Source of the DNA: Planctomycetota bacterium
GTDB taxonomy: Bacteria; Planctomycetota; Phycisphaerae; SM23-33
DNA: 64,000 nt
Reading direction: 5' to 3'
Assembly (NCBI GenBank): GCA_029553505.1
Contig: JAKPKY010000199.1
Location: forward strand, 1 to 64,000
The notes under the pieces were generated by a model, which saw only the letters and a program-made list of their open reading frames with translations, searched no databases and was not told where the DNA came from. The translations under genes were made by a program, and so were the position numbers. Shown here piece by piece: positions 1-64,000 of this stretch (its first letter is position 1; each line of letters starts with the position of its first letter).

Positions 1-1
1 C

Positions 2-805
2 GGGCTGTACGTCAACACAATGAACGTCATCCACTACATGCACGACAAGTACGCCTACGAGAAGCTCCAGATGGCGCTGCACGACACGCACGTGGAGCGG
101 TTCATGGCGTTCGGCGTGGCGGGGCTGAGCGTGTTGGCCGATTCGCTCAGCGCGATCCGCCACGCCCGGGTGACGCCCGTCCGCGGCGACGGGGGGCTGA
201 TTCGCGAGTTCCGCGTCGAGGGCGAGTATCCCGCCTTCGGCAACGACGACGACCGCGTGGATTCGCTGGCGGCCGGGCTCGTGCACGACTTCCTGGCCGC
301 GCTGCGCAAGACGCCGTGCTATCGTGGGGCGGAGCCCACGCTGTCGGTCCTGACGATCACCTCCAACGTGGTCTACGGAAAAATGACCGGCGCCACGCCC
401 GACGGGCGAAAGGCGGGCGAGCCCTTCGCCCCCGGCGCCAACCCGCTGCACCAGCGCGACCGCATGGGCGCCGTCGCCTCGCTCAACAGCGTCGCCAAGG
501 TTCCCTACGAGTGCTGCCGCGACGGCATCAGTTGCACCTTCTCCGTCACGCCCCAGGCGCTGGGACGCGCCGACGGCGAGCAGGTGCGCAACGTCGTCGC
601 GATCCTCGACGGGTACTTTGCACAGCGGGCGCACCACCTCAACCTCAACGTGCTCAACCGCGAGCACCTCGTCGAGGCCATGGAGCGCCCCGAGCGGCAT
701 CCGCACCTGACGATCCGCGTGTCGGGCTACGCGGTGAACTTCCACACGCTCAGCCGGGCGCAACAGGAAGAGGTCGTCGCGCGGACGTTCCACGAGAGAC
801 TGTGA
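2..805 (+). CDS. pflB: Pyruvate formate-lyase / glycyl radical enzyme, C-terminal part (5' end outside window)
   Basis: Open reading frame from the window edge; glycyl-radical motif RVSGYAVNF near the C-terminus; followed directly by an activating enzyme gene. Confidence 0.93.
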
Positions 806-813
806 GGCGGGGC

Positions 814-1539
814 ATGACCGGGCGGGTTCATTCCATCGAAACGCTGGGGGCGCTGGACGGGCCGGGCCTACGCGTGGTGGTGTTCCTCCAGGGCTGCCCG
901 CTCCGCTGCCTCTACTGCCACAATCCCGACACATGGGACCGGCGCGGCGGGCAGGAGTGGGACGCGGCCGCCGTCGTCGATCGCGTGCTGCGGAGCCGCC
1001 CCTACTTTTCGCAGGGCGGGGGCGTGACGCTCTCCGGCGGCGAGCCGCTCGCCCAGGCGCGGTTCGCCGCGGAAATCCTGCGCCGCTGCCGGGAGGCGGA
1101 AATCCACACCGCGCTGGACACGGCCGGGGCGGCACTGACGTCCGATGTCCGCCGTGCGCTGGAGTTCACCGACCTGGTGCTGCTGGACGTCAAGCATGCC
1201 GATGAGGCGCGATACCGCGCGCTGACCGGCGGCGAACTGGCGACGACGCTGGCGTTCCTCCGCCACGTGGACGAACGGGGCATCGACCTGTGGGTGCGCC
1301 AGGTAATCGTGCCCGGCTGGAACGACTTGCCGGACGATCTGCGGCGCCTGGCGGACCTGCTGCGCCCGCTGCGGACGCTGCGGAAGGTCGAACTGCTGCC
1401 GTACCACGCGATGGCCGGCGTGAAATACGCCACGATGGGCTTGGCTTGTCCGCTGGAAGGCCTGGCCCCGCCGGACGAGGCGGCGATGGCCCGCTGCCGC
1501 GCGATCCTGGCGGCACTGCTGGCCCGGCCGGTCGATTAG
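814..1539 (+). CDS. pflA: Pyruvate formate-lyase activating enzyme (radical SAM)
   Basis: MTGRVHSIETLGALDGPGLRVVVFLQGCPLRCLYCHNPDTW: CxxxCxxC radical SAM motif typical of PflA; 9 bp downstream of pflB. Confidence 0.93.
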   Translation: MTGRVHSIETLGALDGPGLRVVVFLQGCPLRCLYCHNPDTWDRRGGQEWDAAAVVDRVLRSRPYFSQGGGVTLSGGEPLAQARFAAEILRRCREAEIHTALDTAGAALTSDVRRALEFTDLVLLDVKHADEARYRALTGGELATTLAFLRHVDERGIDLWVRQVIVPGWNDLPDDLRRLADLLRPLRTLRKVELLPYHAMAGVKYATMGLACPLEGLAPPDEAAMARCRAILAALLARPVD

Positions 1540-1542
1540 TTG

Positions 1543-1625
1543 TGTGCCACCCTCAATCCCGATTGTTGGTATCGGAATTGAGGATGTCGGCACGGTCAAG
1601 CAAACAACGCTTGACCGTGGCACCC
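1543..1625. repeat. Dispersed intergenic inverted-repeat element (GTGCCAC...GTGGCACCC family)
   Basis: gtgccaccctcaatcc...ggaattgagg...cggtcaagcaaacaacgcttgaccgtggcaccc; related copies at 11461, 25454, 30884-31164, 41365. Confidence 0.6.
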
Positions 1626-1738
1626 GCAACTGGCCGTGACATCCACCCGGGGGCGAAGAATCGGACACCCCTCATACGTGCAATGCCCGCCGGGCCGTGG
1701 TATGCTCGCGGGCGCAACTTACGGGGAAAGGGCAAGTC

Positions 1739-2572
1739 ATGGGCGACTGGTCGTGGCAGAAGTGGGCGATCTTCGCGGTTCCCTTCGCGCTGCTGGCGCT
1801 GGGCGGGCTGGCCTGGCTGCTGCTGCGGAAAACCCTCCGCACCCGCAACCGCATGGAACGCCAGCTCCGTGACGACCCCGACATCAACGAGTGGATCGTC
1901 GTGTTCAACTGGAGCCGCAAGGTGCTCTACGTGCCGACCATCCTCGCCTCGCTGCTGGCGGCGGCGCTGATGTACCTCAAGCAGTGGGGTGTCTGGCCCA
2001 CCCTCAACGGCGAACTGGTCGGCGGGGTCTGGCTGGCGGTGTTCTTCCTCAACTTCCTCGTTGACGAATACGAGCTCAGCATCAAGGTCCTGCTGATCAT
2101 CGTGCTCTGCGCGATCGTCCTGGGGCTCTGGCTGACGCTGCTGGACTGGCTCCAGCCGTTCCTGCGCGTCTTCACGCGCCTCGACATCGCCATCAGCGGA
2201 ACGGGCTACGTGGTCATCTCCGCCATCTTCCTGCTGGCCATCGCGATTTCCTGGCTGAGGGGGCTGTTCTACTACGTCGCCATCACGCCCAACTACATGA
2301 ACATCCAGGTGGGCCCGACGGAGACGGGCGAGCAGGTTAGCCGCGAGGAATTCAGCACACGGGTGGACACGGGCGATTTTCTCGAGCGCCTGCTTGGGTT
2401 CGGGCGGATCGTGGTGACCTTCGCCGACCAGCGCCGCCAGCCGATGATGCTGCTGGTCGGCAAGATCGGCAAGCGGGCCGCCCGCCTGGAGTCCATCCGG
2501 GGAAAGCTGGCGGTGGACCGCTACACGCCCGGACGCAAGGACGACGCCGAAAACGGCGGCGCCTCGGCCTGA
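1739..2572 (+). CDS. Conserved hypothetical multi-pass membrane protein
   Basis: 277-aa ORF, several hydrophobic helices, ATG at 1739. Confidence 0.75.
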   Translation: MGDWSWQKWAIFAVPFALLALGGLAWLLLRKTLRTRNRMERQLRDDPDINEWIVVFNWSRKVLYVPTILASLLAAALMYLKQWGVWPTLNGELVGGVWLAVFFLNFLVDEYELSIKVLLIIVLCAIVLGLWLTLLDWLQPFLRVFTRLDIAISGTGYVVISAIFLLAIAISWLRGLFYYVAITPNYMNIQVGPTETGEQVSREEFSTRVDTGDFLERLLGFGRIVVTFADQRRQPMMLLVGKIGKRAARLESIRGKLAVDRYTPGRKDDAENGGASA

Positions 2573-2580
2573 AGGCTGCG

Positions 2581-3027
2581 TCACTCGTAGCCCAGCTCGC
2601 GCAGGTCGTCCTCGTCCAGGCCGAAGTGGTGGCCGATCTCGTGCAGCACGGTGATGCGGATCTGCCGCTTGAGTCGTCGGTCGCTGAGATGCCCCCTGCG
2701 GGCGCGGGCGGCCGCCACCACGCCCCGGCGGAACACCTGCACCCGGTCCGGAAGCACGCCCGAATGCTCCACGCTGCGGTCCGTCAGCGGGATGCCCGTG
2801 TAGAGCCCGCAGAGGTAGTCCCGGTCGCCGACGCCCATCTGCCGCAGCGTTCGCTCCGACGGCTCGTCGTCCACCACCAGCGGGCACTCCTCCAGCAGGT
2901 CCAGCACGTCGTCCGGCAACTCGTCGAGCACCTCTTCCAAAAGCCGGTCGAATCGTTCACGCAATTGGGCGTCCACGCCGCAAGTCTCCGTTGTTCCGGC
3001 CCAATGACCGGGATTGCGGCGCATCAT
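2581..3027 (-). CDS. Putative zinc metallopeptidase (HExxH), metallopeptidase-family small protein
   Basis: C-terminal LHEIGHHFGLDEDDLRELGYE motif (HExxH). The N-terminal start may lie further downstream. Confidence 0.75.
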   Translation of the reverse strand: MMRRNPGHWAGTTETCGVDAQLRERFDRLLEEVLDELPDDVLDLLEECPLVVDDEPSERTLRQMGVGDRDYLCGLYTGIPLTDRSVEHSGVLPDRVQVFRRGVVAAARARRGHLSDRRLKRQIRITVLHEIGHHFGLDEDDLRELGYE

Positions 3028-3106
3028 ACGCGCAGCCGGTCGGCGTGGGCAAGGGTGTTGGACGTTCCGAATGGCCTGGCGGGCGATTTCAGGGCTTGCA
3101 AAGTCA

Positions 3107-3141
3107 ATTCGTATTTGCGAATATAACTAAACACGAATTAA
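3107..3141. promoter_or_regulatory. Candidate ArsR-family operator/promoter
   Basis: ATTCG-TATTTG-CGAAT inverted repeat followed by a further CGAAT half-site in an AT-rich patch just upstream of the ArsR gene. Confidence 0.45.
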
Positions 3142-3155
3142 TCGGGAGCGGAACC

Positions 3156-3443
3156 GTGAACGAGGAACAGGAATCGGCGGTGTTCAAGGCGTTGGGCGAT
3201 GCGACGCGGCTGCGGATACTCGAGCTGCTGCCGGCCGAGCCCATCTGCAAGGCCATGTACAACGTGGGCGAACTGGTCGAGGAGATCGGCGGCTCCCAGC
3301 CGAACCTGTCGCGCCACCTGCGCATCCTCAAGCAGGCGGGGCTCGTGCAGTGCCGCAAGCAGTGCAACAGCGTTTACTACTGGCGTCTGCCGGGCGCCTT
3401 CGAGAAGGCCCGGGGTGTTCTGGGGAAGTTTTCCGCTAAGTGA
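3156..3443 (+). CDS. ArsR-family winged-helix transcriptional regulator
   Basis: VFKALGDATRLRILELL...QPNLSRHLRILKQAGLVQCRKQCNSVYYWRL; GTG start. Confidence 0.9.
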   Translation: MNEEQESAVFKALGDATRLRILELLPAEPICKAMYNVGELVEEIGGSQPNLSRHLRILKQAGLVQCRKQCNSVYYWRLPGAFEKARGVLGKFSAK

Positions 3444-3459
3444 GTCGGGAGAGTGCGTC

Positions 3460-4584
3460 GTGATCTATCGTGAACTGGGCCGCACCGGGCTGAAAGTCTC
3501 GCAACTGGGATTCGGGGCGATGCGCCTGCCGATGACGGGCGATGGCGCGGACGCGCGGGTGGACCGCCAGAAGGCGACCGCGCTGCTCCACCGGGCGTTC
3601 GAGGGCGGCGTGAACTACGTAGACACTGCCGTCGGGTATTGCAACGCCGACAGCCAGCGCGCCCTCGGCGAGGCGCTGAAGGGCTGGCGCGACCGCGTGA
3701 TCGTCTCGACCAAGAATCCCTACTACGGCGAGGACGAAAAGGCGTGGTGGCAGAATCTCCAGGACTCGCTGGAGCGCCTGGGGACGGACCACATCGACGT
3801 GTACCACCACCACGGCGCCAACCGCAAGAGGTTCCACGAGCACATCCTGCCGCGCGTGGGGAAATGGATGCGCAAGGCGAAGGACCAGGGGCTGATCCGG
3901 CACGTCGCCCTGTCGTTCCACGACAACAACGAGATGCTGCGGGAGATCGTGGCCTCCGGCTACCCGGAAGTCATCACGGTGCAGTACAACCTGCTGGACC
4001 GTCAGCTGGAGGAGGGCATCGCGGCGGCGCGGGACAAGGGCATCGGCGTGGTGGTGATGGGCCCGGTGGGCGGTGGGCGGCTGGGCGCCAGCAGCGACGT
4101 GCTGCGGACGCTGGTTCCCGGCATCGAGCGGGTTCCCGAGCTGGCGCTGCGGTTCGTGCTGTCCAATCCTTCCGTGACGGTGGCGCTGTCGGGCATGTGG
4201 ACGATGGAGCACGTGGAGGAGAACCTTCGGATCGCGGCTGACCCCGTCAGCCTGAGCCAGGCCGACCGGTCCGCCATCGACGCGCACCTGGTGCGCCTCA
4301 AGGGCCTGGCCGACCTATACTGCACCGGCTGCAACTACTGCATGCCGTGCCCGCGCGAGGTGGCGATCCCGAAAATTTTCGAGCGCTACAACCGGGGTCG
4401 GGTGTACGGCCTGTGGGACTCGGCGCGGAAGGCGTACGCCGGCCTGGGCGTCCACCCGTGGGACAAGGGCGCCAAGGCGGATCAATGCAACGAGTGCGGC
4501 GCGTGCGAGACGAAATGCCCGCAGAAGATCGCGATCCGCGCGCAGCTCAAGGACGCCCACGCGGCGCTGACGGCGAAGGAATAG
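3460..4584 (+). CDS. Aldo/keto reductase with C-terminal 4Fe-4S ferredoxin-type motifs
   Basis: YRELGRTGLKVSQLGFGAMRLP at the N-terminus; CTGCNYCMPCPREV and CNECGACETKCPQ at the C-terminus. Confidence 0.92.
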   Translation: MIYRELGRTGLKVSQLGFGAMRLPMTGDGADARVDRQKATALLHRAFEGGVNYVDTAVGYCNADSQRALGEALKGWRDRVIVSTKNPYYGEDEKAWWQNLQDSLERLGTDHIDVYHHHGANRKRFHEHILPRVGKWMRKAKDQGLIRHVALSFHDNNEMLREIVASGYPEVITVQYNLLDRQLEEGIAAARDKGIGVVVMGPVGGGRLGASSDVLRTLVPGIERVPELALRFVLSNPSVTVALSGMWTMEHVEENLRIAADPVSLSQADRSAIDAHLVRLKGLADLYCTGCNYCMPCPREVAIPKIFERYNRGRVYGLWDSARKAYAGLGVHPWDKGAKADQCNECGACETKCPQKIAIRAQLKDAHAALTAKE

Positions 4585-4608
4585 CGCCCGCTCCGCCCCC
4601 GCGCGGCG

Positions 4609-4998
4609 CTACGACCGCCACAGGCCGTGCTTGTTGCAGTATTCGCGGGCGGTGACGGTCTTCGCGTCGGTCTTGAAGACCGCTTCCGGCGCATCACCCG
4701 GCGAGAAGAAGTGAACCAGCACGTCCTTGCCCGCCCGCAACTCGACGAACTGGATATAGTGGTCCGGCTCCATCGGGTGTGGAACCGAGCCGATCTTCAC
4801 GCGGTACCCGCCGTCGATCTTCTCGGTCACGGGCACGTGCTTTTCCTTGCCTTCCTGGGCGGCGGTCTTGGCCGGCAGGGCGGTCATTGCCTTGCCGCAG
4901 CAGGACATCTCGCAATCCTCCTTGCAGCCGAGGATCATCTCCACCAGCCCCGTGCAGCCGCACTCGCATTTGTAGATCGCGAACTGTTCGCACGCCAT
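4609..4998 (-). CDS. dfx: Desulfoferrodoxin / superoxide reductase
   Basis: Desulforedoxin-like Cys-rich N-terminus, then HPMEPDHYIQFVEL and REYCNKHGLW (SOR iron ligands). Confidence 0.88.
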   Translation of the reverse strand: MACEQFAIYKCECGCTGLVEMILGCKEDCEMSCCGKAMTALPAKTAAQEGKEKHVPVTEKIDGGYRVKIGSVPHPMEPDHYIQFVELRAGKDVLVHFFSPGDAPEAVFKTDAKTVTAREYCNKHGLWRS

Positions 4999-5126
4999 GA
5001 GCCGCTCCTTTCCGATTCCGATACCGTTTGGCCCAATCCGCCACGGGCCGGTCGGCGGGCGTGGCGGAAACACTTACTCATTCTAGGCAGGTGGCGGGGG
5101 AAGCCCCCCGGAAAATCCGCCGCCGG

Positions 5127-5795
5127 CTATGGCAGCTTGAGCTTGTCGCGATAGTAGTAGGGCAGGTCTGTCTTGGCAACGTCCTTCCACAGGCCCCGCC
5201 GCTCGTCCTTCGCGGCGGTCTGGAGCCGCCGGAACTCGCCACGCAGGTGGTGGTCGAAACGCGGGTCGGCGTACCCGTAGCCCTGCGCGATCAACTCGCG
5301 GTTGAGCATTCGCCCGTCGGGCAGGATGACGAATGCCAGCAGTCGCTCGTACTTGTCCCGCGGCCACTTTCCGGGCTCCAGCTCGATGCGAACGTCCTGG
5401 TCGAGCGTCAGGCGGCGCGCAAAATCCGTCGCCTCCGGCCCAAAATGCTGCGGTGGGGTGTGGGGCTTTTTCGTCTCGGGCGTGTCGACGCCCCAGAGAC
5501 GCACGCGGGTGAAACTCTCGTTGCGGACGGCGTCGGGGGCGTCCAGGTCCAGCGTGTCGCCGTCGATGACCCGCAGGACGCGGAACGTCCGGCCATCGTA
5601 TCGCTCGCGGTCGGGCGGAACGGGCTGGCCGAACCAACCCGCCCGGTCCAGCGCCACCAGGGCCGCGACGATCAGGGCGAGCGAGACCGCCCACGTGGCC
5701 TTTCGCGCCGCCCATCGGAAGCGGCGCCGGGCATCGCTCAGTTTCCTGTCCGGGGCGCTCATGCGCGGGAAGTCTACCATCGCCCCGCCGCGCAC
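5127..5795 (-). CDS. Staphylococcal-nuclease-like (SNase/thermonuclease) protein with N-terminal TM
   Basis: FRVLRVIDGDTLDL...RLWGVDTPE...KYERLLAFV...LNRELIAQGYGYA: SNase fold motifs. Confidence 0.88.
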   Translation of the reverse strand: MRGGAMVDFPRMSAPDRKLSDARRRFRWAARKATWAVSLALIVAALVALDRAGWFGQPVPPDRERYDGRTFRVLRVIDGDTLDLDAPDAVRNESFTRVRLWGVDTPETKKPHTPPQHFGPEATDFARRLTLDQDVRIELEPGKWPRDKYERLLAFVILPDGRMLNRELIAQGYGYADPRFDHHLRGEFRRLQTAAKDERRGLWKDVAKTDLPYYYRDKLKLP

Positions 5796-5833
5796 GCCAG
5801 CGCCGCCACCCCAACGTCGCGCGGCGCGAAAGA

Positions 5834-5862
5834 AAGGCCCGCGCCGGTTTCGGGCGGGCCTT
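5834..5862 (-). terminator. Probable intrinsic terminator downstream of lysC
   Basis: AAGGCCCGC...GCGGGCCTT stem followed by a T-rich stretch on the minus strand. Confidence 0.5.
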
Positions 5863-5888
5863 GAGGGTCTGTCGGAAAATCCCGCAGG

Positions 5889-7139
5889 TTACTTGCGGGC
5901 CTTGCGGGCGGCCTTGGGCTTGGCCTTCTTGCCACCGAGCTCGAACGCGTCGTGCACGAGCTGGAGCGCCCGCTTGCCCTGCTCGCGGTCGATCAGGCAG
6001 GAGATCTTGATCTCGCTGGTGGTGATGTTCTGGATGTTGATGCCCTCCGCGGCCAGGGCGGCGAACATCCGCTCGGCGACGCCGGTGTGGACGCGCATGC
6101 CCACTCCGACGACGGAGACCTTGGCCAGGCGGTCTTCGTAGACGACCTCGCAGCGGAGTTCCGCGGCGATCTTATCGACGACCTTGCGTGCGTCGGCGAG
6201 TTCGCCCAGATCGACCGTGAATGAGACGGTGGCCGCGCCGCCGGGGGCGGTGGTCTGGATGATGTCGTCGACGACGATCTTGTGGCTGGCGATGGTGTGG
6301 AAGATTTTCGCGGCGATTCCCGGGCGGTCGGGCACGTTCCGCATGGTGATGCGCGCGAGCTTGTCCTTCAGGGCGGCGCCGCTGACGACGATCCGTTCCA
6401 TGTCCTGGGTTTCAGACACGATCAGGGTTCCTTTTCTCTCGTTTCCGCTGTTGCGGACGTGAATCGGCACGTTGTATTTCTTGGCGAACTCGACGGCGCG
6501 GTTGTGCAGCACGCTCGCGCCGAGGCTCGCCAGCTCGAGCATCTCGTCGTAACTGACGCGGTCGATCTTCCGGGCGTTGGGGACGATCCTCGGGTCGGCC
6601 GTGTAGATGCCGTCCACGTCGGTGAAGTTCTCGCAGACGTCCGCCTTCAGCGCCGCGGCGATGGCCACCAGCGTGACGTTGCTCCCGCCGCGCCCCAGCG
6701 TGGTGACCGCGCCTTCCTCCGTGACGCCCTGGAAGCCCGCGACGATGACGATCCGCCCCGCGTCGAGCTGCTCGTGAATGCGCCGGACGTCGATGGAGCG
6801 GATGCGCGCCTTGGTGTGGGCGTCGTCGGTGACCATGCCCACCTGCCCGGCGGTGAAGCTGATCGCCGGCTGGCCCATCGCCTCCAGCGCCATGGCCACC
6901 AGCGAGATCGTCACCTGCTCGCCCGTCGCCAGCAGCTGGTCCATCTCCCGCTTGGGCGGGGCGGGCGTGATCTGCCCGGCCAGGTCCACCAGGTGGTCCG
7001 TCGTGTCGCCCATGGCCGAGACCACCATGACGACCTGGTGTCCCTGCTTGCGGGTCTTGATTGCCCTCGAGGCGGCGGCGCGGATGCGGTCCGCGTCGGC
7101 CACGCTCGATCCGCCGAATTTCATCACCACGATGCTCAT
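5889..7139 (-). CDS. lysC: Aspartate kinase
   Basis: MSIVVMKFGGSSVADADRIR...; tandem ACT domains at the C-terminus. Confidence 0.96.
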   Translation of the reverse strand: MSIVVMKFGGSSVADADRIRAAASRAIKTRKQGHQVVMVVSAMGDTTDHLVDLAGQITPAPPKREMDQLLATGEQVTISLVAMALEAMGQPAISFTAGQVGMVTDDAHTKARIRSIDVRRIHEQLDAGRIVIVAGFQGVTEEGAVTTLGRGGSNVTLVAIAAALKADVCENFTDVDGIYTADPRIVPNARKIDRVSYDEMLELASLGASVLHNRAVEFAKKYNVPIHVRNSGNERKGTLIVSETQDMERIVVSGAALKDKLARITMRNVPDRPGIAAKIFHTIASHKIVVDDIIQTTAPGGAATVSFTVDLGELADARKVVDKIAAELRCEVVYEDRLAKVSVVGVGMRVHTGVAERMFAALAAEGINIQNITTSEIKISCLIDREQGKRALQLVHDAFELGGKKAKPKAARKARK

Positions 7140-7367
7140 GCTGTCGCCTTGCTCCGTTCGCCGGGGGGAGGGTTCGGCTGCGCCCCGGTCGGCAGGCGGT
7201 AAACCATAGCGGATTTCGCGGAAAAGTCCAGCGTTTTTGGCGGATTCGCTGTGCGGACTGGTTCGAAATCCTCCAGCCGGAAAACAGGGAATATTTCAAA
7301 AGAAGGTCTTTCAGGGAAATTTTGGAATAGCTATAATAGCAACAAATCCATTTTGGGAGACCCAAGC

Positions 7368-8726
7368 ATGAAAACGCACATGGACCCGGCGAGAAAGATT
7401 CCTGTCTGTGACGAAGTGGACGTGCTGGTCTGCGGCGGGGGCCCGGCGGGCTTTTGTGCAGCCATCGCGGCCGCCCGGGGCGGGGCGAAGGTCCTGCTCC
7501 TGGAGCAGACCAACTGCCTGGGCGGAATCGCCGGCGCGGGGGGGCACAACCACCTGTGCCTGTATACGGCTTGGTCAAGCGGCGAGCGGGTGGTCGCGGG
7601 CGTGCCCTTCGAGATGATGGACCGCGTGGTGAAGATGGGCTACGGCGCATGGGACCATGACCCGAATAAGGCGCACGGCGGGAGCGTGGACTTCGAGCTG
7701 GAGGGTCTGAAACTCGCCCTGGAGCAGATGGCGGCGGAAGCGGGCGTGAAGCTGCTGTACCACACGCTGTTCGCCGACGCGATCGTGGATGGCGGGCGCT
7801 GCGTGGGGGCGGCCATCCAGAACAAGACCGGTCGGCAGGCGGTGCTGGCCAAACAGGTGATCGACGCGACGGGCGACGCGGACGTGGCGGCGTCGGCCGG
7901 CGCGCCGTTCGAGCTCGGTCGCCCGGGCGACGGCGCCTGCCAGCCCGCCACGCTCATGTTCACCATCGGCGGGGTGGACTGGAAGCGCGTCTGCGAGTTC
8001 CGCAAGGGCGATTACAGGCTCCAGCACGTCTGGGCGGCGGCGCAGGAAGCCGGCGACATGGAACCGTTCCAGAACCAGATCATGGGCTGGTGGTGGACGC
8101 CCACGCGACCCGACCAGGTCGGCGTGAACTTCACGCACATCTTCGGCACCGACTGCACCAACGCCGAGAGCATCACCCGCGCGACGATCGAGGGTCGCCG
8201 CCAGGCGTTCCACATGATCCCCGTCCTCCGCAAATACATCCCGGGCATGGAGAATTGCTGCCTGCTGTCCACGGCGGCGCTGCTGGGCACGCGCGAGAGC
8301 CGGCGCATCGTCGGCGAGCACGTGCTGAACGAGCGGGAGATCATAGCCAGCAAGGACTGGGACGACTCGATCTGCTACGGCTCGTTCTTCATCGACATCC
8401 ACAACTGCACCGGGCCCGGCATGGACGAGGAAAGCTGGCGGCCGGAGAAGGGCTTCAAGTACCAGATTCCCTACCGCAGCATCGTGCCGAAGAAGGTGGA
8501 CAACCTGCTGGTGGCCGGCCGGTGCATCAGCGTGACGCACGTGGCGCTGGGCTCGACGCGCGTCATGCCGCAGTGCGGCGCGCTGGGCGAGGCGGCGGGG
8601 GCGGCCGCGGCGCTGAGCCTCCAGGCCCGCTGCACCCCGCGCGAACTCGACGTGCGGAAGCTCCAGGAGCACCTGCGTTCGGCCGGGGCAATCTGCGACG
8701 AGCAAAGCCTCAAGGCGGCGAACTGA
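7368..8726 (+). CDS. FAD-dependent oxidoreductase
   Basis: VDVLVCGGGPAGFCAAIAAARGGAKVLLLEQ: Rossmann dinucleotide-binding motif; C-terminal VDNLLVAGRCISVTHVALGSTRVMPQC. Confidence 0.9.
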   Translation: MKTHMDPARKIPVCDEVDVLVCGGGPAGFCAAIAAARGGAKVLLLEQTNCLGGIAGAGGHNHLCLYTAWSSGERVVAGVPFEMMDRVVKMGYGAWDHDPNKAHGGSVDFELEGLKLALEQMAAEAGVKLLYHTLFADAIVDGGRCVGAAIQNKTGRQAVLAKQVIDATGDADVAASAGAPFELGRPGDGACQPATLMFTIGGVDWKRVCEFRKGDYRLQHVWAAAQEAGDMEPFQNQIMGWWWTPTRPDQVGVNFTHIFGTDCTNAESITRATIEGRRQAFHMIPVLRKYIPGMENCCLLSTAALLGTRESRRIVGEHVLNEREIIASKDWDDSICYGSFFIDIHNCTGPGMDEESWRPEKGFKYQIPYRSIVPKKVDNLLVAGRCISVTHVALGSTRVMPQCGALGEAAGAAAALSLQARCTPRELDVRKLQEHLRSAGAICDEQSLKAAN

Positions 8727-8749
8727 CGCGCGGATTCGGGAGAAAAAAA

Positions 8750-8807
8750 GGACAGGCGAGACGCCTGTCCTACAGAACAAACGCCCACGGAAAGCATTCC
8801 GTGGGCG
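8750..8807. terminator. Two consecutive hairpins between convergent genes (candidate bidirectional terminator)
   Basis: ggacaggcgagacgcctgtcc (8750-8770) and cgcccacggaaagcattccgtgggcg (8782-8807). Confidence 0.5.
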
Positions 8808-8828
8808 ATTGTTCCCTATCGATCCCGT

Positions 8829-10016
8829 TCACCGGACGGAGAGGAAGAACTCCATCAGCTCGAAGCCCTTGGCGATGTGCAGGTCGCTCTTGGCGGCGTT
8901 TTCCTCGGTGAACGGTTCGGTCAGGACGCCCTCGATGCGCTTGCCCGCGACGGCGAAGGGCACGGGCTCGGGCGTGTGCGTGCGGACGGTGCAGGGGGTG
9001 GGGTGGTCCGGCAGGACGAGGATCCGCCACTCGTCGCCCTCGGCCTGGAGACGCTTGAGGACCGGCCCGACGATGTGCCGGTCGATCTGCCCGAGGGCGT
9101 GCACCTTGCCCTTGACGTCGGCGTTGTGCCCGGCCTCGTCGGGCGCTTCGATGTGGACGAAGACCAGGTCGTGATCGTCGAGCGCCTTGACGGCGGCGGC
9201 GCCCTTGCCGGCGTAGTTGGTGTCCACGTACCCGGTGGCGCCGGGAACCTCGATGACGTCCCATCCGATGAGCTTGGCCAGCCCGCGCACCAGGTCCACG
9301 GCCGTGATAGCCGCGGCGCGGACGTGGTACGTGTCGGCGAAGGAGGGCAGCGCGGGCATCTTGCCCTGCCCCCACAGCCAGATGCTGGTGGCCGGGTTCT
9401 CGCCCAGGTCGCGCCGGACGGTGTTGACGTCGTGGGCGGCCAGAATGTCCACGCTGCGGTCCATGATGGTGCGGAGCAGGTCCGCCCCGGCGCCCTGGGG
9501 GCGGTGCGCCTCGACGGGCTGTCCGAGGATGTCGTGCGGGGGCATGGTCTGGAGGTCGCACTCGCCGCGGAAGGTCATCAGGTGGCGGTAGCCCACGCCG
9601 CGGTAGAACTTCACGTGCGTGCCGGAAAGCTGGCGATTGAGTTCGTCGATGAGGGGCGACGCCTCCTCGGTGGAGATGTGCCCAGCGCAGTAGTCTTCCA
9701 TCCGCCCGTCGACGATGGTGACGAGGTTGCAGCGGAAGACCCACTCGTCTGGCCCGATGGCGATTCCCTGCGCGGCGGCCTCCAGCGGGGCGCGCCCCGT
9801 GTAGTATTTGCGCGGGTCGAACCCGAGCACGGAGAGGATGGCCACGTCGGACCCGCAGGGCAGCGCCTTGGGGACGTTGCGGACGGTTCCGGTTTTTCCG
9901 TGGGCGGCGATCCAGTCCATGTGGGGCTTTTCGGCAGCCGCCAGGGGGGTCTTTCCGCCCAGTTCGTCCAGCGGCAGGTCCGCCGCTCCGTCGGGGATGA
10001 TGATGGCGTATTTCAT
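8829..10016 (-). CDS. Cofactor-independent phosphoglycerate mutase family protein (ApgM / proposed homoserine kinase family)
   Basis: MKYAIIIPDGAADLPLDELGGKTPLAAAEKPHMD...GSDVAILSVLGFDPRKYYTGRAPLEAAAQGI; adjacent to hom. Confidence 0.92.
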   Translation of the reverse strand: MKYAIIIPDGAADLPLDELGGKTPLAAAEKPHMDWIAAHGKTGTVRNVPKALPCGSDVAILSVLGFDPRKYYTGRAPLEAAAQGIAIGPDEWVFRCNLVTIVDGRMEDYCAGHISTEEASPLIDELNRQLSGTHVKFYRGVGYRHLMTFRGECDLQTMPPHDILGQPVEAHRPQGAGADLLRTIMDRSVDILAAHDVNTVRRDLGENPATSIWLWGQGKMPALPSFADTYHVRAAAITAVDLVRGLAKLIGWDVIEVPGATGYVDTNYAGKGAAAVKALDDHDLVFVHIEAPDEAGHNADVKGKVHALGQIDRHIVGPVLKRLQAEGDEWRILVLPDHPTPCTVRTHTPEPVPFAVAGKRIEGVLTEPFTEENAAKSDLHIAKGFELMEFFLSVR

Positions 10017-10053
10017 GTCTGGCAATCCATGCGCGTCTGGGGCCTGTCGCCTG

Positions 10054-11382
10054 TCAAAACTGTTCCGGATGTTCGTCCACGATCCCGATTCGGACGCTGG
10101 GCGCCTTGATGACGTCCAGCGAGTCAACCTCGACGAGGGCCTGCTGCACCGCGCCCTCGCGGGCGCTGTGGGTGGTGATGACCACGGGCACGCCGGACGC
10201 CTGGGCGTTTTCCGGCGCCTCGTGCTGGAGCACCGAGCGGATGCTGATGTCGTGCCGCCCGAGCACCTCGGCGATCCTGGCGAAGACGCCGGGGCGGTCC
10301 TCGGCCATGACACGCAGGTAGTAGCGGCTGCGGGTCTCGACCGGGGGCAGTTGCTCGGCCGGGGCGGCGAGGTCCGGCCAGAGGCGCAGGTTCTCGAACA
10401 GCCTGGGCGCCACGCCCATGGCCACCGAGGCGATGTCGGCGACGACAGCCGATGCCGTCGGCAAAGACCCCGCGCCGCGCCCGTAGTACATGGTGTGCCC
10501 GGTGGCGTGCCCGTAGACGCTGACGGCGTTGAACGGCCCCGACACCCACGCCAGCGGGTGCTCCAGCGGGATGAACGACGGGCAGACCCGCAAGCTCACG
10601 CCGCGCCCGCGGCGCTGTGCGATGGCCAGCAGCTTGACGACATATCCCAGCTCGCGCCCGTAACGCAGGTCGCACAGTTCCAGCGAGTCGATGCCGGAGA
10701 CGGGGATTTTCTCGAAGTCCACGCGCCGCCCGAACGCCAGCGAGGCGAGGATGGCGAGCTTGTGGGCCGAGTCGGTCCCTGCGACGTCGAGGGTGGGGTC
10801 GGCCTCGGCCAGCCCGTCGCGCTGGGCGTCGGCGAGGGCGTCGGCGTAGCTTTGCCCGCGCTCGGTCATCTGGGTGAGGATGTAGTTGCACGTGCCGTTG
10901 ACGATCCCGTAGAGGGCGTCGATGCGGTTGGCGATCAGCCCGTCGCACAAAGCGCGGAGGATGGGCACGCCGCCGGCGCAGCTCGCCTCGAAGGCGATGC
11001 ACGCGCCGTTGGCGCGAGCCAGGGCGTACAGTTCCGCCCCGTGATGCGCCAGCAGGGCCTTGTTGGCGGTCACCACGTGCTTGCCGGCGCGCAGGGCCTG
11101 CTCGATGACGCGCCGGGCGAACGTCGTGCCGCCGACCAGCTCGACCACCACGCCGACGTCGGGGTCCGAGATCGCCCGGTCCAGGTCCGTCGAGAGCAGC
11201 TTCTCGTCCAGCCCGATCCGCCGGGCGTTGGCGAAGTTCACGTCCACGACGTGGCGCAGCTCCAGCGGCGGGGCGATCCGCGAGGCGAGGATCTCGCGGT
11301 CGCGCGTCAGGAGGGTGGCGGTTCCTCCGCCGACCGTTCCGCACCCGACAATCGTCACGCCCAATGAGGCTTTGGATTCCAT
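10054..11382 (-). CDS. hom: Homoserine dehydrogenase (with C-terminal ACT domain)
   Basis: VGCGTVGGGTATLL..., KHVVTANKALLAHHG, GIVNGTCNYILTQM, GTDSAHKLAILASLAFG; ACT domain near the C-terminus. Confidence 0.96.
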   Translation of the reverse strand: MESKASLGVTIVGCGTVGGGTATLLTRDREILASRIAPPLELRHVVDVNFANARRIGLDEKLLSTDLDRAISDPDVGVVVELVGGTTFARRVIEQALRAGKHVVTANKALLAHHGAELYALARANGACIAFEASCAGGVPILRALCDGLIANRIDALYGIVNGTCNYILTQMTERGQSYADALADAQRDGLAEADPTLDVAGTDSAHKLAILASLAFGRRVDFEKIPVSGIDSLELCDLRYGRELGYVVKLLAIAQRRGRGVSLRVCPSFIPLEHPLAWVSGPFNAVSVYGHATGHTMYYGRGAGSLPTASAVVADIASVAMGVAPRLFENLRLWPDLAAPAEQLPPVETRSRYYLRVMAEDRPGVFARIAEVLGRHDISIRSVLQHEAPENAQASGVPVVITTHSAREGAVQQALVEVDSLDVIKAPSVRIGIVDEHPEQF

Positions 11383-11460
11383 AGACGGCGTCTCCCAGGT
11401 CCAGCCGGAATCCTACGGGGCGCGGCGGGGAATATCAAGCGCATGCGCCGAGGAGATGCG

Positions 11461-11497
11461 GGGTGCCACGGCCAAGCGCGGTGTGTTTGGCCGTGCC
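11461..11497. repeat. Dispersed GGGTGCCAC repeat (partial copy)
   Basis: gggtgccacggccaagcgcggtgtgtttggccgtg; matches the half-unit of the 30884 tandem repeat. Confidence 0.6.
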
Positions 11498-11533
11498 GTC
11501 CATTCCCTCTTCCTGACGGCGCCGGCGTTTTAA

Positions 11534-11563
11534 CAAGCCCCCGCGGTTACGCGGGGGTTCTTG
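11534..11563. terminator. Hairpin terminator-like element
   Basis: caagcccccgcggttacgcgggggttcttg; similar hairpins at 55379 and 61404. Confidence 0.5.
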
Positions 11564-11565
11564 CG

Positions 11566-11612
11566 TTACCGTGGTTGCTCCGCTTCGTTCCGCAAACCAC
11601 GGCCCCCGCTTG
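11566..11612. repeat. Dispersed GTGGTTGCTCCG...GCAAACCACGG palindromic element
   Basis: accgtggttgctccgcttcgttccgcaaaccacggcccc; related copies at 17728 and 53790. Confidence 0.5.
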
Positions 11613-11618
11613 TTACGC

Positions 11619-13023
11619 CTACTCCGGGCTCTTTCCGCTCCAGCAGAAGGTGCAGAGCTTGCAGACGTCCAAGCCGATGGCCTCCACCAGGTCGTCCAGG
11701 CGCTGGTACTTCAGCGTGGTGAGGTTCAGGTGGCAGCGGATTCGCTCGACCATGGCGCAGTGCTTGTCGGAGTCGGGGTCGGCGTAGGTGTGCAGGTCCT
11801 TGTCGGGGTCGCCCTCGAGTTCCTTGATGGCCTTTCGGGCGGCCAGGTCCAGCTCGCTGCGCGACCGGGAGAAGTTGAGGAACTTGCAGCCGAACACCAG
11901 CGGCGGGCAGGCGGGGCGCATGTGGATTTCGCGGGCGCCGGCGTCGTAGAGCCTCTGGATGGTGTCGCGGAGCTGGGTTCCGCGGACGATGGAGTCCTCG
12001 ACGAACAGCAGGCTCTTGCCACGAATGAGCTCGGGGATGGGAATGAGCTTCATGCGGGCGACGAGGTCGCGGATGGTCTGGTTCTGGGGCATGAAGCTCC
12101 GCGGCCAGGTGGGCGTGTATTTGACGAACGGGCGGCGGTAGGGCACGCCGGCGGCGCTGGCGTAGCCCAGCGCGTGGGCGATGCCCGAGTCGGGGATGCC
12201 CGCGACGAGGTCCGGGTGGACGTTGTCGCGCCGGGCGAGGGCCTCTCCGCAGCGGTTGCGCGAGTGCTCGACGTTGATCCCCTCGTAGTACGACGCGGGA
12301 TAGCCATAATAGACCCACAGGAACGAGCAGATCTGCATCTGCTTGCCGGGGGCGACCTTCTGCTCGATGCCGTCGGGCGTGATCCGCACCACCTCGCCCG
12401 GGCCCAGGTAGCGGTCGATCTCGTATCCGAGGTTCGGAAGGGCGCAGGTCTCGAGCGTGGCGGCGTAGGCGCCGTCCTTGCGCCCCAGGATGATCGGGGT
12501 GCGTCCCAGGCGGTCGCGGGCGGCGTAGAGGCCCTTGTCCGTCAGCAGCAGCAGGGAGCAGGAGCCCTCGATGGCCCGCTGGGCGGCCACGATGCCCTCC
12601 TCGAAACTCGCCTCCTGGTTGATGAGCGTGGCCACCAGTTCGGTGGGGTTGACCTCCGCGCCGCTCATCTCGGAGAAGTGCGTCGTGCGCTTGCGGAACG
12701 CCTCGTGCGCGAGCTTGTCGAGGTTGGCCACCTTGCCGACGGTGACGATGGCGTAGACGCCCAGGTGCGAGCTGATGATCAGCGGCTGGTCCTCGTAGTC
12801 GCTGATGATCCCGACGCCCATGCGCCCGTGCAGGCGGTCGACGTCGTCCTCGAACTTGGAGCGGAACTGGGCGTTCTCGATGTTGTGGATGAAGCGGGCG
12901 AATCCGTTTTCCCCGAGGGTGGCCATTCCGCCGCGGCGGGTGCCCAGGTGCGAATGGTAGTCGGTGCCGTAAAACAGATCGGTGACGCAGTCATCGCGGT
13001 GGACGACGCCGAAAAAACCGCCC
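11619..13023 (-). CDS. Amidophosphoribosyltransferase-like protein (PurF family), N-terminal nucleophile Cys absent
   Basis: Ntn-hydrolase-like N-terminus MGGFFGVVHRDD..HLGTRRGGMA; PRTase motif SLLFVEDSIVRGTQ; C-terminal CKLCTFC. Confidence 0.88.
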
Positions 13024-13493
13024 ATGAGAAATCCTTTCCTGGCTGCCGGTTCCGTATTCCCTGTCGCGTTCGCCGGCGAACCGATCCCGGCCGTCTGGGG
13101 CGGCGGGGCGAAACAAGCCCGCGGGCGAGACATCAGTGTAGCGTTTCGGCCCGGCCGGGACAACGCGGATGTGATCTGGGATTGTCGCCTGTCCGTCGGG
13201 CAGGGGGATTGTCCCCGCGCCCGCGCCGCCCGCGAAGTGAATCTTCGTAATACGCTCGATGAGCAAAACTAACCGGCGGGGAAAACCCGTGGCGGATCGG
13301 CGTCCCGCCGGCCTGGGACGGCGCACCTGGCCTATTGCCGCGGATTGTCCCCGCCGAGGGGGGGGCGGCAACGGCAGCGACGATGCTGGATTGTCGCATG
13401 TCTATGAGGATGCAAGGGATACGGGTGGCCGGAAAAAAGTTGAAAGCGGCGCTTGACTTGCGCGAATGGCGGGCTACTATATGAATATGGTTC

Positions 13494-13510
13494 ACTGAAC
13501 GCCATTCATT
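13494..13510. promoter_or_regulatory. Candidate TetR operator (copy 1)
   Basis: ACTGAACGCCATTCATT; shares ACTGAACGnnnTTCATT with the inverted copy at 14180-14196. Confidence 0.6.
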
Positions 13511-13522
13511 GAGGTTTCGGGC

Positions 13523-14131
13523 ATGGGAACGCGTGAGCGCAGGCAACGCGAGGCAGCCGAGCGGCGGAAGACGATTCTGGCGGCCGCGAAGAACCTCTTC
13601 TGGAAGCAGGGCTACTCCCGCACGACGATCCCCCAGATCGCCCGCGCGACCGAGCTGGCGCCGGGGACGCTTTACCTGTACTTCCCGGGCAAGGAGGCCC
13701 TGTACGTCGAGCTGCTCTTCGAGGGGTACGACCTGTTGGAGAAGCGCCTTCTCGCGGCGGCTGAGGCGAGCGCCACTCGCCGGCCCGAGGCGCTCATCGA
13801 CGCGTTCTTCGCGTTTGCCAAAGAGAACCCGGAGTATTTCGACATCATCTTCTTCCTGTCCCGTCGGGAGGGCGGGATCCAGGAAGAGAAGTTTCCGCCG
13901 GAGAAGGTCTCCCAATTGGATGCGCGAGTGGATGCGTGCAAGGCCGTCGCGGCCAAGGCGCTCCGCGCCGCCGGGGACCGGAAGGGCGACAAGGCGCACC
14001 GCCGCACCGTCGATGCCGTCTGGAGCATGATGAGCGGGGTGATCCTCTTCTTCCAGAGGGAAGAGGGATTCGGGGCGCTGGCCGCCGAGGCCAAGCGCGT
14101 GATCCTCCGGGGGGTGTTCGGATCCAGGTAA
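13523..14131 (+). CDS. TetR/AcrR-family transcriptional regulator
   Basis: TILAAAKNLFWKQGYSRTTIPQIARATELAPGTLYLYFPGKEALYVELL HTH. Confidence 0.93.
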   Translation: MGTRERRQREAAERRKTILAAAKNLFWKQGYSRTTIPQIARATELAPGTLYLYFPGKEALYVELLFEGYDLLEKRLLAAAEASATRRPEALIDAFFAFAKENPEYFDIIFFLSRREGGIQEEKFPPEKVSQLDARVDACKAVAAKALRAAGDRKGDKAHRRTVDAVWSMMSGVILFFQREEGFGALAAEAKRVILRGVFGSR

Positions 14132-14179
14132 TCCGGAACGTGTCGGAACCGGACGACGGGTCCTTTTTTCGGCCGCAAA

Positions 14180-14196
14180 AATGAACTACGTTCAGT
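14180..14196. promoter_or_regulatory. Candidate TetR operator (copy 2, inverted)
   Basis: AATGAACTACGTTCAGT = reverse complement of ACTGAACGTAGTTCATT. Confidence 0.6.
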
Positions 14197-14323
14197 AAGT
14201 GGGATATGTTCGGCAAGAGCATTCGGCAAGCCGACGCCCGGCGGGTGCATGCGGCGCGGGCCGCGAGACGGCGTCGGCGACAGGCGACACGGGTCCGTTT
14301 CGCCGATTGAGGAGAAACCGATC

Positions 14324-15761
14324 ATGAAGATTCTTCTGGTTCTGCCGGCCGTGGAAAAATATCGGGTGACCAGGACGGGGCAGGTTCCGCGCCGCGGAAT
14401 GCTGCGGTTCGGCATGCAGTCCCTGACAATGGTGGCCGCCCTGACGCCGTCGCGGCACGAGGTGGCGATTTGCGACGAGAGCGTCGAGCCGCTGGACTTC
14501 GACGCCGACGCGGACGTGGTGGGCGTGACGTTCATGACGGGCCTGGCGCCCCGCGCCTACGCGATCGCGGAGGAGTTCCGCCGGCGTGGCAAGGTGACGG
14601 TGGCGGGGGGGCTTCCATCCGACATTCCGCCCGGAAGAGGCGGGGCGGCATTTCGACGTCGTGGTGGTCGGCGAGGCCGAGGGCCTCTGGCCGGGCGTGC
14701 TGGAAGACATCGAGCGCGGACAGGCGCGGGGCATCTACCGGAGCGCCGCGCCGCCGGACCTGGCCGGAACGCCCGTGCCCCGGCGCGACCTGCTGCGGAA
14801 CACTGCTCGCCGTTACGCCACCGTCCATGCCGTCCAGACGGGCCGCGGCTGCACGCACAAGTGCCGGTTCTGCTCGATCACGGCGTTCTTCGGCGCGTCG
14901 CACCGGGTTCGCCCCTTGGAAAATGTGCTGGCCGAGCTTCACGACTCGCCGCGCAATTTCATGTTCGTGGACGACAACATCATCGCCGACCGCCCGTACG
15001 CCCGGCGGCTGTTCCATGCGATGATCCCGATGCAAAAGCGGTGGATCAGCCAGTGCTCCCTCGAGATCGCCGACGATCCGGAACTGCTCGATCTGGCGCG
15101 GCGGGCGGGGTGCCGCGGCCTGTTCATCGGAATCGAGACGATCAGCCAGGGCAACCTGACGGCCTTGGAGAAGGGCTTCAACGATTCCCACGGCTACGCG
15201 CGGCGCCTGCGACGGATCCGCCGCGCGGGCATCGGCGTGCAGGCGGCGATCATCGTCGGGCTGGACCGCGACGACGTGACGGTTTTCGAGCGGACGCTCC
15301 GGTTCCTCCAGCGATGCCGCATCGACGCGCTGCAACTGGCCGTGCTCACGCCGCTGCCCGGCACGCCGCTGTACGACGACTTCGAGGCGGCGGGGCGCAT
15401 CCTCGACCGCGACTGGGAGCACTACGATTACCGGCACGTGGTGATCCGCCCCCGGCGGATGAGCCCGCGCGAGCTTCAGGACGGCGCCGACTGGCTGTAC
15501 CGGCAGTTCTACCGCTGGGACCGCGTGGCCCTGCGGATGCTGCGGGCGACGGCGGCGCTCGGGCCGGTGGCTGCGTGGCTCATCTGGAAACTCAACCGCA
15601 CCTATCGCTACGACAACCGGCGAGAGCGCATCGTCGGGCGGAACCCGGCCCGTCCCGATTCGATCGCCGCGAGGATCGTCCGACGCCTGTGGGACGCGCT
15701 GGGAGACGCGCACGACCGCATGACGCGGAACCGCGTCGGTCGTCCGGCCGACGAACTCTAG
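14324..15761 (+). pseudogene. B12-binding-domain radical SAM protein, interrupted by a +1 frameshift in a G7 run (14605-14611)
   Basis: N-terminal part MKILLVLPAVEKYRV...KVTVAGG in one frame continues as FHPTFRPEEAGRHFDVVVVGEAEG...GRGCTHKCRFCSITAFFG in the next frame if one G is removed. Confidence 0.85.
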
Positions 15762-15783
15762 GCGGGGCCCGGCGAAAGCGCGC

Positions 15784-15911
15784 TCACAGGGGCGTTTTGC
15801 GCCGGACGAGTTGGAGGGGCACGCCCCACGGGTCGCGGACGATGGCGAAGGTGTCGCCGTTGTCGGCCACGTCGATTCCGCCCTCGGCCGTCCCGCCGGC
15901 GGCGATCAGGC
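15784..15911 (-). pseudogene. C-terminal remnant of a glyoxalase/VOC-family protein
   Basis: RLIAAGGTAEGGIDVADNGDTFAIVRDPWGVPLQLVRRKTPL* reads as a VOC C-terminus; no coding signal upstream in this frame. Confidence 0.6.
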
Positions 15912-17078
15912 GGTGGCGGCCGGCGGATGGATTTTTCCCAGCGCGACGGCCGCAGCCACCGCCGCGACGGCGAACAGCGGGCCGATGCCCAGCAGCATCC
16001 CGCCGGTTTCGTTGCCCAGCGCGCCGGCCAGCGCCACCCCGGCCAGCCCGGCGGCGGGGCCCAGCGCGAATCCCGCGCCGATGAGCCCCTCGTGGGCCCC
16101 TCCGGCGTCGACGGAGGCGTTGGCGACGACCATGGCGTAGTACAGGGCGCCGTAGTAGATGGCGCCGCCGGCGAGTCCGAAGAGGACTTCGCCCGCCAGG
16201 ACGGCCGGCAGCGATCCGCCGAACAGGATCAGGAAGAACGCGCCGGGCAGAACGATCATGGCGGCGACGATCATCCCCGGCCGGCCATGCCACGCCGCCG
16301 TCGCGCCCAGCACGAGGAACGCCAGCAGGCGCATGGCGTCCAGCAGGCCGGACAGCGCCGTCCCGGCCGACACGCTGCACCCCAGATCATCGAACACGCG
16401 GGGCATCAGCGCCGCCAGCACCCACAGGGCGGAGTAGCTGGCGAGCATCATCCACCGGCTGGCGGTCAGCAGGCTCTTCCAGCGGCGGAGTTTTTCCGGC
16501 GCGGGGCGGGCGGGGTGGTCGTGCGGCAGGTGCAGCGGGCTGAGGCGCAGCGGGCGGGTGAGCCCCAGGGCGCAAAGGTTCAGCATCGCCGGCAGGAGGA
16601 ACAGCCCGGCGGGCCAGTGGTCGATGAGCGGTCCTGCCGCCGCCAGTGCCAGCGGAACGGACGTCGCCCAGGCGACGTTGAAGCGTCCGACGGCCTTGGC
16701 CGTGTCGGCGACGTCCTGCCCGGCGCTGACGTAGCTCTCGATGATCGGCCACTTCATGCCGTTGGCCAGTCCCAGCAGTGTGCTGAAGACGAACAGCATG
16801 GCCGGGACGCCCGAGAAGCCGACGAGGATCACGTGCCCGGCAAACTGGACGCACAGGGTCGCGACGAGGAGGCGTTTTTCCTTCAGGCGCAGGGAGATTC
16901 GGTGGCTGCACAGGGCTCCGGTCGCGTAGGCCACCCCGAACGCCAGCGCCAGCCAGAGGTTGTCCGTCCGCGTAAAGCCCAGGCGGTCCCGCGCGAAGAA
17001 GTAGACGCCGCGCTCCACGCAAATGGTGGCGAAACTCTCCAGGAATGTCAGCAGCAGCATCCGGCGGGGGCGGTTCAT
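15906..17078 (-). CDS. Major facilitator superfamily transporter
   Basis: About 12 hydrophobic segments, 390 aa, MFS-like layout. Confidence 0.85.
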   Translation of the reverse strand: MNRPRRMLLLTFLESFATICVERGVYFFARDRLGFTRTDNLWLALAFGVAYATGALCSHRISLRLKEKRLLVATLCVQFAGHVILVGFSGVPAMLFVFSTLLGLANGMKWPIIESYVSAGQDVADTAKAVGRFNVAWATSVPLALAAAGPLIDHWPAGLFLLPAMLNLCALGLTRPLRLSPLHLPHDHPARPAPEKLRRWKSLLTASRWMMLASYSALWVLAALMPRVFDDLGCSVSAGTALSGLLDAMRLLAFLVLGATAAWHGRPGMIVAAMIVLPGAFFLILFGGSLPAVLAGEVLFGLAGGAIYYGALYYAMVVANASVDAGGAHEGLIGAGFALGPAAGLAGVALAGALGNETGGMLLGIGPLFAVAAVAAAVALGKIHPPAATA

Positions 17079-17102
17079 GGGAGGCAGTCTACGCCTTGGG
17101 CG

Positions 17103-17624
17103 TCATTTCTCGCCGGGGTGCAGGGCGCGGTAGACGTCGTTGAGGATCTTGATTTCCAAGGCGCGGTCGCGGCTGGCCGTCCGCCACGTCTCGTTTTGCT
17201 CGGGGGTGGTGGCCGCGTCGATCTGCGCGGGCGATTCGTGCGGAACGGAGTCGTAGTTCTCGTCGCGCGAGGCCATCTGGCGGTAGACGGCAGAGCCCTG
17301 TCGCTGCGTCTCGACGCAGACCTGCGCGACGACGTTCCCTCCGTCGCGCCGCAGGCGCAGGGTGGCCACCTGCCGGGCGGGCGAGCCGCCGAGCAGGCGG
17401 TCGTTGGGGGCGTCGATCTTCCGGGGCAGGGAGCGGATGATCCCCGCGTCGAGGTCGGCCGACGCCACGGAGAAGTATTGCGCGAACACGTCCCGCGCGG
17501 AGGCGAAGGCGGCGGGGTACTCCACCGTGCCCATCATGCGCGACTCGCCGGGGGTCCGGGGCCCGCAGCCGACCAGCGCGCCCGCCGCAACCATCGTCAA
17601 TACGATCCAGCCGTGCCGTCTCAT
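17103..17624 (-). CDS. Hypothetical lipoprotein
   Basis: Signal peptide with lipobox LVGC. Confidence 0.75.
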   Translation of the reverse strand: MRRHGWIVLTMVAAGALVGCGPRTPGESRMMGTVEYPAAFASARDVFAQYFSVASADLDAGIIRSLPRKIDAPNDRLLGGSPARQVATLRLRRDGGNVVAQVCVETQRQGSAVYRQMASRDENYDSVPHESPAQIDAATTPEQNETWRTASRDRALEIKILNDVYRALHPGEK

Positions 17625-17727
17625 GGTCCGTCTCCTGCCTGTCTTCCGCGCCGATTCCGAATCGACCGGCCTATTCTACGCCGCCGGACAGCCTCGTGCC
17701 AGACATCAACATCCAACTTGCGGCAGT

Positions 17728-17852
17728 GGGGTGCCGTGGTTTGCGGAGCGAAGCAGAGCGGAGCAACCACGGTAATGCAGGAACGTGGTTGTTGCGTCCC
17801 TTCGGGACTTCGCAAACCACGGCACCTTACGCTCCGCAAGCCACGGCACCCT
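17728..17852. repeat. Dispersed palindromic element (GGGTGCCGTGGTTTGCGGAGC / GCTCCGCAAGCCACGGCACCC)
   Basis: Nested inverted repeats between the lipoprotein gene and guaB; related to 11566 and 53790. Confidence 0.65.
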
Positions 17853-19317
17853 ACTCTTCGACATTACGCCACATGGAATAGTTGGGCGCTTCCTGGGTGA
17901 TGGCGATGTCGTGCGGGTGGCTCTCGGCGACGGAGGCGGCGGAAATCCGCAGGAACTTCGCCTTCGTGCGGAGTTGCTCGATGTCGGCCGTGCCACAGTG
18001 GTCCATTCCGCTGCGGAGCCCGCCCATCAGCTGGAAGACGAAATCCGCCAGCGACCCGCGGTAGGGCACTCGCCCCTCGACGCCCTCGGGCACGAGCCGG
18101 CTGCGATCGACCGTGCCGGATTGGTTGTACCGGTCGGCCGACCCGGCCAGCATGGCGTCCATGGACCCCATTCCGCGGTAGGCCTTGAAGCGCCGCCCCT
18201 TGTAGATGACCATCCGCCCGGGGCTCTCGTCGAGCCCGGCGAACAGGCTGCCCATCATCACGCAGGAGGCCCCGGCCGCCAGGGCCTTGACGATGTCGCC
18301 GCTGAGGCGGATTCCGCCGTCGGCGATGACGGGCACTCCGTGGGCGTCGCCGACTTTGGCACAGTCGTGGACGGCCGTGATCTGCGGAACGCCCACGCCC
18401 GTCACCACGCGGGTGGTGCAGATGGCGCCGGGCCCGATGCCCACCCGGAGGGAGTCTGCCCCGGCCGCGATGAGATCCTTCGCCGCGTCGCCCGTGGCGA
18501 TGTTGCCCGCGATGACGTCGATCTTGTGCCGCGCCTTGATCTGCCGGATCGTCTCCAGGACGATCTCCTTGTGCCCGTGCGAGGTGTCCACGCAGATGAC
18601 GTCCACGCCCTTGGCGACGAGGGCGTCGGTGCGGTCGTACTCCAGCACGCCCACCGCGCCGCCGACCCGCAGGCGCCCTCGCCCGTCGCGGCAGGAGCGG
18701 GGGAACTGGCGCATCTTGTCGATGTCCCGCATGGTGATCAGCCCCGCCAGGCGACCCTCGGCGTCCACCAGCAGCAGTTTCTCGACCTTGTGACGGTTGA
18801 GGATGCTCTCGGCCTCGTCGATGGACGTGTCGGCCGGGGCGGTGATCAGCCGACCCTTCGTCATGATGTCCGAGACCTTCGAATCGCCGGACTGGAACTT
18901 CATGTCCCGGCGGGTGAGGATGCCCACCAGCTTTCCGTTGTCCACGATGGGAAAGCCCGAGATGTTCTGCTCGAGCATCAGGCGGCGGGCGGTCTCCGTC
19001 GATTCGTCCGGGGGAAGCGTGATCGGGTCGGGAATGATCCCGTTGGCCGACCGCTTGACCTTCTCCACCTCCAGCGCCTGGGCCTCCTTGGACAGGTTGC
19101 GGTGGATGATGCCCAGCCCGCCCTCCTGGGCCAGCGCGATGGCCAGCGACGACTCGGTGACGGTGTCCATCGGGGCCGAGACCAGCGGGATGTTCAGGCG
19201 GATGTTCCGCGTCAGTCGGGTGGACATGTCCACGTCGGCCGGCGCGACGGTGGACAAAGCCGGCACGAGCAGGACGTCGTCGAACGTGATTCCTTCACCG
19301 ATGATCTTGTCCTTCAT
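17851..19317 (-). CDS. guaB: IMP dehydrogenase
   Basis: [14 protein letters not shown] domains, [20 protein letters not shown], catalytic Cys loop. Confidence 0.97.
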
Positions 19318-19559
19318 GGCATCTCCGGAAGACCGGCCGGTCCGCGAGGATTTCGCAAGACAGGCCGGACGAGGGTTGTATCCGTAGCCGCGACAGGCGG
19401 GACGCCTGTTGTACCGGAAGCATGGATTTCGACCCCAAGCGGACGCCCGGGCCGGGTGGGGCGGAAGACGCCCCGGAAAGCGAACTGGATCGCGACCAAT
19501 CCCATGTCGGATTATGGGGGCAAGGGCGGGGCGTTGTCAACTGCCCACAAACGATTTCG

Positions 19560-19660
19560 GAGCACGAAACGGAACCAGGAACTGAGGAACCGGGAATGGC
19601 GGCGCGATCGCGCGTTTTCTTCCCCGGTTCCTTGTTCCGAGTTCCGTGTTCCTTTCCCGG
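19560..19660. repeat. Intergenic inverted repeat built from GGAAC units
   Basis: ggaaccaggaactgaggaaccgg ... ccggttccttgttccgagttccgtgttcc. Confidence 0.6.
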
Positions 19661-19770
19661 GGTTCCATCGGTGGGTGGCACGGCTTGCTTGCAAGCCGTG
19701 TTCTTGCGATTGCCCATCGATGCCGCTCCACGCCCTTGCCGTTTGGCCCGGATTGCGGAAGAATACGTCC

Positions 19771-20952
19771 ATGGACGTGTGGAAACAGATGCGAGCCGAG
19801 CTGGACGCCCTGGAGGCCCAAGACCTCCTGCGCCGCCCCGTCGAGGTCGATTCGCCCTGCGGGCCGGTGGTCCGCGTCGGCGGGCGCGAGGTCGTCTGCC
19901 TGTGCAGCAACGACTACCTCTCGCTGGCGGCCGACCCCGCCGTCCGGGCGGCGGCGTTCCAGGCCGTCGGGCAGTGGGGCGTCGGCGCGGGCGCGTCGCG
20001 ACTGGTCAGCGGAACGCAGACCCCGCACGCCCTGCTGGAACGCCGCCTGGCCGAGTTCAAGCGCGCCGAGGCCGCGATCGTCACCTCCACGGGGTGGATG
20101 GCCAATCACGTCGCCATCGGCGCGCTGGCCGGCGCGGGTGACCTGGTGCTGTCGGACAAGCTCAACCACGCGAGCATCCTCGACGCCGCCTTTTCGTGCG
20201 GGGCCCGCGTGCGGACCTACCCGCACCGCGACACCGCCCGCCTGCGCAAGCTCCTCGACGCCCACCGCGCCGCCGCGAAGCGGTGCCTGATCGTCACCGA
20301 CTCGCTGTTCTCGATGGACGGCGACCTGGCCCCGCTGGGCGAGCTGGCGGAGCTCAAGAATCGCTACGACGCGGTGCTGATGATCGACGAGGCCCACGCC
20401 ACCGGGGTGCTCGGCGCCGCCGGGCGCGGGGCGGCCGAACTGCTCGGCGTCGAGGCCGACGTCGACGTGGTCGTCGGCACACTGTCCAAGGCTCTCGGTT
20501 CGCTGGGGGGATTCGTGACGGGTCCCGCCGTCCTCGTCGAGACGATCCGCAACCGAGGGCGGGCGTTCGTCTACACCACCGCGCCCCCGGCGGCACTGTG
20601 CGCCGCGGCCCTGGCGGCGCTGGAAATCGTCGAGCGCGAGCCCCAGCGGCGGCGCGGGCTGCTGGCGCTGGCGGCGGCGCTGCGCGATCAGTTGGCGGCT
20701 GCGGGACTGGCGCCAACGCCCGACCCGCGCGAACCGGCGACGCCCATCGTGCCGATTCTCGTCGGGGAGCCTGCCCGGGCCGTGCAACTCAGCCGGGGCC
20801 TGCTGGAAGACGGATTCCTCGTGCCCGCCATCCGCCCGCCGACCGTTCCGCGCGGGACCAGCCGCCTGCGGGTGAGCCTGTCGGCGGGACACACGCCCGA
20901 CCAGCTCGCCCGGTTCGTCGAGGCGCTCCGTCGGCGGATGGTTAGCCCGTAA
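19771..20952 (+). CDS. bioF: 8-amino-7-oxononanoate synthase (alpha-oxoamine synthase)
   Basis: LCSNDYLSLA, GAGASRLVSGT, DEAHATGVLG, GTLSKALGSLGGFV (PLP Lys). Confidence 0.93.
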   Translation: MDVWKQMRAELDALEAQDLLRRPVEVDSPCGPVVRVGGREVVCLCSNDYLSLAADPAVRAAAFQAVGQWGVGAGASRLVSGTQTPHALLERRLAEFKRAEAAIVTSTGWMANHVAIGALAGAGDLVLSDKLNHASILDAAFSCGARVRTYPHRDTARLRKLLDAHRAAAKRCLIVTDSLFSMDGDLAPLGELAELKNRYDAVLMIDEAHATGVLGAAGRGAAELLGVEADVDVVVGTLSKALGSLGGFVTGPAVLVETIRNRGRAFVYTTAPPAALCAAALAALEIVEREPQRRRGLLALAAALRDQLAAAGLAPTPDPREPATPIVPILVGEPARAVQLSRGLLEDGFLVPAIRPPTVPRGTSRLRVSLSAGHTPDQLARFVEALRRRMVSP

Positions 20953-21053
20953 GATTCTCGCGGGGAAATTCATTTCCCGCCCGAATTGGCCGATAAGCGA
21001 AGATGAGGGCAGATTTTCCGCGGCGAGCGCCCGCGGGGCCCGAGGGCCCGAAC

Positions 21054-21278
21054 ATGAACATTTCCTTTCCCGACGACATCCTGCTGCACGCCGAGGCGGG
21101 CGAGGCGGAAATCCGGCTCGCCGTTGCCCTCCAGTTCTACTCCGACAATCGAGTCGACCACGCCGAGGCCTGCCGGCTGGCCGGGCTGCCGAGTTCGGCC
21201 TTCACCGAAGAGCTTCTCCAGCGAGGCCTGTGCGTCCACATCTACCCGCTGCGCTCGCGAATCCGCGAAGCGGGCTGA
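21054..21278 (+). CDS. Small UPF0175-like protein
   Basis: MNISFPDDILL...ALQFYSDNRVDHAEACRLAGLPSSAFTEELLQRGL; pattern resembles UPF0175. Confidence 0.55.
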   Translation: MNISFPDDILLHAEAGEAEIRLAVALQFYSDNRVDHAEACRLAGLPSSAFTEELLQRGLCVHIYPLRSRIREAG

Positions 21279-21350
21279 CGCGCCGCGGTTGTGCGCGATG
21301 CGATACCGTCTTGACTTGTCCGCTCGCGCCGCGAACAATGCCATCCGACC

Positions 21351-21974
21351 ATGAACGCGACCCATTCCACAAAACCCGTCATCGGCCTGGTGGGGGGCAT
21401 CGGGGCCGGAAAGAGCACGGTGGCCGCGGAGTTCGAGGCGCTCGGCTGCGCGCGAATTGACGCCGACTGGATCGGCCACGAGCTGCTGGGCGACGAGTCC
21501 GTGCGGGCGGCCATCCGCGCGCGGTGGGGCGCGGAGGTCTTCCTGGCGGACGGTTCGGTGGACCGCGCTTCCGTGGCGCGCAAGGTGTTCGGCCGCCCGG
21601 ACGAACTGGCGGCGCTGAACGCGATCCTGCACCCGCGGATGGGCGAGCGGATCGCCGAGCGAATCGCCGCGGCGCAGGCCGATCCGTCGGCGCGGGGCGT
21701 CGTGCTCGACGCCGCCGTCGCCTTCGAAGCCGGCTGGGACCGCCTCTGCACGCACATGGTCTTCGTCCGCGCGTCCGATGCACAACGGGCCCGGCGCGTC
21801 CGCGACAGCCGCGGATGGGACCGCGACCTCTGGCAAAGCCGCGAAAAAGCGCAGATTCCTCTGGACAGCAAGGCCGCACGCTGCTACGATACCCTAGAGA
21901 ACAGCTCCAGTATTTCCTCCCTCAAAGAGCAAATCCGACGCTTGTTTTTCCGGATTGTTTCGGACGTTTCCTGA
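21351..21974 (+). CDS. coaE: Dephospho-CoA kinase
   Basis: [30 protein letters not shown]. Confidence 0.93.
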
Positions 21975-22198
21975 CGTTAGGGAAACCGCGTTCCGACCTG
22001 CGGGCAGGCAATCCTGCGAATTGTTCCCCGGCGGCGCCGCCCGCGCCGACGCGAAGGTTGCGACAGCCAGTCGCAAGAGACTCCCCAGAAAAGTCCCATG
22101 ACGCGCGAGGCGCGACGCGTAATGCATTTTGCATTGGCACGCCCGCCGCGCCCGATACGGGCAGGCGGTACGCCGTCTTACGGAGGCATCGGAAATCC

Positions 22199-23728
22199 AT
22201 GGCCAAGACACCTAAAAAGACCACCCGCAAGACCACCCGGAAACCCCGGAAAGTCGAAGACCTCGAACCGGTCTCCCCGCTGGACGAAATCCCGGTGGAC
22301 GAGGAGCCGGCCGAAGCGCCGCCGGCCGAGCCCGAAGCGCCCGCCCCCGAGCCCGTGAGCGAAGAGCCGCCCGCCGCCGCGCCCGAAGCGCTCGCCGAGC
22401 CCGCGCCCGAGGCGGAGTCCGATACCGGGTTCGACGAGGAAATGCACCAGAAGTACGAGCGCGTCAAGCGCGGCGCGCTGCACATCACCGATCTCCAGAA
22501 GATGGGCGTGGCCGAGCTGCACGAGATCGCCAAGCAGGAGGAGATCGAGGAATACGCCGGCCTGGGCAAGCAGGAGCTGATCTTCAAGATCGTCAAGGCC
22601 CGCGTGCAGAAGGAAGGCCTGATGTACGGCGAGGGCGTGCTGGAGATCCTACCCGACGGGTTCGGGTTCCTCCGCAGCCCGGACTACAACTACCTGCCCA
22701 GCCCGGACGACATCTACGTCTCGCCCAGCCAGATCCGCCGCTTCGGCCTGCGCCAGGGCAACATCGTCTCCGGGCAGATCCGCCCGCCGAAGGAGTCGGA
22801 GAAGTACTTCGCGCTGCTGCGGGTGGAGGCCGTCAACTTCGAGGAGCCCGACCGCCTCAGCGAGAAGGTCAACTTCGAGGACCTCACCCCCACGCACCCG
22901 TACCGGCGGATTTTCCTGGAGACCAAGCCCGAGGAAATCAACATGCGCGTGGTGAACCTGGTCACGCCGATTGGGTTCGGGCAGCGCATGCTGATCGTCG
23001 CGCCCCCGCGCACGGGCAAGACGGTGCTGCTCCAGAAGATCGCCAACGCGATCGCCGCCAACCACCCCGAGGCGTACGTGATCGTCCTGCTGATCGACGA
23101 GCGCCCCGAGGAAGTGACCGACATGCGCCGCCGCACGACGGCCGAGGTCATCTCCTCCACGTTCGACGAGCCGCACTCGCGCCACCTCCAGATCACCGAG
23201 ATGGTCCAGGCCAAGGCCCGCCGCATGGTCGAGTACGGAAAGGACGTGGTGATCCTGCTGGACAGCATCACCCGCGTCGCCCGCGCGTACAACGCCGAGG
23301 CGCCGCACAGCGGCAAGATCCTCACCGGCGGCGTCGACGCCAGCGCCCTGCAGGCGCCCAAGCGGTTCTTCGGCTCGGCCCGCGCCATCGAGAACGGCGG
23401 CTCCCTGACCGTCATCGGGACCGCCCTCATCGAGACGGGCAGCCGCATGGACGAGGTCATCTTCGAGGAGTTCAAGGGCACCGGAAACAGCGAGCTGCAC
23501 CTCGACCGCCGCCTGGTCGACCGCCGCGTCTGGCCGGCCATCGACATCAGCCGCTCCGGCAGCCGGAAGGAAGAGCTCCTGCTCGACCCGCAGGAACTCA
23601 AGCTCGTCTCGCGCCTCCGCAAGGTGCTGGCCGAAATGCAGCCCACTGAGGCCATGGAACTGCTCATCAGCCGCCTCCAGAAATACAAGACCAACGCCGA
23701 GTTCCTCCTGACCCTCAACCTGGATTGA
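22199..23728 (+). CDS. rho: Transcription termination factor Rho, with acidic/Pro-rich N-terminal extension
   Basis: [69 protein letters not shown]. Confidence 0.97.
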
Positions 23729-23735
23729 AAAGAAG

Positions 23736-23857
23736 AACTCACCGCAGAGAGCGCGGAGAACGCGGAGAACAGAGAAGAATGGAACAGGTTTTTCCTCTGC
23801 GATCTCCGCGTTGTATCTTCTTCTGGTTGTTGTTTTGAAAGACCTCTGCGGTGAATT
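23736..23857. repeat. CACCGCAGAG-type inverted-repeat element
   Basis: aactcaccgcagag...ctctgcggtgaatt bracketing GCGGAGAACGCGGAGAAC sub-repeats, between rho and gph. Confidence 0.6.
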
Positions 23858-23881
23858 GTTTTTCCCGGAGCGGAAACGGAC

Positions 23882-24547
23882 ATGGGGTGTTTTCCAATGA
23901 AGTTCCATGCCGTGCTGTTCGACCTCGACGGCACGCTGCTGGACACGATCGACGACCTGGCCGGCTCCATGAACGCCGTGCTCGCGCGGAACGGTTTCCC
24001 CACGCACGGCGTGGCCGAGTACAAGGTCTTCGTGGGCGACGGAATCGTGAACCTCGTCCGCCGCGCCCTGCCCCAAGACCGGCGCGACGAGCAGACCCTC
24101 TCCCGCCTGGTGGCTGAGCAACGCCAGGAGTATGGCCGGCGCTGGGCCGACAAGACCCGCCCCTATGACGGAATCCCTGAACTGCTGGACGCGCTGACCG
24201 AGCGCGGGCTGGCGCTGGCCGTCCTGAGCAACAAGCCGCACGAGACCACCCTAGCCGTCGTCGCGAAATTCCTCAGCCGCTGGACCTTCGCCGTCGTGCG
24301 CGGCGAGGGGCCGCACACCCCCGCCAAGCCCGACCCCACCGGCGCGACGCAGGTCGCCGCGCAGCTCGGTCTGCCGCCGGCGCAATGCCTCTACGTCGGC
24401 GACACCGACACGGACATGAAGACCGCAGCCGCAGCCGGCATGTACCCCGCCGGCGCGCTGTGGGGCTTCCGCACGGCCGACGAACTCCGCCGCCACGGCG
24501 CACGAACCCTCCTCGCCCATCCGAGCGAATTGCTGGAGTTGTTGTGA
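23882..24547 (+). CDS. gph: HAD-family hydrolase, phosphoglycolate phosphatase-like
   Basis: AVLFDLDGTLLDTIDDLA...YVGDTDTDMKTAAAAGM. Confidence 0.88.
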   Translation: MGCFPMKFHAVLFDLDGTLLDTIDDLAGSMNAVLARNGFPTHGVAEYKVFVGDGIVNLVRRALPQDRRDEQTLSRLVAEQRQEYGRRWADKTRPYDGIPELLDALTERGLALAVLSNKPHETTLAVVAKFLSRWTFAVVRGEGPHTPAKPDPTGATQVAAQLGLPPAQCLYVGDTDTDMKTAAAAGMYPAGALWGFRTADELRRHGARTLLAHPSELLELL

Positions 24548-24553
24548 GCGAGT

Positions 24554-24630
24554 AGGGCGAGCAACTCGTTTGCTCGCGCAATCCTGAACACAAGACAATC
24601 CCGCGAGCAAGCAAGTTGCTCGCCCTACAA
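24554..24630. repeat. Intergenic inverted repeat GTAGGGCGAGCAACT...AAGTTGCTCGCCCTAC
   Basis: Long imperfect palindrome just after gph. Confidence 0.65.
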
Positions 24631-24763
24631 CTTTCCGGCCTGAAACCACCCGGATTCCGTATTCGCCCGCACTTACGCCCCGCGTGTCGCATCAACCCAC
24701 ACGGCTTGCAAGCCAGCTGCGCCACCCGCTGGATTCTGGCCAAGACGGACATCTATTAATGTC

Positions 24764-24791
24764 TTGACATAACAAGTTATCATATTAAAAT
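24764..24791 (+). promoter_or_regulatory. Candidate sigma70-type promoter with ATAAC-AA-GTTAT palindrome in the spacer
   Basis: TTGACA - 16 bp - TAAAAT upstream of the PEP-CTERM gene. Confidence 0.5.
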
Positions 24792-24847
24792 GAATAAACC
24801 TGTTTTTGCCGCTGGGGTAGGGACAAATCAAAAAAGGACAAAGGGTC

Positions 24848-25444
24848 ATGGACCGTAAAAAGCTCGCGTTTATAACCATGTTTTCTATGGTTGTTACACT
24901 TATTGCCGTACCAGTCCGAGGGGGTGTTTGCTACTACGATTCTGGTACGCTCGGGAGTTCTTGGTCGGGGCTGTGGGGTGGCGCGGTACGTTTTACAAAT
25001 CCCGAGAGCTATACCATAACGGTAACAAAGCTGACCATCCGTGGTCACAGCAGTATTGCCGGAAGTTTGGATGTTTATCTTTGGGAGTCTGACAACGGGG
25101 CGCCTGGATCGGAACTTGCCTCCTTAACAAACCAGTCTCTGGGAAGTACTTGGACATCATACGATTTCAGCGGTTCGACGATCACGGTGGGGGCAGGTGG
25201 CGACATCTTCGGCGGGTTCCGCTGTGGGACGGCGGATATGCCTTATGATAGCGATGCCACAACCACGAATCGAAGTTGGTATAAATTCAGCAGTAGCTCG
25301 TCTTGGACCCAGGGGGAGTTTGGTTCGGGCTCAGATTACGATCTTATGGTCCGGATGGAGTATATTCCCGAGCCAACGATGTTGCTTCTGCTGCCACTTG
25401 GTGGCTTGATGGTCCTTCGGTCTCGGCGAAAACGCGCCGAATAA
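24848..25444 (+). CDS. PEP-CTERM sorting-domain secreted protein
   Basis: N-terminal signal peptide; C-terminal IPEPTMLLLLPLGGLMVLRSRRKRAE (PEP motif, hydrophobic helix, basic cluster). Confidence 0.88.
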   Translation: MDRKKLAFITMFSMVVTLIAVPVRGGVCYYDSGTLGSSWSGLWGGAVRFTNPESYTITVTKLTIRGHSSIAGSLDVYLWESDNGAPGSELASLTNQSLGSTWTSYDFSGSTITVGAGGDIFGGFRCGTADMPYDSDATTTNRSWYKFSSSSSWTQGEFGSGSDYDLMVRMEYIPEPTMLLLLPLGGLMVLRSRRKRAE

Positions 25445-25453
25445 CCGGATGCC

Positions 25454-25685
25454 GGGCGCCACCCTCAATCGCTGTCTGCTTGAGGGTGGGTGCCGCATGC
25501 CTCCGGCATGCGTGCTCGTAGTGTGCCCGTCAGGGCATCGGGGGCAAACGCCTCACGGCGTCACGACAAACGGTTGCGTTTCCGCCTCGGCCGGGTGCCA
25601 CACTCAAGCGCTGTCTGCTTGAGGGTGTCTTCACGGCCAGCGTCGCTACGCTCCGCAGGCCGTGGCACCCATACCCGTGGCACCC
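25454..25685. repeat. Complex copy of the GGGTGCCAC/GTGGCACCC repeat family
   Basis: Two units with TTGAGGGT stems and GTGGCACCC ends. Confidence 0.6.
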
Positions 25686-25787
25686 GATCCATATTTCAAA
25701 TCTGAAATCTTAAATTTGAAATCCAAAATGAAAAAGTCTTCTCCGCGTCCTCTGCGAACTATGTGGTGAAGCGTCTTTTCTTCCGCT

Positions 25788-26663
25788 TCATTTCCCCAGG
25801 GCCTTGCGGAGGGCGCGGATGTGGTCGGGCGTGGTTCCGCAGCAGCCGCCGAGGAAGTTCGCCCCGGCCGCGACGAGCTTCGGCGCGAAGGCGGCGAACT
25901 CGGCCGGGCCCATCGGGAAGACCGTCGCCCCGTCGGCGCGCACCTGGGGCAGTCCGGCGTTGGCCTTGATCCAGACCGGCAGGGCGGTCGCGGCGCGGAA
26001 GAGTTTCGCCACGGCCACGTAGTTGTCCGGGCCGACGCCGCAGTTGGCGCCGACGGCATGCGCGCCGCCCGTCTCGGCCGCCCGCGCCAAATCGGCCGGC
26101 GCGTCGCCCATCATGCTCGCGGTCTTGTCCGGGCCGGACGAGAACGTCATCGACACGACCACCGGAATCGCGACCGCGCCGCGCACGGCGCGCAACGCGA
26201 TCTCGACCTCGGCCAGCTCGGAGAACGATTCGAGCACGATGGCGTCGGCGCCGCTGCGTTCCAGCGCGACGGACGACGCGGCGAATGCCTCGGCGAGTTC
26301 CTCGGCCGGCACGTCCTCCATCATGACGATCTTGCCCGTCGGCCCGAGCGAGGCGAAGACCTTGGCCGCGCCGCCGGCGGCCTTGCGGCTGATCGCAGCG
26401 CCCTTCTCGCACAACTCGGCCGCGCGCTCGCCCGCGCCGTGCTGCGCGAGGACGAAGCGGTTTCCGCCGAACGTGTTGGTGAGGATGATTTCGCTTCCGG
26501 CCTCGACGTAACTCCGCGCGACGGCCTCGACGGCGGCGGGGTTCTGGTCGTTCCAGAGCTCTGGGCAGGCGCCGGCCGGCAGCCCGCGCTTCTGCAACTC
26601 GGTGCCCCAGGCGCCGTCCAGGACGCGGACGGTTTGGGCGAACTTTTGGAGGTCTATGGGCAT
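25788..26663 (-). CDS. Homocysteine S-methyltransferase family protein
   Basis: LDGAWGTELQKRGL, GANCGVGPDNY, FLGGCCGTTPDHIRAL zinc Cys motifs. Confidence 0.92.
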   Translation of the reverse strand: MPIDLQKFAQTVRVLDGAWGTELQKRGLPAGACPELWNDQNPAAVEAVARSYVEAGSEIILTNTFGGNRFVLAQHGAGERAAELCEKGAAISRKAAGGAAKVFASLGPTGKIVMMEDVPAEELAEAFAASSVALERSGADAIVLESFSELAEVEIALRAVRGAVAIPVVVSMTFSSGPDKTASMMGDAPADLARAAETGGAHAVGANCGVGPDNYVAVAKLFRAATALPVWIKANAGLPQVRADGATVFPMGPAEFAAFAPKLVAAGANFLGGCCGTTPDHIRALRKALGK

Positions 26664-26721
26664 GTTTATCCTCGGATTTCGGGGTCCATACGAAACATTT
26701 TCGCCATTTTCGGCGCCTATT

Positions 26722-27852
26722 CTAGGGTTTTTTCGCGGGGGTTTTCGGGGCGGTTTGCGGCGTATTTTGCGGAAAATTTTGGCGGGCCAGCAAGGCCTGG
26801 CACTGCTCGAGCCGGCGGCGGATCTCGGGCTGGTTGTCGTCGAGCCGGAGGCTGCGTCGCGCCGCGTCGGCCGCCGATTGGAGAAACCGCCCCTCGTCCG
26901 TCGCGCGGTATAAGTCCATGTGCAGATCGGACATGCGCGTCCAGATGGCAGCGTCCTGCGGGGCCAGCGCGGCAGCCCGCTCCAGCGCGACGGCCGCCCG
27001 CCCGTATCTGCCGGCGGCCTGCGCGGCGGCGGCCAGGTTCAGCCAGCTCGAAACGTTCCTGGGCTCCAGGCGCGCCACCTGCCCGCAGGCGTCGGCCGCG
27101 CCGGACGCATCGCCAAGGTCTGAAAGCACTTGCGCGAGCTGGCCCCAGGCGTCGGCGTTGTCCGGCTCGTCGGCCAGCAGGATTCGCCAGGCGTCTCGCG
27201 CGGCGGTGAGTTTGCCTTGCACTTGGTACAGCGCGGCCAGGTTGAATCGCGCCTGGCGGTGGGTGTCGTCCTGCTCCAAAACGGTGAGGTAAGCATTCTC
27301 GGCCTGTGGGAATCGGCCGAGGTAGACGCAGACTGTGGCGAGGTTGAATCGCGACTGCGCGTCGGTCGGCGCGAGGGCGCAGATTCGTTCGTAGGTCTCG
27401 GCCGCGTCGGCATATCGGTCGAGCTGCGAGAGGGCGGTGGCGAGGGCCTTCAGCGCGTCGAGGTTGCGTGCGTCGCGCTGGACGGCGCGGCGGAAGCAGT
27501 CGGCGGCAAGTTCGGCGCGTCCGGCGGCCAGCGCACGATTTCCCGCGGCCAGATGGGCGCGCGGGTCGGCGTCGAAGTCGTGCGCGCCCGCGACGGCCGC
27601 GGCCCGCAACCTGCGCCGAAGCTCCGGCCAGGCCGCCGGATCGGCCAGCCATCGCGCCGTCTCGCGCCGCGCCGCGCGAACGATGCGTTCCGTGCACGAC
27701 TCGCCGCGCGGCGCCGATGCCGGCTGCGTGGCCGCCTTCTCGCAGCAGGGCGGGGCGGCGGTGTCCTGCCGTCGGCAGCCGGAAGTCCCGGCCGCGCAGG
27801 CCAACAGCGCCGCCAGCGCGCAGGTTGTCACATCGCGGAGCATGGATGGCAT
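26722..27852 (-). CDS. Tetratricopeptide-repeat lipoprotein
   Basis: Lipobox-like ...AGTSGC, followed by multiple TPR units (ADCFRRAVQRDARNLDALKALA...). Confidence 0.85.
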   Translation of the reverse strand: MPSMLRDVTTCALAALLACAAGTSGCRRQDTAAPPCCEKAATQPASAPRGESCTERIVRAARRETARWLADPAAWPELRRRLRAAAVAGAHDFDADPRAHLAAGNRALAAGRAELAADCFRRAVQRDARNLDALKALATALSQLDRYADAAETYERICALAPTDAQSRFNLATVCVYLGRFPQAENAYLTVLEQDDTHRQARFNLAALYQVQGKLTAARDAWRILLADEPDNADAWGQLAQVLSDLGDASGAADACGQVARLEPRNVSSWLNLAAAAQAAGRYGRAAVALERAAALAPQDAAIWTRMSDLHMDLYRATDEGRFLQSAADAARRSLRLDDNQPEIRRRLEQCQALLARQNFPQNTPQTAPKTPAKKP

Positions 27853-28177
27853 TTTATCGGTCTCGATAGCCGGCGGGGAGAACGAATTCTTTTGTGGAAT
27901 CCATTTGTGGCTGGAGCTGTGGGGCGGCGGGAAGGCAATCTCGGCAAGGCGGACAGGTTGGGCAATTTGGTAGCCAAGACCCAAGATGTTGTGGTTTTTT
28001 GCGATGGGCGAAATTTGGATCGGCGGCATGTCCATGGAGTGGCGGAAGTTGAAACTTACTTTTTTCGTCATTTGGAGAAAAATTCTGTAGCAATTCCCAT
28101 CTGGCCCACCACAATATACCTTTTATAAAACGTAAAAATTAGTTCACGTCTTTGTGCGAATGGGTGACTGTCATTTC

Positions 28178-28810
28178 ATGAGCAACGTGGAGACATTTTC
28201 AGGCGGCGAGGAAGCCTCCGGCGATTCGTGCGACAAGGCGCGCAGCGCCGACGTTTCGCGAGGCGCCAGTGAATCGCGCGGCACGAGCGACGAGTCTCGC
28301 AATGCGAGTGAGAAGAATCGCGGCGATGACGCGTGGAATGAATCGCGCGGCGTCAGCGAATCTCACGGCGGCAGTGGCGCAGCGGGCGAATCGCGCGGGG
28401 CGCGGAATGAATCGCGCGGCGGCATTGGGCCGCGTGGCGTCAGCGAGGCGCGGGCGAGCGTGGAGTCGTTCGCTCCGGGCATCGCGCCGTCGGTGGGCGG
28501 AGGCGTGGCGCCGATCGGCGCGGGCGAAGGCGCGGCGCGGGGCGGCGGGTCGGGCCGGCGCAGGCCGCTCCCCCCCAAGCTGTACCGCATCGGCGAGGTC
28601 GTGGCGTATTCCGGCGTCAGCCGGCAGACGATCCACAACTACACGACGATGGGCCTGCTCCAGGAGTCACGTTGGACCGAAGGCGGCCATCGCCTGTACG
28701 ACGAGTCGGTCTTCGACCGTCTCGACCGGATCGGCGACCTGAAGTCGCATCACAAGTCGCTGCGCGAGATCCGCGACCATTTTGACCAATCCGACCGGCA
28801 GGACGGCTGA
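28178..28810 (+). CDS. MerR-family transcriptional regulator with low-complexity Ser/Arg/Gly N-terminal region
   Basis: LYRIGEVVAYSGVSRQTIHNYTTMGLLQESRWTEGGHRLYDESVFDRLDRI; N-terminus rich in ESRG/SRG units. Confidence 0.85.
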   Translation: MSNVETFSGGEEASGDSCDKARSADVSRGASESRGTSDESRNASEKNRGDDAWNESRGVSESHGGSGAAGESRGARNESRGGIGPRGVSEARASVESFAPGIAPSVGGGVAPIGAGEGAARGGGSGRRRPLPPKLYRIGEVVAYSGVSRQTIHNYTTMGLLQESRWTEGGHRLYDESVFDRLDRIGDLKSHHKSLREIRDHFDQSDRQDG

Positions 28811-28976
28811 CGCAGGCCGCCCGCGCGGCCGCGAAGGATCGCGGCGAGTCGCAGCCGGGGCGAAGGTTGTGAGAAAGTGAACATCGTGCCGCGGCGGAGC
28901 GGACGCACCGCGCGTCGCGGCGGCAAGGCGGGCGAGTCCCGCCGGGAACGCACCTGGTCATGGAGGACCGGGCACA

Positions 28977-30857
28977 ATGAACGCGATCCGAAGTTTCTTC
29001 CGACGGATGCGGCGGCGGTCGGCATGGATGAGCCGCCCGGTCAAGCCGGCGCTGGCGGCGGCCGCCGTGCTGCTGGTGGGCGGGGCCATCTGGCTGGCGA
29101 CGGCAGGGCCCTCGCCCCACTACGTCGCCGTCTCTCCGCGTCCGCTGGCGGCCGACGAACTCCTCGAGGCCCAATCCCTGCTCGACGCCCACGGAATCGC
29201 CTGCAAATCCGAGTCGGGCAATCTTCTCGTTCCGTCGGAGCAGCTTCCGCAGGCGCGTCTGCTGCTGGTCTACGAAGGCCTGCTGGGGCGCGACGGGGCC
29301 GACCTCTTCGCCCAGCTCGCGCAGGAAAGCGACATCTGGTCCACCGACTCCCGCCAGGCGAAGCGCTGGCAGGCGGCGAAGATGGCCTGGCTGAGCCGGG
29401 AGATCGGCAACATCGAGGGCGTGCGGAAGGCGACGGTGGTGTACGAGCCGGGCTCGCCTCGCCGCCTGGGCTCGCCGGAGGTTCCGCCGACGGCGGCCGT
29501 CAAGATCGACATGAAACCGGGCGTCAAGGTCTCCCCGCAACTGGTCGAGGCGGCGGCCGACCTGGTGGCCGGGAACATCCCCAACATGGAGCGAGGGAAG
29601 GTCTGCATCGTCGACGGCACGGGGCGGAGCTACCGGGCGGCCGAGGGCTCGCTCGCGACGGCAGGGGCCCTCGAACGCATCCGCGCCGCTGAGGCGTTCT
29701 ACGCCGAGAAGATTCGCGCGGCCCTGCCGTACATCGACAATCTGATCGTCGGCGTGAACGTCTCCGGCGGGGAGTCGCCCGCCCGCTGTACCGGCGCGTC
29801 GGTGGCGGTTCCGCGGAGCTACTTCGCGGGCGTCTGCCAGGCCGGCGGGCTCGAGCCGACCGACGAGAACGTGGAGTCGGCCATCGCCGCCCAGACGGTC
29901 AAGATCCGCCAGTCGGCGGCGAAGGTTCTCGGTGCGGCCGAGGATGACGTGAAGGTGGACTGGTACTACGACGCGGCGCCGGTGCGTGCGGCCACCGTCG
30001 CGGCGCCGGCGCCCGGCCAGGGCGTTTCGCCCGCCGGTCCGCTGGCGACGGCGGGGCTTTTTGCGGCGTTGCTGGCCGGCGCGGGGGCGTGGTGGCTGGC
30101 GCGGACGCGAAGGCGCGCCGCCCACGGCGACCCGTCCGATGCGCTGTGCCCCGAGCCGGCGCTGACGGGCCGGCCGTTCGCCTTCCTCACCCACGCCGAA
30201 CCGCAGACCCTTGCCGATGCCCTCAAGGACGAGCACCCGCAGACGGTCGCGCTGGTGCTTTCGCACCTGGAGCCGGATCTTGCGGCGGCCGTCCTGGGCC
30301 GCCTGACGCGCGAGCAGCAGGTGGACGTCGCCCGGCGGATCGCCAACCTCTCGCCCGCCGACCCGCAGACCCTGCGGGAGGTGGAGCGGGCCCTGGCGGC
30401 GCGAATGACCCGACAGGGCGCGCTGAGCGGCCCCGGCGGCGCCGAGGCCCTGGCGAAAATCCTCCAGCACGCCGGATACACCACCGAACATGCGGTGATG
30501 ACGGCGCTGTCCGACAGCGAGCCGACGCTGGCCGAGTCGGTCCGGACGAAGTTGTTCGTCTTCGAGGATCTCTCGCAGGTTCCGCCGCACCGCCTGGGGG
30601 CGGCGCTGGAGACGCTCGAGAGCGACGAGCTGGCGATCGCGCTGCGGACAGCCGGCAAGGACCTGACGCGCAAGGTGCTGGCGGCGCTGTCGAACGACGC
30701 GGCAGGGCGCGTCCGCCAGGAGATGGAACGCATCGGGCCGGTGCGCCTCAGCGACGTCGAGGCGGCCCAGCAGCGCGCGGTGGAGGCCGTCCGACGGATG
30801 GAAAACGGCGAGTACGTCTCCGTGTTGCGCGGAGAACGCAGCGAGTTGATGGCGTGA
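28977..30857 (+). CDS. FliF-FliG fusion: MS-ring protein (TM1, YscJ/FliF domains, TM2) joined in one ORF to FliG middle and C-terminal domains
   Basis: N-terminal part: TM, PRPLAADELLEAQSLLDAHGIACKSESGNLLVPSEQLPQARLLLVYEGL...; TM2 GLFAALLAGAGAWWLA; then FAFLTHAEPQTLADALKDEHPQTVALVLSHLEPDLAAAVLGRL...FVFEDLSQVPPHRLGAALETLESDELAIALRTA...GPVRLSDVEAAQQRAVEAVRRMENGEYVSV (FliG_M/FliG_C). Confidence 0.92.
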   Translation: MNAIRSFFRRMRRRSAWMSRPVKPALAAAAVLLVGGAIWLATAGPSPHYVAVSPRPLAADELLEAQSLLDAHGIACKSESGNLLVPSEQLPQARLLLVYEGLLGRDGADLFAQLAQESDIWSTDSRQAKRWQAAKMAWLSREIGNIEGVRKATVVYEPGSPRRLGSPEVPPTAAVKIDMKPGVKVSPQLVEAAADLVAGNIPNMERGKVCIVDGTGRSYRAAEGSLATAGALERIRAAEAFYAEKIRAALPYIDNLIVGVNVSGGESPARCTGASVAVPRSYFAGVCQAGGLEPTDENVESAIAAQTVKIRQSAAKVLGAAEDDVKVDWYYDAAPVRAATVAAPAPGQGVSPAGPLATAGLFAALLAGAGAWWLARTRRRAAHGDPSDALCPEPALTGRPFAFLTHAEPQTLADALKDEHPQTVALVLSHLEPDLAAAVLGRLTREQQVDVARRIANLSPADPQTLREVERALAARMTRQGALSGPGGAEALAKILQHAGYTTEHAVMTALSDSEPTLAESVRTKLFVFEDLSQVPPHRLGAALETLESDELAIALRTAGKDLTRKVLAALSNDAAGRVRQEMERIGPVRLSDVEAAQQRAVEAVRRMENGEYVSVLRGERSELMA

Positions 30858-30883
30858 AATGTGATATCGGGTGCCACAGATAT

Positions 30884-31164
30884 GGGTGCCACGGCCAAGC
30901 GCGGTTTGCTTGGCCGTGCGGAAGACACCCTCAAGCAAACGGCGCTTGAGGGTGGTACCCGAATGGATGGCGTGACGGTCTGTTGGGTGCCACGGCCAAG
31001 CGCGGTTTGCTTGGCCGTGCGGAAGACACCCTCAAGCAAACGGCGCTTGAGGGTGGCACCCGAATGGATGGCGTGACGGTCTGTTGGGTGCCACGGCCAA
31101 GCGCGGTTTGCTTGGCCGTGCGGAAGACACCTTCAAGCAAACGGCGCTTGAGGGTGGCACCCCG
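30884..31164. repeat. 101-bp tandem repeat (about 2.8 copies; starts at 30884, 30985, 31086)
   Basis: Each unit: gggtgccacggccaagcgcggtttgcttggccgtgcggaagacacc(c/t)tcaagcaaacggcgcttgagggtgg(c/t)accc + gaatggatggcgtgacggtctgtt; two hairpins per unit. Confidence 0.95.
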
Positions 31165-31197
31165 GCACCCCGGTTGAGAGTGTGACGGGATAAGAGC

Positions 31198-31959
31198 ATG
31201 GCAAGGGTGATCAAGGCCGGCGAGACGGGCGAGGCAGCGGCGCCCGCCCTGCGTTTCGCGGACCTGGCGGACCAGGCGCGGCGCGTCGTGCTGGACGCGC
31301 GGGCGCAGGCCGCCAGCCTCACCGACCAGGCCCGCGCCGAGGCCGAGCAGGCCCGAACCCGGGCGGCCGAAGAGGGATACGCCCAAGGCCTCGCCGCCGC
31401 CCGCCAGGAAACGCAACAGGCGACTGCGGAAGCCGCCGAATCGCTCCGCCAGGCCGTCGAGTCGGCGCGGGAACTCGTCGAGGCGCTCCAGGCCAACCGC
31501 CGGGAGCTGCTCGCCGAGGCCCGGCGCGAGATGCTCGAATTCGCCGTCGAATTGGCCGAGCGGATCGTCGGGCGCGTGGCCGGGGCCGATCTTTCCGCCG
31601 CGGCGGCCAACCTCGCCAAGGCGCTGGAGCTCTGCGGCGCGCGGACCGAGGTCGCTGCGCGGGTGAACCCCGCGCAGCTGCACGGGCTCTGGCGGCACTG
31701 CCGGGAACTGGTCGACACGCTCGGCGCGGGGCAGGTGCAACTGGTGGCGGACGAGTCGGTCTCGCCCGGCGGGGTGAAGCTGATGGTCGGCGCCGGTGAG
31801 ATCGACGCGACGATCGAGGCGCAGCTGGACGCCGTGGTGACGGCGCTGCTGGGCCCGCGCCGCGCCGAGGCGCGGGAACTTACGGGACACTACGTTTCGC
31901 ACGCGGCGCGGCAGTCAGCCGGCGCGGCGGACGCGGCGGTGGATCATGGGACTGTTTGA
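31198..31959 (+). CDS. fliH: Flagellar/type III export stator FliH-like
   Basis: Coiled-coil with AAEEGYAQGLAAARQE, C-terminal V-ATPase-E-like ...VSPGGVKLMVGAGEIDATIEAQLDAV. Confidence 0.88.
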   Translation: MARVIKAGETGEAAAPALRFADLADQARRVVLDARAQAASLTDQARAEAEQARTRAAEEGYAQGLAAARQETQQATAEAAESLRQAVESARELVEALQANRRELLAEARREMLEFAVELAERIVGRVAGADLSAAAANLAKALELCGARTEVAARVNPAQLHGLWRHCRELVDTLGAGQVQLVADESVSPGGVKLMVGAGEIDATIEAQLDAVVTALLGPRRAEARELTGHYVSHAARQSAGAADAAVDHGTV

Positions 31960-33280
31960 CGGACACAGGCAGATGCTGCGGCACGTCCAGCCGGCGCGGG
32001 TGACCGGGCGGGTCAGCGGCGTGCGCGGACTGACGGTCACGGTGTCCGACTTCCCCGCGCCCGTCGGGGCGGCCTGCCGGATCGTCCGCGGGCGGCGCGG
32101 CGTCGACGCGCGCGTCGTCGGGTTCGCCGAGGAACAGACGCTCGTGATGCCCCTCGGCGCCGTCGAGGGCGTCTGCCGGGGCGACCGCGTGCAGTGCGCC
32201 ACGGCCGAAACCTCCGTCGCCGCCGGAGACGAGATGCTCGGGCGCGTGCTCGACGGGTTCGGAAACCCCATCGACGGGCGCGGCGAGCCGCACGGCGGGC
32301 GGCGGATGGAGGTCTGGCCGGAGCCCATCGCCCCGATGCGCCGCCGGCGGATCTCCGAACGACTGCCCACCGGCGTCCGCGCGATCGACGCCTTCCTGAC
32401 CGTCGGGCGAGGCCAGCGCATGGGCGTCTTCAGCGGCTCGGGCGTCGGGAAAAGCATGCTGCTCGGAATGATCGGGCAGCACTCGCGGGCCGACGTGAAC
32501 GTGATCGCGCTCGTCGGCGAGCGCGGGCGCGAGGTGCGAGATTTCCTGGAGCGCGACCTGGGCGAGGCGGGCCTGCGGCGCTCGGTGGTGGTCGTGGCCA
32601 CCAGCGACGAACCCCCGCTGGTGCGGGTGCAGGCGGCGGCCGTCGCCACCGCCGTCGCCGAGGGCTTCCGCGACGACGGACGCGACGTCCTGCTGATGAT
32701 GGACTCCCTGACGCGCCTGGCGACCGCCCAACGGCAGATCGGCTTGGCCGCCGGAGAGCCGCCGACCAGCCGCGGATATCCGCCCAGCACCTTCAACCTC
32801 CTGCCGCGCCTGCTGGAACGCGCGGGAAGGACCGAAAGCGGCTCGATCACCGCGTTCTACAGCGTGCTCGTCGAGGGCGACGACCCCGCCGAGCCTGTCT
32901 GCGACGCGGTGCGGGCCATCGCCGACGGGCACATCTGGCTGTCACGCCCGCTGGCGCGGCGCGGGCAGTACCCGGCCGTGGACGTGCTCCAGAGCGTCAG
33001 CCGCGTGCGGAACGACGTGACCGATCCCCGCGTCCGCGCCGCCGGCGACGAACTGCGGAACCTCCTGGCCCTCTACGCCGAGGTCGAAGACCTCGTCAAC
33101 GTCGGGGCCTACAAGACCGGCGCCAACGCCGACTACGACCGCGCCATCCAGGCCGTCGGGGAAATCCGCGACCTGTTGGCCCAGCCGGTCGAGCGGGCGG
33201 CGGATTACGACGAAACCGCGGCGCGCGTGCTGGAACTGGCGGAACGATTCGGGCGCGGGCGGGAACCCCCGGTCGCGTGA
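31946..33280 (+). CDS. fliI: Flagellum-specific ATPase FliI
   Basis: GVFSGSGVGKSMLLGMI Walker A; GERGREVRDFLE; overlaps fliH. Confidence 0.95.
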   Translation: MGLFDGHRQMLRHVQPARVTGRVSGVRGLTVTVSDFPAPVGAACRIVRGRRGVDARVVGFAEEQTLVMPLGAVEGVCRGDRVQCATAETSVAAGDEMLGRVLDGFGNPIDGRGEPHGGRRMEVWPEPIAPMRRRRISERLPTGVRAIDAFLTVGRGQRMGVFSGSGVGKSMLLGMIGQHSRADVNVIALVGERGREVRDFLERDLGEAGLRRSVVVVATSDEPPLVRVQAAAVATAVAEGFRDDGRDVLLMMDSLTRLATAQRQIGLAAGEPPTSRGYPPSTFNLLPRLLERAGRTESGSITAFYSVLVEGDDPAEPVCDAVRAIADGHIWLSRPLARRGQYPAVDVLQSVSRVRNDVTDPRVRAAGDELRNLLALYAEVEDLVNVGAYKTGANADYDRAIQAVGEIRDLLAQPVERAADYDETAARVLELAERFGRGREPPVA

Positions 33281-33292
33281 GAGTGACGGCGA

Positions 33293-33763
33293 ATGGGCGA
33301 ACGCGAAGGCAAAAAGTTTCCGCTGGAAGGGCTGCTGAGGCTGCGGGCGCGGCAGGAAGACGCCGCGCGGAACGCCCTGTCGGCGTTGGCGGGCGAGCAG
33401 GCGGCCCGGCGGGAACGTATCGAGAGCCTGCGCGCGGAAGTGCAGGGAGTTTCGCAGCGCCTGCGGGAGATGCTGCTGGACGGCGACTCGGCCGGCGGCG
33501 CCGCCTGCCGAGAGCGGATTGCCGAGTTGCAGGTGACGGCAGCACGCGAGACGGCCGAGGTCGCGCGATGGGCCGGGCGGCTCGAACAGGCGCGCGAGGC
33601 CTTCGCCGAGGCGCGGGGACAGCGGCAGGCCGTCGACCTGCTGCGGCAGCGGTTCGAGGCCGCGATGGTGCTCGCCGGCGCGAAGCGCGAGCAGCGAGAG
33701 ACCGAGGAAATCGCCGGCGCGAACCACGCAGCCGCGCGGGATGAGTTGCGGGTGAACGCATGA
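33293..33763 (+). CDS. fliJ: FliJ-like coiled-coil export chaperone
   Basis: Position after fliI; coiled-coil starting KKFPLEGLLRLRARQEDAARNAL. Confidence 0.75.
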   Translation: MGEREGKKFPLEGLLRLRARQEDAARNALSALAGEQAARRERIESLRAEVQGVSQRLREMLLDGDSAGGAACRERIAELQVTAARETAEVARWAGRLEQAREAFAEARGQRQAVDLLRQRFEAAMVLAGAKREQRETEEIAGANHAAARDELRVNA

Positions 33764-34026
33764 CGGAACGAGACGGGACAATCCGAAACGGCGCGACGGG
33801 CGGGCCAATCCGCGTGCGGATCGACCTGGCCCGTGGGCGGCTGGCCGACGGGCAGGCCAGGCAGCTCGACGCCGGATGCGTCGTCGAGCTGGACACGCGA
33901 CCCGACGAGCCGGTGGAACTGTACGCCGGCGGCGAACTGCTGGCCCGCGGAGAGGCGGTCGTCGTGGACGGGAAACTCGGCGTGCGGGTGCGGCAGATCG
34001 TCGCCGGCGCGAGGCGGACGGAATGA
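33760..34026 (+). CDS. fliN: SpoA-domain protein, FliN-like (88 aa)
   Basis: VELDTRPDEPVELYAGGELLARGEAVVVDGKLGVRVRQIV: SpoA/FliN C-terminal pattern. Confidence 0.85.
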   Translation: MTERDGTIRNGATGGPIRVRIDLARGRLADGQARQLDAGCVVELDTRPDEPVELYAGGELLARGEAVVVDGKLGVRVRQIVAGARRTE

Positions 34027-34550
34027 GCGCGAAAACGAAAATCCTGGCCGCGGCGCTGCTGGCGGCGATGGCGCTGGGCGGGGCGGACACGTCCCGCGCG
34101 GACGCGCAGACCGCGCCCGCTTCCGCGCCGGCCGCGGGTCTCGAAGGGCAGACCGTCGCCCCCCCGCGGGACACGACCGGCACGGACCTCGGCGGCGGGT
34201 GGGGGCGCACGCTGGCGGCGCTGGCGATCGTCGTGGGACTGATCTTCCTGCTCCGATGGGTGCTGCGGCGGATGGGCTCGCCGGCGGCCGCGCGACGCGG
34301 GCCGATGGAGGTCATCGCGCGGACGACCGTCTCGGGCCGCCAGCAACTGCTGCTGGTCCGCCTGGGCGAGCGCCTGCTCGTGGTCGGCTCGGGCCCGGAA
34401 GGCATGACCTCCCTCGGCGAGGTGCGCGACCCGGCGGAAGTGGCGGCGCTGACGCGCTCGGCCGAAGCGGGGCGCGCGTCAGTCGTCGAGACGCTCAAGG
34501 AAAAATTCTCGCGCCGGCAGCCGTCCGGCCGCGACGAGGAAAAACCATGA
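34023..34550 (+). CDS. fliO: FliO-like flagellar biosynthesis protein
   Basis: Signal/TM then ARRGPMEVIARTTVSGRQQLLLVRLGERLLVVGSGPEGMTSLGEV; between fliN and fliP. Confidence 0.85.
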   Translation: MSAKTKILAAALLAAMALGGADTSRADAQTAPASAPAAGLEGQTVAPPRDTTGTDLGGGWGRTLAALAIVVGLIFLLRWVLRRMGSPAAARRGPMEVIARTTVSGRQQLLLVRLGERLLVVGSGPEGMTSLGEVRDPAEVAALTRSAEAGRASVVETLKEKFSRRQPSGRDEEKP

Positions 34551-35356
34551 CGCGGCGAACGATCATCATGGTAGGCACGCTGGCGGCGGTGGTCTCGCTG
34601 GCCGCCGTCGCCGCCGCTGCGCCCGCGCCGGCCTCCGCGCCGGCGAAACCCGGCGGCGCCGCCGATGCCGTCATCGCACAGATCGAGCAGTCCGCCGCAA
34701 AGACCGACGCCGCCCAGGGCGGATCGTACCTCAAGCTCATCGCCACCATCACCGTGCTGTCGGTGGCGCCGGCGATTCTGGTGATGGTCACGAGCTTCAC
34801 GCGCGTGGCCGTCGTGCTGGGCCTGCTGCGCCAGGCGCTGGCGACGCACCAGCTGCCGCCGAACCAGGTGCTGTTCGGGTTGGCGCTGCTGGTGACGGCC
34901 GTCGTGATGGCCCCGGTCTATCGCGACGTGCACGCCTCGGCCGTCGGACCGTACCTCGAAGGAAAGCTCGCCGCCGGAGACGCCGTCCGCGCCGGCGAGA
35001 AGCCCGTCCGCGAGTTCATGATCCGCCAGATCCGCGGCGGGCAGAACGAGGCCGACGTGTACCTGTTCCTCGACGAGCAGCTCGCCGCCCGCGACAAGCT
35101 CACCTGGCAGGACGTGCCCACCACGGCGCTGATCCCCGCGTTCGTCGTCAGCGAGCTGAAGATCGCGTTCCTGATGGGCTTCCGAATCTTTCTGCCGTTC
35201 CTGGTCATCGACATGCTGGTGGCGAGCGTGCTGGTGTCGATGGGCATGCTCATGCTGCCGCCGGTGCTGGTGTCGCTGCCGTTCAAGCTGCTGCTGTTCG
35301 TGCTGGCCGACGGGTGGCGCCTGGTGGTCGGCACGCTGATGACGAGCTTCGGGTAG
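34547..35356 (+). CDS. fliP: Flagellar export gate protein FliP
   Basis: MVTSFTRVAVVLGLLRQALATHQLPPNQVLFGLALL...ALIPAFVVSELKIAFLMGFRIFLPFLVIDMLVASVLVSMGMLMLPPVLVSLPFKLLLFVLADGW. Confidence 0.97.
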   Translation: MTRRTIIMVGTLAAVVSLAAVAAAAPAPASAPAKPGGAADAVIAQIEQSAAKTDAAQGGSYLKLIATITVLSVAPAILVMVTSFTRVAVVLGLLRQALATHQLPPNQVLFGLALLVTAVVMAPVYRDVHASAVGPYLEGKLAAGDAVRAGEKPVREFMIRQIRGGQNEADVYLFLDEQLAARDKLTWQDVPTTALIPAFVVSELKIAFLMGFRIFLPFLVIDMLVASVLVSMGMLMLPPVLVSLPFKLLLFVLADGWRLVVGTLMTSFG

Positions 35357-35364
35357 GGCAACGC

Positions 35365-35622
35365 ATGAACACGAGCGAAATCCTCGACTGCCTGCGGCAC
35401 GCGATGACCCTCACGCTGCTGCTCGGCGCGCCGGTGCTGCTGGCGGGGCTGCTCGTCGCGCTGGCGGTGAGCGTCTTCCAGGCCGCCACGCAGGTGCAGG
35501 AGCCGATGCTCAGCTTCGTGCCGCGAATCCTCGTCATGATGCTGGCGCTGCTGCTGACCGGGCCGTGGATGCTCGCCCGCCTGGTCGAGTTCAGCCGCGA
35601 AATGTTCGGGCAACTGCCATGA
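35365..35622 (+). CDS. fliQ: Flagellar export gate protein FliQ
   Basis: 86-aa two-TM protein, LVSVFQAATQVQEPMLSFVPRI pattern. Confidence 0.93.
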   Translation: MNTSEILDCLRHAMTLTLLLGAPVLLAGLLVALAVSVFQAATQVQEPMLSFVPRILVMMLALLLTGPWMLARLVEFSREMFGQLP

Positions 35623-35665
35623 GTTGCGAATCGCGACTCGCGACTCGCGATTTTCGGGAAACCCG

Positions 35666-36433
35666 ATGACGCACGGAATGGACAATTTAGCCTGGCTGGC
35701 GACGTTCTGGCTGGTCGTCGCGCGCGTCGGCGGGATCTTCCTGCTGACGCCGGTGTTCGCGTCGCAGGCGGTGCCGGTGAAGCTTCGCGCGGCCATGAGC
35801 GTGGCGATCGCGCTGGCCGTCGCGGGTCGCGCGGCGAGTCCGGCGGCCTGCGCCACGACCGCCCAGTTCGCCGCCGCGTGCGGCCTGGAGTTCGCCCTCG
35901 GCGCGACGATCGGGCTGGTGGCGAGGCTGGTCTTCGCGGGCGTGGAACTCGGCGCGGCACACGTCGGGCAGCAGATGGGCGTGGCGCTGGCCGACGTGAT
36001 CGACCCGTCGCTGGAGGCCTCCGGCGTGGTGCGCGGGCTGTACCTGATGCTCGCGGCCGCGGTCTTCCTGACGATCGGCGGGCACCGCCAGGTCATCGCC
36101 GCGCTGCTGCGGACGTTCGACGCGATTCCCGTCGGCGGGTTCGCGCCGGGCGCGGCGCTGACGGGCGCGGCGACGGCCGTCCTCGGCGCCGCGGTCCTGC
36201 TGGCGCTCAAGCTCGCCGCGCCGGTGCTCGTGGCGATGCTGCTGGCCACCGTCGCGATGGGACTGGTGCAGAAGACCGTCCCGCAGTGCCACCTGCTGTC
36301 GGTGGGCCTGCCGCTGCGGGCGATGCTGGGATTGCTGGTCATAGCCGTCACGGTGGCGGCGACGGCGCCGCTGCTGTCGGCGGCCGTCGAGGGCGCGATG
36401 GGGCAACTGAACGCTGCCCTGTCCGCGAGGTGA
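35666..36433 (+). CDS. fliR: Flagellar export gate protein FliR
   Basis: FWLVVARVGGIFLLTPVF...VPVKLRAAMSVAIAL; polytopic; between fliQ and flhB. Confidence 0.93.
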   Translation: MTHGMDNLAWLATFWLVVARVGGIFLLTPVFASQAVPVKLRAAMSVAIALAVAGRAASPAACATTAQFAAACGLEFALGATIGLVARLVFAGVELGAAHVGQQMGVALADVIDPSLEASGVVRGLYLMLAAAVFLTIGGHRQVIAALLRTFDAIPVGGFAPGAALTGAATAVLGAAVLLALKLAAPVLVAMLLATVAMGLVQKTVPQCHLLSVGLPLRAMLGLLVIAVTVAATAPLLSAAVEGAMGQLNAALSAR

Positions 36434-36442
36434 ACGAAACGC

Positions 36443-37243
36443 ATGGCGCGACGCGACGACATCGGCGAGCGGACCGAGCTTCCGACCGCCCTGCGCCTGG
36501 AAGAGGCGAAGCGGCGCGGGCAGGTTCCGCGCAGCGCGGACCTGGTGGCCGCCGCGACGGCGTTGGGCGCGATGGCGCTTCTGTGGGCGCTGGGCGGGGC
36601 GCTGCTGGGCGAACTGGTGCGCCTGACGGGCGCGATGCTCGACGTCTCGACCGCCGGCCAGGGCCCCCGCGCCGCCTGGGCGGGTTTGCCCGAGGCGCTC
36701 GGCCGGCTGGCGCTGCGGATCGCGCCGCTGCTGGGCGCGGCGCTGCTGCTGGCGGTGCTGGCCAACGCCGCGCAAGTAGGCCTGCGGGCGGTGGGAGAGA
36801 ACGTTTCGCCCGACCTGGGCAGGCTCTCGCCGGCAGCGGGGCTGCGGCGGATGTTCTCCGCGCGGTCGGCCTGGCGGGCAAGCCTGGCCGTCGTCAAGGT
36901 GGTCGCGGCCGGCACGCTGGCGGTCCTGGCCTTCCGCTCGGCGTTGCCCGCGCTGGCCCGCGCGGAAGCGCACGGCGCCGCGGCGCTCGCCCGCACCGCC
37001 GGCGACGCCGTCGGACGATGCGGAATCGCCATCGGGGCGGTGCTGGCCGTCCTCGGCGGGGCGGACTACCTGTTCCAGCGGTGGCAGCACGTGCAGGACC
37101 TGCGGATGACCCGGCGCGAGGTGCTGGAAGACCTCCGCCAGACCCAGGGCGACCCGGCCGTCCGCCGCCGCCGGCGCAAGCTGGCCGCCGGCGCCGTTTC
37201 CGAACTGACGCAACTGCCGCGCGAGGAGCGCGTCCATGGCTGA
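36443..37243 (+). CDS. flhB: FlhB-like export protein, truncated before the NPTH autocleavage domain
   Basis: TELPTALRLEEAKRRGQVPRSADL...DYLFQRWQHVQDLRMTRREVLEDLRQTQGDPAVRRRRRKLAAGAVSELTQLPREERVHG*; ends where the canonical FlhB enters the PxADVVxTNPTH segment. Confidence 0.92.
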   Translation: MARRDDIGERTELPTALRLEEAKRRGQVPRSADLVAAATALGAMALLWALGGALLGELVRLTGAMLDVSTAGQGPRAAWAGLPEALGRLALRIAPLLGAALLLAVLANAAQVGLRAVGENVSPDLGRLSPAAGLRRMFSARSAWRASLAVVKVVAAGTLAVLAFRSALPALARAEAHGAAALARTAGDAVGRCGIAIGAVLAVLGGADYLFQRWQHVQDLRMTRREVLEDLRQTQGDPAVRRRRRKLAAGAVSELTQLPREERVHG

Positions 37244-39308
37244 GATGCCCGACAACCTGAAATCCGCCGCCCGCTGGCTGATGCACCACCGCGGCCTGGC
37301 GCTGCCGGCGCTGGCGGCGGGCATGGTCTTCGTCGTTCTGGTCCCGCTTCCGCCGGCCATGGTGGACGTGCTGCTGGCTGGCAGCCTGGCGCTGTCTGCC
37401 GTCATCCTCCTGACGGCCATCTACATCGCCCGCCCGCTGGACTTCAGCGTGTTCCCGTCGGTGCTGCTGGGCGCGACGCTGCTGCGGCTGGTGCTGAACG
37501 TGGCGACGACGCGGCTGATCCTGACGGCCGGGGCGCAAGGCCAGACCGTCGAGCAGGCTCGCCACGCCGCCGGGCGCGTGGTCTGGGCGTTCAGCAGCTT
37601 CGTCACCTCCGGCTCGCTGACGGTGGGGGTGATCCTCTTCGCGATCCTGATCGTCGTACAGTTCATCGTCATCACGCGCGGGGCGGGGCGGATTTCCGAG
37701 GTCGCCGCCCGCTTCGTGCTCGACGCCATGCCCGGAAAGCAGATGGCCATCGACGCCGACCGAAACGCCGGGCTGATTTCCGACGCCGAGGCCCGCGACC
37801 GGCGCGAGACCATCGCCCGCGAGGCCGACTTCTACGGCGCGATGGACGGCGCCAGCAAGTTCCTCCGCGGCGATGCCGTCGCCGGGGTGCTCATCACCCT
37901 GGTCAACATCCTCGGCGGTTGCTACGTCGGCATGGTGCAGTACGGCTGGAGCTGGTCGGACACGGCCGAGTTGTTCACCCGCCTGACCATCGGCGACGGG
38001 CTGGTCACGCAGGTTCCGGCGTTCATCGTCTCGCTGTCGGCGGCGCTGCTCATCACGCGACCGACCGCGCGGACGGACCTGGGCAAGGACGTGCTCTCGC
38101 AGCTCGCCGGTCGGCCGATCGTGCTGGCGCTGGCGGCCGTGTTCCTGGCGGCGCTGGCGCTGACGAACCTGCCCACGTTGCCGCTGCTGCTTCTGGCGGC
38201 GGGGTGCGGCGTGCTGGCCTGGACGGGCCGGAAGGGCAAGGGCGACGAAGCCCCGCCCGCCGCGGCAGCCGGAAAGGCCAAGGCCGAGAGCCTTCAGGAC
38301 CTGCTGGCCGTCGATCCACTCCAGCTGGAGATCGGATACGCCCTGGTCCGCCTGGTCGACGAGAACCAGGGCGGCGACCTGACGGAGCGGATTTCCGCCC
38401 TGCGCCGCCAGATCGCCGGCGAGCTGGGATTGGTCGTCGCGCCGATCCGCATCGTGGACAACCTGCAGATCCCCGCGCACACCTACGTCATCCGCCTGCG
38501 CGGCGCGCGGGTGGCGATGGGGCGGGTGTATCCCGCGCAGATGCTCGCCATTGCCGGCGAGGGCGCGACCGAGCCGCTCGTCGGGCGGGAGACCACCGAC
38601 CCGGCCAGCGGATTGCCCGCCGTCTGGATCAGCCCCGTGCAGCGCGAGCGGGCGGAGATGCTCCACTACACGGTGGCCGACCCGGCCGGGGTGCTCATGG
38701 CGCACCTGGGCGAGGTGGTTCGCAGCCGGGCGGCCGACCTGCTCACCCGCGAGCAGGTCTCCGAGATGCTCGACGCCCTGCACGCCCGCGCCGCCCACCT
38801 GGTGGACGAAATCCGCCAGAAGTTCGCCCTCGGGCAGGTGCAGAAGGTCCTCCAGGCGCTGCTGCGGGAGCGGGTGTCGGTGCGCGACCTGGAGACGATC
38901 CTCGACGCGATCAGCGATTGCGCGGATTTGTCGAGCGACGTCGAGGCGCTGACAGCCCGGGCGCGAAGCGCCCTGTCCCGCGCGCTGAGCCAGCAGTACT
39001 GCGGGCGCGACGGAAAGCTCCGCTGCGTCAGCCTGCCGGCGCGGCTCGAGCGGACGCTCGAAGGCGCGTTCGTGTCCGACCGCCCCCGCGGCGGCGGGGA
39101 ACTGGCCCGCAAGGCGACGGTCGCGCTGGCCGAAGGACTCGGCGCGCTCCGCCGGCAGGGGCATCCGCCGGTGGTGCTGTGCTCGCCGGCGCTGCGCCCT
39201 GCGCTGCGCAAGGCCCTGTCGGCGGTGGAGCCGGCGGCGGCGGTGCTCGCCTACAACGAGATCGAAAGCACGGAAATTGAATCCGTCGAGATAGGAGTGG
39301 AAGAATGA
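37236..39308 (+). CDS. flhA: Flagellar export apparatus protein FlhA
   Basis: RPLDFSVFPSVLLGATLLRLVLNVATTRLIL, GRISEVAARFVLDAMPGKQMAIDADRNAGLI; full cytoplasmic domain. Confidence 0.97.
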   Translation: MAEMPDNLKSAARWLMHHRGLALPALAAGMVFVVLVPLPPAMVDVLLAGSLALSAVILLTAIYIARPLDFSVFPSVLLGATLLRLVLNVATTRLILTAGAQGQTVEQARHAAGRVVWAFSSFVTSGSLTVGVILFAILIVVQFIVITRGAGRISEVAARFVLDAMPGKQMAIDADRNAGLISDAEARDRRETIAREADFYGAMDGASKFLRGDAVAGVLITLVNILGGCYVGMVQYGWSWSDTAELFTRLTIGDGLVTQVPAFIVSLSAALLITRPTARTDLGKDVLSQLAGRPIVLALAAVFLAALALTNLPTLPLLLLAAGCGVLAWTGRKGKGDEAPPAAAAGKAKAESLQDLLAVDPLQLEIGYALVRLVDENQGGDLTERISALRRQIAGELGLVVAPIRIVDNLQIPAHTYVIRLRGARVAMGRVYPAQMLAIAGEGATEPLVGRETTDPASGLPAVWISPVQRERAEMLHYTVADPAGVLMAHLGEVVRSRAADLLTREQVSEMLDALHARAAHLVDEIRQKFALGQVQKVLQALLRERVSVRDLETILDAISDCADLSSDVEALTARARSALSRALSQQYCGRDGKLRCVSLPARLERTLEGAFVSDRPRGGGELARKATVALAEGLGALRRQGHPPVVLCSPALRPALRKALSAVEPAAAVLAYNEIESTEIESVEIGVEE

Positions 39309-40459
39309 ACCCCCGGACATACCAGGCGGCGTCGATGTCGGAGGCCCTGGCGGCCGTCAAACGCGAACTCGGACGCGACGCGGTGATCCTCCAGACGCGC
39401 CGGTTGCGTAAGGGCGCGCTGATGGGCCTGATCGGCGGGCGGCGGGTTTGGGAAGTCACGGCCGTGGACCACATGAACGTGCCGCCGCGCCTGCGGGGCG
39501 AATACGTGCCCGCGCCGCGCGTCGAGCCTGCGCCGGCCGAGGAGCCCGCCAAGGCGCCGCTGCCCGTCGAGACAACGCTCGGAAAACAGGTCGGAGAGAT
39601 TCACCGCCTCGTCCAGGCGCTGATGGAGCGCCAGGCGGCGGCCGACGAAAGTCCCGACGCGCTGCCCGCGCCCCTGGCGGAACTGCGCGACCTGCTGCTC
39701 GACCAGGACGTGGATGAAGACCTCGCCGAAGAAATACTCGACCACCTGCGCCGCAGCGCCGAGGGCTACGACGAACTCGACGGCGAGACGCTCCGCCAGC
39801 GCCTGGGAGACCTGGTGGCCGACCGGATCCGGGTGGCTGCCCCGGCCGGTCCGCGCGACGGACGCCGCGCGCGAGTCATCGCCCTGATCGGGCCCACCGG
39901 CGTGGGAAAAACCACCACCATCGCCAAACTCGCCGCCAACTACAAGCTCCGCGAGAACCTCTCGGTGGGACTGATCACCATCGACACCTACCGGATCGCC
40001 GCGGTCGACCAGCTTCGCACCTACAGCCAGATCATCGAGGTGCCGCTGAAGGTCGCCTCCGGCGGCGGCGAGCTGCACCAGGCCATCCACTCGTTTTCCG
40101 ACCGCGACGTGGTGCTGATCGACACGGCAGGGCGCAGCCAGAACGACAGCTCGCGCCTGGACGAACTGGCGGGGTTCCTCTCGGCGGCCGGCGCCGACGA
40201 GGTGCACCTGGTGGTCTCCGCTGCCGCCGCCAAGGCGTCCATCCGGGGCGTGATGGAGCGGTTCGGGTCGCTCGGCGCGGACCGGATTCTTCTGACAAAG
40301 CTTGACGAAGCGGGAACGTTCGGCACAATCCTCAATGTCGCACGGAGGTCGGCCCTCAGTTTTGTGACCCACGGCCAGAACGTTCCCGACGACATCGCCC
40401 CGGCCGACCCGGAGCTGCTGGCCCAGAGGATTGTGCAGGGAGGCTGCTATGTCGCATGA
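39305..40459 (+). CDS. flhF: Flagellar SRP-like GTPase FlhF
   Basis: VIALIGPTGVGKTTTIAKLAANYKL...GLITIDTYRIAAVDQLRTYSQI...VLIDTAGRSQND. Confidence 0.95.
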   Translation: MNPRTYQAASMSEALAAVKRELGRDAVILQTRRLRKGALMGLIGGRRVWEVTAVDHMNVPPRLRGEYVPAPRVEPAPAEEPAKAPLPVETTLGKQVGEIHRLVQALMERQAAADESPDALPAPLAELRDLLLDQDVDEDLAEEILDHLRRSAEGYDELDGETLRQRLGDLVADRIRVAAPAGPRDGRRARVIALIGPTGVGKTTTIAKLAANYKLRENLSVGLITIDTYRIAAVDQLRTYSQIIEVPLKVASGGGELHQAIHSFSDRDVVLIDTAGRSQNDSSRLDELAGFLSAAGADEVHLVVSAAAAKASIRGVMERFGSLGADRILLTKLDEAGTFGTILNVARRSALSFVTHGQNVPDDIAPADPELLAQRIVQGGCYVA

Positions 40460-41297
40460 CGACCAGGCGGGAAACCTCCGTCGCCTCATGAGCCAGGCGC
40501 GGCAGACGCGGACCATCGCCGTCACGTCCGGAAAAGGCGGCGTCGGCAAGTCGAACGTCTCGCTGAACCTGGCCATCCTGCTTTCGGCGGCGGGGAACCG
40601 CGTGGCGCTGGTCGATGCGGACCTGGCCCTGGCCAACCTCGACGTGCTCATGGACGCCGACGTCCGATGGAACCTCTCGCACGTCATCGCCGGCTCGCGA
40701 CGGCTCGAGGAGGTCGTCGTCAACCTGCCCAGCGGGGTGCAGTTCGTCCCCGGCGCCAGCGGGCTGGCGGGACTGGCCGACCTGTCCGAGTTCCAGCGCG
40801 CCAAGCTCCTGGACGACCTGGGCGCCCTGGAGGCCGACAACGACATCGTCATCGTCGACACCGGCGCGGGAATCGGGCCCGACGTCCTGAAGTTCGCCTC
40901 CTGCGCCGACACCGTCCTGGTCGTCACCGCCCCCGAGCCGACGGCCATCACCGACGGATACGCCCTCATCAAGGTGCTTGCCCAGCGCGACTACCGCGGA
41001 CAAATGAGCCTGCTGGTGAACTTCGCGCCCGACCGCCACGAGGCCCGCCAGACCTACCAGCGGATCTCCAATGTCGCCCGGCAGTTCCTCGACGCCCGCG
41101 TGCTCGACGCCGGATACGTCCTGCACGACCCGAAGGTCCGCGACGCCGTCCGCAAACGCGAACCGTTCGTGCTGGCGTTCCCGCGCTGCCCGGCCAGCCG
41201 GTGCGTCGCCGCCCTGGCCACCAAGCTCTGCGCCGGCGGGGTTCTGGTCGAAAGGAAAGACGGATTCTTCCGGCGGGTCGCCAACTGGTTCGCCTGA
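40449..41297 (+). CDS. flhG: MinD/ParA-like ATPase FlhG
   Basis: RTIAVTSGKGGVGKSNVSLNLAILL; overlaps flhF. Confidence 0.93.
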   Translation: MSHDDQAGNLRRLMSQARQTRTIAVTSGKGGVGKSNVSLNLAILLSAAGNRVALVDADLALANLDVLMDADVRWNLSHVIAGSRRLEEVVVNLPSGVQFVPGASGLAGLADLSEFQRAKLLDDLGALEADNDIVIVDTGAGIGPDVLKFASCADTVLVVTAPEPTAITDGYALIKVLAQRDYRGQMSLLVNFAPDRHEARQTYQRISNVARQFLDARVLDAGYVLHDPKVRDAVRKREPFVLAFPRCPASRCVAALATKLCAGGVLVERKDGFFRRVANWFA

Positions 41298-41364
41298 CCG
41301 CGCCGAACAACCCGGAGAGCATGGATGCTCTGTGAAACGACAACACGGATGGAACCCCTCCGTT

Positions 41365-41470
41365 GGGCGCCACGGTCAAGCGCGACATCGTCGGGATTGA
41401 CCGTGCGGAAGACACCCTCAAGCCCACAACGCTTGAGGGTGGCACCCCGCTTGAGGGTGGCACCCACCCC
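41365..41470. repeat. GGGTGCCAC-family dispersed repeat between flhG and the sigma factor
   Basis: gggcgccacggtcaagcg...gaccgtgcggaagacaccctcaagcccacaacgcttgagggtggcacccc. Confidence 0.65.
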
Positions 41471-41502
41471 CAAAAAAACCAAAAGAAAAATGTAAAAATA
41501 GG

Positions 41503-41529
41503 TTGACTTGGCAAGATAGGTAGTATAAA
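41503..41529 (+). promoter_or_regulatory. Candidate promoter upstream of the sigma factor gene
   Basis: TTGACT (41503) - 15 bp - TATAAA (41524) in a conspicuously AT-rich stretch. Confidence 0.35.
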
Positions 41530-41716
41530 AAATCTAAATAGAATAAAGAAGATGAGCTTGGTAATCCGAATTCCAAGTGTTTCCAAGACATTGTCTCATA
41601 CGGAAAAAACAGGAAAACGAGTCCGACGACACATCATTACTCCTTAAATGGAAAGAAATTACATGTCCAGAATCCGCGGGTCGAGAATCGGAATGAAACT
41701 CAAGGAGTCTTCGACC

Positions 41717-42511
41717 ATGACAACCTCCAAGGACGCCAAGGCCCCATTGGAGCAGGTGGAGAAGTGGTGGAAGCAGTTCCACGGCACGAAGGATGAGACG
41801 GCCAGGAACTGCCTGATGGAGCATTATCTTCCGATCGTGAAATACACGGCCGAGAGGCTCCACACCAAGCTGCCCGACGAAGTGGACGTGGACGACCTGA
41901 TGTCGGCGGGCATCTTCGGGCTGATGGACGCGATCAAGGCGTTCGACCCGGCCCGGGGCGTGAAGTTTGAGACGTACTGTGCGCCGCGCATCCGCGGGGC
42001 CATCCTCGACGAGCTGCGCTCGATGGACTGGGTGCCGCGCCTCGTTCGCAGCCGGGCCCACAAGCTCAACGAGGCCATGGCTGCCCTCGAGGCCCAGCTC
42101 GGTCGCCGCCCCAACGAGAAGGAACTCGCCGCCGAAATGCGCATGAGCCTCCGCGAGTTCCACAAGCTCCAGCGCGACGCCCACGCCACCGGGCTGGTCT
42201 CGCTCAGCCGCAAGTGGTTCGAGACCGACGGAAACAAGGACGTCCGCGAGATCGACGTCCTGGAGGACAAGCGCAGCGACGATCCCTTCCGCGCCGCCCA
42301 GCGAAAGGACCTGAAGGAACTCATCACCCGCGGGCTCAGCCGGGCCGAACGCCTCATCATCATCCTCTACTACTTCGAGGAAATGACGATGAAGGAAATC
42401 GGCGAGACCCTCGACCTGTCCGAAAGCCGCGTCAGCCAGATGCACTCGTCGATCCTCGGCCGGCTCAAGCACCAGCTCGAACGCCGAAAGAAGGAACTGA
42501 ACGTCGGGTAA
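41717..42511 (+). CDS. fliA: FliA/WhiG-family RNA polymerase sigma factor
   Basis: DLMSAGIFGLMDAIKAFDPARGVKFETYCAPRIRGAILDELRSMDWVPRLVR; sigma4 LIIILYYFEEMTMKEIGETLDLSESRVSQMHSSIL. Confidence 0.93.
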   Translation: MTTSKDAKAPLEQVEKWWKQFHGTKDETARNCLMEHYLPIVKYTAERLHTKLPDEVDVDDLMSAGIFGLMDAIKAFDPARGVKFETYCAPRIRGAILDELRSMDWVPRLVRSRAHKLNEAMAALEAQLGRRPNEKELAAEMRMSLREFHKLQRDAHATGLVSLSRKWFETDGNKDVREIDVLEDKRSDDPFRAAQRKDLKELITRGLSRAERLIIILYYFEEMTMKEIGETLDLSESRVSQMHSSILGRLKHQLERRKKELNVG

Positions 42512-42642
42512 CGGCAGGGGGGCAACGCGAGTAGGGCGTTTTCGACATTGGCGGTCCCGCCGGGCGGCTCACGTCACGAAAATCTTTCCTTGATTTTCTC
42601 CCATTTTCGTATACTTACACTTTCCCGACAGGAAGGACTTTC

Positions 42643-43482
42643 ATGCGTTTCACCAAGATGCACGGCATCGGAAACGATTACGTCTACGTGAACTGCTTCG
42701 AGCAGCAGGTGGACGATCCGCCCGCGCTGGCGCGGGCCGTCAGCGACCGGCACTTCGGCATCGGCGGCGACGGGCTGATTCTCATCCTTCCGTCGGAGCA
42801 GGCCGACGTCCGCATGCGGATGTTCAACGCCGACGGATCGGAAGGGCAGATGTGCGGAAACGGCATCCGCTGCGTGGCCAAGTACGCCCACGATCACGGC
42901 CTGGCGGGCGGAAACCCGCTGCGCGTCGAGACCCTCGCGGGCGTCAAGACCATCGAACTTTCGCTCGGCGCCGATGGGAAGGCGCGCCTGGCGACCGTGG
43001 ACATGGGCGAGCCGATTCTCGACCCGGCGCGCGTGCCCGTCGCGGCGCGCGGAATCCGCCAGGTGGTGGATATGCCCATCCGCGTCGGGCAGCACGCGTA
43101 CCAGATGACCTGCGTGTCGATGGGCAACCCGCACGCGGTGGTCTACGTGGACGACGTGGCGGCCGTGCCCCTGGAACAGGTCGGCCCGCCGTTCGAGCAC
43201 CATCCGCAGTTCCCCGAGCGCGTCAACGCCCACTTCGTGCAGGTGCACTCGCCGGAGGAAGTGACCATGCGCACCTGGGAGCGAGGCAGCGGAATCACGC
43301 TCGCCTGCGGAACGGGCGCGTCGGCGGTGTGCGTGGCCGGCGTGCTCACCGGGCGCACCGGGCGAAAGATCACCGCGCACCTGCCCGGCGGCGACCTGCT
43401 GCTGGAGTGGCGAGAGAGCGACAATCACGTGCTGATGACCGGGCCGGCGACCGAGGTGTTCTCGGGCGACTGGCCGGAATAG
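42643..43482 (+). CDS. dapF: Diaminopimelate epimerase
   Basis: MRFTKMHGIGNDYVYVN, MCGNGIRCVAKY, ACGTGASAVCVAG catalytic Cys motifs. Confidence 0.96.
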   Translation: MRFTKMHGIGNDYVYVNCFEQQVDDPPALARAVSDRHFGIGGDGLILILPSEQADVRMRMFNADGSEGQMCGNGIRCVAKYAHDHGLAGGNPLRVETLAGVKTIELSLGADGKARLATVDMGEPILDPARVPVAARGIRQVVDMPIRVGQHAYQMTCVSMGNPHAVVYVDDVAAVPLEQVGPPFEHHPQFPERVNAHFVQVHSPEEVTMRTWERGSGITLACGTGASAVCVAGVLTGRTGRKITAHLPGGDLLLEWRESDNHVLMTGPATEVFSGDWPE

Positions 43483-43509
43483 ACGGGCTCGCGAGCCCGG
43501 AGGTTGGCG

Positions 43510-44355
43510 ATGGCGGACTTTCCCCGGACGAAGATCGAGAACCTGAGCGTTTCGCGGATGATCATCGGGACCAACTGGTTCCTCGGGTATTCGCACTGCA
43601 CCAAGGCGAGGGACCGGCTCATTACTGCCCGGATGGACCGCAAGGCCATGGCCGACGTGCTGGAGGTCTATTTCCGCGCGGGCGTGGACACCGTCTACGG
43701 CGCCCGCCCTGAGAGCCCGCAGCTCGAGGACGCCATCCGCGACGCCGAGGACCGCACCGGGCGCAAGGCCGTCAAGATGGGCACGCCGCACTTCGACCTG
43801 TCGGGCAAGCCCGAGGCGAAATCCGCCAACGAGCGCACCATCGAGGGCTTCGCCAAGATCGGCTGCTCCGTCTGCCTGCCGCACCAGTCCACCACCGACG
43901 CCCTCGTCGACCGCGTCGGCCGGCGCATCCGCGACATGGACGTCTATGCCGCCGCGATCCGCCGCTTCGGCATGATTCCCGGGCTCTCCACCCACATGCC
44001 CGAGGTGCCCGTCTACGCCGACGAGAGCGGCCTGGACGTCGGAACCTACATCCAGATCTACAACGCCGACGGGTTCCTCATGCAGATCGAGGTGGACTGG
44101 GTCCACCGCATGATCTGGAAGGCGGCCAAGCCCGTCATCACCATCAAGCCGATGGCGGCGGGGCGGATGCACCCGCTGGTCGGCATGGCCTTCAACTGGG
44201 CGACGATCCGCCCGCAGGACATGGTCTGCGTCGGGACCTTCACGCCCGACGAGGCCCGCGAGCTGATCGAAATCTCCCTGTCGATCCTCGAGCGTCGCGA
44301 CGCGAACCTCGAACTCCAGCGGACGCGCAGCAAGGCGTCCGTCGAACGCAAATAG
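43510..44355 (+). CDS. Conserved hypothetical protein, TIM-barrel/aldo-keto-reductase-like
   Basis: 281-aa ORF with regular codon structure; no family motif recognised with certainty. Confidence 0.75.
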   Translation: MADFPRTKIENLSVSRMIIGTNWFLGYSHCTKARDRLITARMDRKAMADVLEVYFRAGVDTVYGARPESPQLEDAIRDAEDRTGRKAVKMGTPHFDLSGKPEAKSANERTIEGFAKIGCSVCLPHQSTTDALVDRVGRRIRDMDVYAAAIRRFGMIPGLSTHMPEVPVYADESGLDVGTYIQIYNADGFLMQIEVDWVHRMIWKAAKPVITIKPMAAGRMHPLVGMAFNWATIRPQDMVCVGTFTPDEARELIEISLSILERRDANLELQRTRSKASVERK

Positions 44356-44385
44356 CAAAACCGAACGCACAGAAAGGGGTGGACC

Positions 44386-44751
44386 ATGAGCCTTCTGTGG
44401 CATCTTCGGGCGGTGCAGCAGTCCGTCGAGGCCGGCGCCGCCGCCGGGCGCGCCGCGGGCAAGGCCCTGACGGCAATGGAGGAGGCCAAGCGCGTCGACG
44501 ACCGCGTGGAGAAGCTCACGCTGGCCTGCATGGCCATGTGGGAACTGCTCCGCGAGCGGACCGGCCTGACCGAGGAGGACCTGTTGGCCAAGGTGCGCGA
44601 GATCGACCTGCGCGACGGCGCGGAGGACGGAAAGGTCGCCCGCCAGCTCAAGCGCTGTCCGCGCTGCGACCGGGTGATGTCGGCCAAGCACGCCCGATGC
44701 CTCTACTGCGGCGAACCCGACCTCCAGGCCGGCGCGTTCGGACAAATCTGA
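44386..44751 (+). CDS. Hypothetical protein with C-terminal zinc-ribbon (CPRCD...CLYCG)
   Basis: CPRCDRVMSAKHARCLYCGEPDLQ. Confidence 0.7.
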   Translation: MSLLWHLRAVQQSVEAGAAAGRAAGKALTAMEEAKRVDDRVEKLTLACMAMWELLRERTGLTEEDLLAKVREIDLRDGAEDGKVARQLKRCPRCDRVMSAKHARCLYCGEPDLQAGAFGQI

Positions 44752-44792
44752 CCACGACGTATGGATAGGGCGATGGAAAGGGGTGTGGCCTC

Positions 44793-45149
44793 ATGAAGAA
44801 GTCTGATGGGTGGCTCGGCGCTGCGGGCATGCTCGCGGGGAGCATCCTGTTTCTCTTGACCATTTTGGCCGAAGTCTTTCGATTCAAGGTGGATCCCTTC
44901 ATTGTCAGGGGTTCCATGTCGCTTCTGACGCTCCAGTTCGGGGTGTGGATTGGGCTCATCGGATTGGTCTTCTTCTTTCGTCACGCAATCGGAATCTTTG
45001 TCCTGGGAGGGATTCTCCTTCTCTCGCTGATTCTTTCAGCCGTTTTTGAACAAGGGGATTCTCACACGAAACAGCAGATTGCGGCGTTGATTTATTGGGG
45101 GCTGTGCTGGATTCCCGCGCTGTCCCGGAAAGTCATCGGACAGTCATAA
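44793..45149 (+). CDS. Hypothetical small membrane protein
   Basis: Four hydrophobic segments, 118 aa. Confidence 0.6.
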   Translation: MKKSDGWLGAAGMLAGSILFLLTILAEVFRFKVDPFIVRGSMSLLTLQFGVWIGLIGLVFFFRHAIGIFVLGGILLLSLILSAVFEQGDSHTKQQIAALIYWGLCWIPALSRKVIGQS

Positions 45150-45203
45150 AAGCCACCGCTCCTGTGGCTGCGTTGCGCACCCTGACGGGGAAAGGTTCAC
45201 ATA

Positions 45204-45638
45204 TTGAATCCGCAAGAGGAAATCCGGCGTCGGAATGAGCGGGCCTTGTGGCGGCTGCATGTGCTTGGGCCGTGGACGTACGGATTTTCGGCATTGCTGA
45301 TTTGGCTGTCCGCCAGGCAGCGCGACGACGAGAGAGAGTTGGCCCAGCAGGCCAAGCTCTGCCAGGTATGGAATTTCGGCGCTGTCCTGTTCCTGGCCGT
45401 CCTGGGCATGTTGGCCATGCTGGCGTCTGCCGTGCTCTTTCTGGTCGGGGTCACGAGTCTCGGCGCATACCTGGCGGTCGTCCTGGCTCCCGTTTGCATC
45501 GGATTTTCCGTCAATGCCGCGGTCGGATTCCGGAACTGGCTGCGGATGCGCAAGGGGCTCCCGCCCGCATACCCGCTTGCCGGCCTGTTGCGGTTTCCCG
45601 GAATGTCCGGAGGATCGCGTGATCCTGGAACGCCTTAG
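45204..45638 (+). CDS. Hypothetical membrane protein
   Basis: 144-aa ORF with several TM segments; overlaps the next ORF by 20 nt. Confidence 0.6.
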   Translation: MNPQEEIRRRNERALWRLHVLGPWTYGFSALLIWLSARQRDDERELAQQAKLCQVWNFGAVLFLAVLGMLAMLASAVLFLVGVTSLGAYLAVVLAPVCIGFSVNAAVGFRNWLRMRKGLPPAYPLAGLLRFPGMSGGSRDPGTP

Positions 45639-46047
45639 ATACGTATTCGGTTATCTCCATGTTCCTTTGCGGAGATGGGGGCAGTGGCGGGCCCGGCGCA
45701 AGCTCTTCCGGGAGCGTTTGCCGGTTCCGCTGTCGGAGTGGGCCGCCGTCTGCGGATCGGGCAGGGAATGGGATGCGCAACTGTGCGTGGCGATCCTGGA
45801 AGCGGCGGGGCGGTGTTTCGGGGTGGACGCGACTCGAATCCGGCCGGAGGACCGGCTTGCGGCGGAACTGTGGTGCCCGTGGTGGCGGCTCCAGGCGGAG
45901 GATTTTTATGGCGAGATCAACGATGCCGTCCGGGAGCGCGGGATTCCGTGCCCAAGTCCTCGACCCGAGCGCCCGTTCGACCTGGAGAAAGTCTCCATCG
46001 GCGAGATTCTGACGCATGGTTCGGCGCTGTGCAGAAAAGCTGAATAG
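45619..46047 (+). CDS. Hypothetical protein
   Basis: GTG-start 142-aa ORF translationally coupled to the preceding ORF. Confidence 0.55.
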   Translation: MILERLRYVFGYLHVPLRRWGQWRARRKLFRERLPVPLSEWAAVCGSGREWDAQLCVAILEAAGRCFGVDATRIRPEDRLAAELWCPWWRLQAEDFYGEINDAVRERGIPCPSPRPERPFDLEKVSIGEILTHGSALCRKAE

Positions 46048-46086
46048 GGACGCGCCGCGTGCGTGGCTGGGCCTGGGCCTTCCCGC

Positions 46087-46220
46087 TTGACCGCCCCGAA
46101 GGGGCGAAAGAAACATATCAATCGTCCCGATGGGACTCTGTGCAAACAACGCTCGTTTCCACGGGCTCGCGCCCGAGGCTAACTATCAAGCGCCCTGCGG
46201 GCTGAAACGGCAGGACTGCC
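46087..46220. repeat. Intergenic array of short hairpins (CGCCCCGAAGGGGCG, GTCCCGATGGGAC, CGGGCTCGCGCCCG, GCCCTGCGGGC)
   Basis: Four consecutive small palindromes in about 130 bp of noncoding DNA. Confidence 0.6.
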
Positions 46221-46329
46221 CAACCAAGGCGGGGGTTTTCCCCGTATTCCTTGCTCAACTGCCGCCCGGAGGATGTCGATACAAATGCAACAGAGTCGGG
46301 ACCGTTCTCAAGCGGGAAGAGGCGTTACC

Positions 46330-47790
46330 ATGACCGAGGACGAACTTCAGGCCCAGGCTGCCAGTCCTCCGCGAAGCCGCTCGTCCGTGCGGGGGAACGA
46401 AAACTGCTTCGTCTGCAAGCGTCTGCGCGTCTTGCCGTTCCGGCATTGCGCGGACTGCTCGCTTCCGGGCGCCCGCGACTGCCCGCCCATCCGCGCCAGT
46501 TTCCTGCTGGTGTTCGGCGTGGTGCTGACGGGACTGACGGCTTACTTCCTCGGCGGGCCCGTGGGAAAGACCATCTTCCTGATGACCAGCCTGATCGTCG
46601 CCATCATCCTGCTGGTCATCAACTCGTACAGCAACGAACAGGCGCGAAGCCGCCAGCGCCTCGCGCAGCTCCGCCAGGAGCTGGCCGAGCAACACGAGTT
46701 CCTCAAGGACCTTTCGCCGCTGGACACGCTGGACAAGTGCCTGGACCACATCGTGACGAACGCGGCATTGCGTCTTCGCTGCCGGCGCGTCTCGGTGATG
46801 ATGCCGGACAAGACCGGAACGCACCTGTACATCGCGGCCGCCCGCGGCGTGCCCCAGGACGTCATCCGCACGACCCGCATTCCCATCGGCGAGCGGATTT
46901 CCGGGCGCGTCTTCCAGTCGGACAAGCCGCTGCACGTCTCGCGGAACCACGCGCAGGACGACCGCCCCGGCGCGCTGCCCATCGAGTCGGAGGCCTTCAT
47001 GTCCGGGCCGCTGATGCTCTCCGGCATGCGATGGGGCCACGCCCGCCTGGGTGTGCTGAGCATCACCGAACCGTACGGGCGCGACGACTTCAGCATCGAC
47101 GACGAGTTCGTCTTCAGCAACATCTGCGAGGCATCGGCCGTCGCGATCTACAACCACATGGCCGTCGCGAAGGTCAAGCAGGGCAACGTGGAGTTCCTCG
47201 AGACGCTGGTCAACGCCATCGAGGCGCGCGACGCCTACACCCGCGGGCACAGCGAGCGCGTCTGCAAGTATTCCCTGGCGACGGGGCGCGCGATGCGCCT
47301 CGACGACGAGACGCTCAGCCAGTTGGCCATCGCCGGGCGACTGCATGACATCGGGAAGATCGGGATGGCCGACGCGATCCTCCTGAAGCGCGGCGAACCG
47401 AGCGAGGCGGAATGGGAATCCATCCGCCGACATCCGGACATCGGCGCGGAGATGCTCGTCAGCGCCTCGCTGGTCACCAGCGCCCGCGACGCCATCCGCT
47501 GCCACCACGAACGACTGGACGGTTCGGGCTACCCCCACGGGCTGAAGGACGAGGACATCCCGCTGATGGCGCGGATCATCGGGGTGGCCGACGCCTTCGA
47601 CGCCATGACCACCGTCCGTCCGTACCGCGAGGCGATGTCCTTCCCCGACGCGCTGACGGAACTCCGCCGATACGCCGGAAGGCAGTTCGACGCCGCCTGC
47701 GTGGAGGCCTTCCTCCGCGCGGTCGAGTACGGCGACCTGTTCGCGTCCCAGTCGGCCGAGGCCGAAGCGGCGCTTTCGCCGGCCCAATGA
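46330..47790 (+). CDS. HD-GYP domain phosphodiesterase with GAF domain, TM segments and Cys-rich N-terminus
   Basis: CFVCKRLRVLPFRHCADCSLPGARDC; RLHDIGKIGMAD; HHERLDGSGYPHGLKDEDIP. Confidence 0.9.
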   Translation: MTEDELQAQAASPPRSRSSVRGNENCFVCKRLRVLPFRHCADCSLPGARDCPPIRASFLLVFGVVLTGLTAYFLGGPVGKTIFLMTSLIVAIILLVINSYSNEQARSRQRLAQLRQELAEQHEFLKDLSPLDTLDKCLDHIVTNAALRLRCRRVSVMMPDKTGTHLYIAAARGVPQDVIRTTRIPIGERISGRVFQSDKPLHVSRNHAQDDRPGALPIESEAFMSGPLMLSGMRWGHARLGVLSITEPYGRDDFSIDDEFVFSNICEASAVAIYNHMAVAKVKQGNVEFLETLVNAIEARDAYTRGHSERVCKYSLATGRAMRLDDETLSQLAIAGRLHDIGKIGMADAILLKRGEPSEAEWESIRRHPDIGAEMLVSASLVTSARDAIRCHHERLDGSGYPHGLKDEDIPLMARIIGVADAFDAMTTVRPYREAMSFPDALTELRRYAGRQFDAACVEAFLRAVEYGDLFASQSAEAEAALSPAQ

Positions 47791-47808
47791 CCTCCTGCGC
47801 CGCGGGGT

Positions 47809-50349
47809 TTACTTCCCGCTGACGGCGGCGAACTTCACCGAGAAGGTCAACGCGACCTCCTGGTCCTTCTTCACCTTGACCTTCTGCATGGCGTAGGCAT
47901 CGAAGCAGACCTTCACGCAGGCGCCGCCGGAGGCCGCCATCTTCCCGTCCCGCACGTATTCGGCGCCCTTGGCGGTCGGCAGGGCCCATTCGAGCGGCTT
48001 GTTGTCCTTGCGTTTTTCCTCGAAGTCGCCGTTGGCGATCTCCGCGCCGACGGCCTGGACCTTGTCGTAGTAGACCCAGACGTTGTTCTTCTTGTCGTAT
48101 TCGCCCTTGAGTTTCAGGTCCAGTTCCCCGTCGGCGGCGGGGGTGAACCGCACCGTCACGGTTGTCCAGGCGTCGTTGCGCACCTCGCCCTGCCAGGTGA
48201 GGAAGGCCTTGCGCAACTCGGCGTCGGCGACCCACGTCGCGGGGACGATCTGCCCTCCGCCGGTGACTTCGCCGGGGCGCAGCTCGACGCCGGCTGCCTT
48301 CAGGTCCACCCGCGCCACTCCGGAAGCGGTCGACACCTCGCCGACGGGCGGTTTTTCCGACGGCGGCATGTAGACCAGGGGCTTGGGCCCGGCCGGCGGC
48401 GGCTCGTCCGGGGCCGTCAGCTCGACGGCGACCGTCGCGCCGTCCTTCGGCAGCGAGGCCCGCACCGTTCGCGTCCTGTTGCCCGACCGCACGACGATCT
48501 CGTACTGCCCGAGGAACCCGCGCGTCCGGAACCGCCCACCCGCGTCCGTCGCGCCGTCGGCGTTCGTCCACCATTTGCCCAGCACCAGGTCCTGGTACGC
48601 CTTTCCGGCGGGCTTGAGCGTCCAGTTCTTGCGGAAGATCGGCGCGTTGTACGCGTGGTGCTGGCCGTCCCAGAAGCCCCACATGTAGATGCTCGTCACG
48701 TTGGGATGGCTGAAGAGCGTGAGGTAATAATCGCGGACGAAATCGCCCTGGAGGTCCTCGTCGCTGACGTAGAAGCCGAATTCCGTCACGGCGATTTCCA
48801 GGTTTCCGACCGCGGCCAGCCGGTCCAGCACCTTCAGCATGTTTTCCGGGCTCATGAAGCTCTCCCAACTGCTGTGCGACTGGAGCCCGATGCCCTGGAT
48901 CGGCGCGCCGCCGGCGAGCAGGCGCTTGACGATCTGCTCCAGGTAGCGGTGCTTGACGGAGTTCGTGTTCGCGTCGCCAGCGCCGAGGATGCGGTTCTCG
49001 TTGATAAACAGCTTGACGTCGGGATCGGCCTTGCGGGCGGCCCGGAACCACTCCGCCAGGCTCTCCTCGCCGAGCAGGTCGATCCAGTCGAAGCTCGCCC
49101 ACGACTCGTTGACCACCAGCCACATCGAAACCGCGCCCTTCGTCGCGGTGACGATGTCGCGGATGTGCGCGTCGATCGTCTTGCGCAGCAGGGCGGGGTT
49201 CTTCTCCATCGACTTCATGTCCGGCGGGTTCTTCCGCCAGCTCGGCCAGACGAGCGGATGCCCGTGCACTTCCATGCCGTGCTCGCGCAGCCAGTTGATC
49301 TCCTCGATCGCCGCCTTCTGCGCGTCGGGATTGTGCCACCAACTCCGCATGGTCAGGCCGCTCTCGGGGGTGCAGCCGTTGAACAGCCGCAACAGCTCCT
49401 GGCGGTAGCGCTCGCCGTCGGGCGATTTGTCCTTGAGGATGCGGAAGGAGGACGATGCCGTGCCGAATCCGAACGCGTGGCGGACCATCCGGACCTCGAC
49501 CTTCGCGTCGGCCACGGGCTTTCCGTCGCGCGTGACGGCGACGGTCAGGTCGCCCTTGCGAAGCTTCTCGATCCGCTCCTCGGCGGCCCGGCGCCATGCG
49601 GCGTCGGGCTCGCGCCCGGCGTAGGTGACCGGCATCTGCGGAAGGTCCCTGTAGATGACCTTCGGGCCGTAACTGACGCAGCGGATGTCCGCCAGCTCGA
49701 TGGTCTGCGGGGGGAACGCCAGGTTGAACAGCACGCGCTGCTCGCCGGCGGCTGCGAGGTTCTTGTCGCCCGACTTCTTGAGCTTGTTCTTGATGACCAG
49801 CGGGAAGGAGTAGTAGTACTTCTTCCACTGCGGGCTCAGCGCGGTTTCCCGCGACAGGCTCCCTGACCACGGCGGAATGCTGAACCCGAAGTGCGCTCCC
49901 AGGCGGGCGCCGCGCTTTTCGTCGGAGGCGCGGATCGTCCGGGCGTAGAAGGTCAGCAGAACCCAGTCGCCGCTGCGGAGGGGAATGACGCTCCGGGACT
50001 CGATCTGGACCAGGCCCTTGAGCTTGTCCACGCGCGCGGGCACGGCGTCCATCTCCTGGCCTTGCTCCTCCTCGGCGTCGTCGGCGGACTTGAGCTTCTC
50101 GATTCGCAGGGCCTCCCGGAAGGGCATCGACTCGACGGGGACGATCTCCATTCTCAGGACGTCCTGCCCGTGCTTGATGGAGAACGTCTTGAGGTTGTCG
50201 GCCGGCAGGATGCTCTTGCCTTCCGGCAGCTTGGCGAGTTTAGCTTCCTGCTGGGAATCTTCCGGCGTTTCGGCGGCGCGGCAGGGCGGATTGAGCCCCG
50301 CCCACGCGATCATCAGGCATCCCAGGGCGCAACGGACGGACTCTCGCAT
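47809..50349 (-). CDS. Glycoside hydrolase family 10 (endo-xylanase-like) with flanking beta-sandwich/CBM-like regions
   Basis: GFGTASSSF, EVHGHPLVW, WLVVNESW (acid/base NE), LEIAVTEFGF (nucleophile TE), YMWGFWDGQHH. Confidence 0.88.
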   Translation of the reverse strand: MRESVRCALGCLMIAWAGLNPPCRAAETPEDSQQEAKLAKLPEGKSILPADNLKTFSIKHGQDVLRMEIVPVESMPFREALRIEKLKSADDAEEEQGQEMDAVPARVDKLKGLVQIESRSVIPLRSGDWVLLTFYARTIRASDEKRGARLGAHFGFSIPPWSGSLSRETALSPQWKKYYYSFPLVIKNKLKKSGDKNLAAAGEQRVLFNLAFPPQTIELADIRCVSYGPKVIYRDLPQMPVTYAGREPDAAWRRAAEERIEKLRKGDLTVAVTRDGKPVADAKVEVRMVRHAFGFGTASSSFRILKDKSPDGERYRQELLRLFNGCTPESGLTMRSWWHNPDAQKAAIEEINWLREHGMEVHGHPLVWPSWRKNPPDMKSMEKNPALLRKTIDAHIRDIVTATKGAVSMWLVVNESWASFDWIDLLGEESLAEWFRAARKADPDVKLFINENRILGAGDANTNSVKHRYLEQIVKRLLAGGAPIQGIGLQSHSSWESFMSPENMLKVLDRLAAVGNLEIAVTEFGFYVSDEDLQGDFVRDYYLTLFSHPNVTSIYMWGFWDGQHHAYNAPIFRKNWTLKPAGKAYQDLVLGKWWTNADGATDAGGRFRTRGFLGQYEIVVRSGNRTRTVRASLPKDGATVAVELTAPDEPPPAGPKPLVYMPPSEKPPVGEVSTASGVARVDLKAAGVELRPGEVTGGGQIVPATWVADAELRKAFLTWQGEVRNDAWTTVTVRFTPAADGELDLKLKGEYDKKNNVWVYYDKVQAVGAEIANGDFEEKRKDNKPLEWALPTAKGAEYVRDGKMAASGGACVKVCFDAYAMQKVKVKKDQEVALTFSVKFAAVSGK

Positions 50350-50638
50350 GGAACTCTCCTTTCCGGTCCGCATAGGATGGAAAGTTTTCGTCCTTCGGGG
50401 CGGCCCTCGTGCGGAACCGGTTTCGTAGAGGGCATTCTACCACCTTCCCAGGGGGTGTCAATGTCGAGCAGGATCCTCCAGGGCGGAAAGGGAGCGCATG
50501 AAATTTTCACCGGATCACGCGAAGACTCTCCCGTCCAGCGCCCAAAAACTCAAATAGTTTGCGCATCTGCCTACTTTTGCATTCAGGGCAGGGACGGTAT
50601 ACTCATCGGTCTTGAACCTGTGGGAAGGAGAACGAGAA

Positions 50639-51946
50639 GTGGGTCAGCGTAGCAAGAAGCGGTATGTCCAGGTCGGCGTGGGCGGGCGAAGCAGCATGTA
50701 TACCAAGGCCATCGCCGGCGAGTACAAGGAAGTCGCCGAACTGGTCGCCCTGTGCGACATCAATCCCGGGCGCATGGAGGTGAAGAACCGCCAGCTCCAG
50801 GAGTCCGGTCACCCGGCCGTGCCGACGTACGCGCCGGACCAGTTCGACCGCATGATCGCCGAGGCGAAGCCCCACACCGTCATCGTCACCACCGGCCCGG
50901 ACGCGACGCACTGCGATTACATCTGCCGGGCGATGGAACTCGGCTGCGACGTCGTCACCGAGAAGCCCATGACCACCGACGACGCCCGCTGCCGGAAGAT
51001 CCTCCAGACGGTCAAAAAAACCGGGCGGAACTGCCAGGTGACGTTCAACTATCGGTACTCCCCGCCGCGCAGCCAGGTCAAGGAACTCCTCGCCAGCGGC
51101 GCCATCGGCGAGATTCGCAGCGTGGATTTCGCCTGGCTGCTGGACACGAGGCACGGGGCCGACTATTTCCGCCGCTGGCACCGCAAGCTGGCCAACTCCG
51201 GCTCGCTGCTGGTCCACAAGTCCACGCACCATTTCGACCTGGTGAACTGGTGGCTGGACGACGTGCCGGAAGACGTCTTCTGCCATGCCGCCAAGAGCTA
51301 CTACACGCCCCAAACCGCCGATCGCATGGGCCTGTCCGGGCGCGGCGAGCGCTGCCTCGGCTGCGGCGCGAAGGGCAAGTGCCGGTTCTACCTCGACCTG
51401 GCCGGCAACGAACACCTCAAGACGCTCTACCTCGACAACGAGAAATATGACGGATACTTCCGCGACCGCTGCGTCTTTTCGCCCGACATCGACATCTGGG
51501 ACACCATGTCGGTCTCCGTGCGCTATCGGCGCGGCGCGCTGCTGAGCTACCAGTTGCACGCCTTCAGCCCATACGAGGGGTATCGCATCGCCTTCAACGG
51601 CACGAAGGGCCGCCTGGAGCATTCCGCCTGCGAAAACACCTATATCAACGGCGACGGAACCATTCCCGGCGAACTGAGCAAGAACAAAGTCACCCTGTCG
51701 CTGATTCCGGAGTTCGCCAGCCCGCAGGCGCTGGAGCCGCACATCGCAGCCGGGGGACACGGCGGCGGCGACCCGATCCTGCTGGCGGACATCTTCGACC
51801 CCAACGCGCCGGCAGACCCGCTCAAGCGAAAGGCGTTCCATCGCGACGGCGCGTACAGCTGCCTGGTGGGCATCGCGGCATACCAGAGCGTGCAATCCAG
51901 CCGGGCCGTCCGGGTCGCCGACCTGCTGGCCGACGCGCCGCTCTGA
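50639..51946 (+). CDS. Gfo/Idh/MocA-family oxidoreductase
   Basis: VGVGGRSSMYTKAIAGEYKEVAELVALCDINPGRM; GCDVVTEKPMTTD (EKP motif). Confidence 0.93.
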   Translation: MGQRSKKRYVQVGVGGRSSMYTKAIAGEYKEVAELVALCDINPGRMEVKNRQLQESGHPAVPTYAPDQFDRMIAEAKPHTVIVTTGPDATHCDYICRAMELGCDVVTEKPMTTDDARCRKILQTVKKTGRNCQVTFNYRYSPPRSQVKELLASGAIGEIRSVDFAWLLDTRHGADYFRRWHRKLANSGSLLVHKSTHHFDLVNWWLDDVPEDVFCHAAKSYYTPQTADRMGLSGRGERCLGCGAKGKCRFYLDLAGNEHLKTLYLDNEKYDGYFRDRCVFSPDIDIWDTMSVSVRYRRGALLSYQLHAFSPYEGYRIAFNGTKGRLEHSACENTYINGDGTIPGELSKNKVTLSLIPEFASPQALEPHIAAGGHGGGDPILLADIFDPNAPADPLKRKAFHRDGAYSCLVGIAAYQSVQSSRAVRVADLLADAPL

Positions 51947-51980
51947 TCCGTCGATCCGTCGGTTGGAAGGAGAGTTGGGG

Positions 51981-53768
51981 ATGTCTGCGGCAATGCCTCG
52001 CGACGAACATCCGCGCCCGCAATGGGTTCGCCCGGAATGGATTTGCCTCAACGGGCCCTGGCAGTTTGAAATCGACGCCGGGGACAGCGGCCTGGAGCGA
52101 GGCCTGCGTGACCGATCCCTGCGGGACACGATTACCGTCCCGTTTTGTCCCGAGTCGCCCCTGTCCGGCATCGGGCGCACCGATTTCCTCAACGCCGTCT
52201 GGTACCGCCGCGAGGTGACCGTTCCCGACGCGTGGAAGGACAGGCGGGTGTTCTTGCACTTCCAGGCGGTGGACTACGACGCGACGGTCTGGGTCAACGG
52301 CGTGGAAGTGGGGAGGCATCGCGGCGGGTGGACCGGTTTTTCCTGCGACCTGACGGGCGTGGCCGAAGGCGGACAGGCCGCCACCATCGTCGTGCGCGCC
52401 CGCGACGATCATCGCGCGTCGAAGCCGATGGGAAAGCAGTCCCGCGACTACGCCAACCAGGGGTGCTGTTACACGCGAACCACCGGCATCTGGCAGACGG
52501 TGTGGATGGAGGCGGTGCCGAAGCAGGCTTGGCTGTTGCGCCCGAAGACCACGCCGGACCTCGCCAACCGGTGTTTCCGCCTGGTCCTGCCGGTCGCCGG
52601 GCAGCGGGGGGGAATGACGATCCGGGTGATGCTGCGCGACGGCGACGAGGTTCTCCGGACGGAGCAGGTTCCCGCCGATCGCGATTTCACCCCCACGGTG
52701 ACGCTGCCGATCCCCGAAGGCCGCGTTCGCCTGTGGGAGCCGGGGCAACCTCATTTGTACGACATCGACGTGGAACTGCGGGACGCGGAAGGGCGCTTGG
52801 TGGATCGCGCCGCCACGTACGCGGGGCTTCGCAGCGTCACGATCGACGGCAAGGCGGTCCGCCTCAACGGGCGCGCCCTGTTTCAGCGCCTGGTGCTGGA
52901 CCAGGGATACTACCCCGACGGCGTCATGACCGCCCCCACGGACGCCGCGCTTCGCCGCGACATCGAACTGTCGATGCAGGCGGGCTTCAACGGCGCGCGG
53001 CTGCACCAGAAGGTGTTCGAGGAACGCTTCCTCTACCATGCGGACCGGATGGGCTACCTGTGCTGGGGCGAGTTCGGAGACTGGGGAATCGGGCGCGACG
53101 GATACGGCGCGGCCTGGATCACCCAGTGGCTCGAAGCGCTGGAGCGGGATTATAACCATCCCTGCCTGGTCGGTTGGTGCGGCCTGAACGAGACCTACAA
53201 GGTTTTCGACGACCGGATCCACAATCACGACGACGTGATGCGCGGAACGTTCCTTGCGGCCCGGGCCGCCGACCCGACGCGCCCGGTGCTCGACGTTTCG
53301 GGCTATTCGCACCGTGTCCCCGAAACCGACATCTACGACAGCCATGATTACGAGCAGAACCCCGCCGCCTTCGCGGCCCATCACGCCGGATTGGGCGAGG
53401 ACCGACCGTACCTGTCGCGCCACGCGAACTTTTCCTCCATCGCGTATCGCGGGCAGCCCTACTTCGTCAGCGAGTTCGGCGGCATCTGGTGGAACCCCAA
53501 GGCCGCCGCGGACGAACCGTCCTGGGGATACGGGCAGCGCCCCAAAAGCGCCGAGGAGTTCCACCAGCGCTTCGAGGGGCTCTGCCGGGCGTTGCTGGAT
53601 CACCCCCACATGTTCGGCTATTGCTACACGCAACTGACCGACGTCTATCAGGAACAGAACGGCATCTACGGGTTCGACCGCGGCGAGAAACTGGACGTCG
53701 CGCGAATCCGGGCCGTCCAGCAGCGCCCCGCAGCCATCGAGAAGGCGGACGACCGCGCGAGCCCGTGA
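51981..53768 (+). CDS. Glycoside hydrolase family 2 (beta-galactosidase/glucuronidase-like)
   Basis: Sugar-binding N-terminus LNGPWQFEID..WYRREVTVP, WVNGVEVGRHRGGW; HPCLVGWCGLNE acid/base, FVSEFGG nucleophile. Confidence 0.92.
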   Translation: MSAAMPRDEHPRPQWVRPEWICLNGPWQFEIDAGDSGLERGLRDRSLRDTITVPFCPESPLSGIGRTDFLNAVWYRREVTVPDAWKDRRVFLHFQAVDYDATVWVNGVEVGRHRGGWTGFSCDLTGVAEGGQAATIVVRARDDHRASKPMGKQSRDYANQGCCYTRTTGIWQTVWMEAVPKQAWLLRPKTTPDLANRCFRLVLPVAGQRGGMTIRVMLRDGDEVLRTEQVPADRDFTPTVTLPIPEGRVRLWEPGQPHLYDIDVELRDAEGRLVDRAATYAGLRSVTIDGKAVRLNGRALFQRLVLDQGYYPDGVMTAPTDAALRRDIELSMQAGFNGARLHQKVFEERFLYHADRMGYLCWGEFGDWGIGRDGYGAAWITQWLEALERDYNHPCLVGWCGLNETYKVFDDRIHNHDDVMRGTFLAARAADPTRPVLDVSGYSHRVPETDIYDSHDYEQNPAAFAAHHAGLGEDRPYLSRHANFSSIAYRGQPYFVSEFGGIWWNPKAAADEPSWGYGQRPKSAEEFHQRFEGLCRALLDHPHMFGYCYTQLTDVYQEQNGIYGFDRGEKLDVARIRAVQQRPAAIEKADDRASP

Positions 53769-53786
53769 CGTCGGATACCGCCGCGC

Positions 53787-53831
53787 ATCTGCGTGGTTGC
53801 TCCGTCCCGCTGCGCGGAACTTCGCAATCCA
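53787..53831. repeat. Dispersed GTGGTTGCTCCG...GCAATCCACGGCACCC element
   Basis: tgcgtggttgctccgtcccgctgcgcggaacttcgcaatccacggcaccc; related to 11566 and 17728. Confidence 0.5.
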
Positions 53832-53994
53832 CGGCACCCTTGGCGGATAGACGAAATTTCGTTTTTCCCGCGGCAATTGCCTGTCCCGTCCCCCGTTGCG
53901 CTGCCGGAGGGAAACTCGCGTTGTTTTTCCGCAACATGCCCCTTCGTCCAGCCGATGAAAGACAGGGGCGCAGGGTCGGCGGGCAGAGCGGGTT

Positions 53995-55353
53995 ATGAAA
54001 AACGGCGGCGAAATGGCGGGCCTCAACGTGTTGCTGGTGGACGGCGACCGTGTTTCGGCGGCGCAACATACGGCGCTGCTGGAAGGCAACGGCCTGCGCG
54101 TCACGCGGGCCGAGAGTCTCGCGCGGGCGCGAATCCTCCTGGAGGCCGGGCGATACGACGTCGCCGTCGTCATGGCGGAACTTCCCGACGGCGACGGCAC
54201 GCAGCTTGTCGCGCCGCGCAACGGCGGTCCGCCCGTCGTCCTGATGACCGAGCATGGAACGGTGCGCGGCGCGGTGGACGCGATTCGCCGCGGCGCTGCC
54301 GATTATCTCGTCTGCCCCGTCGCCGCCGGCGAACTGTGCGAGGCGGCGTCGCGCGCTGCCGCCGCGAGCGGCGCGCCGCGCGAGACCCAGGGCGGGCCCG
54401 ACGCGCTGGACGGGCTGATCGGCGCCGATCTCCGCATGGCGAAGGTCTTTGACCTGATCGACGCGGTGGCGGCAGCCAGGACCACCGTCCTGCTCACCGG
54501 AGAGTCCGGCACGGGCAAGAGCCTCGTCGCCCGCGCCATCCATCGCCGCTCGCCCCGGCGGTCCGGGCCGTTCGTCGAGGTCGCCTGCGGCGCGCTGCCC
54601 GATACGCTGCTGGAGAGCGAACTGTTCGGGCATGTCAAGGGCGCGTTCACGCACGCGGTGTCCGACCGCCCGGGCAAGTTCGCTGCCGCCGACGGCGGGA
54701 CGATCTTCCTCGACGAGATTTCCACCGCCTCGCCCCAACTCCAGGTCAAGCTCCTGCGCGTCCTTCAGGAGCGGCAGTTCGAGCCCGTCGGAAGCATCGA
54801 GACCCGCGCGGTGGACGTCCGCGTGATCCTGGCGACGAACCACGACTTGGCGGCCGAGGTCGAGGCTGGGCGCTTCCGCCGCGACCTGTACTACCGCATC
54901 AACGTCGTTAACATCGAGCTTCCGCCGCTGCGCGACCGCCCGGGCGACATCGAGCGCCTGGCGGCGCACTTCCTGCAGAAATACCAGGCCGAGGCGGGCA
55001 GGAAGCTGCGCGGCTTCGACGGCGAGGCGATGGACCGCATGCGCCGCTACGCCTGGCCGGGAAACGTGCGCGAGCTGGAGAACTGCGTCGAGCGGGCGGT
55101 CGTGCTCTGCCGCGGCGCGACGATTTCCCGCGACGATTTGCCGCCGTCGGTAGCACGCCCCGGCGAGGCCGTTCTCCCGAAAGATCACGCGGCACAATCC
55201 AGCGGACTCAAGGAGGCCATGACGCTGCCGGAAAAACACCTCATCGTCGCCGCGCTGGAGGCGGCGGGGGGGAACCGACAGGACGCAGCCGCACGGTTGG
55301 GGATCAACCGCAGCACGCTCTACAAGAAGATGAAGAAGCACGGCCTGCTCTGA
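53995..55353 (+). CDS. Sigma54-dependent response-regulator-type transcriptional activator (NtrC-like) with degenerate receiver
   Basis: AAA+ GESGTGKSLVARAIH, ELFGHVKGAFTHA, GGTIFLDEIS, Fis-type HTH NRQDAAARLGINRSTLYKKMKKHGLL. Confidence 0.92.
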   Translation: MKNGGEMAGLNVLLVDGDRVSAAQHTALLEGNGLRVTRAESLARARILLEAGRYDVAVVMAELPDGDGTQLVAPRNGGPPVVLMTEHGTVRGAVDAIRRGAADYLVCPVAAGELCEAASRAAAASGAPRETQGGPDALDGLIGADLRMAKVFDLIDAVAAARTTVLLTGESGTGKSLVARAIHRRSPRRSGPFVEVACGALPDTLLESELFGHVKGAFTHAVSDRPGKFAAADGGTIFLDEISTASPQLQVKLLRVLQERQFEPVGSIETRAVDVRVILATNHDLAAEVEAGRFRRDLYYRINVVNIELPPLRDRPGDIERLAAHFLQKYQAEAGRKLRGFDGEAMDRMRRYAWPGNVRELENCVERAVVLCRGATISRDDLPPSVARPGEAVLPKDHAAQSSGLKEAMTLPEKHLIVAALEAAGGNRQDAAARLGINRSTLYKKMKKHGLL

Positions 55354-55378
55354 CGCGCGGAGGGGGAAACAGCAAAAA

Positions 55379-55410
55379 CCCCCGCGTGACCGCGGGGGCT
55401 TGTAAAAAAA
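55379..55410. terminator. Intrinsic terminator between convergent genes
   Basis: cccccgcgtgaccgcgggggcttgtaaaaaaaaa. Confidence 0.7.
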
Positions 55411-55418
55411 AAGCATCA

Positions 55419-56282
55419 TCATCCGTTGTCGGACGACTCCGCCGAGGCGCCGTTTTCTTCCGCCTCCGCCGCCGCGCCCGCCGGCTGGGGCAGGCGTCCG
55501 CAGACCTCGACCCGCTCGATCGACTGGGCCATGCCCGTTTCCGGATCGACCGACACGAGCACGCCGCAGAGACGCGGGTCGTCGTTGGCGACCTCGAAGA
55601 AGTGGGGCATGGAGGTGGTCATTGCCGCCAGCACGCGGTCCTTGCGCCGCCCCAGCACGCTGTCGTAGGGCCCGGTCATCCCGACGTCGGTGATGTGGGC
55701 GGTTCCGCCGCTCAGGACGCGCGCGTCGGCCGTCGGAATGTGCGTGTGCGTGCCGAACACCACGCTCGCCCGCCCGTTGAGGTGCCAACCGATGGCCACC
55801 TTCTCGCTGGTCGCCTCGCCGTGGAAGTCGACCACGCGCAGCTTCACGTCGGGGGGCATCTCCAGCAGCACGCGGTCGATGGTGGTCCAGGGCGAATCGT
55901 ACTGCCCCATGTACATCTGCCCGAGCACGCACGCGACGCCCACCTTGTATTGACCCGATTTCGTCGGCACGACCGTCCAGCCGCGCCCCGCCGCGCGCGG
56001 CGAGAGGTTCGCCGGGCGCACGATGCGGTCCGAGTCGCGCATCGCCGAGACGATGTCCAGCTTGCGGAAGACGTGGTCGCCCAGCGTCACGACGTCCACG
56101 CCGTAGTGCAGCAGCTTGCGGAAGATATGCGGCGTGATTCCGCTTCCTCCTGCGGCGTTCTCGGCGTTGCAGACCACCAGTTCGAGCTGGTGGTCCTGGA
56201 TGAGACGGGGCAGGTGGTCCGCCAGCATGCCTCGCCCGGGATGGCCCACCACGTCGCCGACGCAAAGGATGTTAATCGCCAT
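55419..56282 (-). CDS. ymdB: YmdB-family metallophosphoesterase
   Basis: MAINILCVGDVVGHPGRGML...CNAENAAGGSGITPHIFRKLLHYGVDVVTLGDHVFRK. Confidence 0.93.
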   Translation of the reverse strand: MAINILCVGDVVGHPGRGMLADHLPRLIQDHQLELVVCNAENAAGGSGITPHIFRKLLHYGVDVVTLGDHVFRKLDIVSAMRDSDRIVRPANLSPRAAGRGWTVVPTKSGQYKVGVACVLGQMYMGQYDSPWTTIDRVLLEMPPDVKLRVVDFHGEATSEKVAIGWHLNGRASVVFGTHTHIPTADARVLSGGTAHITDVGMTGPYDSVLGRRKDRVLAAMTTSMPHFFEVANDDPRLCGVLVSVDPETGMAQSIERVEVCGRLPQPAGAAAEAEENGASAESSDNG

Positions 56283-56443
56283 TCGTTCCGCCTTCCTAGC
56301 CGGGCAATTATAGGGGCGGCGGCGCGGCGACCAAGGAAAAATCGGTCCGCGCGGGCGCGCCGGTTCCGCGTGCGTGTTGAATCGCGCCGTCGCCTTGCGG
56401 TATGATGAACGCGCGGGGACTGTCGCCCGCGGAGGTGATTGCG

Positions 56444-56788
56444 ATGATCCAGTGCAAGGACTGCGAATTCTGCCAGCGGGGCCCGGACGGGCAGATCGCC
56501 TTTGCGTGCGATCCCTTCGGAACCATCAAGGAACCCGAGTGCCTCGCCAAGTGGCAGCTGCTCAAGATCAATCAGATGGTCGCCGCCTACCAGGCCACGC
56601 TCGATTACTACCAGAAGCTCGCGCCCATGCAGGAGAAGATGTTCAAGGTCATGGAGCGGGAACTGGACGACATGAATGAGTCGGAGAAGTGGAAGACCGA
56701 CGACGAGGAGGAGACGGAGGACGACGACAATTCCTTCGACGATCCCGACGCGTGGAAGAAAGGGCGCGACGACGGCCCGTCGCTTTGA
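56444..56788 (+). CDS. Hypothetical protein (Cys-rich N-terminus, acidic C-terminus)
   Basis: MIQCKDCEFCQRGPDGQIAFACDPFGTIKEPECLAKWQLLK... Confidence 0.75.
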   Translation: MIQCKDCEFCQRGPDGQIAFACDPFGTIKEPECLAKWQLLKINQMVAAYQATLDYYQKLAPMQEKMFKVMERELDDMNESEKWKTDDEEETEDDDNSFDDPDAWKKGRDDGPSL

Positions 56789-56877
56789 GACGCCTTTCCC
56801 GCGTGCGAATCTCTATCGCGAGCGGGAAAAATTTTTACGCAAAAGAGAAGAATTGTCTTGGCAACAACATATCAGCC

Positions 56878-56904
56878 TTGACAAAATGTAAAACACCATA
56901 TGTA
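56878..56904 (+). promoter_or_regulatory. Candidate promoter of the Lys/Ala-rich mini-gene
   Basis: TTGACA (56878-56883) with TATGTA at 56899 in AT-rich DNA; spacer is short (15 bp). Confidence 0.35.
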
Positions 56905-57019
56905 GCGTTTCTTCTTCTTTCGTTCAGATCGTTCCGCTGCGTGCCAGTGGAGGCACGGCAAACGGCGGGATCGCAGGTCAAGGCAGTGGCATCAGGCCAC
57001 TGACCACGGAGCCACGGAC

Positions 57020-57109
57020 ATGGCGAAGAAGGCAGCGAAGAAGAAAGTGAAGAAGGCCGCGAAGAAGAAGGTCGCCAAGAAGAAAGTCGCCAAGAAGAAA
57101 AAGAAATAG
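57020..57109 (+). CDS. 29-aa Lys/Ala-rich basic peptide (histone H1-tail-like)
   Basis: ATG...TAG encodes MAKKAAKKKVKKAAKKKVAKKKVAKKKKK; followed by a strong terminator hairpin. Confidence 0.65.
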   Translation: MAKKAAKKKVKKAAKKKVAKKKVAKKKKK

Positions 57110-57146
57110 GCGACAAACGCCACGGCAAAGTAGCCGAAGCAACGAA

Positions 57147-57187
57147 GGCGCGGGTCGACAAGGAAGTCGGCCCGTGCCGTTTTTTTG
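57147..57187 (+). terminator. Intrinsic terminator
   Basis: ggcgcgggtcgac...gtcggcccgtgcc stem followed by gttttttt. Confidence 0.75.
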
Positions 57188-57333
57188 CCCGCGGCGCCCG
57201 CGGAAGGGAAAGCCCGGCTCGGTGTTTCGGCGGCGTGGCGATCTTGGTACAATGAATCGACGCGAACCTTTCGCCCGACCGGAACGTTGTAGATACGGCG
57301 GGGCAACAGGACTACGTGTTCAGGGAGAAGCCT

Positions 57334-59964
57334 GTGAAGCATAGGATGTTGCGAAGATCGTGGAGCATCCTGTGGATCCTGGCGGTCTGGACGACGGCGC
57401 CGATGCTGGCGGGCGGTCTGTCGGACGACGTGCCTTCGACCCAGCCGGCGACCGCTTCGTCCCAGCCTGCCGCCGGACCAGCGAACCAACCCGCCACCCA
57501 GCCGGCGACCGTCGAATCGGACGAGACGCAGGCGGCCAGGCTGGCGACCACGGCGATGGAGGAAACCCTCTCCGGAAAGTTCGTCCACGCGCTGACGCTC
57601 CTCGACGAGGCTCACAAGCTCGCGCCGACCAATGCCACGGTCCTGGCGGCCGAATCGCTCCTGAAAGACTATCTCACGCAGTGCAACCGCATGGAGACCG
57701 AACGCACCCGCGAATACACAGCCACCGTCGCGCGGATCGAGCGGACCTTCCTGGCCGAAGAATCCCTTCCGAAACTCGCCGAAAAGGGCCTGGACAAAAA
57801 GCTCCGCGAGGCGGCGCAGGAACTCGCCAAGTCGTTCAATCGCATTTCGTTGAGCGACGCGTTGGAAAGCGAGACGGACCCCGCAGCGGCCGCCAAGCTC
57901 CGAACCGACACCCTGGGCGCGATCGACAAGTGCCTGGAACTCGCGGGCAAGGTCGCCTCGCCGCTGGACGGCGACGAGAGCGAATATGCCCGGTCCTTCC
58001 GCGCCCTGCGCGACGCGCTGACGCGCGAGCTTCGCGCCTACCGCGCGTGCTGGCACGATGTGCAGACCGCGCAGTCCAAGGCGCGCCTCGCCGGCGCCGC
58101 GCAGCTCCGCGCCGCCGAGGACGCGCTGCTGGAATCCATGGGCAACCTGGAGGCGATGATCGCCGAGAAGCCCTGGCGCGTGGGCCTGTCCCAGGCGCGC
58201 CTGGCGATGCAGCTCGTGCCCGATCCTGCGGCGCCGAAGAGCGAAGAGTGGTACCGCAAACTGGTCTCCCGCGCCGAGACGCTGGGGGAAGAGTTCATCG
58301 CCCGCGCGGAATGGCAGGACGCGATGTCCGTCTATACCAGCCTGGAAGACCTGGACCCCGACAGCGAAGCGTACAAGGCGAAGTCCAAGGCGACGCAGCG
58401 GCACGTGCGCGTGCTGAACCTCTACGGCGCCAAGCCCCAGCCCGCCACCGCGACCCAGCCGGCCGAAGGCGAAAACGACGGCATCGGCGACTGGCGCGAC
58501 CTGACGCGCGGCGTCGACGCCGACATGGTCAAGCGCGCCATCACGCAGCTCAACCAGTACTACGTGACGGCCGTCGATTACCGAAAGCTCGCGCGGGGGG
58601 CGCTGGAGAGCGTGAAGGTGTTGGCCGAGACGCCCCAGGCGGCCAACAGTTTCCCCGCCCTTGCCGACGCGCAGAAGAACAAGGAGTTCCTCCAGGCCGT
58701 AGACCAGGCCCTCGACAGCTTGGAGAAAAAGGACCGCGTCACGCACCTCCAGCTCCAGCTGGCGCTGAATACGGTGCTGCTGGCGTCGGAGCGGACGGTG
58801 AAGGTTCCCGTCGAGGTGCTGGCGGTGGAGTTCACCGACGGATTCCTGGACGAGATGGACAAGTTCAGCTCGATGGTCTGGCCGCACGACGTGCCGGACT
58901 TCCAGAAGCACATCCGCGGACAGTTCTTCGGGGTGGGGATACAGATCACCAAGGAGCCGGGCGAGCCGCTGAAGGTGGTCACCCCGCTGCCGGACTCGCC
59001 CGCGCTGAAGCAGGGCCTCAAGGTGGGCGACGAGATCGTCGCCGTGGACGGGCGCGAGACGGCCGATTTGCCCCTGGACCGGCTCGTGCAGATGATCATG
59101 GGCCCCAAGGGCAGCAAGGTGACGTTGCGGATCCGCCGCCAGGGGCTCGAACCGTTCGACGTGTCGATCATCCGCGACGAGATCCGCATCGAGACCGTCA
59201 AGGGCTGGCAGCGCAAGCCTGACGGCGGAAACGGCGAGTGGGACTATCTCATCGACAGGGACAGCCGGCTCGGATACATCCGCGTGACGCAGTTCACCGA
59301 CGGAACCTACGCCGACCTGGTGGCGGCGCTCAACGAGCTCAAGGCGCAGCAGGCGCGGGGGCTGATCCTGGACCTGCGGTTCAACCCGGGCGGGCTGTTG
59401 ACGTCGGCCACCCAGGTCGCCGACGAGTTCCTCCGCGCCGGGCGGATCGTCTCGACGCGCGGGCGGCAGGTCCGCCAGACCGAGTCCAACGCGACCGCCT
59501 ACGGACGCTACCTCGACGGAGACCTGGTCGTGCTGGTCAACGAGGGCAGCGCCTCGGCCGCCGAGATCGTCTCCGGCGCGCTGAAGGACTGGCGGCGCGG
59601 CGTCATCGTCGGGCAGCGGTCCTTCGGGAAGGGCAGCGTGCAGAACGTCATTCCCATCCAGGACCACCCGGCCCTGCTGAAGCTGACGACCGCCTACTAC
59701 TACCTGCCGACGGGGCGGCTGCTCCACCGGCGCAACGGCGACAAGGACTGGGGCGTCGATCCGGACGTTCGCGTGCTCGTCACGCCCCGGCAGATGAAGC
59801 GCTGGATGGACCTGCGCCGCAAGACGGACCTGCTCGATCGCGAGGCCGACCTGGACGACCTGCGGGATACCCTCGACAAGCAGTTGGACACGGACCTCCA
59901 GCTTCGGACGGGCGTGCTGCTGCTGAAGCTGATGCGCCTCCAGCAGTCCCGCCCGGCCGCGTGA
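57334..59964 (+). CDS. C-terminal processing protease (S41 family, PDZ domain)
   Basis: PDZ GVGIQITKEPGEPLKVVTPLPDSPALKQGLKVGDEIVAVDG; RGLILDLRFNPGGLL; NEGSASAAEIVSGALKD catalytic Ser; GTG start chosen by RBS. Confidence 0.93.
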   Translation: MKHRMLRRSWSILWILAVWTTAPMLAGGLSDDVPSTQPATASSQPAAGPANQPATQPATVESDETQAARLATTAMEETLSGKFVHALTLLDEAHKLAPTNATVLAAESLLKDYLTQCNRMETERTREYTATVARIERTFLAEESLPKLAEKGLDKKLREAAQELAKSFNRISLSDALESETDPAAAAKLRTDTLGAIDKCLELAGKVASPLDGDESEYARSFRALRDALTRELRAYRACWHDVQTAQSKARLAGAAQLRAAEDALLESMGNLEAMIAEKPWRVGLSQARLAMQLVPDPAAPKSEEWYRKLVSRAETLGEEFIARAEWQDAMSVYTSLEDLDPDSEAYKAKSKATQRHVRVLNLYGAKPQPATATQPAEGENDGIGDWRDLTRGVDADMVKRAITQLNQYYVTAVDYRKLARGALESVKVLAETPQAANSFPALADAQKNKEFLQAVDQALDSLEKKDRVTHLQLQLALNTVLLASERTVKVPVEVLAVEFTDGFLDEMDKFSSMVWPHDVPDFQKHIRGQFFGVGIQITKEPGEPLKVVTPLPDSPALKQGLKVGDEIVAVDGRETADLPLDRLVQMIMGPKGSKVTLRIRRQGLEPFDVSIIRDEIRIETVKGWQRKPDGGNGEWDYLIDRDSRLGYIRVTQFTDGTYADLVAALNELKAQQARGLILDLRFNPGGLLTSATQVADEFLRAGRIVSTRGRQVRQTESNATAYGRYLDGDLVVLVNEGSASAAEIVSGALKDWRRGVIVGQRSFGKGSVQNVIPIQDHPALLKLTTAYYYLPTGRLLHRRNGDKDWGVDPDVRVLVTPRQMKRWMDLRRKTDLLDREADLDDLRDTLDKQLDTDLQLRTGVLLLKLMRLQQSRPAA

Positions 59965-61319
59965 GCAAACCGATGCGATGGCCCGTTCTGGCAGCGATGG
60001 TCGCGATGGCGCTGGCCGGATGCGACCGAACCGGCGAACACGGCGCGCCGCCGTCGCCCCCGAGCGCGGCGAGCGTCGCGCCGTTCGACTTTCCCCCCGA
60101 CGCGGTGCTGCTGGTCACCTGCGGCTCCGACGGCATGCTCGAGGCCTGCAACTGCGCCGGAACGCTGGAAGGCGGGCTCTCGCGCCGCAGCGGGTTGTTT
60201 GCCTCCTACCGCGCCGCCTTCGCGCGGACCTTCGCCCTCGACGCGGGCGACTTCTCCTGGCTGGACGCAGCCGACCTCCGCAACGAATACCTGCTCCGCG
60301 CGTATCGCTTCGTGGACTACGACGCGATCGCCCTCGGTGTCGGTGAGATGAGCGCCACGCCCGCGCAGCTCGCCCGGCAGATGCGACGCGCGCCGCTGCC
60401 GTACCTGGCCGGGACGGTCTCTCCGGCCGACCGGTCCGTCCGCTGGCCCGCCGCCCGCGTTGTCCGCCGGCAGTGGGGCGACGTGCGGCTGGCCGTCCTG
60501 TCCTATCTCCCGCGGGAATCCCTCCTGTTCGCCCCGGCCGAGACGGTCGAGGCGCTGGCGTTCCAGTTCGACGCCGACTTCGCCGCGCAGGCCGCCGTGC
60601 TGCGGAGCGAAGGATGCGTCGTGATCGTCGTCTGCCAGGGCGACGACGAGACGGCCGAGAAACTCGCCTCGTGGTGTCCTGCCGACGTGATCGTCCGCGG
60701 GCGGACGTCGCGCTCTTTGCCGGCCGTCCGCAGTGCCGCCGGCGGCGCGCGAATCGTGCAGGCGGGCGGATGGGACGTCGTCGGGGCGCTGGCGATGCGG
60801 ATCGAGGGCGGAAAGCTTACGCAGGTCCAGTGGCGGCTGGAGCCCGTCGATACGCGATGGTCCGTGGACCGCCGGGCGCTGTCGGTGTTCCAGGCGTACG
60901 CGCGCCTGGCGGCCCGCAAGGCCCTCGACGCCGAACGCGGCGCGAACGTGCGGCACGTCGCGCCGACGGAGTGCGCCAAGTGCCACCCCGCGCAATTCGC
61001 CGCGTGGAAAGCCTCGCCCCACGCGCGGGCGCGCGCGGCGCTGGCGGCCGGCGGACGCGCCGACGACGAGAACTGCCTCGCCTGTCACGTCGGCGGATTC
61101 CGCGCGCCCGGCGGATTCGTCTCCGCGGCGCAAAGCCCCGACCGGGAGGACGTCGGGTGCCAGGACTGCCACCGCTTCAACCTCGACGAGCACCGGGCCG
61201 CGGATTTCCAGCGTCGCCCGGCCGACGAGAAAGTCTGCACCCTTTGCCACACGCCGCTGACCGATCCGGGCTTCCGCTACGACGCCCGCGCCGCCAAGGC
61301 CCGCTGCCCGAGACGGTAG
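59961..61319 (+). CDS. Tetraheme cytochrome c lipoprotein with N-terminal metallophosphoesterase/5'-nucleotidase-like domain
   Basis: Lipobox ALAGC; four CxxCH motifs (CAKCH, CLACH, CQDCH, CTLCH); N-terminal TCGSDGMLEACNCAGTLEGGLSRRSGLFASYR. Confidence 0.85.
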   Translation: MSKPMRWPVLAAMVAMALAGCDRTGEHGAPPSPPSAASVAPFDFPPDAVLLVTCGSDGMLEACNCAGTLEGGLSRRSGLFASYRAAFARTFALDAGDFSWLDAADLRNEYLLRAYRFVDYDAIALGVGEMSATPAQLARQMRRAPLPYLAGTVSPADRSVRWPAARVVRRQWGDVRLAVLSYLPRESLLFAPAETVEALAFQFDADFAAQAAVLRSEGCVVIVVCQGDDETAEKLASWCPADVIVRGRTSRSLPAVRSAAGGARIVQAGGWDVVGALAMRIEGGKLTQVQWRLEPVDTRWSVDRRALSVFQAYARLAARKALDAERGANVRHVAPTECAKCHPAQFAAWKASPHARARAALAAGGRADDENCLACHVGGFRAPGGFVSAAQSPDREDVGCQDCHRFNLDEHRAADFQRRPADEKVCTLCHTPLTDPGFRYDARAAKARCPRR

Positions 61320-61403
61320 CGAGGGGACGAACACGGCGGGACGTGCACAACAAGCCCCCTGCGTCAGCGGGGGGGGCGAACGCGCCGTGATGAAAAACAA
61401 CAA

Positions 61404-61430
61404 AAACCCCCGCGTGACTGCGGGGGCTTG
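61404..61430. terminator. Hairpin terminator between convergent genes
   Basis: aacccccgcgtgactgcgggggcttgtt; near-identical to 55379. Confidence 0.6.
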
Positions 61431-61453
61431 TTCATTTCGCTCGAAATTCGCGA

Positions 61454-63193
61454 TCATTCTTCGGTGTCGGTGGTTTCGTCGGTCGGTTCGGGCGGCGGGG
61501 GGACCGGGAACCCGCGGCTGACGTCGATGACGACGGTGCGGGCCATCATGTCGCCCAGGCGCTGGCGGTTGCGGTTCATGACCGTTACGAGGATCAGCAG
61601 CGGAACGAGGATGGGCATCATCAGCAACCAGGAGACTTCCAGGACGCGCACGAGGTTCCGCAGCACCACGCCGCGGACGTCGGCGGGCAGGCCCTGGTCG
61701 CCTGCGACACGCAGGCGGAAGATGAGCTTTCCCAGCGTCGCGCGGAAACGCAGCTCCATCAGGAAACAGTAGAGCCCGTAGAGCACCGTCGCGGCGATGA
61801 CCGAATAGGCGAGGGACGCGGGGAAATCCTTCTGCCGGGGCGCTGCCTTGATCATGTCGATCATCTGCTGCTCGGTCATGGACCCCACCTGGGCGTAGAA
61901 GATGGCCGACATGAGCACGAGGAACGGCAGGAAGTCGATCATCGCGGCGCCCAGGCGCTTGCCCAGCGGCGCGAGGCGCACGTAGGGGGGCACGAGGAAC
62001 AATCCCGACTGGCCCTTGCGGCGGAGGGCGAACATCGCCGCAAGGATCGCGCCGAGTAGGATCCAGTTGAACGCCTGGTACGCTTCCTGCCCGCCGGTGC
62101 CCAGCGGAAATCGCTGGAAGATGGACAGGGTTTCCCCGGCCGAAACCTGCCCGTTCAGGTCGGCCGAGGCGCTGTGGTACTGCCCCTCCTGCCGCCAGAC
62201 GATCGTGAATTTGCCCTTGTAGGCGGCGCCCGCCGGCCAGGAGTCGCCTGGAAGCTCGAACGAGTTGCCGTTGCGCAGCAGGGGGCGGGCGGCGAACGTC
62301 CGCTTGTCGGCGTCGAAGGTCGCCAGGTGCAGCGCGATCGCCTCGTTGCGCGGCGCGGGGGTGGCCAGGAGGATCGCCAGGCGTCCCTGGAGGCGGGTCA
62401 TGGCCAGCGGGGTCGCGCCGGCGACGAATCCCTCCAACGCCAGTTCGTGGACGGCGCCGGAGGACGTGACGGTGAACAGGCGGTTTGGCGCGGCGTGCCC
62501 GCCGGGCAGCAGGACGAACAACTCCCCCTTGAGCGCGGTCAGGAAGGCGTTGGCGCCGGGCAGGACGGCCAGCGGCGGCAGGTCCGCCAGGTGCGTCCAC
62601 TCCCCGCTGAGGTTCTGGAAGATGCCGATCTGGACAACGCGCCCCGCGGGCAGGTGTCGGGGCGCGGTGCTCGGCGCGGGTCGCGTGGCGGTCCGTGCCG
62701 GTCGCGTGGCGTTCTTCGCGGAGGCCTTGGGCGGCGGGGGGGAGATCGGCGCGGGCAGTCCGGCCGGCTGACGCGGAACCGCCGCCAGCAGCGACGGCGC
62801 GGCGCCCGTCACGAACTCGCCGGCCTCGCACGCGCCCATCGCGGCGGCGTCGGCGGGCCAGCGAGCGTCCATCCCGCTCGCCAGCGGAGTCGTGCCGCCT
62901 TCCATGTCCAGCCGCAGGTAGCCCGCGGGTTTCTCGAACAGCACGTGCAGGCCCTGTCCGACGGCCACCGCCGCCACCGGCCTGCCCCCCAGCGCCGACG
63001 GCGTGGCCCACTTCCAGTCCACGTGCGCGGGCTTGACGGTCACGTCGAAGCTGCGCCCGTCCTCGCTGAGCCGCACCAGCCAGAGCCCGTCGTTGTTGCC
63101 CGACAGCAGCAGCCTCTGGGCGCGGGCCGGCGCCGCCGTCGCCAGGGCGACCGCCAGAAACGCCGCCAGTTTCGTCGCACGGGTCCAGGTCAC
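61454..63193 (-). CDS. RDD-family membrane protein with large N-terminal secreted region
   Basis: Signal peptide; C-terminal RLGAAMIDFLPFLVLMSAIFY...MELRFRATLGKLIFRLRVAGDQGLPADVRGVVLRNLVRVLE (RDD). Confidence 0.85.
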   Translation of the reverse strand: MTWTRATKLAAFLAVALATAAPARAQRLLLSGNNDGLWLVRLSEDGRSFDVTVKPAHVDWKWATPSALGGRPVAAVAVGQGLHVLFEKPAGYLRLDMEGGTTPLASGMDARWPADAAAMGACEAGEFVTGAAPSLLAAVPRQPAGLPAPISPPPPKASAKNATRPARTATRPAPSTAPRHLPAGRVVQIGIFQNLSGEWTHLADLPPLAVLPGANAFLTALKGELFVLLPGGHAAPNRLFTVTSSGAVHELALEGFVAGATPLAMTRLQGRLAILLATPAPRNEAIALHLATFDADKRTFAARPLLRNGNSFELPGDSWPAGAAYKGKFTIVWRQEGQYHSASADLNGQVSAGETLSIFQRFPLGTGGQEAYQAFNWILLGAILAAMFALRRKGQSGLFLVPPYVRLAPLGKRLGAAMIDFLPFLVLMSAIFYAQVGSMTEQQMIDMIKAAPRQKDFPASLAYSVIAATVLYGLYCFLMELRFRATLGKLIFRLRVAGDQGLPADVRGVVLRNLVRVLEVSWLLMMPILVPLLILVTVMNRNRQRLGDMMARTVVIDVSRGFPVPPPPEPTDETTDTEE

Positions 63194-64000
63194 TTGCGCG
63201 GGCCTTTCCTGTCCAGGTCCTCGTCGATCAGCACCGGGCGCAGGTTCGGCGGGAGATTCTCGCGGAACCGGCACGATTCGGTGGCCCACTTGTCGGCCGT
63301 CGTCATCTCGCTGAGCACCATCCGCAGGCGTCGCACCGGACTGGTCTGTCCAGGCCAGTCTTCCCAGACGATCTCGATGTCGGTGGGCATGACGGCGTCG
63401 AGGTTGGCCGCCTGGCGGCGTGCCGCCTCGGCATCGTCTTCGGGCGGGGGCGTGTCGATCGGGCGGTAGTCGCGCAGGTGCGCCGTCATGATCCTCCGCC
63501 CCTGGTTGTCGAAGAACTTCACCAGGAACGGCTCGCGGCGCTGGCGGTCCGACCAGCGGATGTAGATTTCCCTCCGGAAGACGATCTTTCCCGTGACGCT
63601 CTGGCGCTCGACGTACGTCAGCACGTACGCGCAGGGGTCGCGGCTCATGGTCAGCGCGACGGCGGGAAAGGCGGTGCTGTCGGGGGGGAGTTCGCAGAGG
63701 GTCAGGACGGCCAACAGCTGGTTCGGGTCGATGGACACCCCGCGGACGCCCGGCGCGCCGGCGAACTGGTTCCGTCCGTACCACGCGCCGCCATGATCGC
63801 CCGCGTGGAACCAGAGATAATATACGCCTTCCTCGGCGCTGGCGCCGAGGCGGAAGATCTCCTGCCCCAGCTCACGCCCGATCAGCGCGAAGTTGTGCGG
63901 GCCAAGCGGGCGGGCGCCGTCCTTGGCGAGCAGCAGCAGGCCGTTCGGGCTCGCCAGAGGGCTGGCCGATCCGAGGGTCACGGCGCGTCCGGCCTCGTCG
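63190..64000 (-). CDS. Hypothetical protein (5' end probably outside window)
   Basis: ORF open through the window edge; TGA overlaps the GTG start of the RDD gene. Confidence 0.7.
   Translation of the reverse strand, partial: DEAGRAVTLGSASPLASPNGLLLLAKDGARPLGPHNFALIGRELGQEIFRLGASAEEGVYYLWFHAGDHGGAWYGRNQFAGAPGVRGVSIDPNQLLAVLTLCELPPDSTAFPAVALTMSRDPCAYVLTYVERQSVTGKIVFRREIYIRWSDRQRREPFLVKFFDNQGRRIMTAHLRDYRPIDTPPPEDDAEAARRQAANLDAVMPTDIEIVWEDWPGQTSPVRRLRMVLSEMTTADKWATESCRFRENLPPNLRPVLIDEDLDRKGPRK

Follow-up and report, generated by a model that had tools for sequence, protein, structure and literature searches.

A natural FliF-FliG fusion as the probable ring scaffold of a flagellum-derived export apparatus in Phycisphaerae

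We find that a planctomycete of the class Phycisphaerae encodes FliF and FliG as one natural polypeptide, and that this fusion is not part of a flagellum. The gene lies in the window (the whole stretch of 64,000 nucleotides analysed here) within an ordered cluster of flagellar-type export genes. From the gene content of this and related loci we consider it probable that the fusion is the ring scaffold of a collarless, non-rotating export apparatus derived from a flagellum, with secretion as the part that we infer.

The fusion protein and its locus

The locus contains the following features:

26722..28071, minus strand: TPR protein with a lipoprotein-type N-terminus (Pfam TPR), divergent to the cluster
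28154..28810, plus strand: MerR-type regulator (PF13411, 1.3e-13), preceding the fusion in most relatives
28977..30857, plus strand: FliF-FliG fusion, 626 aa, an uninterrupted single ORF
30883..31162: tandem repeat of 101 bp in 2.8 near-perfect copies, containing internal inverted sequence and separating the fusion from fliH
31198..31959, plus strand: FliH (PF02108, 5e-16)
31946..33280, plus strand: FliI export ATPase (PF00006, 8e-85; TIGR01026)
33293..33763, plus strand: FliJ (PF02050, 5e-10), abutting fliN
33760..34026, plus strand: short FliN of 88 aa with a single SpoA domain (PF01052, 3e-15)
33876..34550, plus strand: FliO, ORF as listed (PF04347, 6e-12)
34547..35356, plus strand: FliP (PF00813, 3e-72)
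35314..35622, plus strand: FliQ (PF01313, 3e-27)
35624..36433, plus strand: FliR (PF01311, 5e-49)
36443..37243, plus strand: FlhB, 266 aa, stopping before the NPTH autocleavage domain (PF01312, model positions 1-237 of 335)
37236..39308, plus strand: FlhA (PF00771, 3e-226), used for the tree
39305..40459, plus strand: FlhF GTPase (TIGR03499, above cut-off)
40431..41297, plus strand: FlhG/MinD-type ATPase (TIGR01969)
41648..42511, plus strand: FliA/WhiG-family sigma factor (TIGR02479, above cut-off)

Across relatives the order MerR-FliFG-FliH-I-J-N-O-P-Q-R-FlhB-FlhA-FlhF-FlhG-sigma28 is conserved. The TPR protein, which we tentatively count as a member of the cluster, recurs as a homologue in the corresponding position at other fusion loci (L022, L024, L028, L030, L010). 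FliO probably starts downstream of the listed 33876, after fliN. The N-terminal half of the MerR-type regulator (28154-28560) is a long low-complexity stretch with repeated ESRG-like motifs.

The sequence-only reading of this DNA had proposed one uninterrupted ORF encoding a natural FliF-FliG fusion that lacks both the FliF C-terminal tail and FliG_N, and this description is borne out. The GC content by codon position of the ORF (0.74/0.52/0.90) is a strong coding composition. Along the protein follow TM1 (about aa 22-42), RBM1 (about 49-100), RBM2 (about 124-220), RBM3 without a beta-collar (about 226-330), TM2 (356-382), a linker, FliG_M (409-481) and FliG_C (510-610); TM2 corresponds to nt 30042-30122, close to the earlier estimate of about 30044-30106. 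Pfam profiles recover YscJ_FliF at 59-218 (E 1e-23) and the two FliG domains at the positions just given (2e-24 for FliG_M and 8e-29 for FliG_C), while a weak FliG_N match at 421-499 overlaps FliG_M and was rejected as cross-matching of related repeats. Alignment to the NCBIfam fliG model begins only at position 107 of 338, and the N-terminal third of FliG is therefore absent. An AlphaFold model, the check that had been suggested for the junction, contains RBM1, RBM2, RBM3, TM2, FliG_M and FliG_C, with a disordered linker at 381-397 (pLDDT <50); with a mean pLDDT of 76 and a pTM of 0.30 its domains are usable and their mutual arrangement is not. Foldseek matches the model to FliF, FliG_MC and SctJ structures. 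The window's genome (73% complete) yields a single FliG_C match and a single FliF match, in keeping with the expected loss of a standalone fliG.

Conservation in relatives, also suggested as a check, is broad: one-ORF fusions occur in 19 of the 35 species of this Phycisphaerae family (G000, G001, G003, G005, G006, G010, G011, G012, G018, G019, G020, G022, G023, G431, G432, G434, G436, G437 and G438, by our count) and in one species of another family, all genomes compared being metagenome-assembled genomes (MAGs) of limited completeness. The window shares the ORF with a sister species (96% identity), and 12 further species encode the fusion as one ORF, with overall identities of 26-42%; in our alignment of 14 fusions each is one ORF (26-96% identity to the window protein). 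These sequences exclude a base-call error at the junction, which had been named as a possible refutation, and the fusion in the window is confirmed as real. Named records of the fusion are Phycisphaerales/Phycisphaerae or Planctomycetota MAGs from different samples. The fusion of G031, from another family, has FliG_C and no recognisable FliG_M, and the distant G044 holds a further fusion.

A flagellar ancestry without a flagellum

The sequence-only reading took the fusion for a flagellar MS-ring and rotor, and here the evidence goes against it. Fusion-only genomes, six of the family's seven (G000, G001, G005, G011, G020 and G022, with G432 left out) plus G031 of the other family, contain no match to the rod/hook C-terminal domain PF06429, to flagellin or to the MotB plug PF13677, and the same searches find these genes in nearly every flagellated relative. 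Stators were scored by the MotB plug, for which this holds in nearly all of those relatives, because MotA_N (PF20560) is too insensitive in these genomes. Besides the fusion, 12 of the 19 species encode a separate flagellum from another lineage, and these dual genomes have two FlhA genes and one axial gene set (G019 was scored as dual on axial genes, flagellin, MotB and a second FlhA, its own FliF/FliG being undetected by similarity to the fusion). Since their axial and MotB gene numbers are about those of flagellum-only genomes, the fusion system brings none of its own.

The proteins themselves have lost flagellar parts. Flagellar FliFs of the class have a C-terminal tail and, within RBM3, an insert of some 85 aa, and both are absent from all 11 aligned fusions; in Salmonella FliF the insert at 271-381 is the beta-collar (PMC8270960). 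Most fusion loci (L022, L023, L024, L026, L027, L028, L074 and the window) encode a FlhB of 245-272 aa that lacks NPTH, whereas FlhB is longer yet also without NPTH in L030 and L031, and looks broken in L025; intact flagellar FlhBs measure 355-421 aa, nearly all with the NPT motif. A FlhB of 265 aa without NPTH also stands beside a normal standalone FliG at L096:16293-17090, a locus that we had considered as a distant fusion and rejected for that FliG. The charged residues of FliG that act in torque generation are established in E. coli. Flagellar FliGs of the class keep K264/R281/D288/D289 (as K, R, D or E); in the fusions K264 is mostly R, R281 and D288/D289 are lost or replaced in most, and EHPQ is mostly kept. 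Measured against flagellar hallmarks, the fusion has the FliF ring domains together with FliG_M/FliG_C, and the system falls short on rod/hook, flagellin, MotB, the FliG_C torque charges and the FlhB NPTH domain.

The origin of the apparatus shows in the flagellar locus of an order-mate, G024. Its order is FlgC, FliE, FliF, FliG, FliH, FliI, FliJ, then FliK, FlgD, FlgE, FlbD, MotA, MotB, then FliN, FliO-R, FlhB, FlhA, FlhF, FlhG and the sigma factor (FliE and FlgB were assigned by the position and sequence of their ORFs, not by Pfam). The window locus is this order minus the upstream FlgB/FlgC/FliE and minus the FliK/FlgD/FlgE/FlbD/MotA/MotB block, with FliJ abutting FliN where G024 has about 8 kb of hook and stator genes. 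FliF and FliG of G024 are only 15 nt apart, so a single deletion could fuse both. In the FlhA tree, which holds no injectisome sequence, the FlhAs of fusion loci nest on long branches beside this order's flagella; the branch uniting the fusions of f1 with G031 has support of only 83/86, and the second flagellum of the fusion family forms a separate clade (100/100). Gene order and tree show the window apparatus to be a descendant of the Phycisphaerae flagellum. The ordinary flagellum of the family (L055, L057, L058, L060-L066, L068) falls in a lineage distant from the other flagella of the class.

A proposed export apparatus and the competing explanations

The sequences show that FliF and FliG became one chain by loss of the FliF C-terminal tail and FliG_N, in a locus that retained the complete gate (FliP-Q-R, FlhB, FlhA), FliO, FliH-I-J, a short FliN, FlhF/FlhG, MerR and a sigma28-type factor. 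We propose that the RBMs would oligomerise the fusion around the FliPQR-FlhB gate in the inner membrane, and that FliG_M/C, suspended from TM2 by the short linker, would bear a reduced C-ring of FliN and, in several species, a FliM homologue, acting as a non-rotating sorting platform that supplies FlhA. With the beta-collar missing from FliF and the switch domain from FlhB, no series of rod, hook and filament would be built; the gate would probably export one putative substrate class, controlled by sigma28/MerR, with FlhF/FlhG determining the site. The 1:1 ratio of FliF to FliG, which the sequence-only reading had stressed, does follow from the covalent link, but would be a by-product of the fusion.

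The FliM candidate is a divergent homologue adjoining hflX in the window's own genome (L039:9351-10271) and in the same neighbourhood in several species (G000, G005, G006, G010, G022), with FliM-like matches in G002 and G011; only co-occurrence, itself incomplete, links it to the fusion system.

Export in Salmonella requires the C-terminal domain of FlhB, so that export in a system with a shortened FlhB is unproven, and this is the main weakness of our proposal. Several relatives also count against it, having lost FliH/FliI (L026, L030, L031), FlhF/FlhG (L026 and L030) or FliG_M (L031), and the long FlhA branches are as expected in decay. The losses of FliH/FliI and FliG_M, the long branches, the broken-looking FlhB of L025 and our failure to find the hflX-linked FliM homologue in G012, G018, G019, G023 and G031 fit a decaying remnant, in which rod, hook and motor genes went first and the rest now drifts without function. 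We regard such decay as unlikely. The cluster genes are under purifying selection: in a comparison of the two sister species the fusion has a dN/dS of 0.118 (FliF part 0.14, FliG part 0.077), FliI 0.119, FliP 0.057, FlhA 0.144 and FlhB 0.195, with higher values for FliO, FliN and FliQ (0.34-0.47), all resting on this one species pair. Values of 0.06-0.2 for most genes speak against drift, as do the many genera in which the fusion, at 26-42% identity, is still an intact single ORF and the cluster is ordered, and the unusual conservation of the sigma factor and FlhG among fusion loci.

Slightly less probable than decay is a ring scaffold that exports nothing, in which FlhF/FlhG, FliFG and FliN mark a pole or organise a membrane site and the gate is structural. 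In its favour, FlhF/FlhG are present in most fusion loci, the FlhB switch domain is missing and some members have lost the ATPase. Such a scaffold sits poorly with the export gate (FliP, FliQ, FliR, FlhB, FlhA), which persists in nearly every well-covered locus, including L026 and L030 where FlhF/FlhG are gone, and with FliP and FlhA being strongly constrained by purifying selection. ATPase-independent type III secretion is reported for Salmonella (PMC4230889), so export could continue in those members that lack the ATPase.

That the fusion is the rotor of a functional rotary flagellum, whose axial and stator genes lie on unassembled contigs, is strongly disfavoured. The window's genome is only 73% complete, which leaves room for missing contigs, but the axial and stator genes are jointly absent from 7 of 7 fusion-only genomes tested, among them G005, G011 and G031 at 91, 90 and 95% completeness, by searches that succeed in nearly all flagellated relatives; torque charges, collar and FliF tail are lost, and the dual genomes contain only one set of axial genes. 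That assembly or base-calling joined two genes is refuted: FliF and FliG are adjacent in related flagellar loci, but 19 species of the family, drawn from different samples, share the architecture, and the FliF C-tail and FliG_N are missing, not merely joined.

Relation to known systems

The window protein has a weak NCBIfam match to the type III secretion model PRK05934, which we take to be chlamydial FliF. How common natural fusions are had been left open by the sequence-only reading, and one was already described: in Chlamydiaceae FliF is naturally fused to a FliG_M fragment (Bergeron 2016, PMC4768692). As in the window, FliF is there joined after TM2 to FliG_M without FliG_N, where no flagellum is made and flagellar genes are few. 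The chlamydial protein, however, is about 330 aa long, ends within FliG_M without FliG_C, has a reduced periplasmic region and stands beside a true injectisome, whereas the window fusion has RBM1-3, FliG_M and FliG_C and accompanies a full flagellar-type export gate. The partial fusion is thus known; the larger fusion with its non-flagellar locus was not found in the literature searched (open-access, preprints excluded), and neither was any planctomycete case.

The closest system is the Phycisphaerae flagellum (G024 locus, L112/L113), which shares the gene order and holds the nearest FlhA/FliG relatives; compared with it the window system lacks rod/FliE, hook, stator and hook-length genes, the FliF C-tail and collar, FliG_N and the FlhB switch domain. 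Non-flagellar type III systems, including injectisomes and the Myxococcales type, have a flagellum-derived export core (Abby and Rocha 2012, PMC3459982). Injectisomes resemble the window locus in that homologues of the export gate and the ATPase are present and motility genes are not, but FliI, FlhA and FlhB of the window score higher with flagellar models (FlhA 735 bits, against 478 for SctV), its FlhA nests within Phycisphaerae flagella, and no separate SctJ/SctD is seen in the window locus. Engineered Salmonella FliF-FliG fusions are cited in PMC7355467 and PMC8270960, according to which one deletion type removed much of FliG_N and kept C-rings and motility; these share the covalent link but work inside a complete flagellum, whereas the window's fusion is natural and without one.

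On a broader reading, for which we see the chances as evenly balanced, this would be a second, injectisome-independent case in which a flagellum was converted to a secretion machine without motility, a change made permanent by the MS-ring/switch protein fusion and by deletion of collar, rod, hook, stator and FlhB switch; in a dozen species it would operate beside an ordinary flagellum. If true, it would be a separate case whose closest flagellar relative is still present in the same order, and would so show which parts can be dropped. The fusions would serve as natural test objects for whether the symmetries of MS-ring and C-ring need to match 1:1, for the purpose of the FliF collar and for the need for the FlhB switch domain where nothing requires switching.

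Other variants of these proteins occur further afield. L095:7321-8892, from a distant family, encodes a separate and very divergent FliF-FliG_C fusion of 523 aa, perhaps an independent fusion event. L093 and L094, considered as distant fusions, were rejected; in this other planctomycete lineage L093:9643-10299 and L094:9789-10724 each encode a standalone FliG with N and C domains and without the middle domain.
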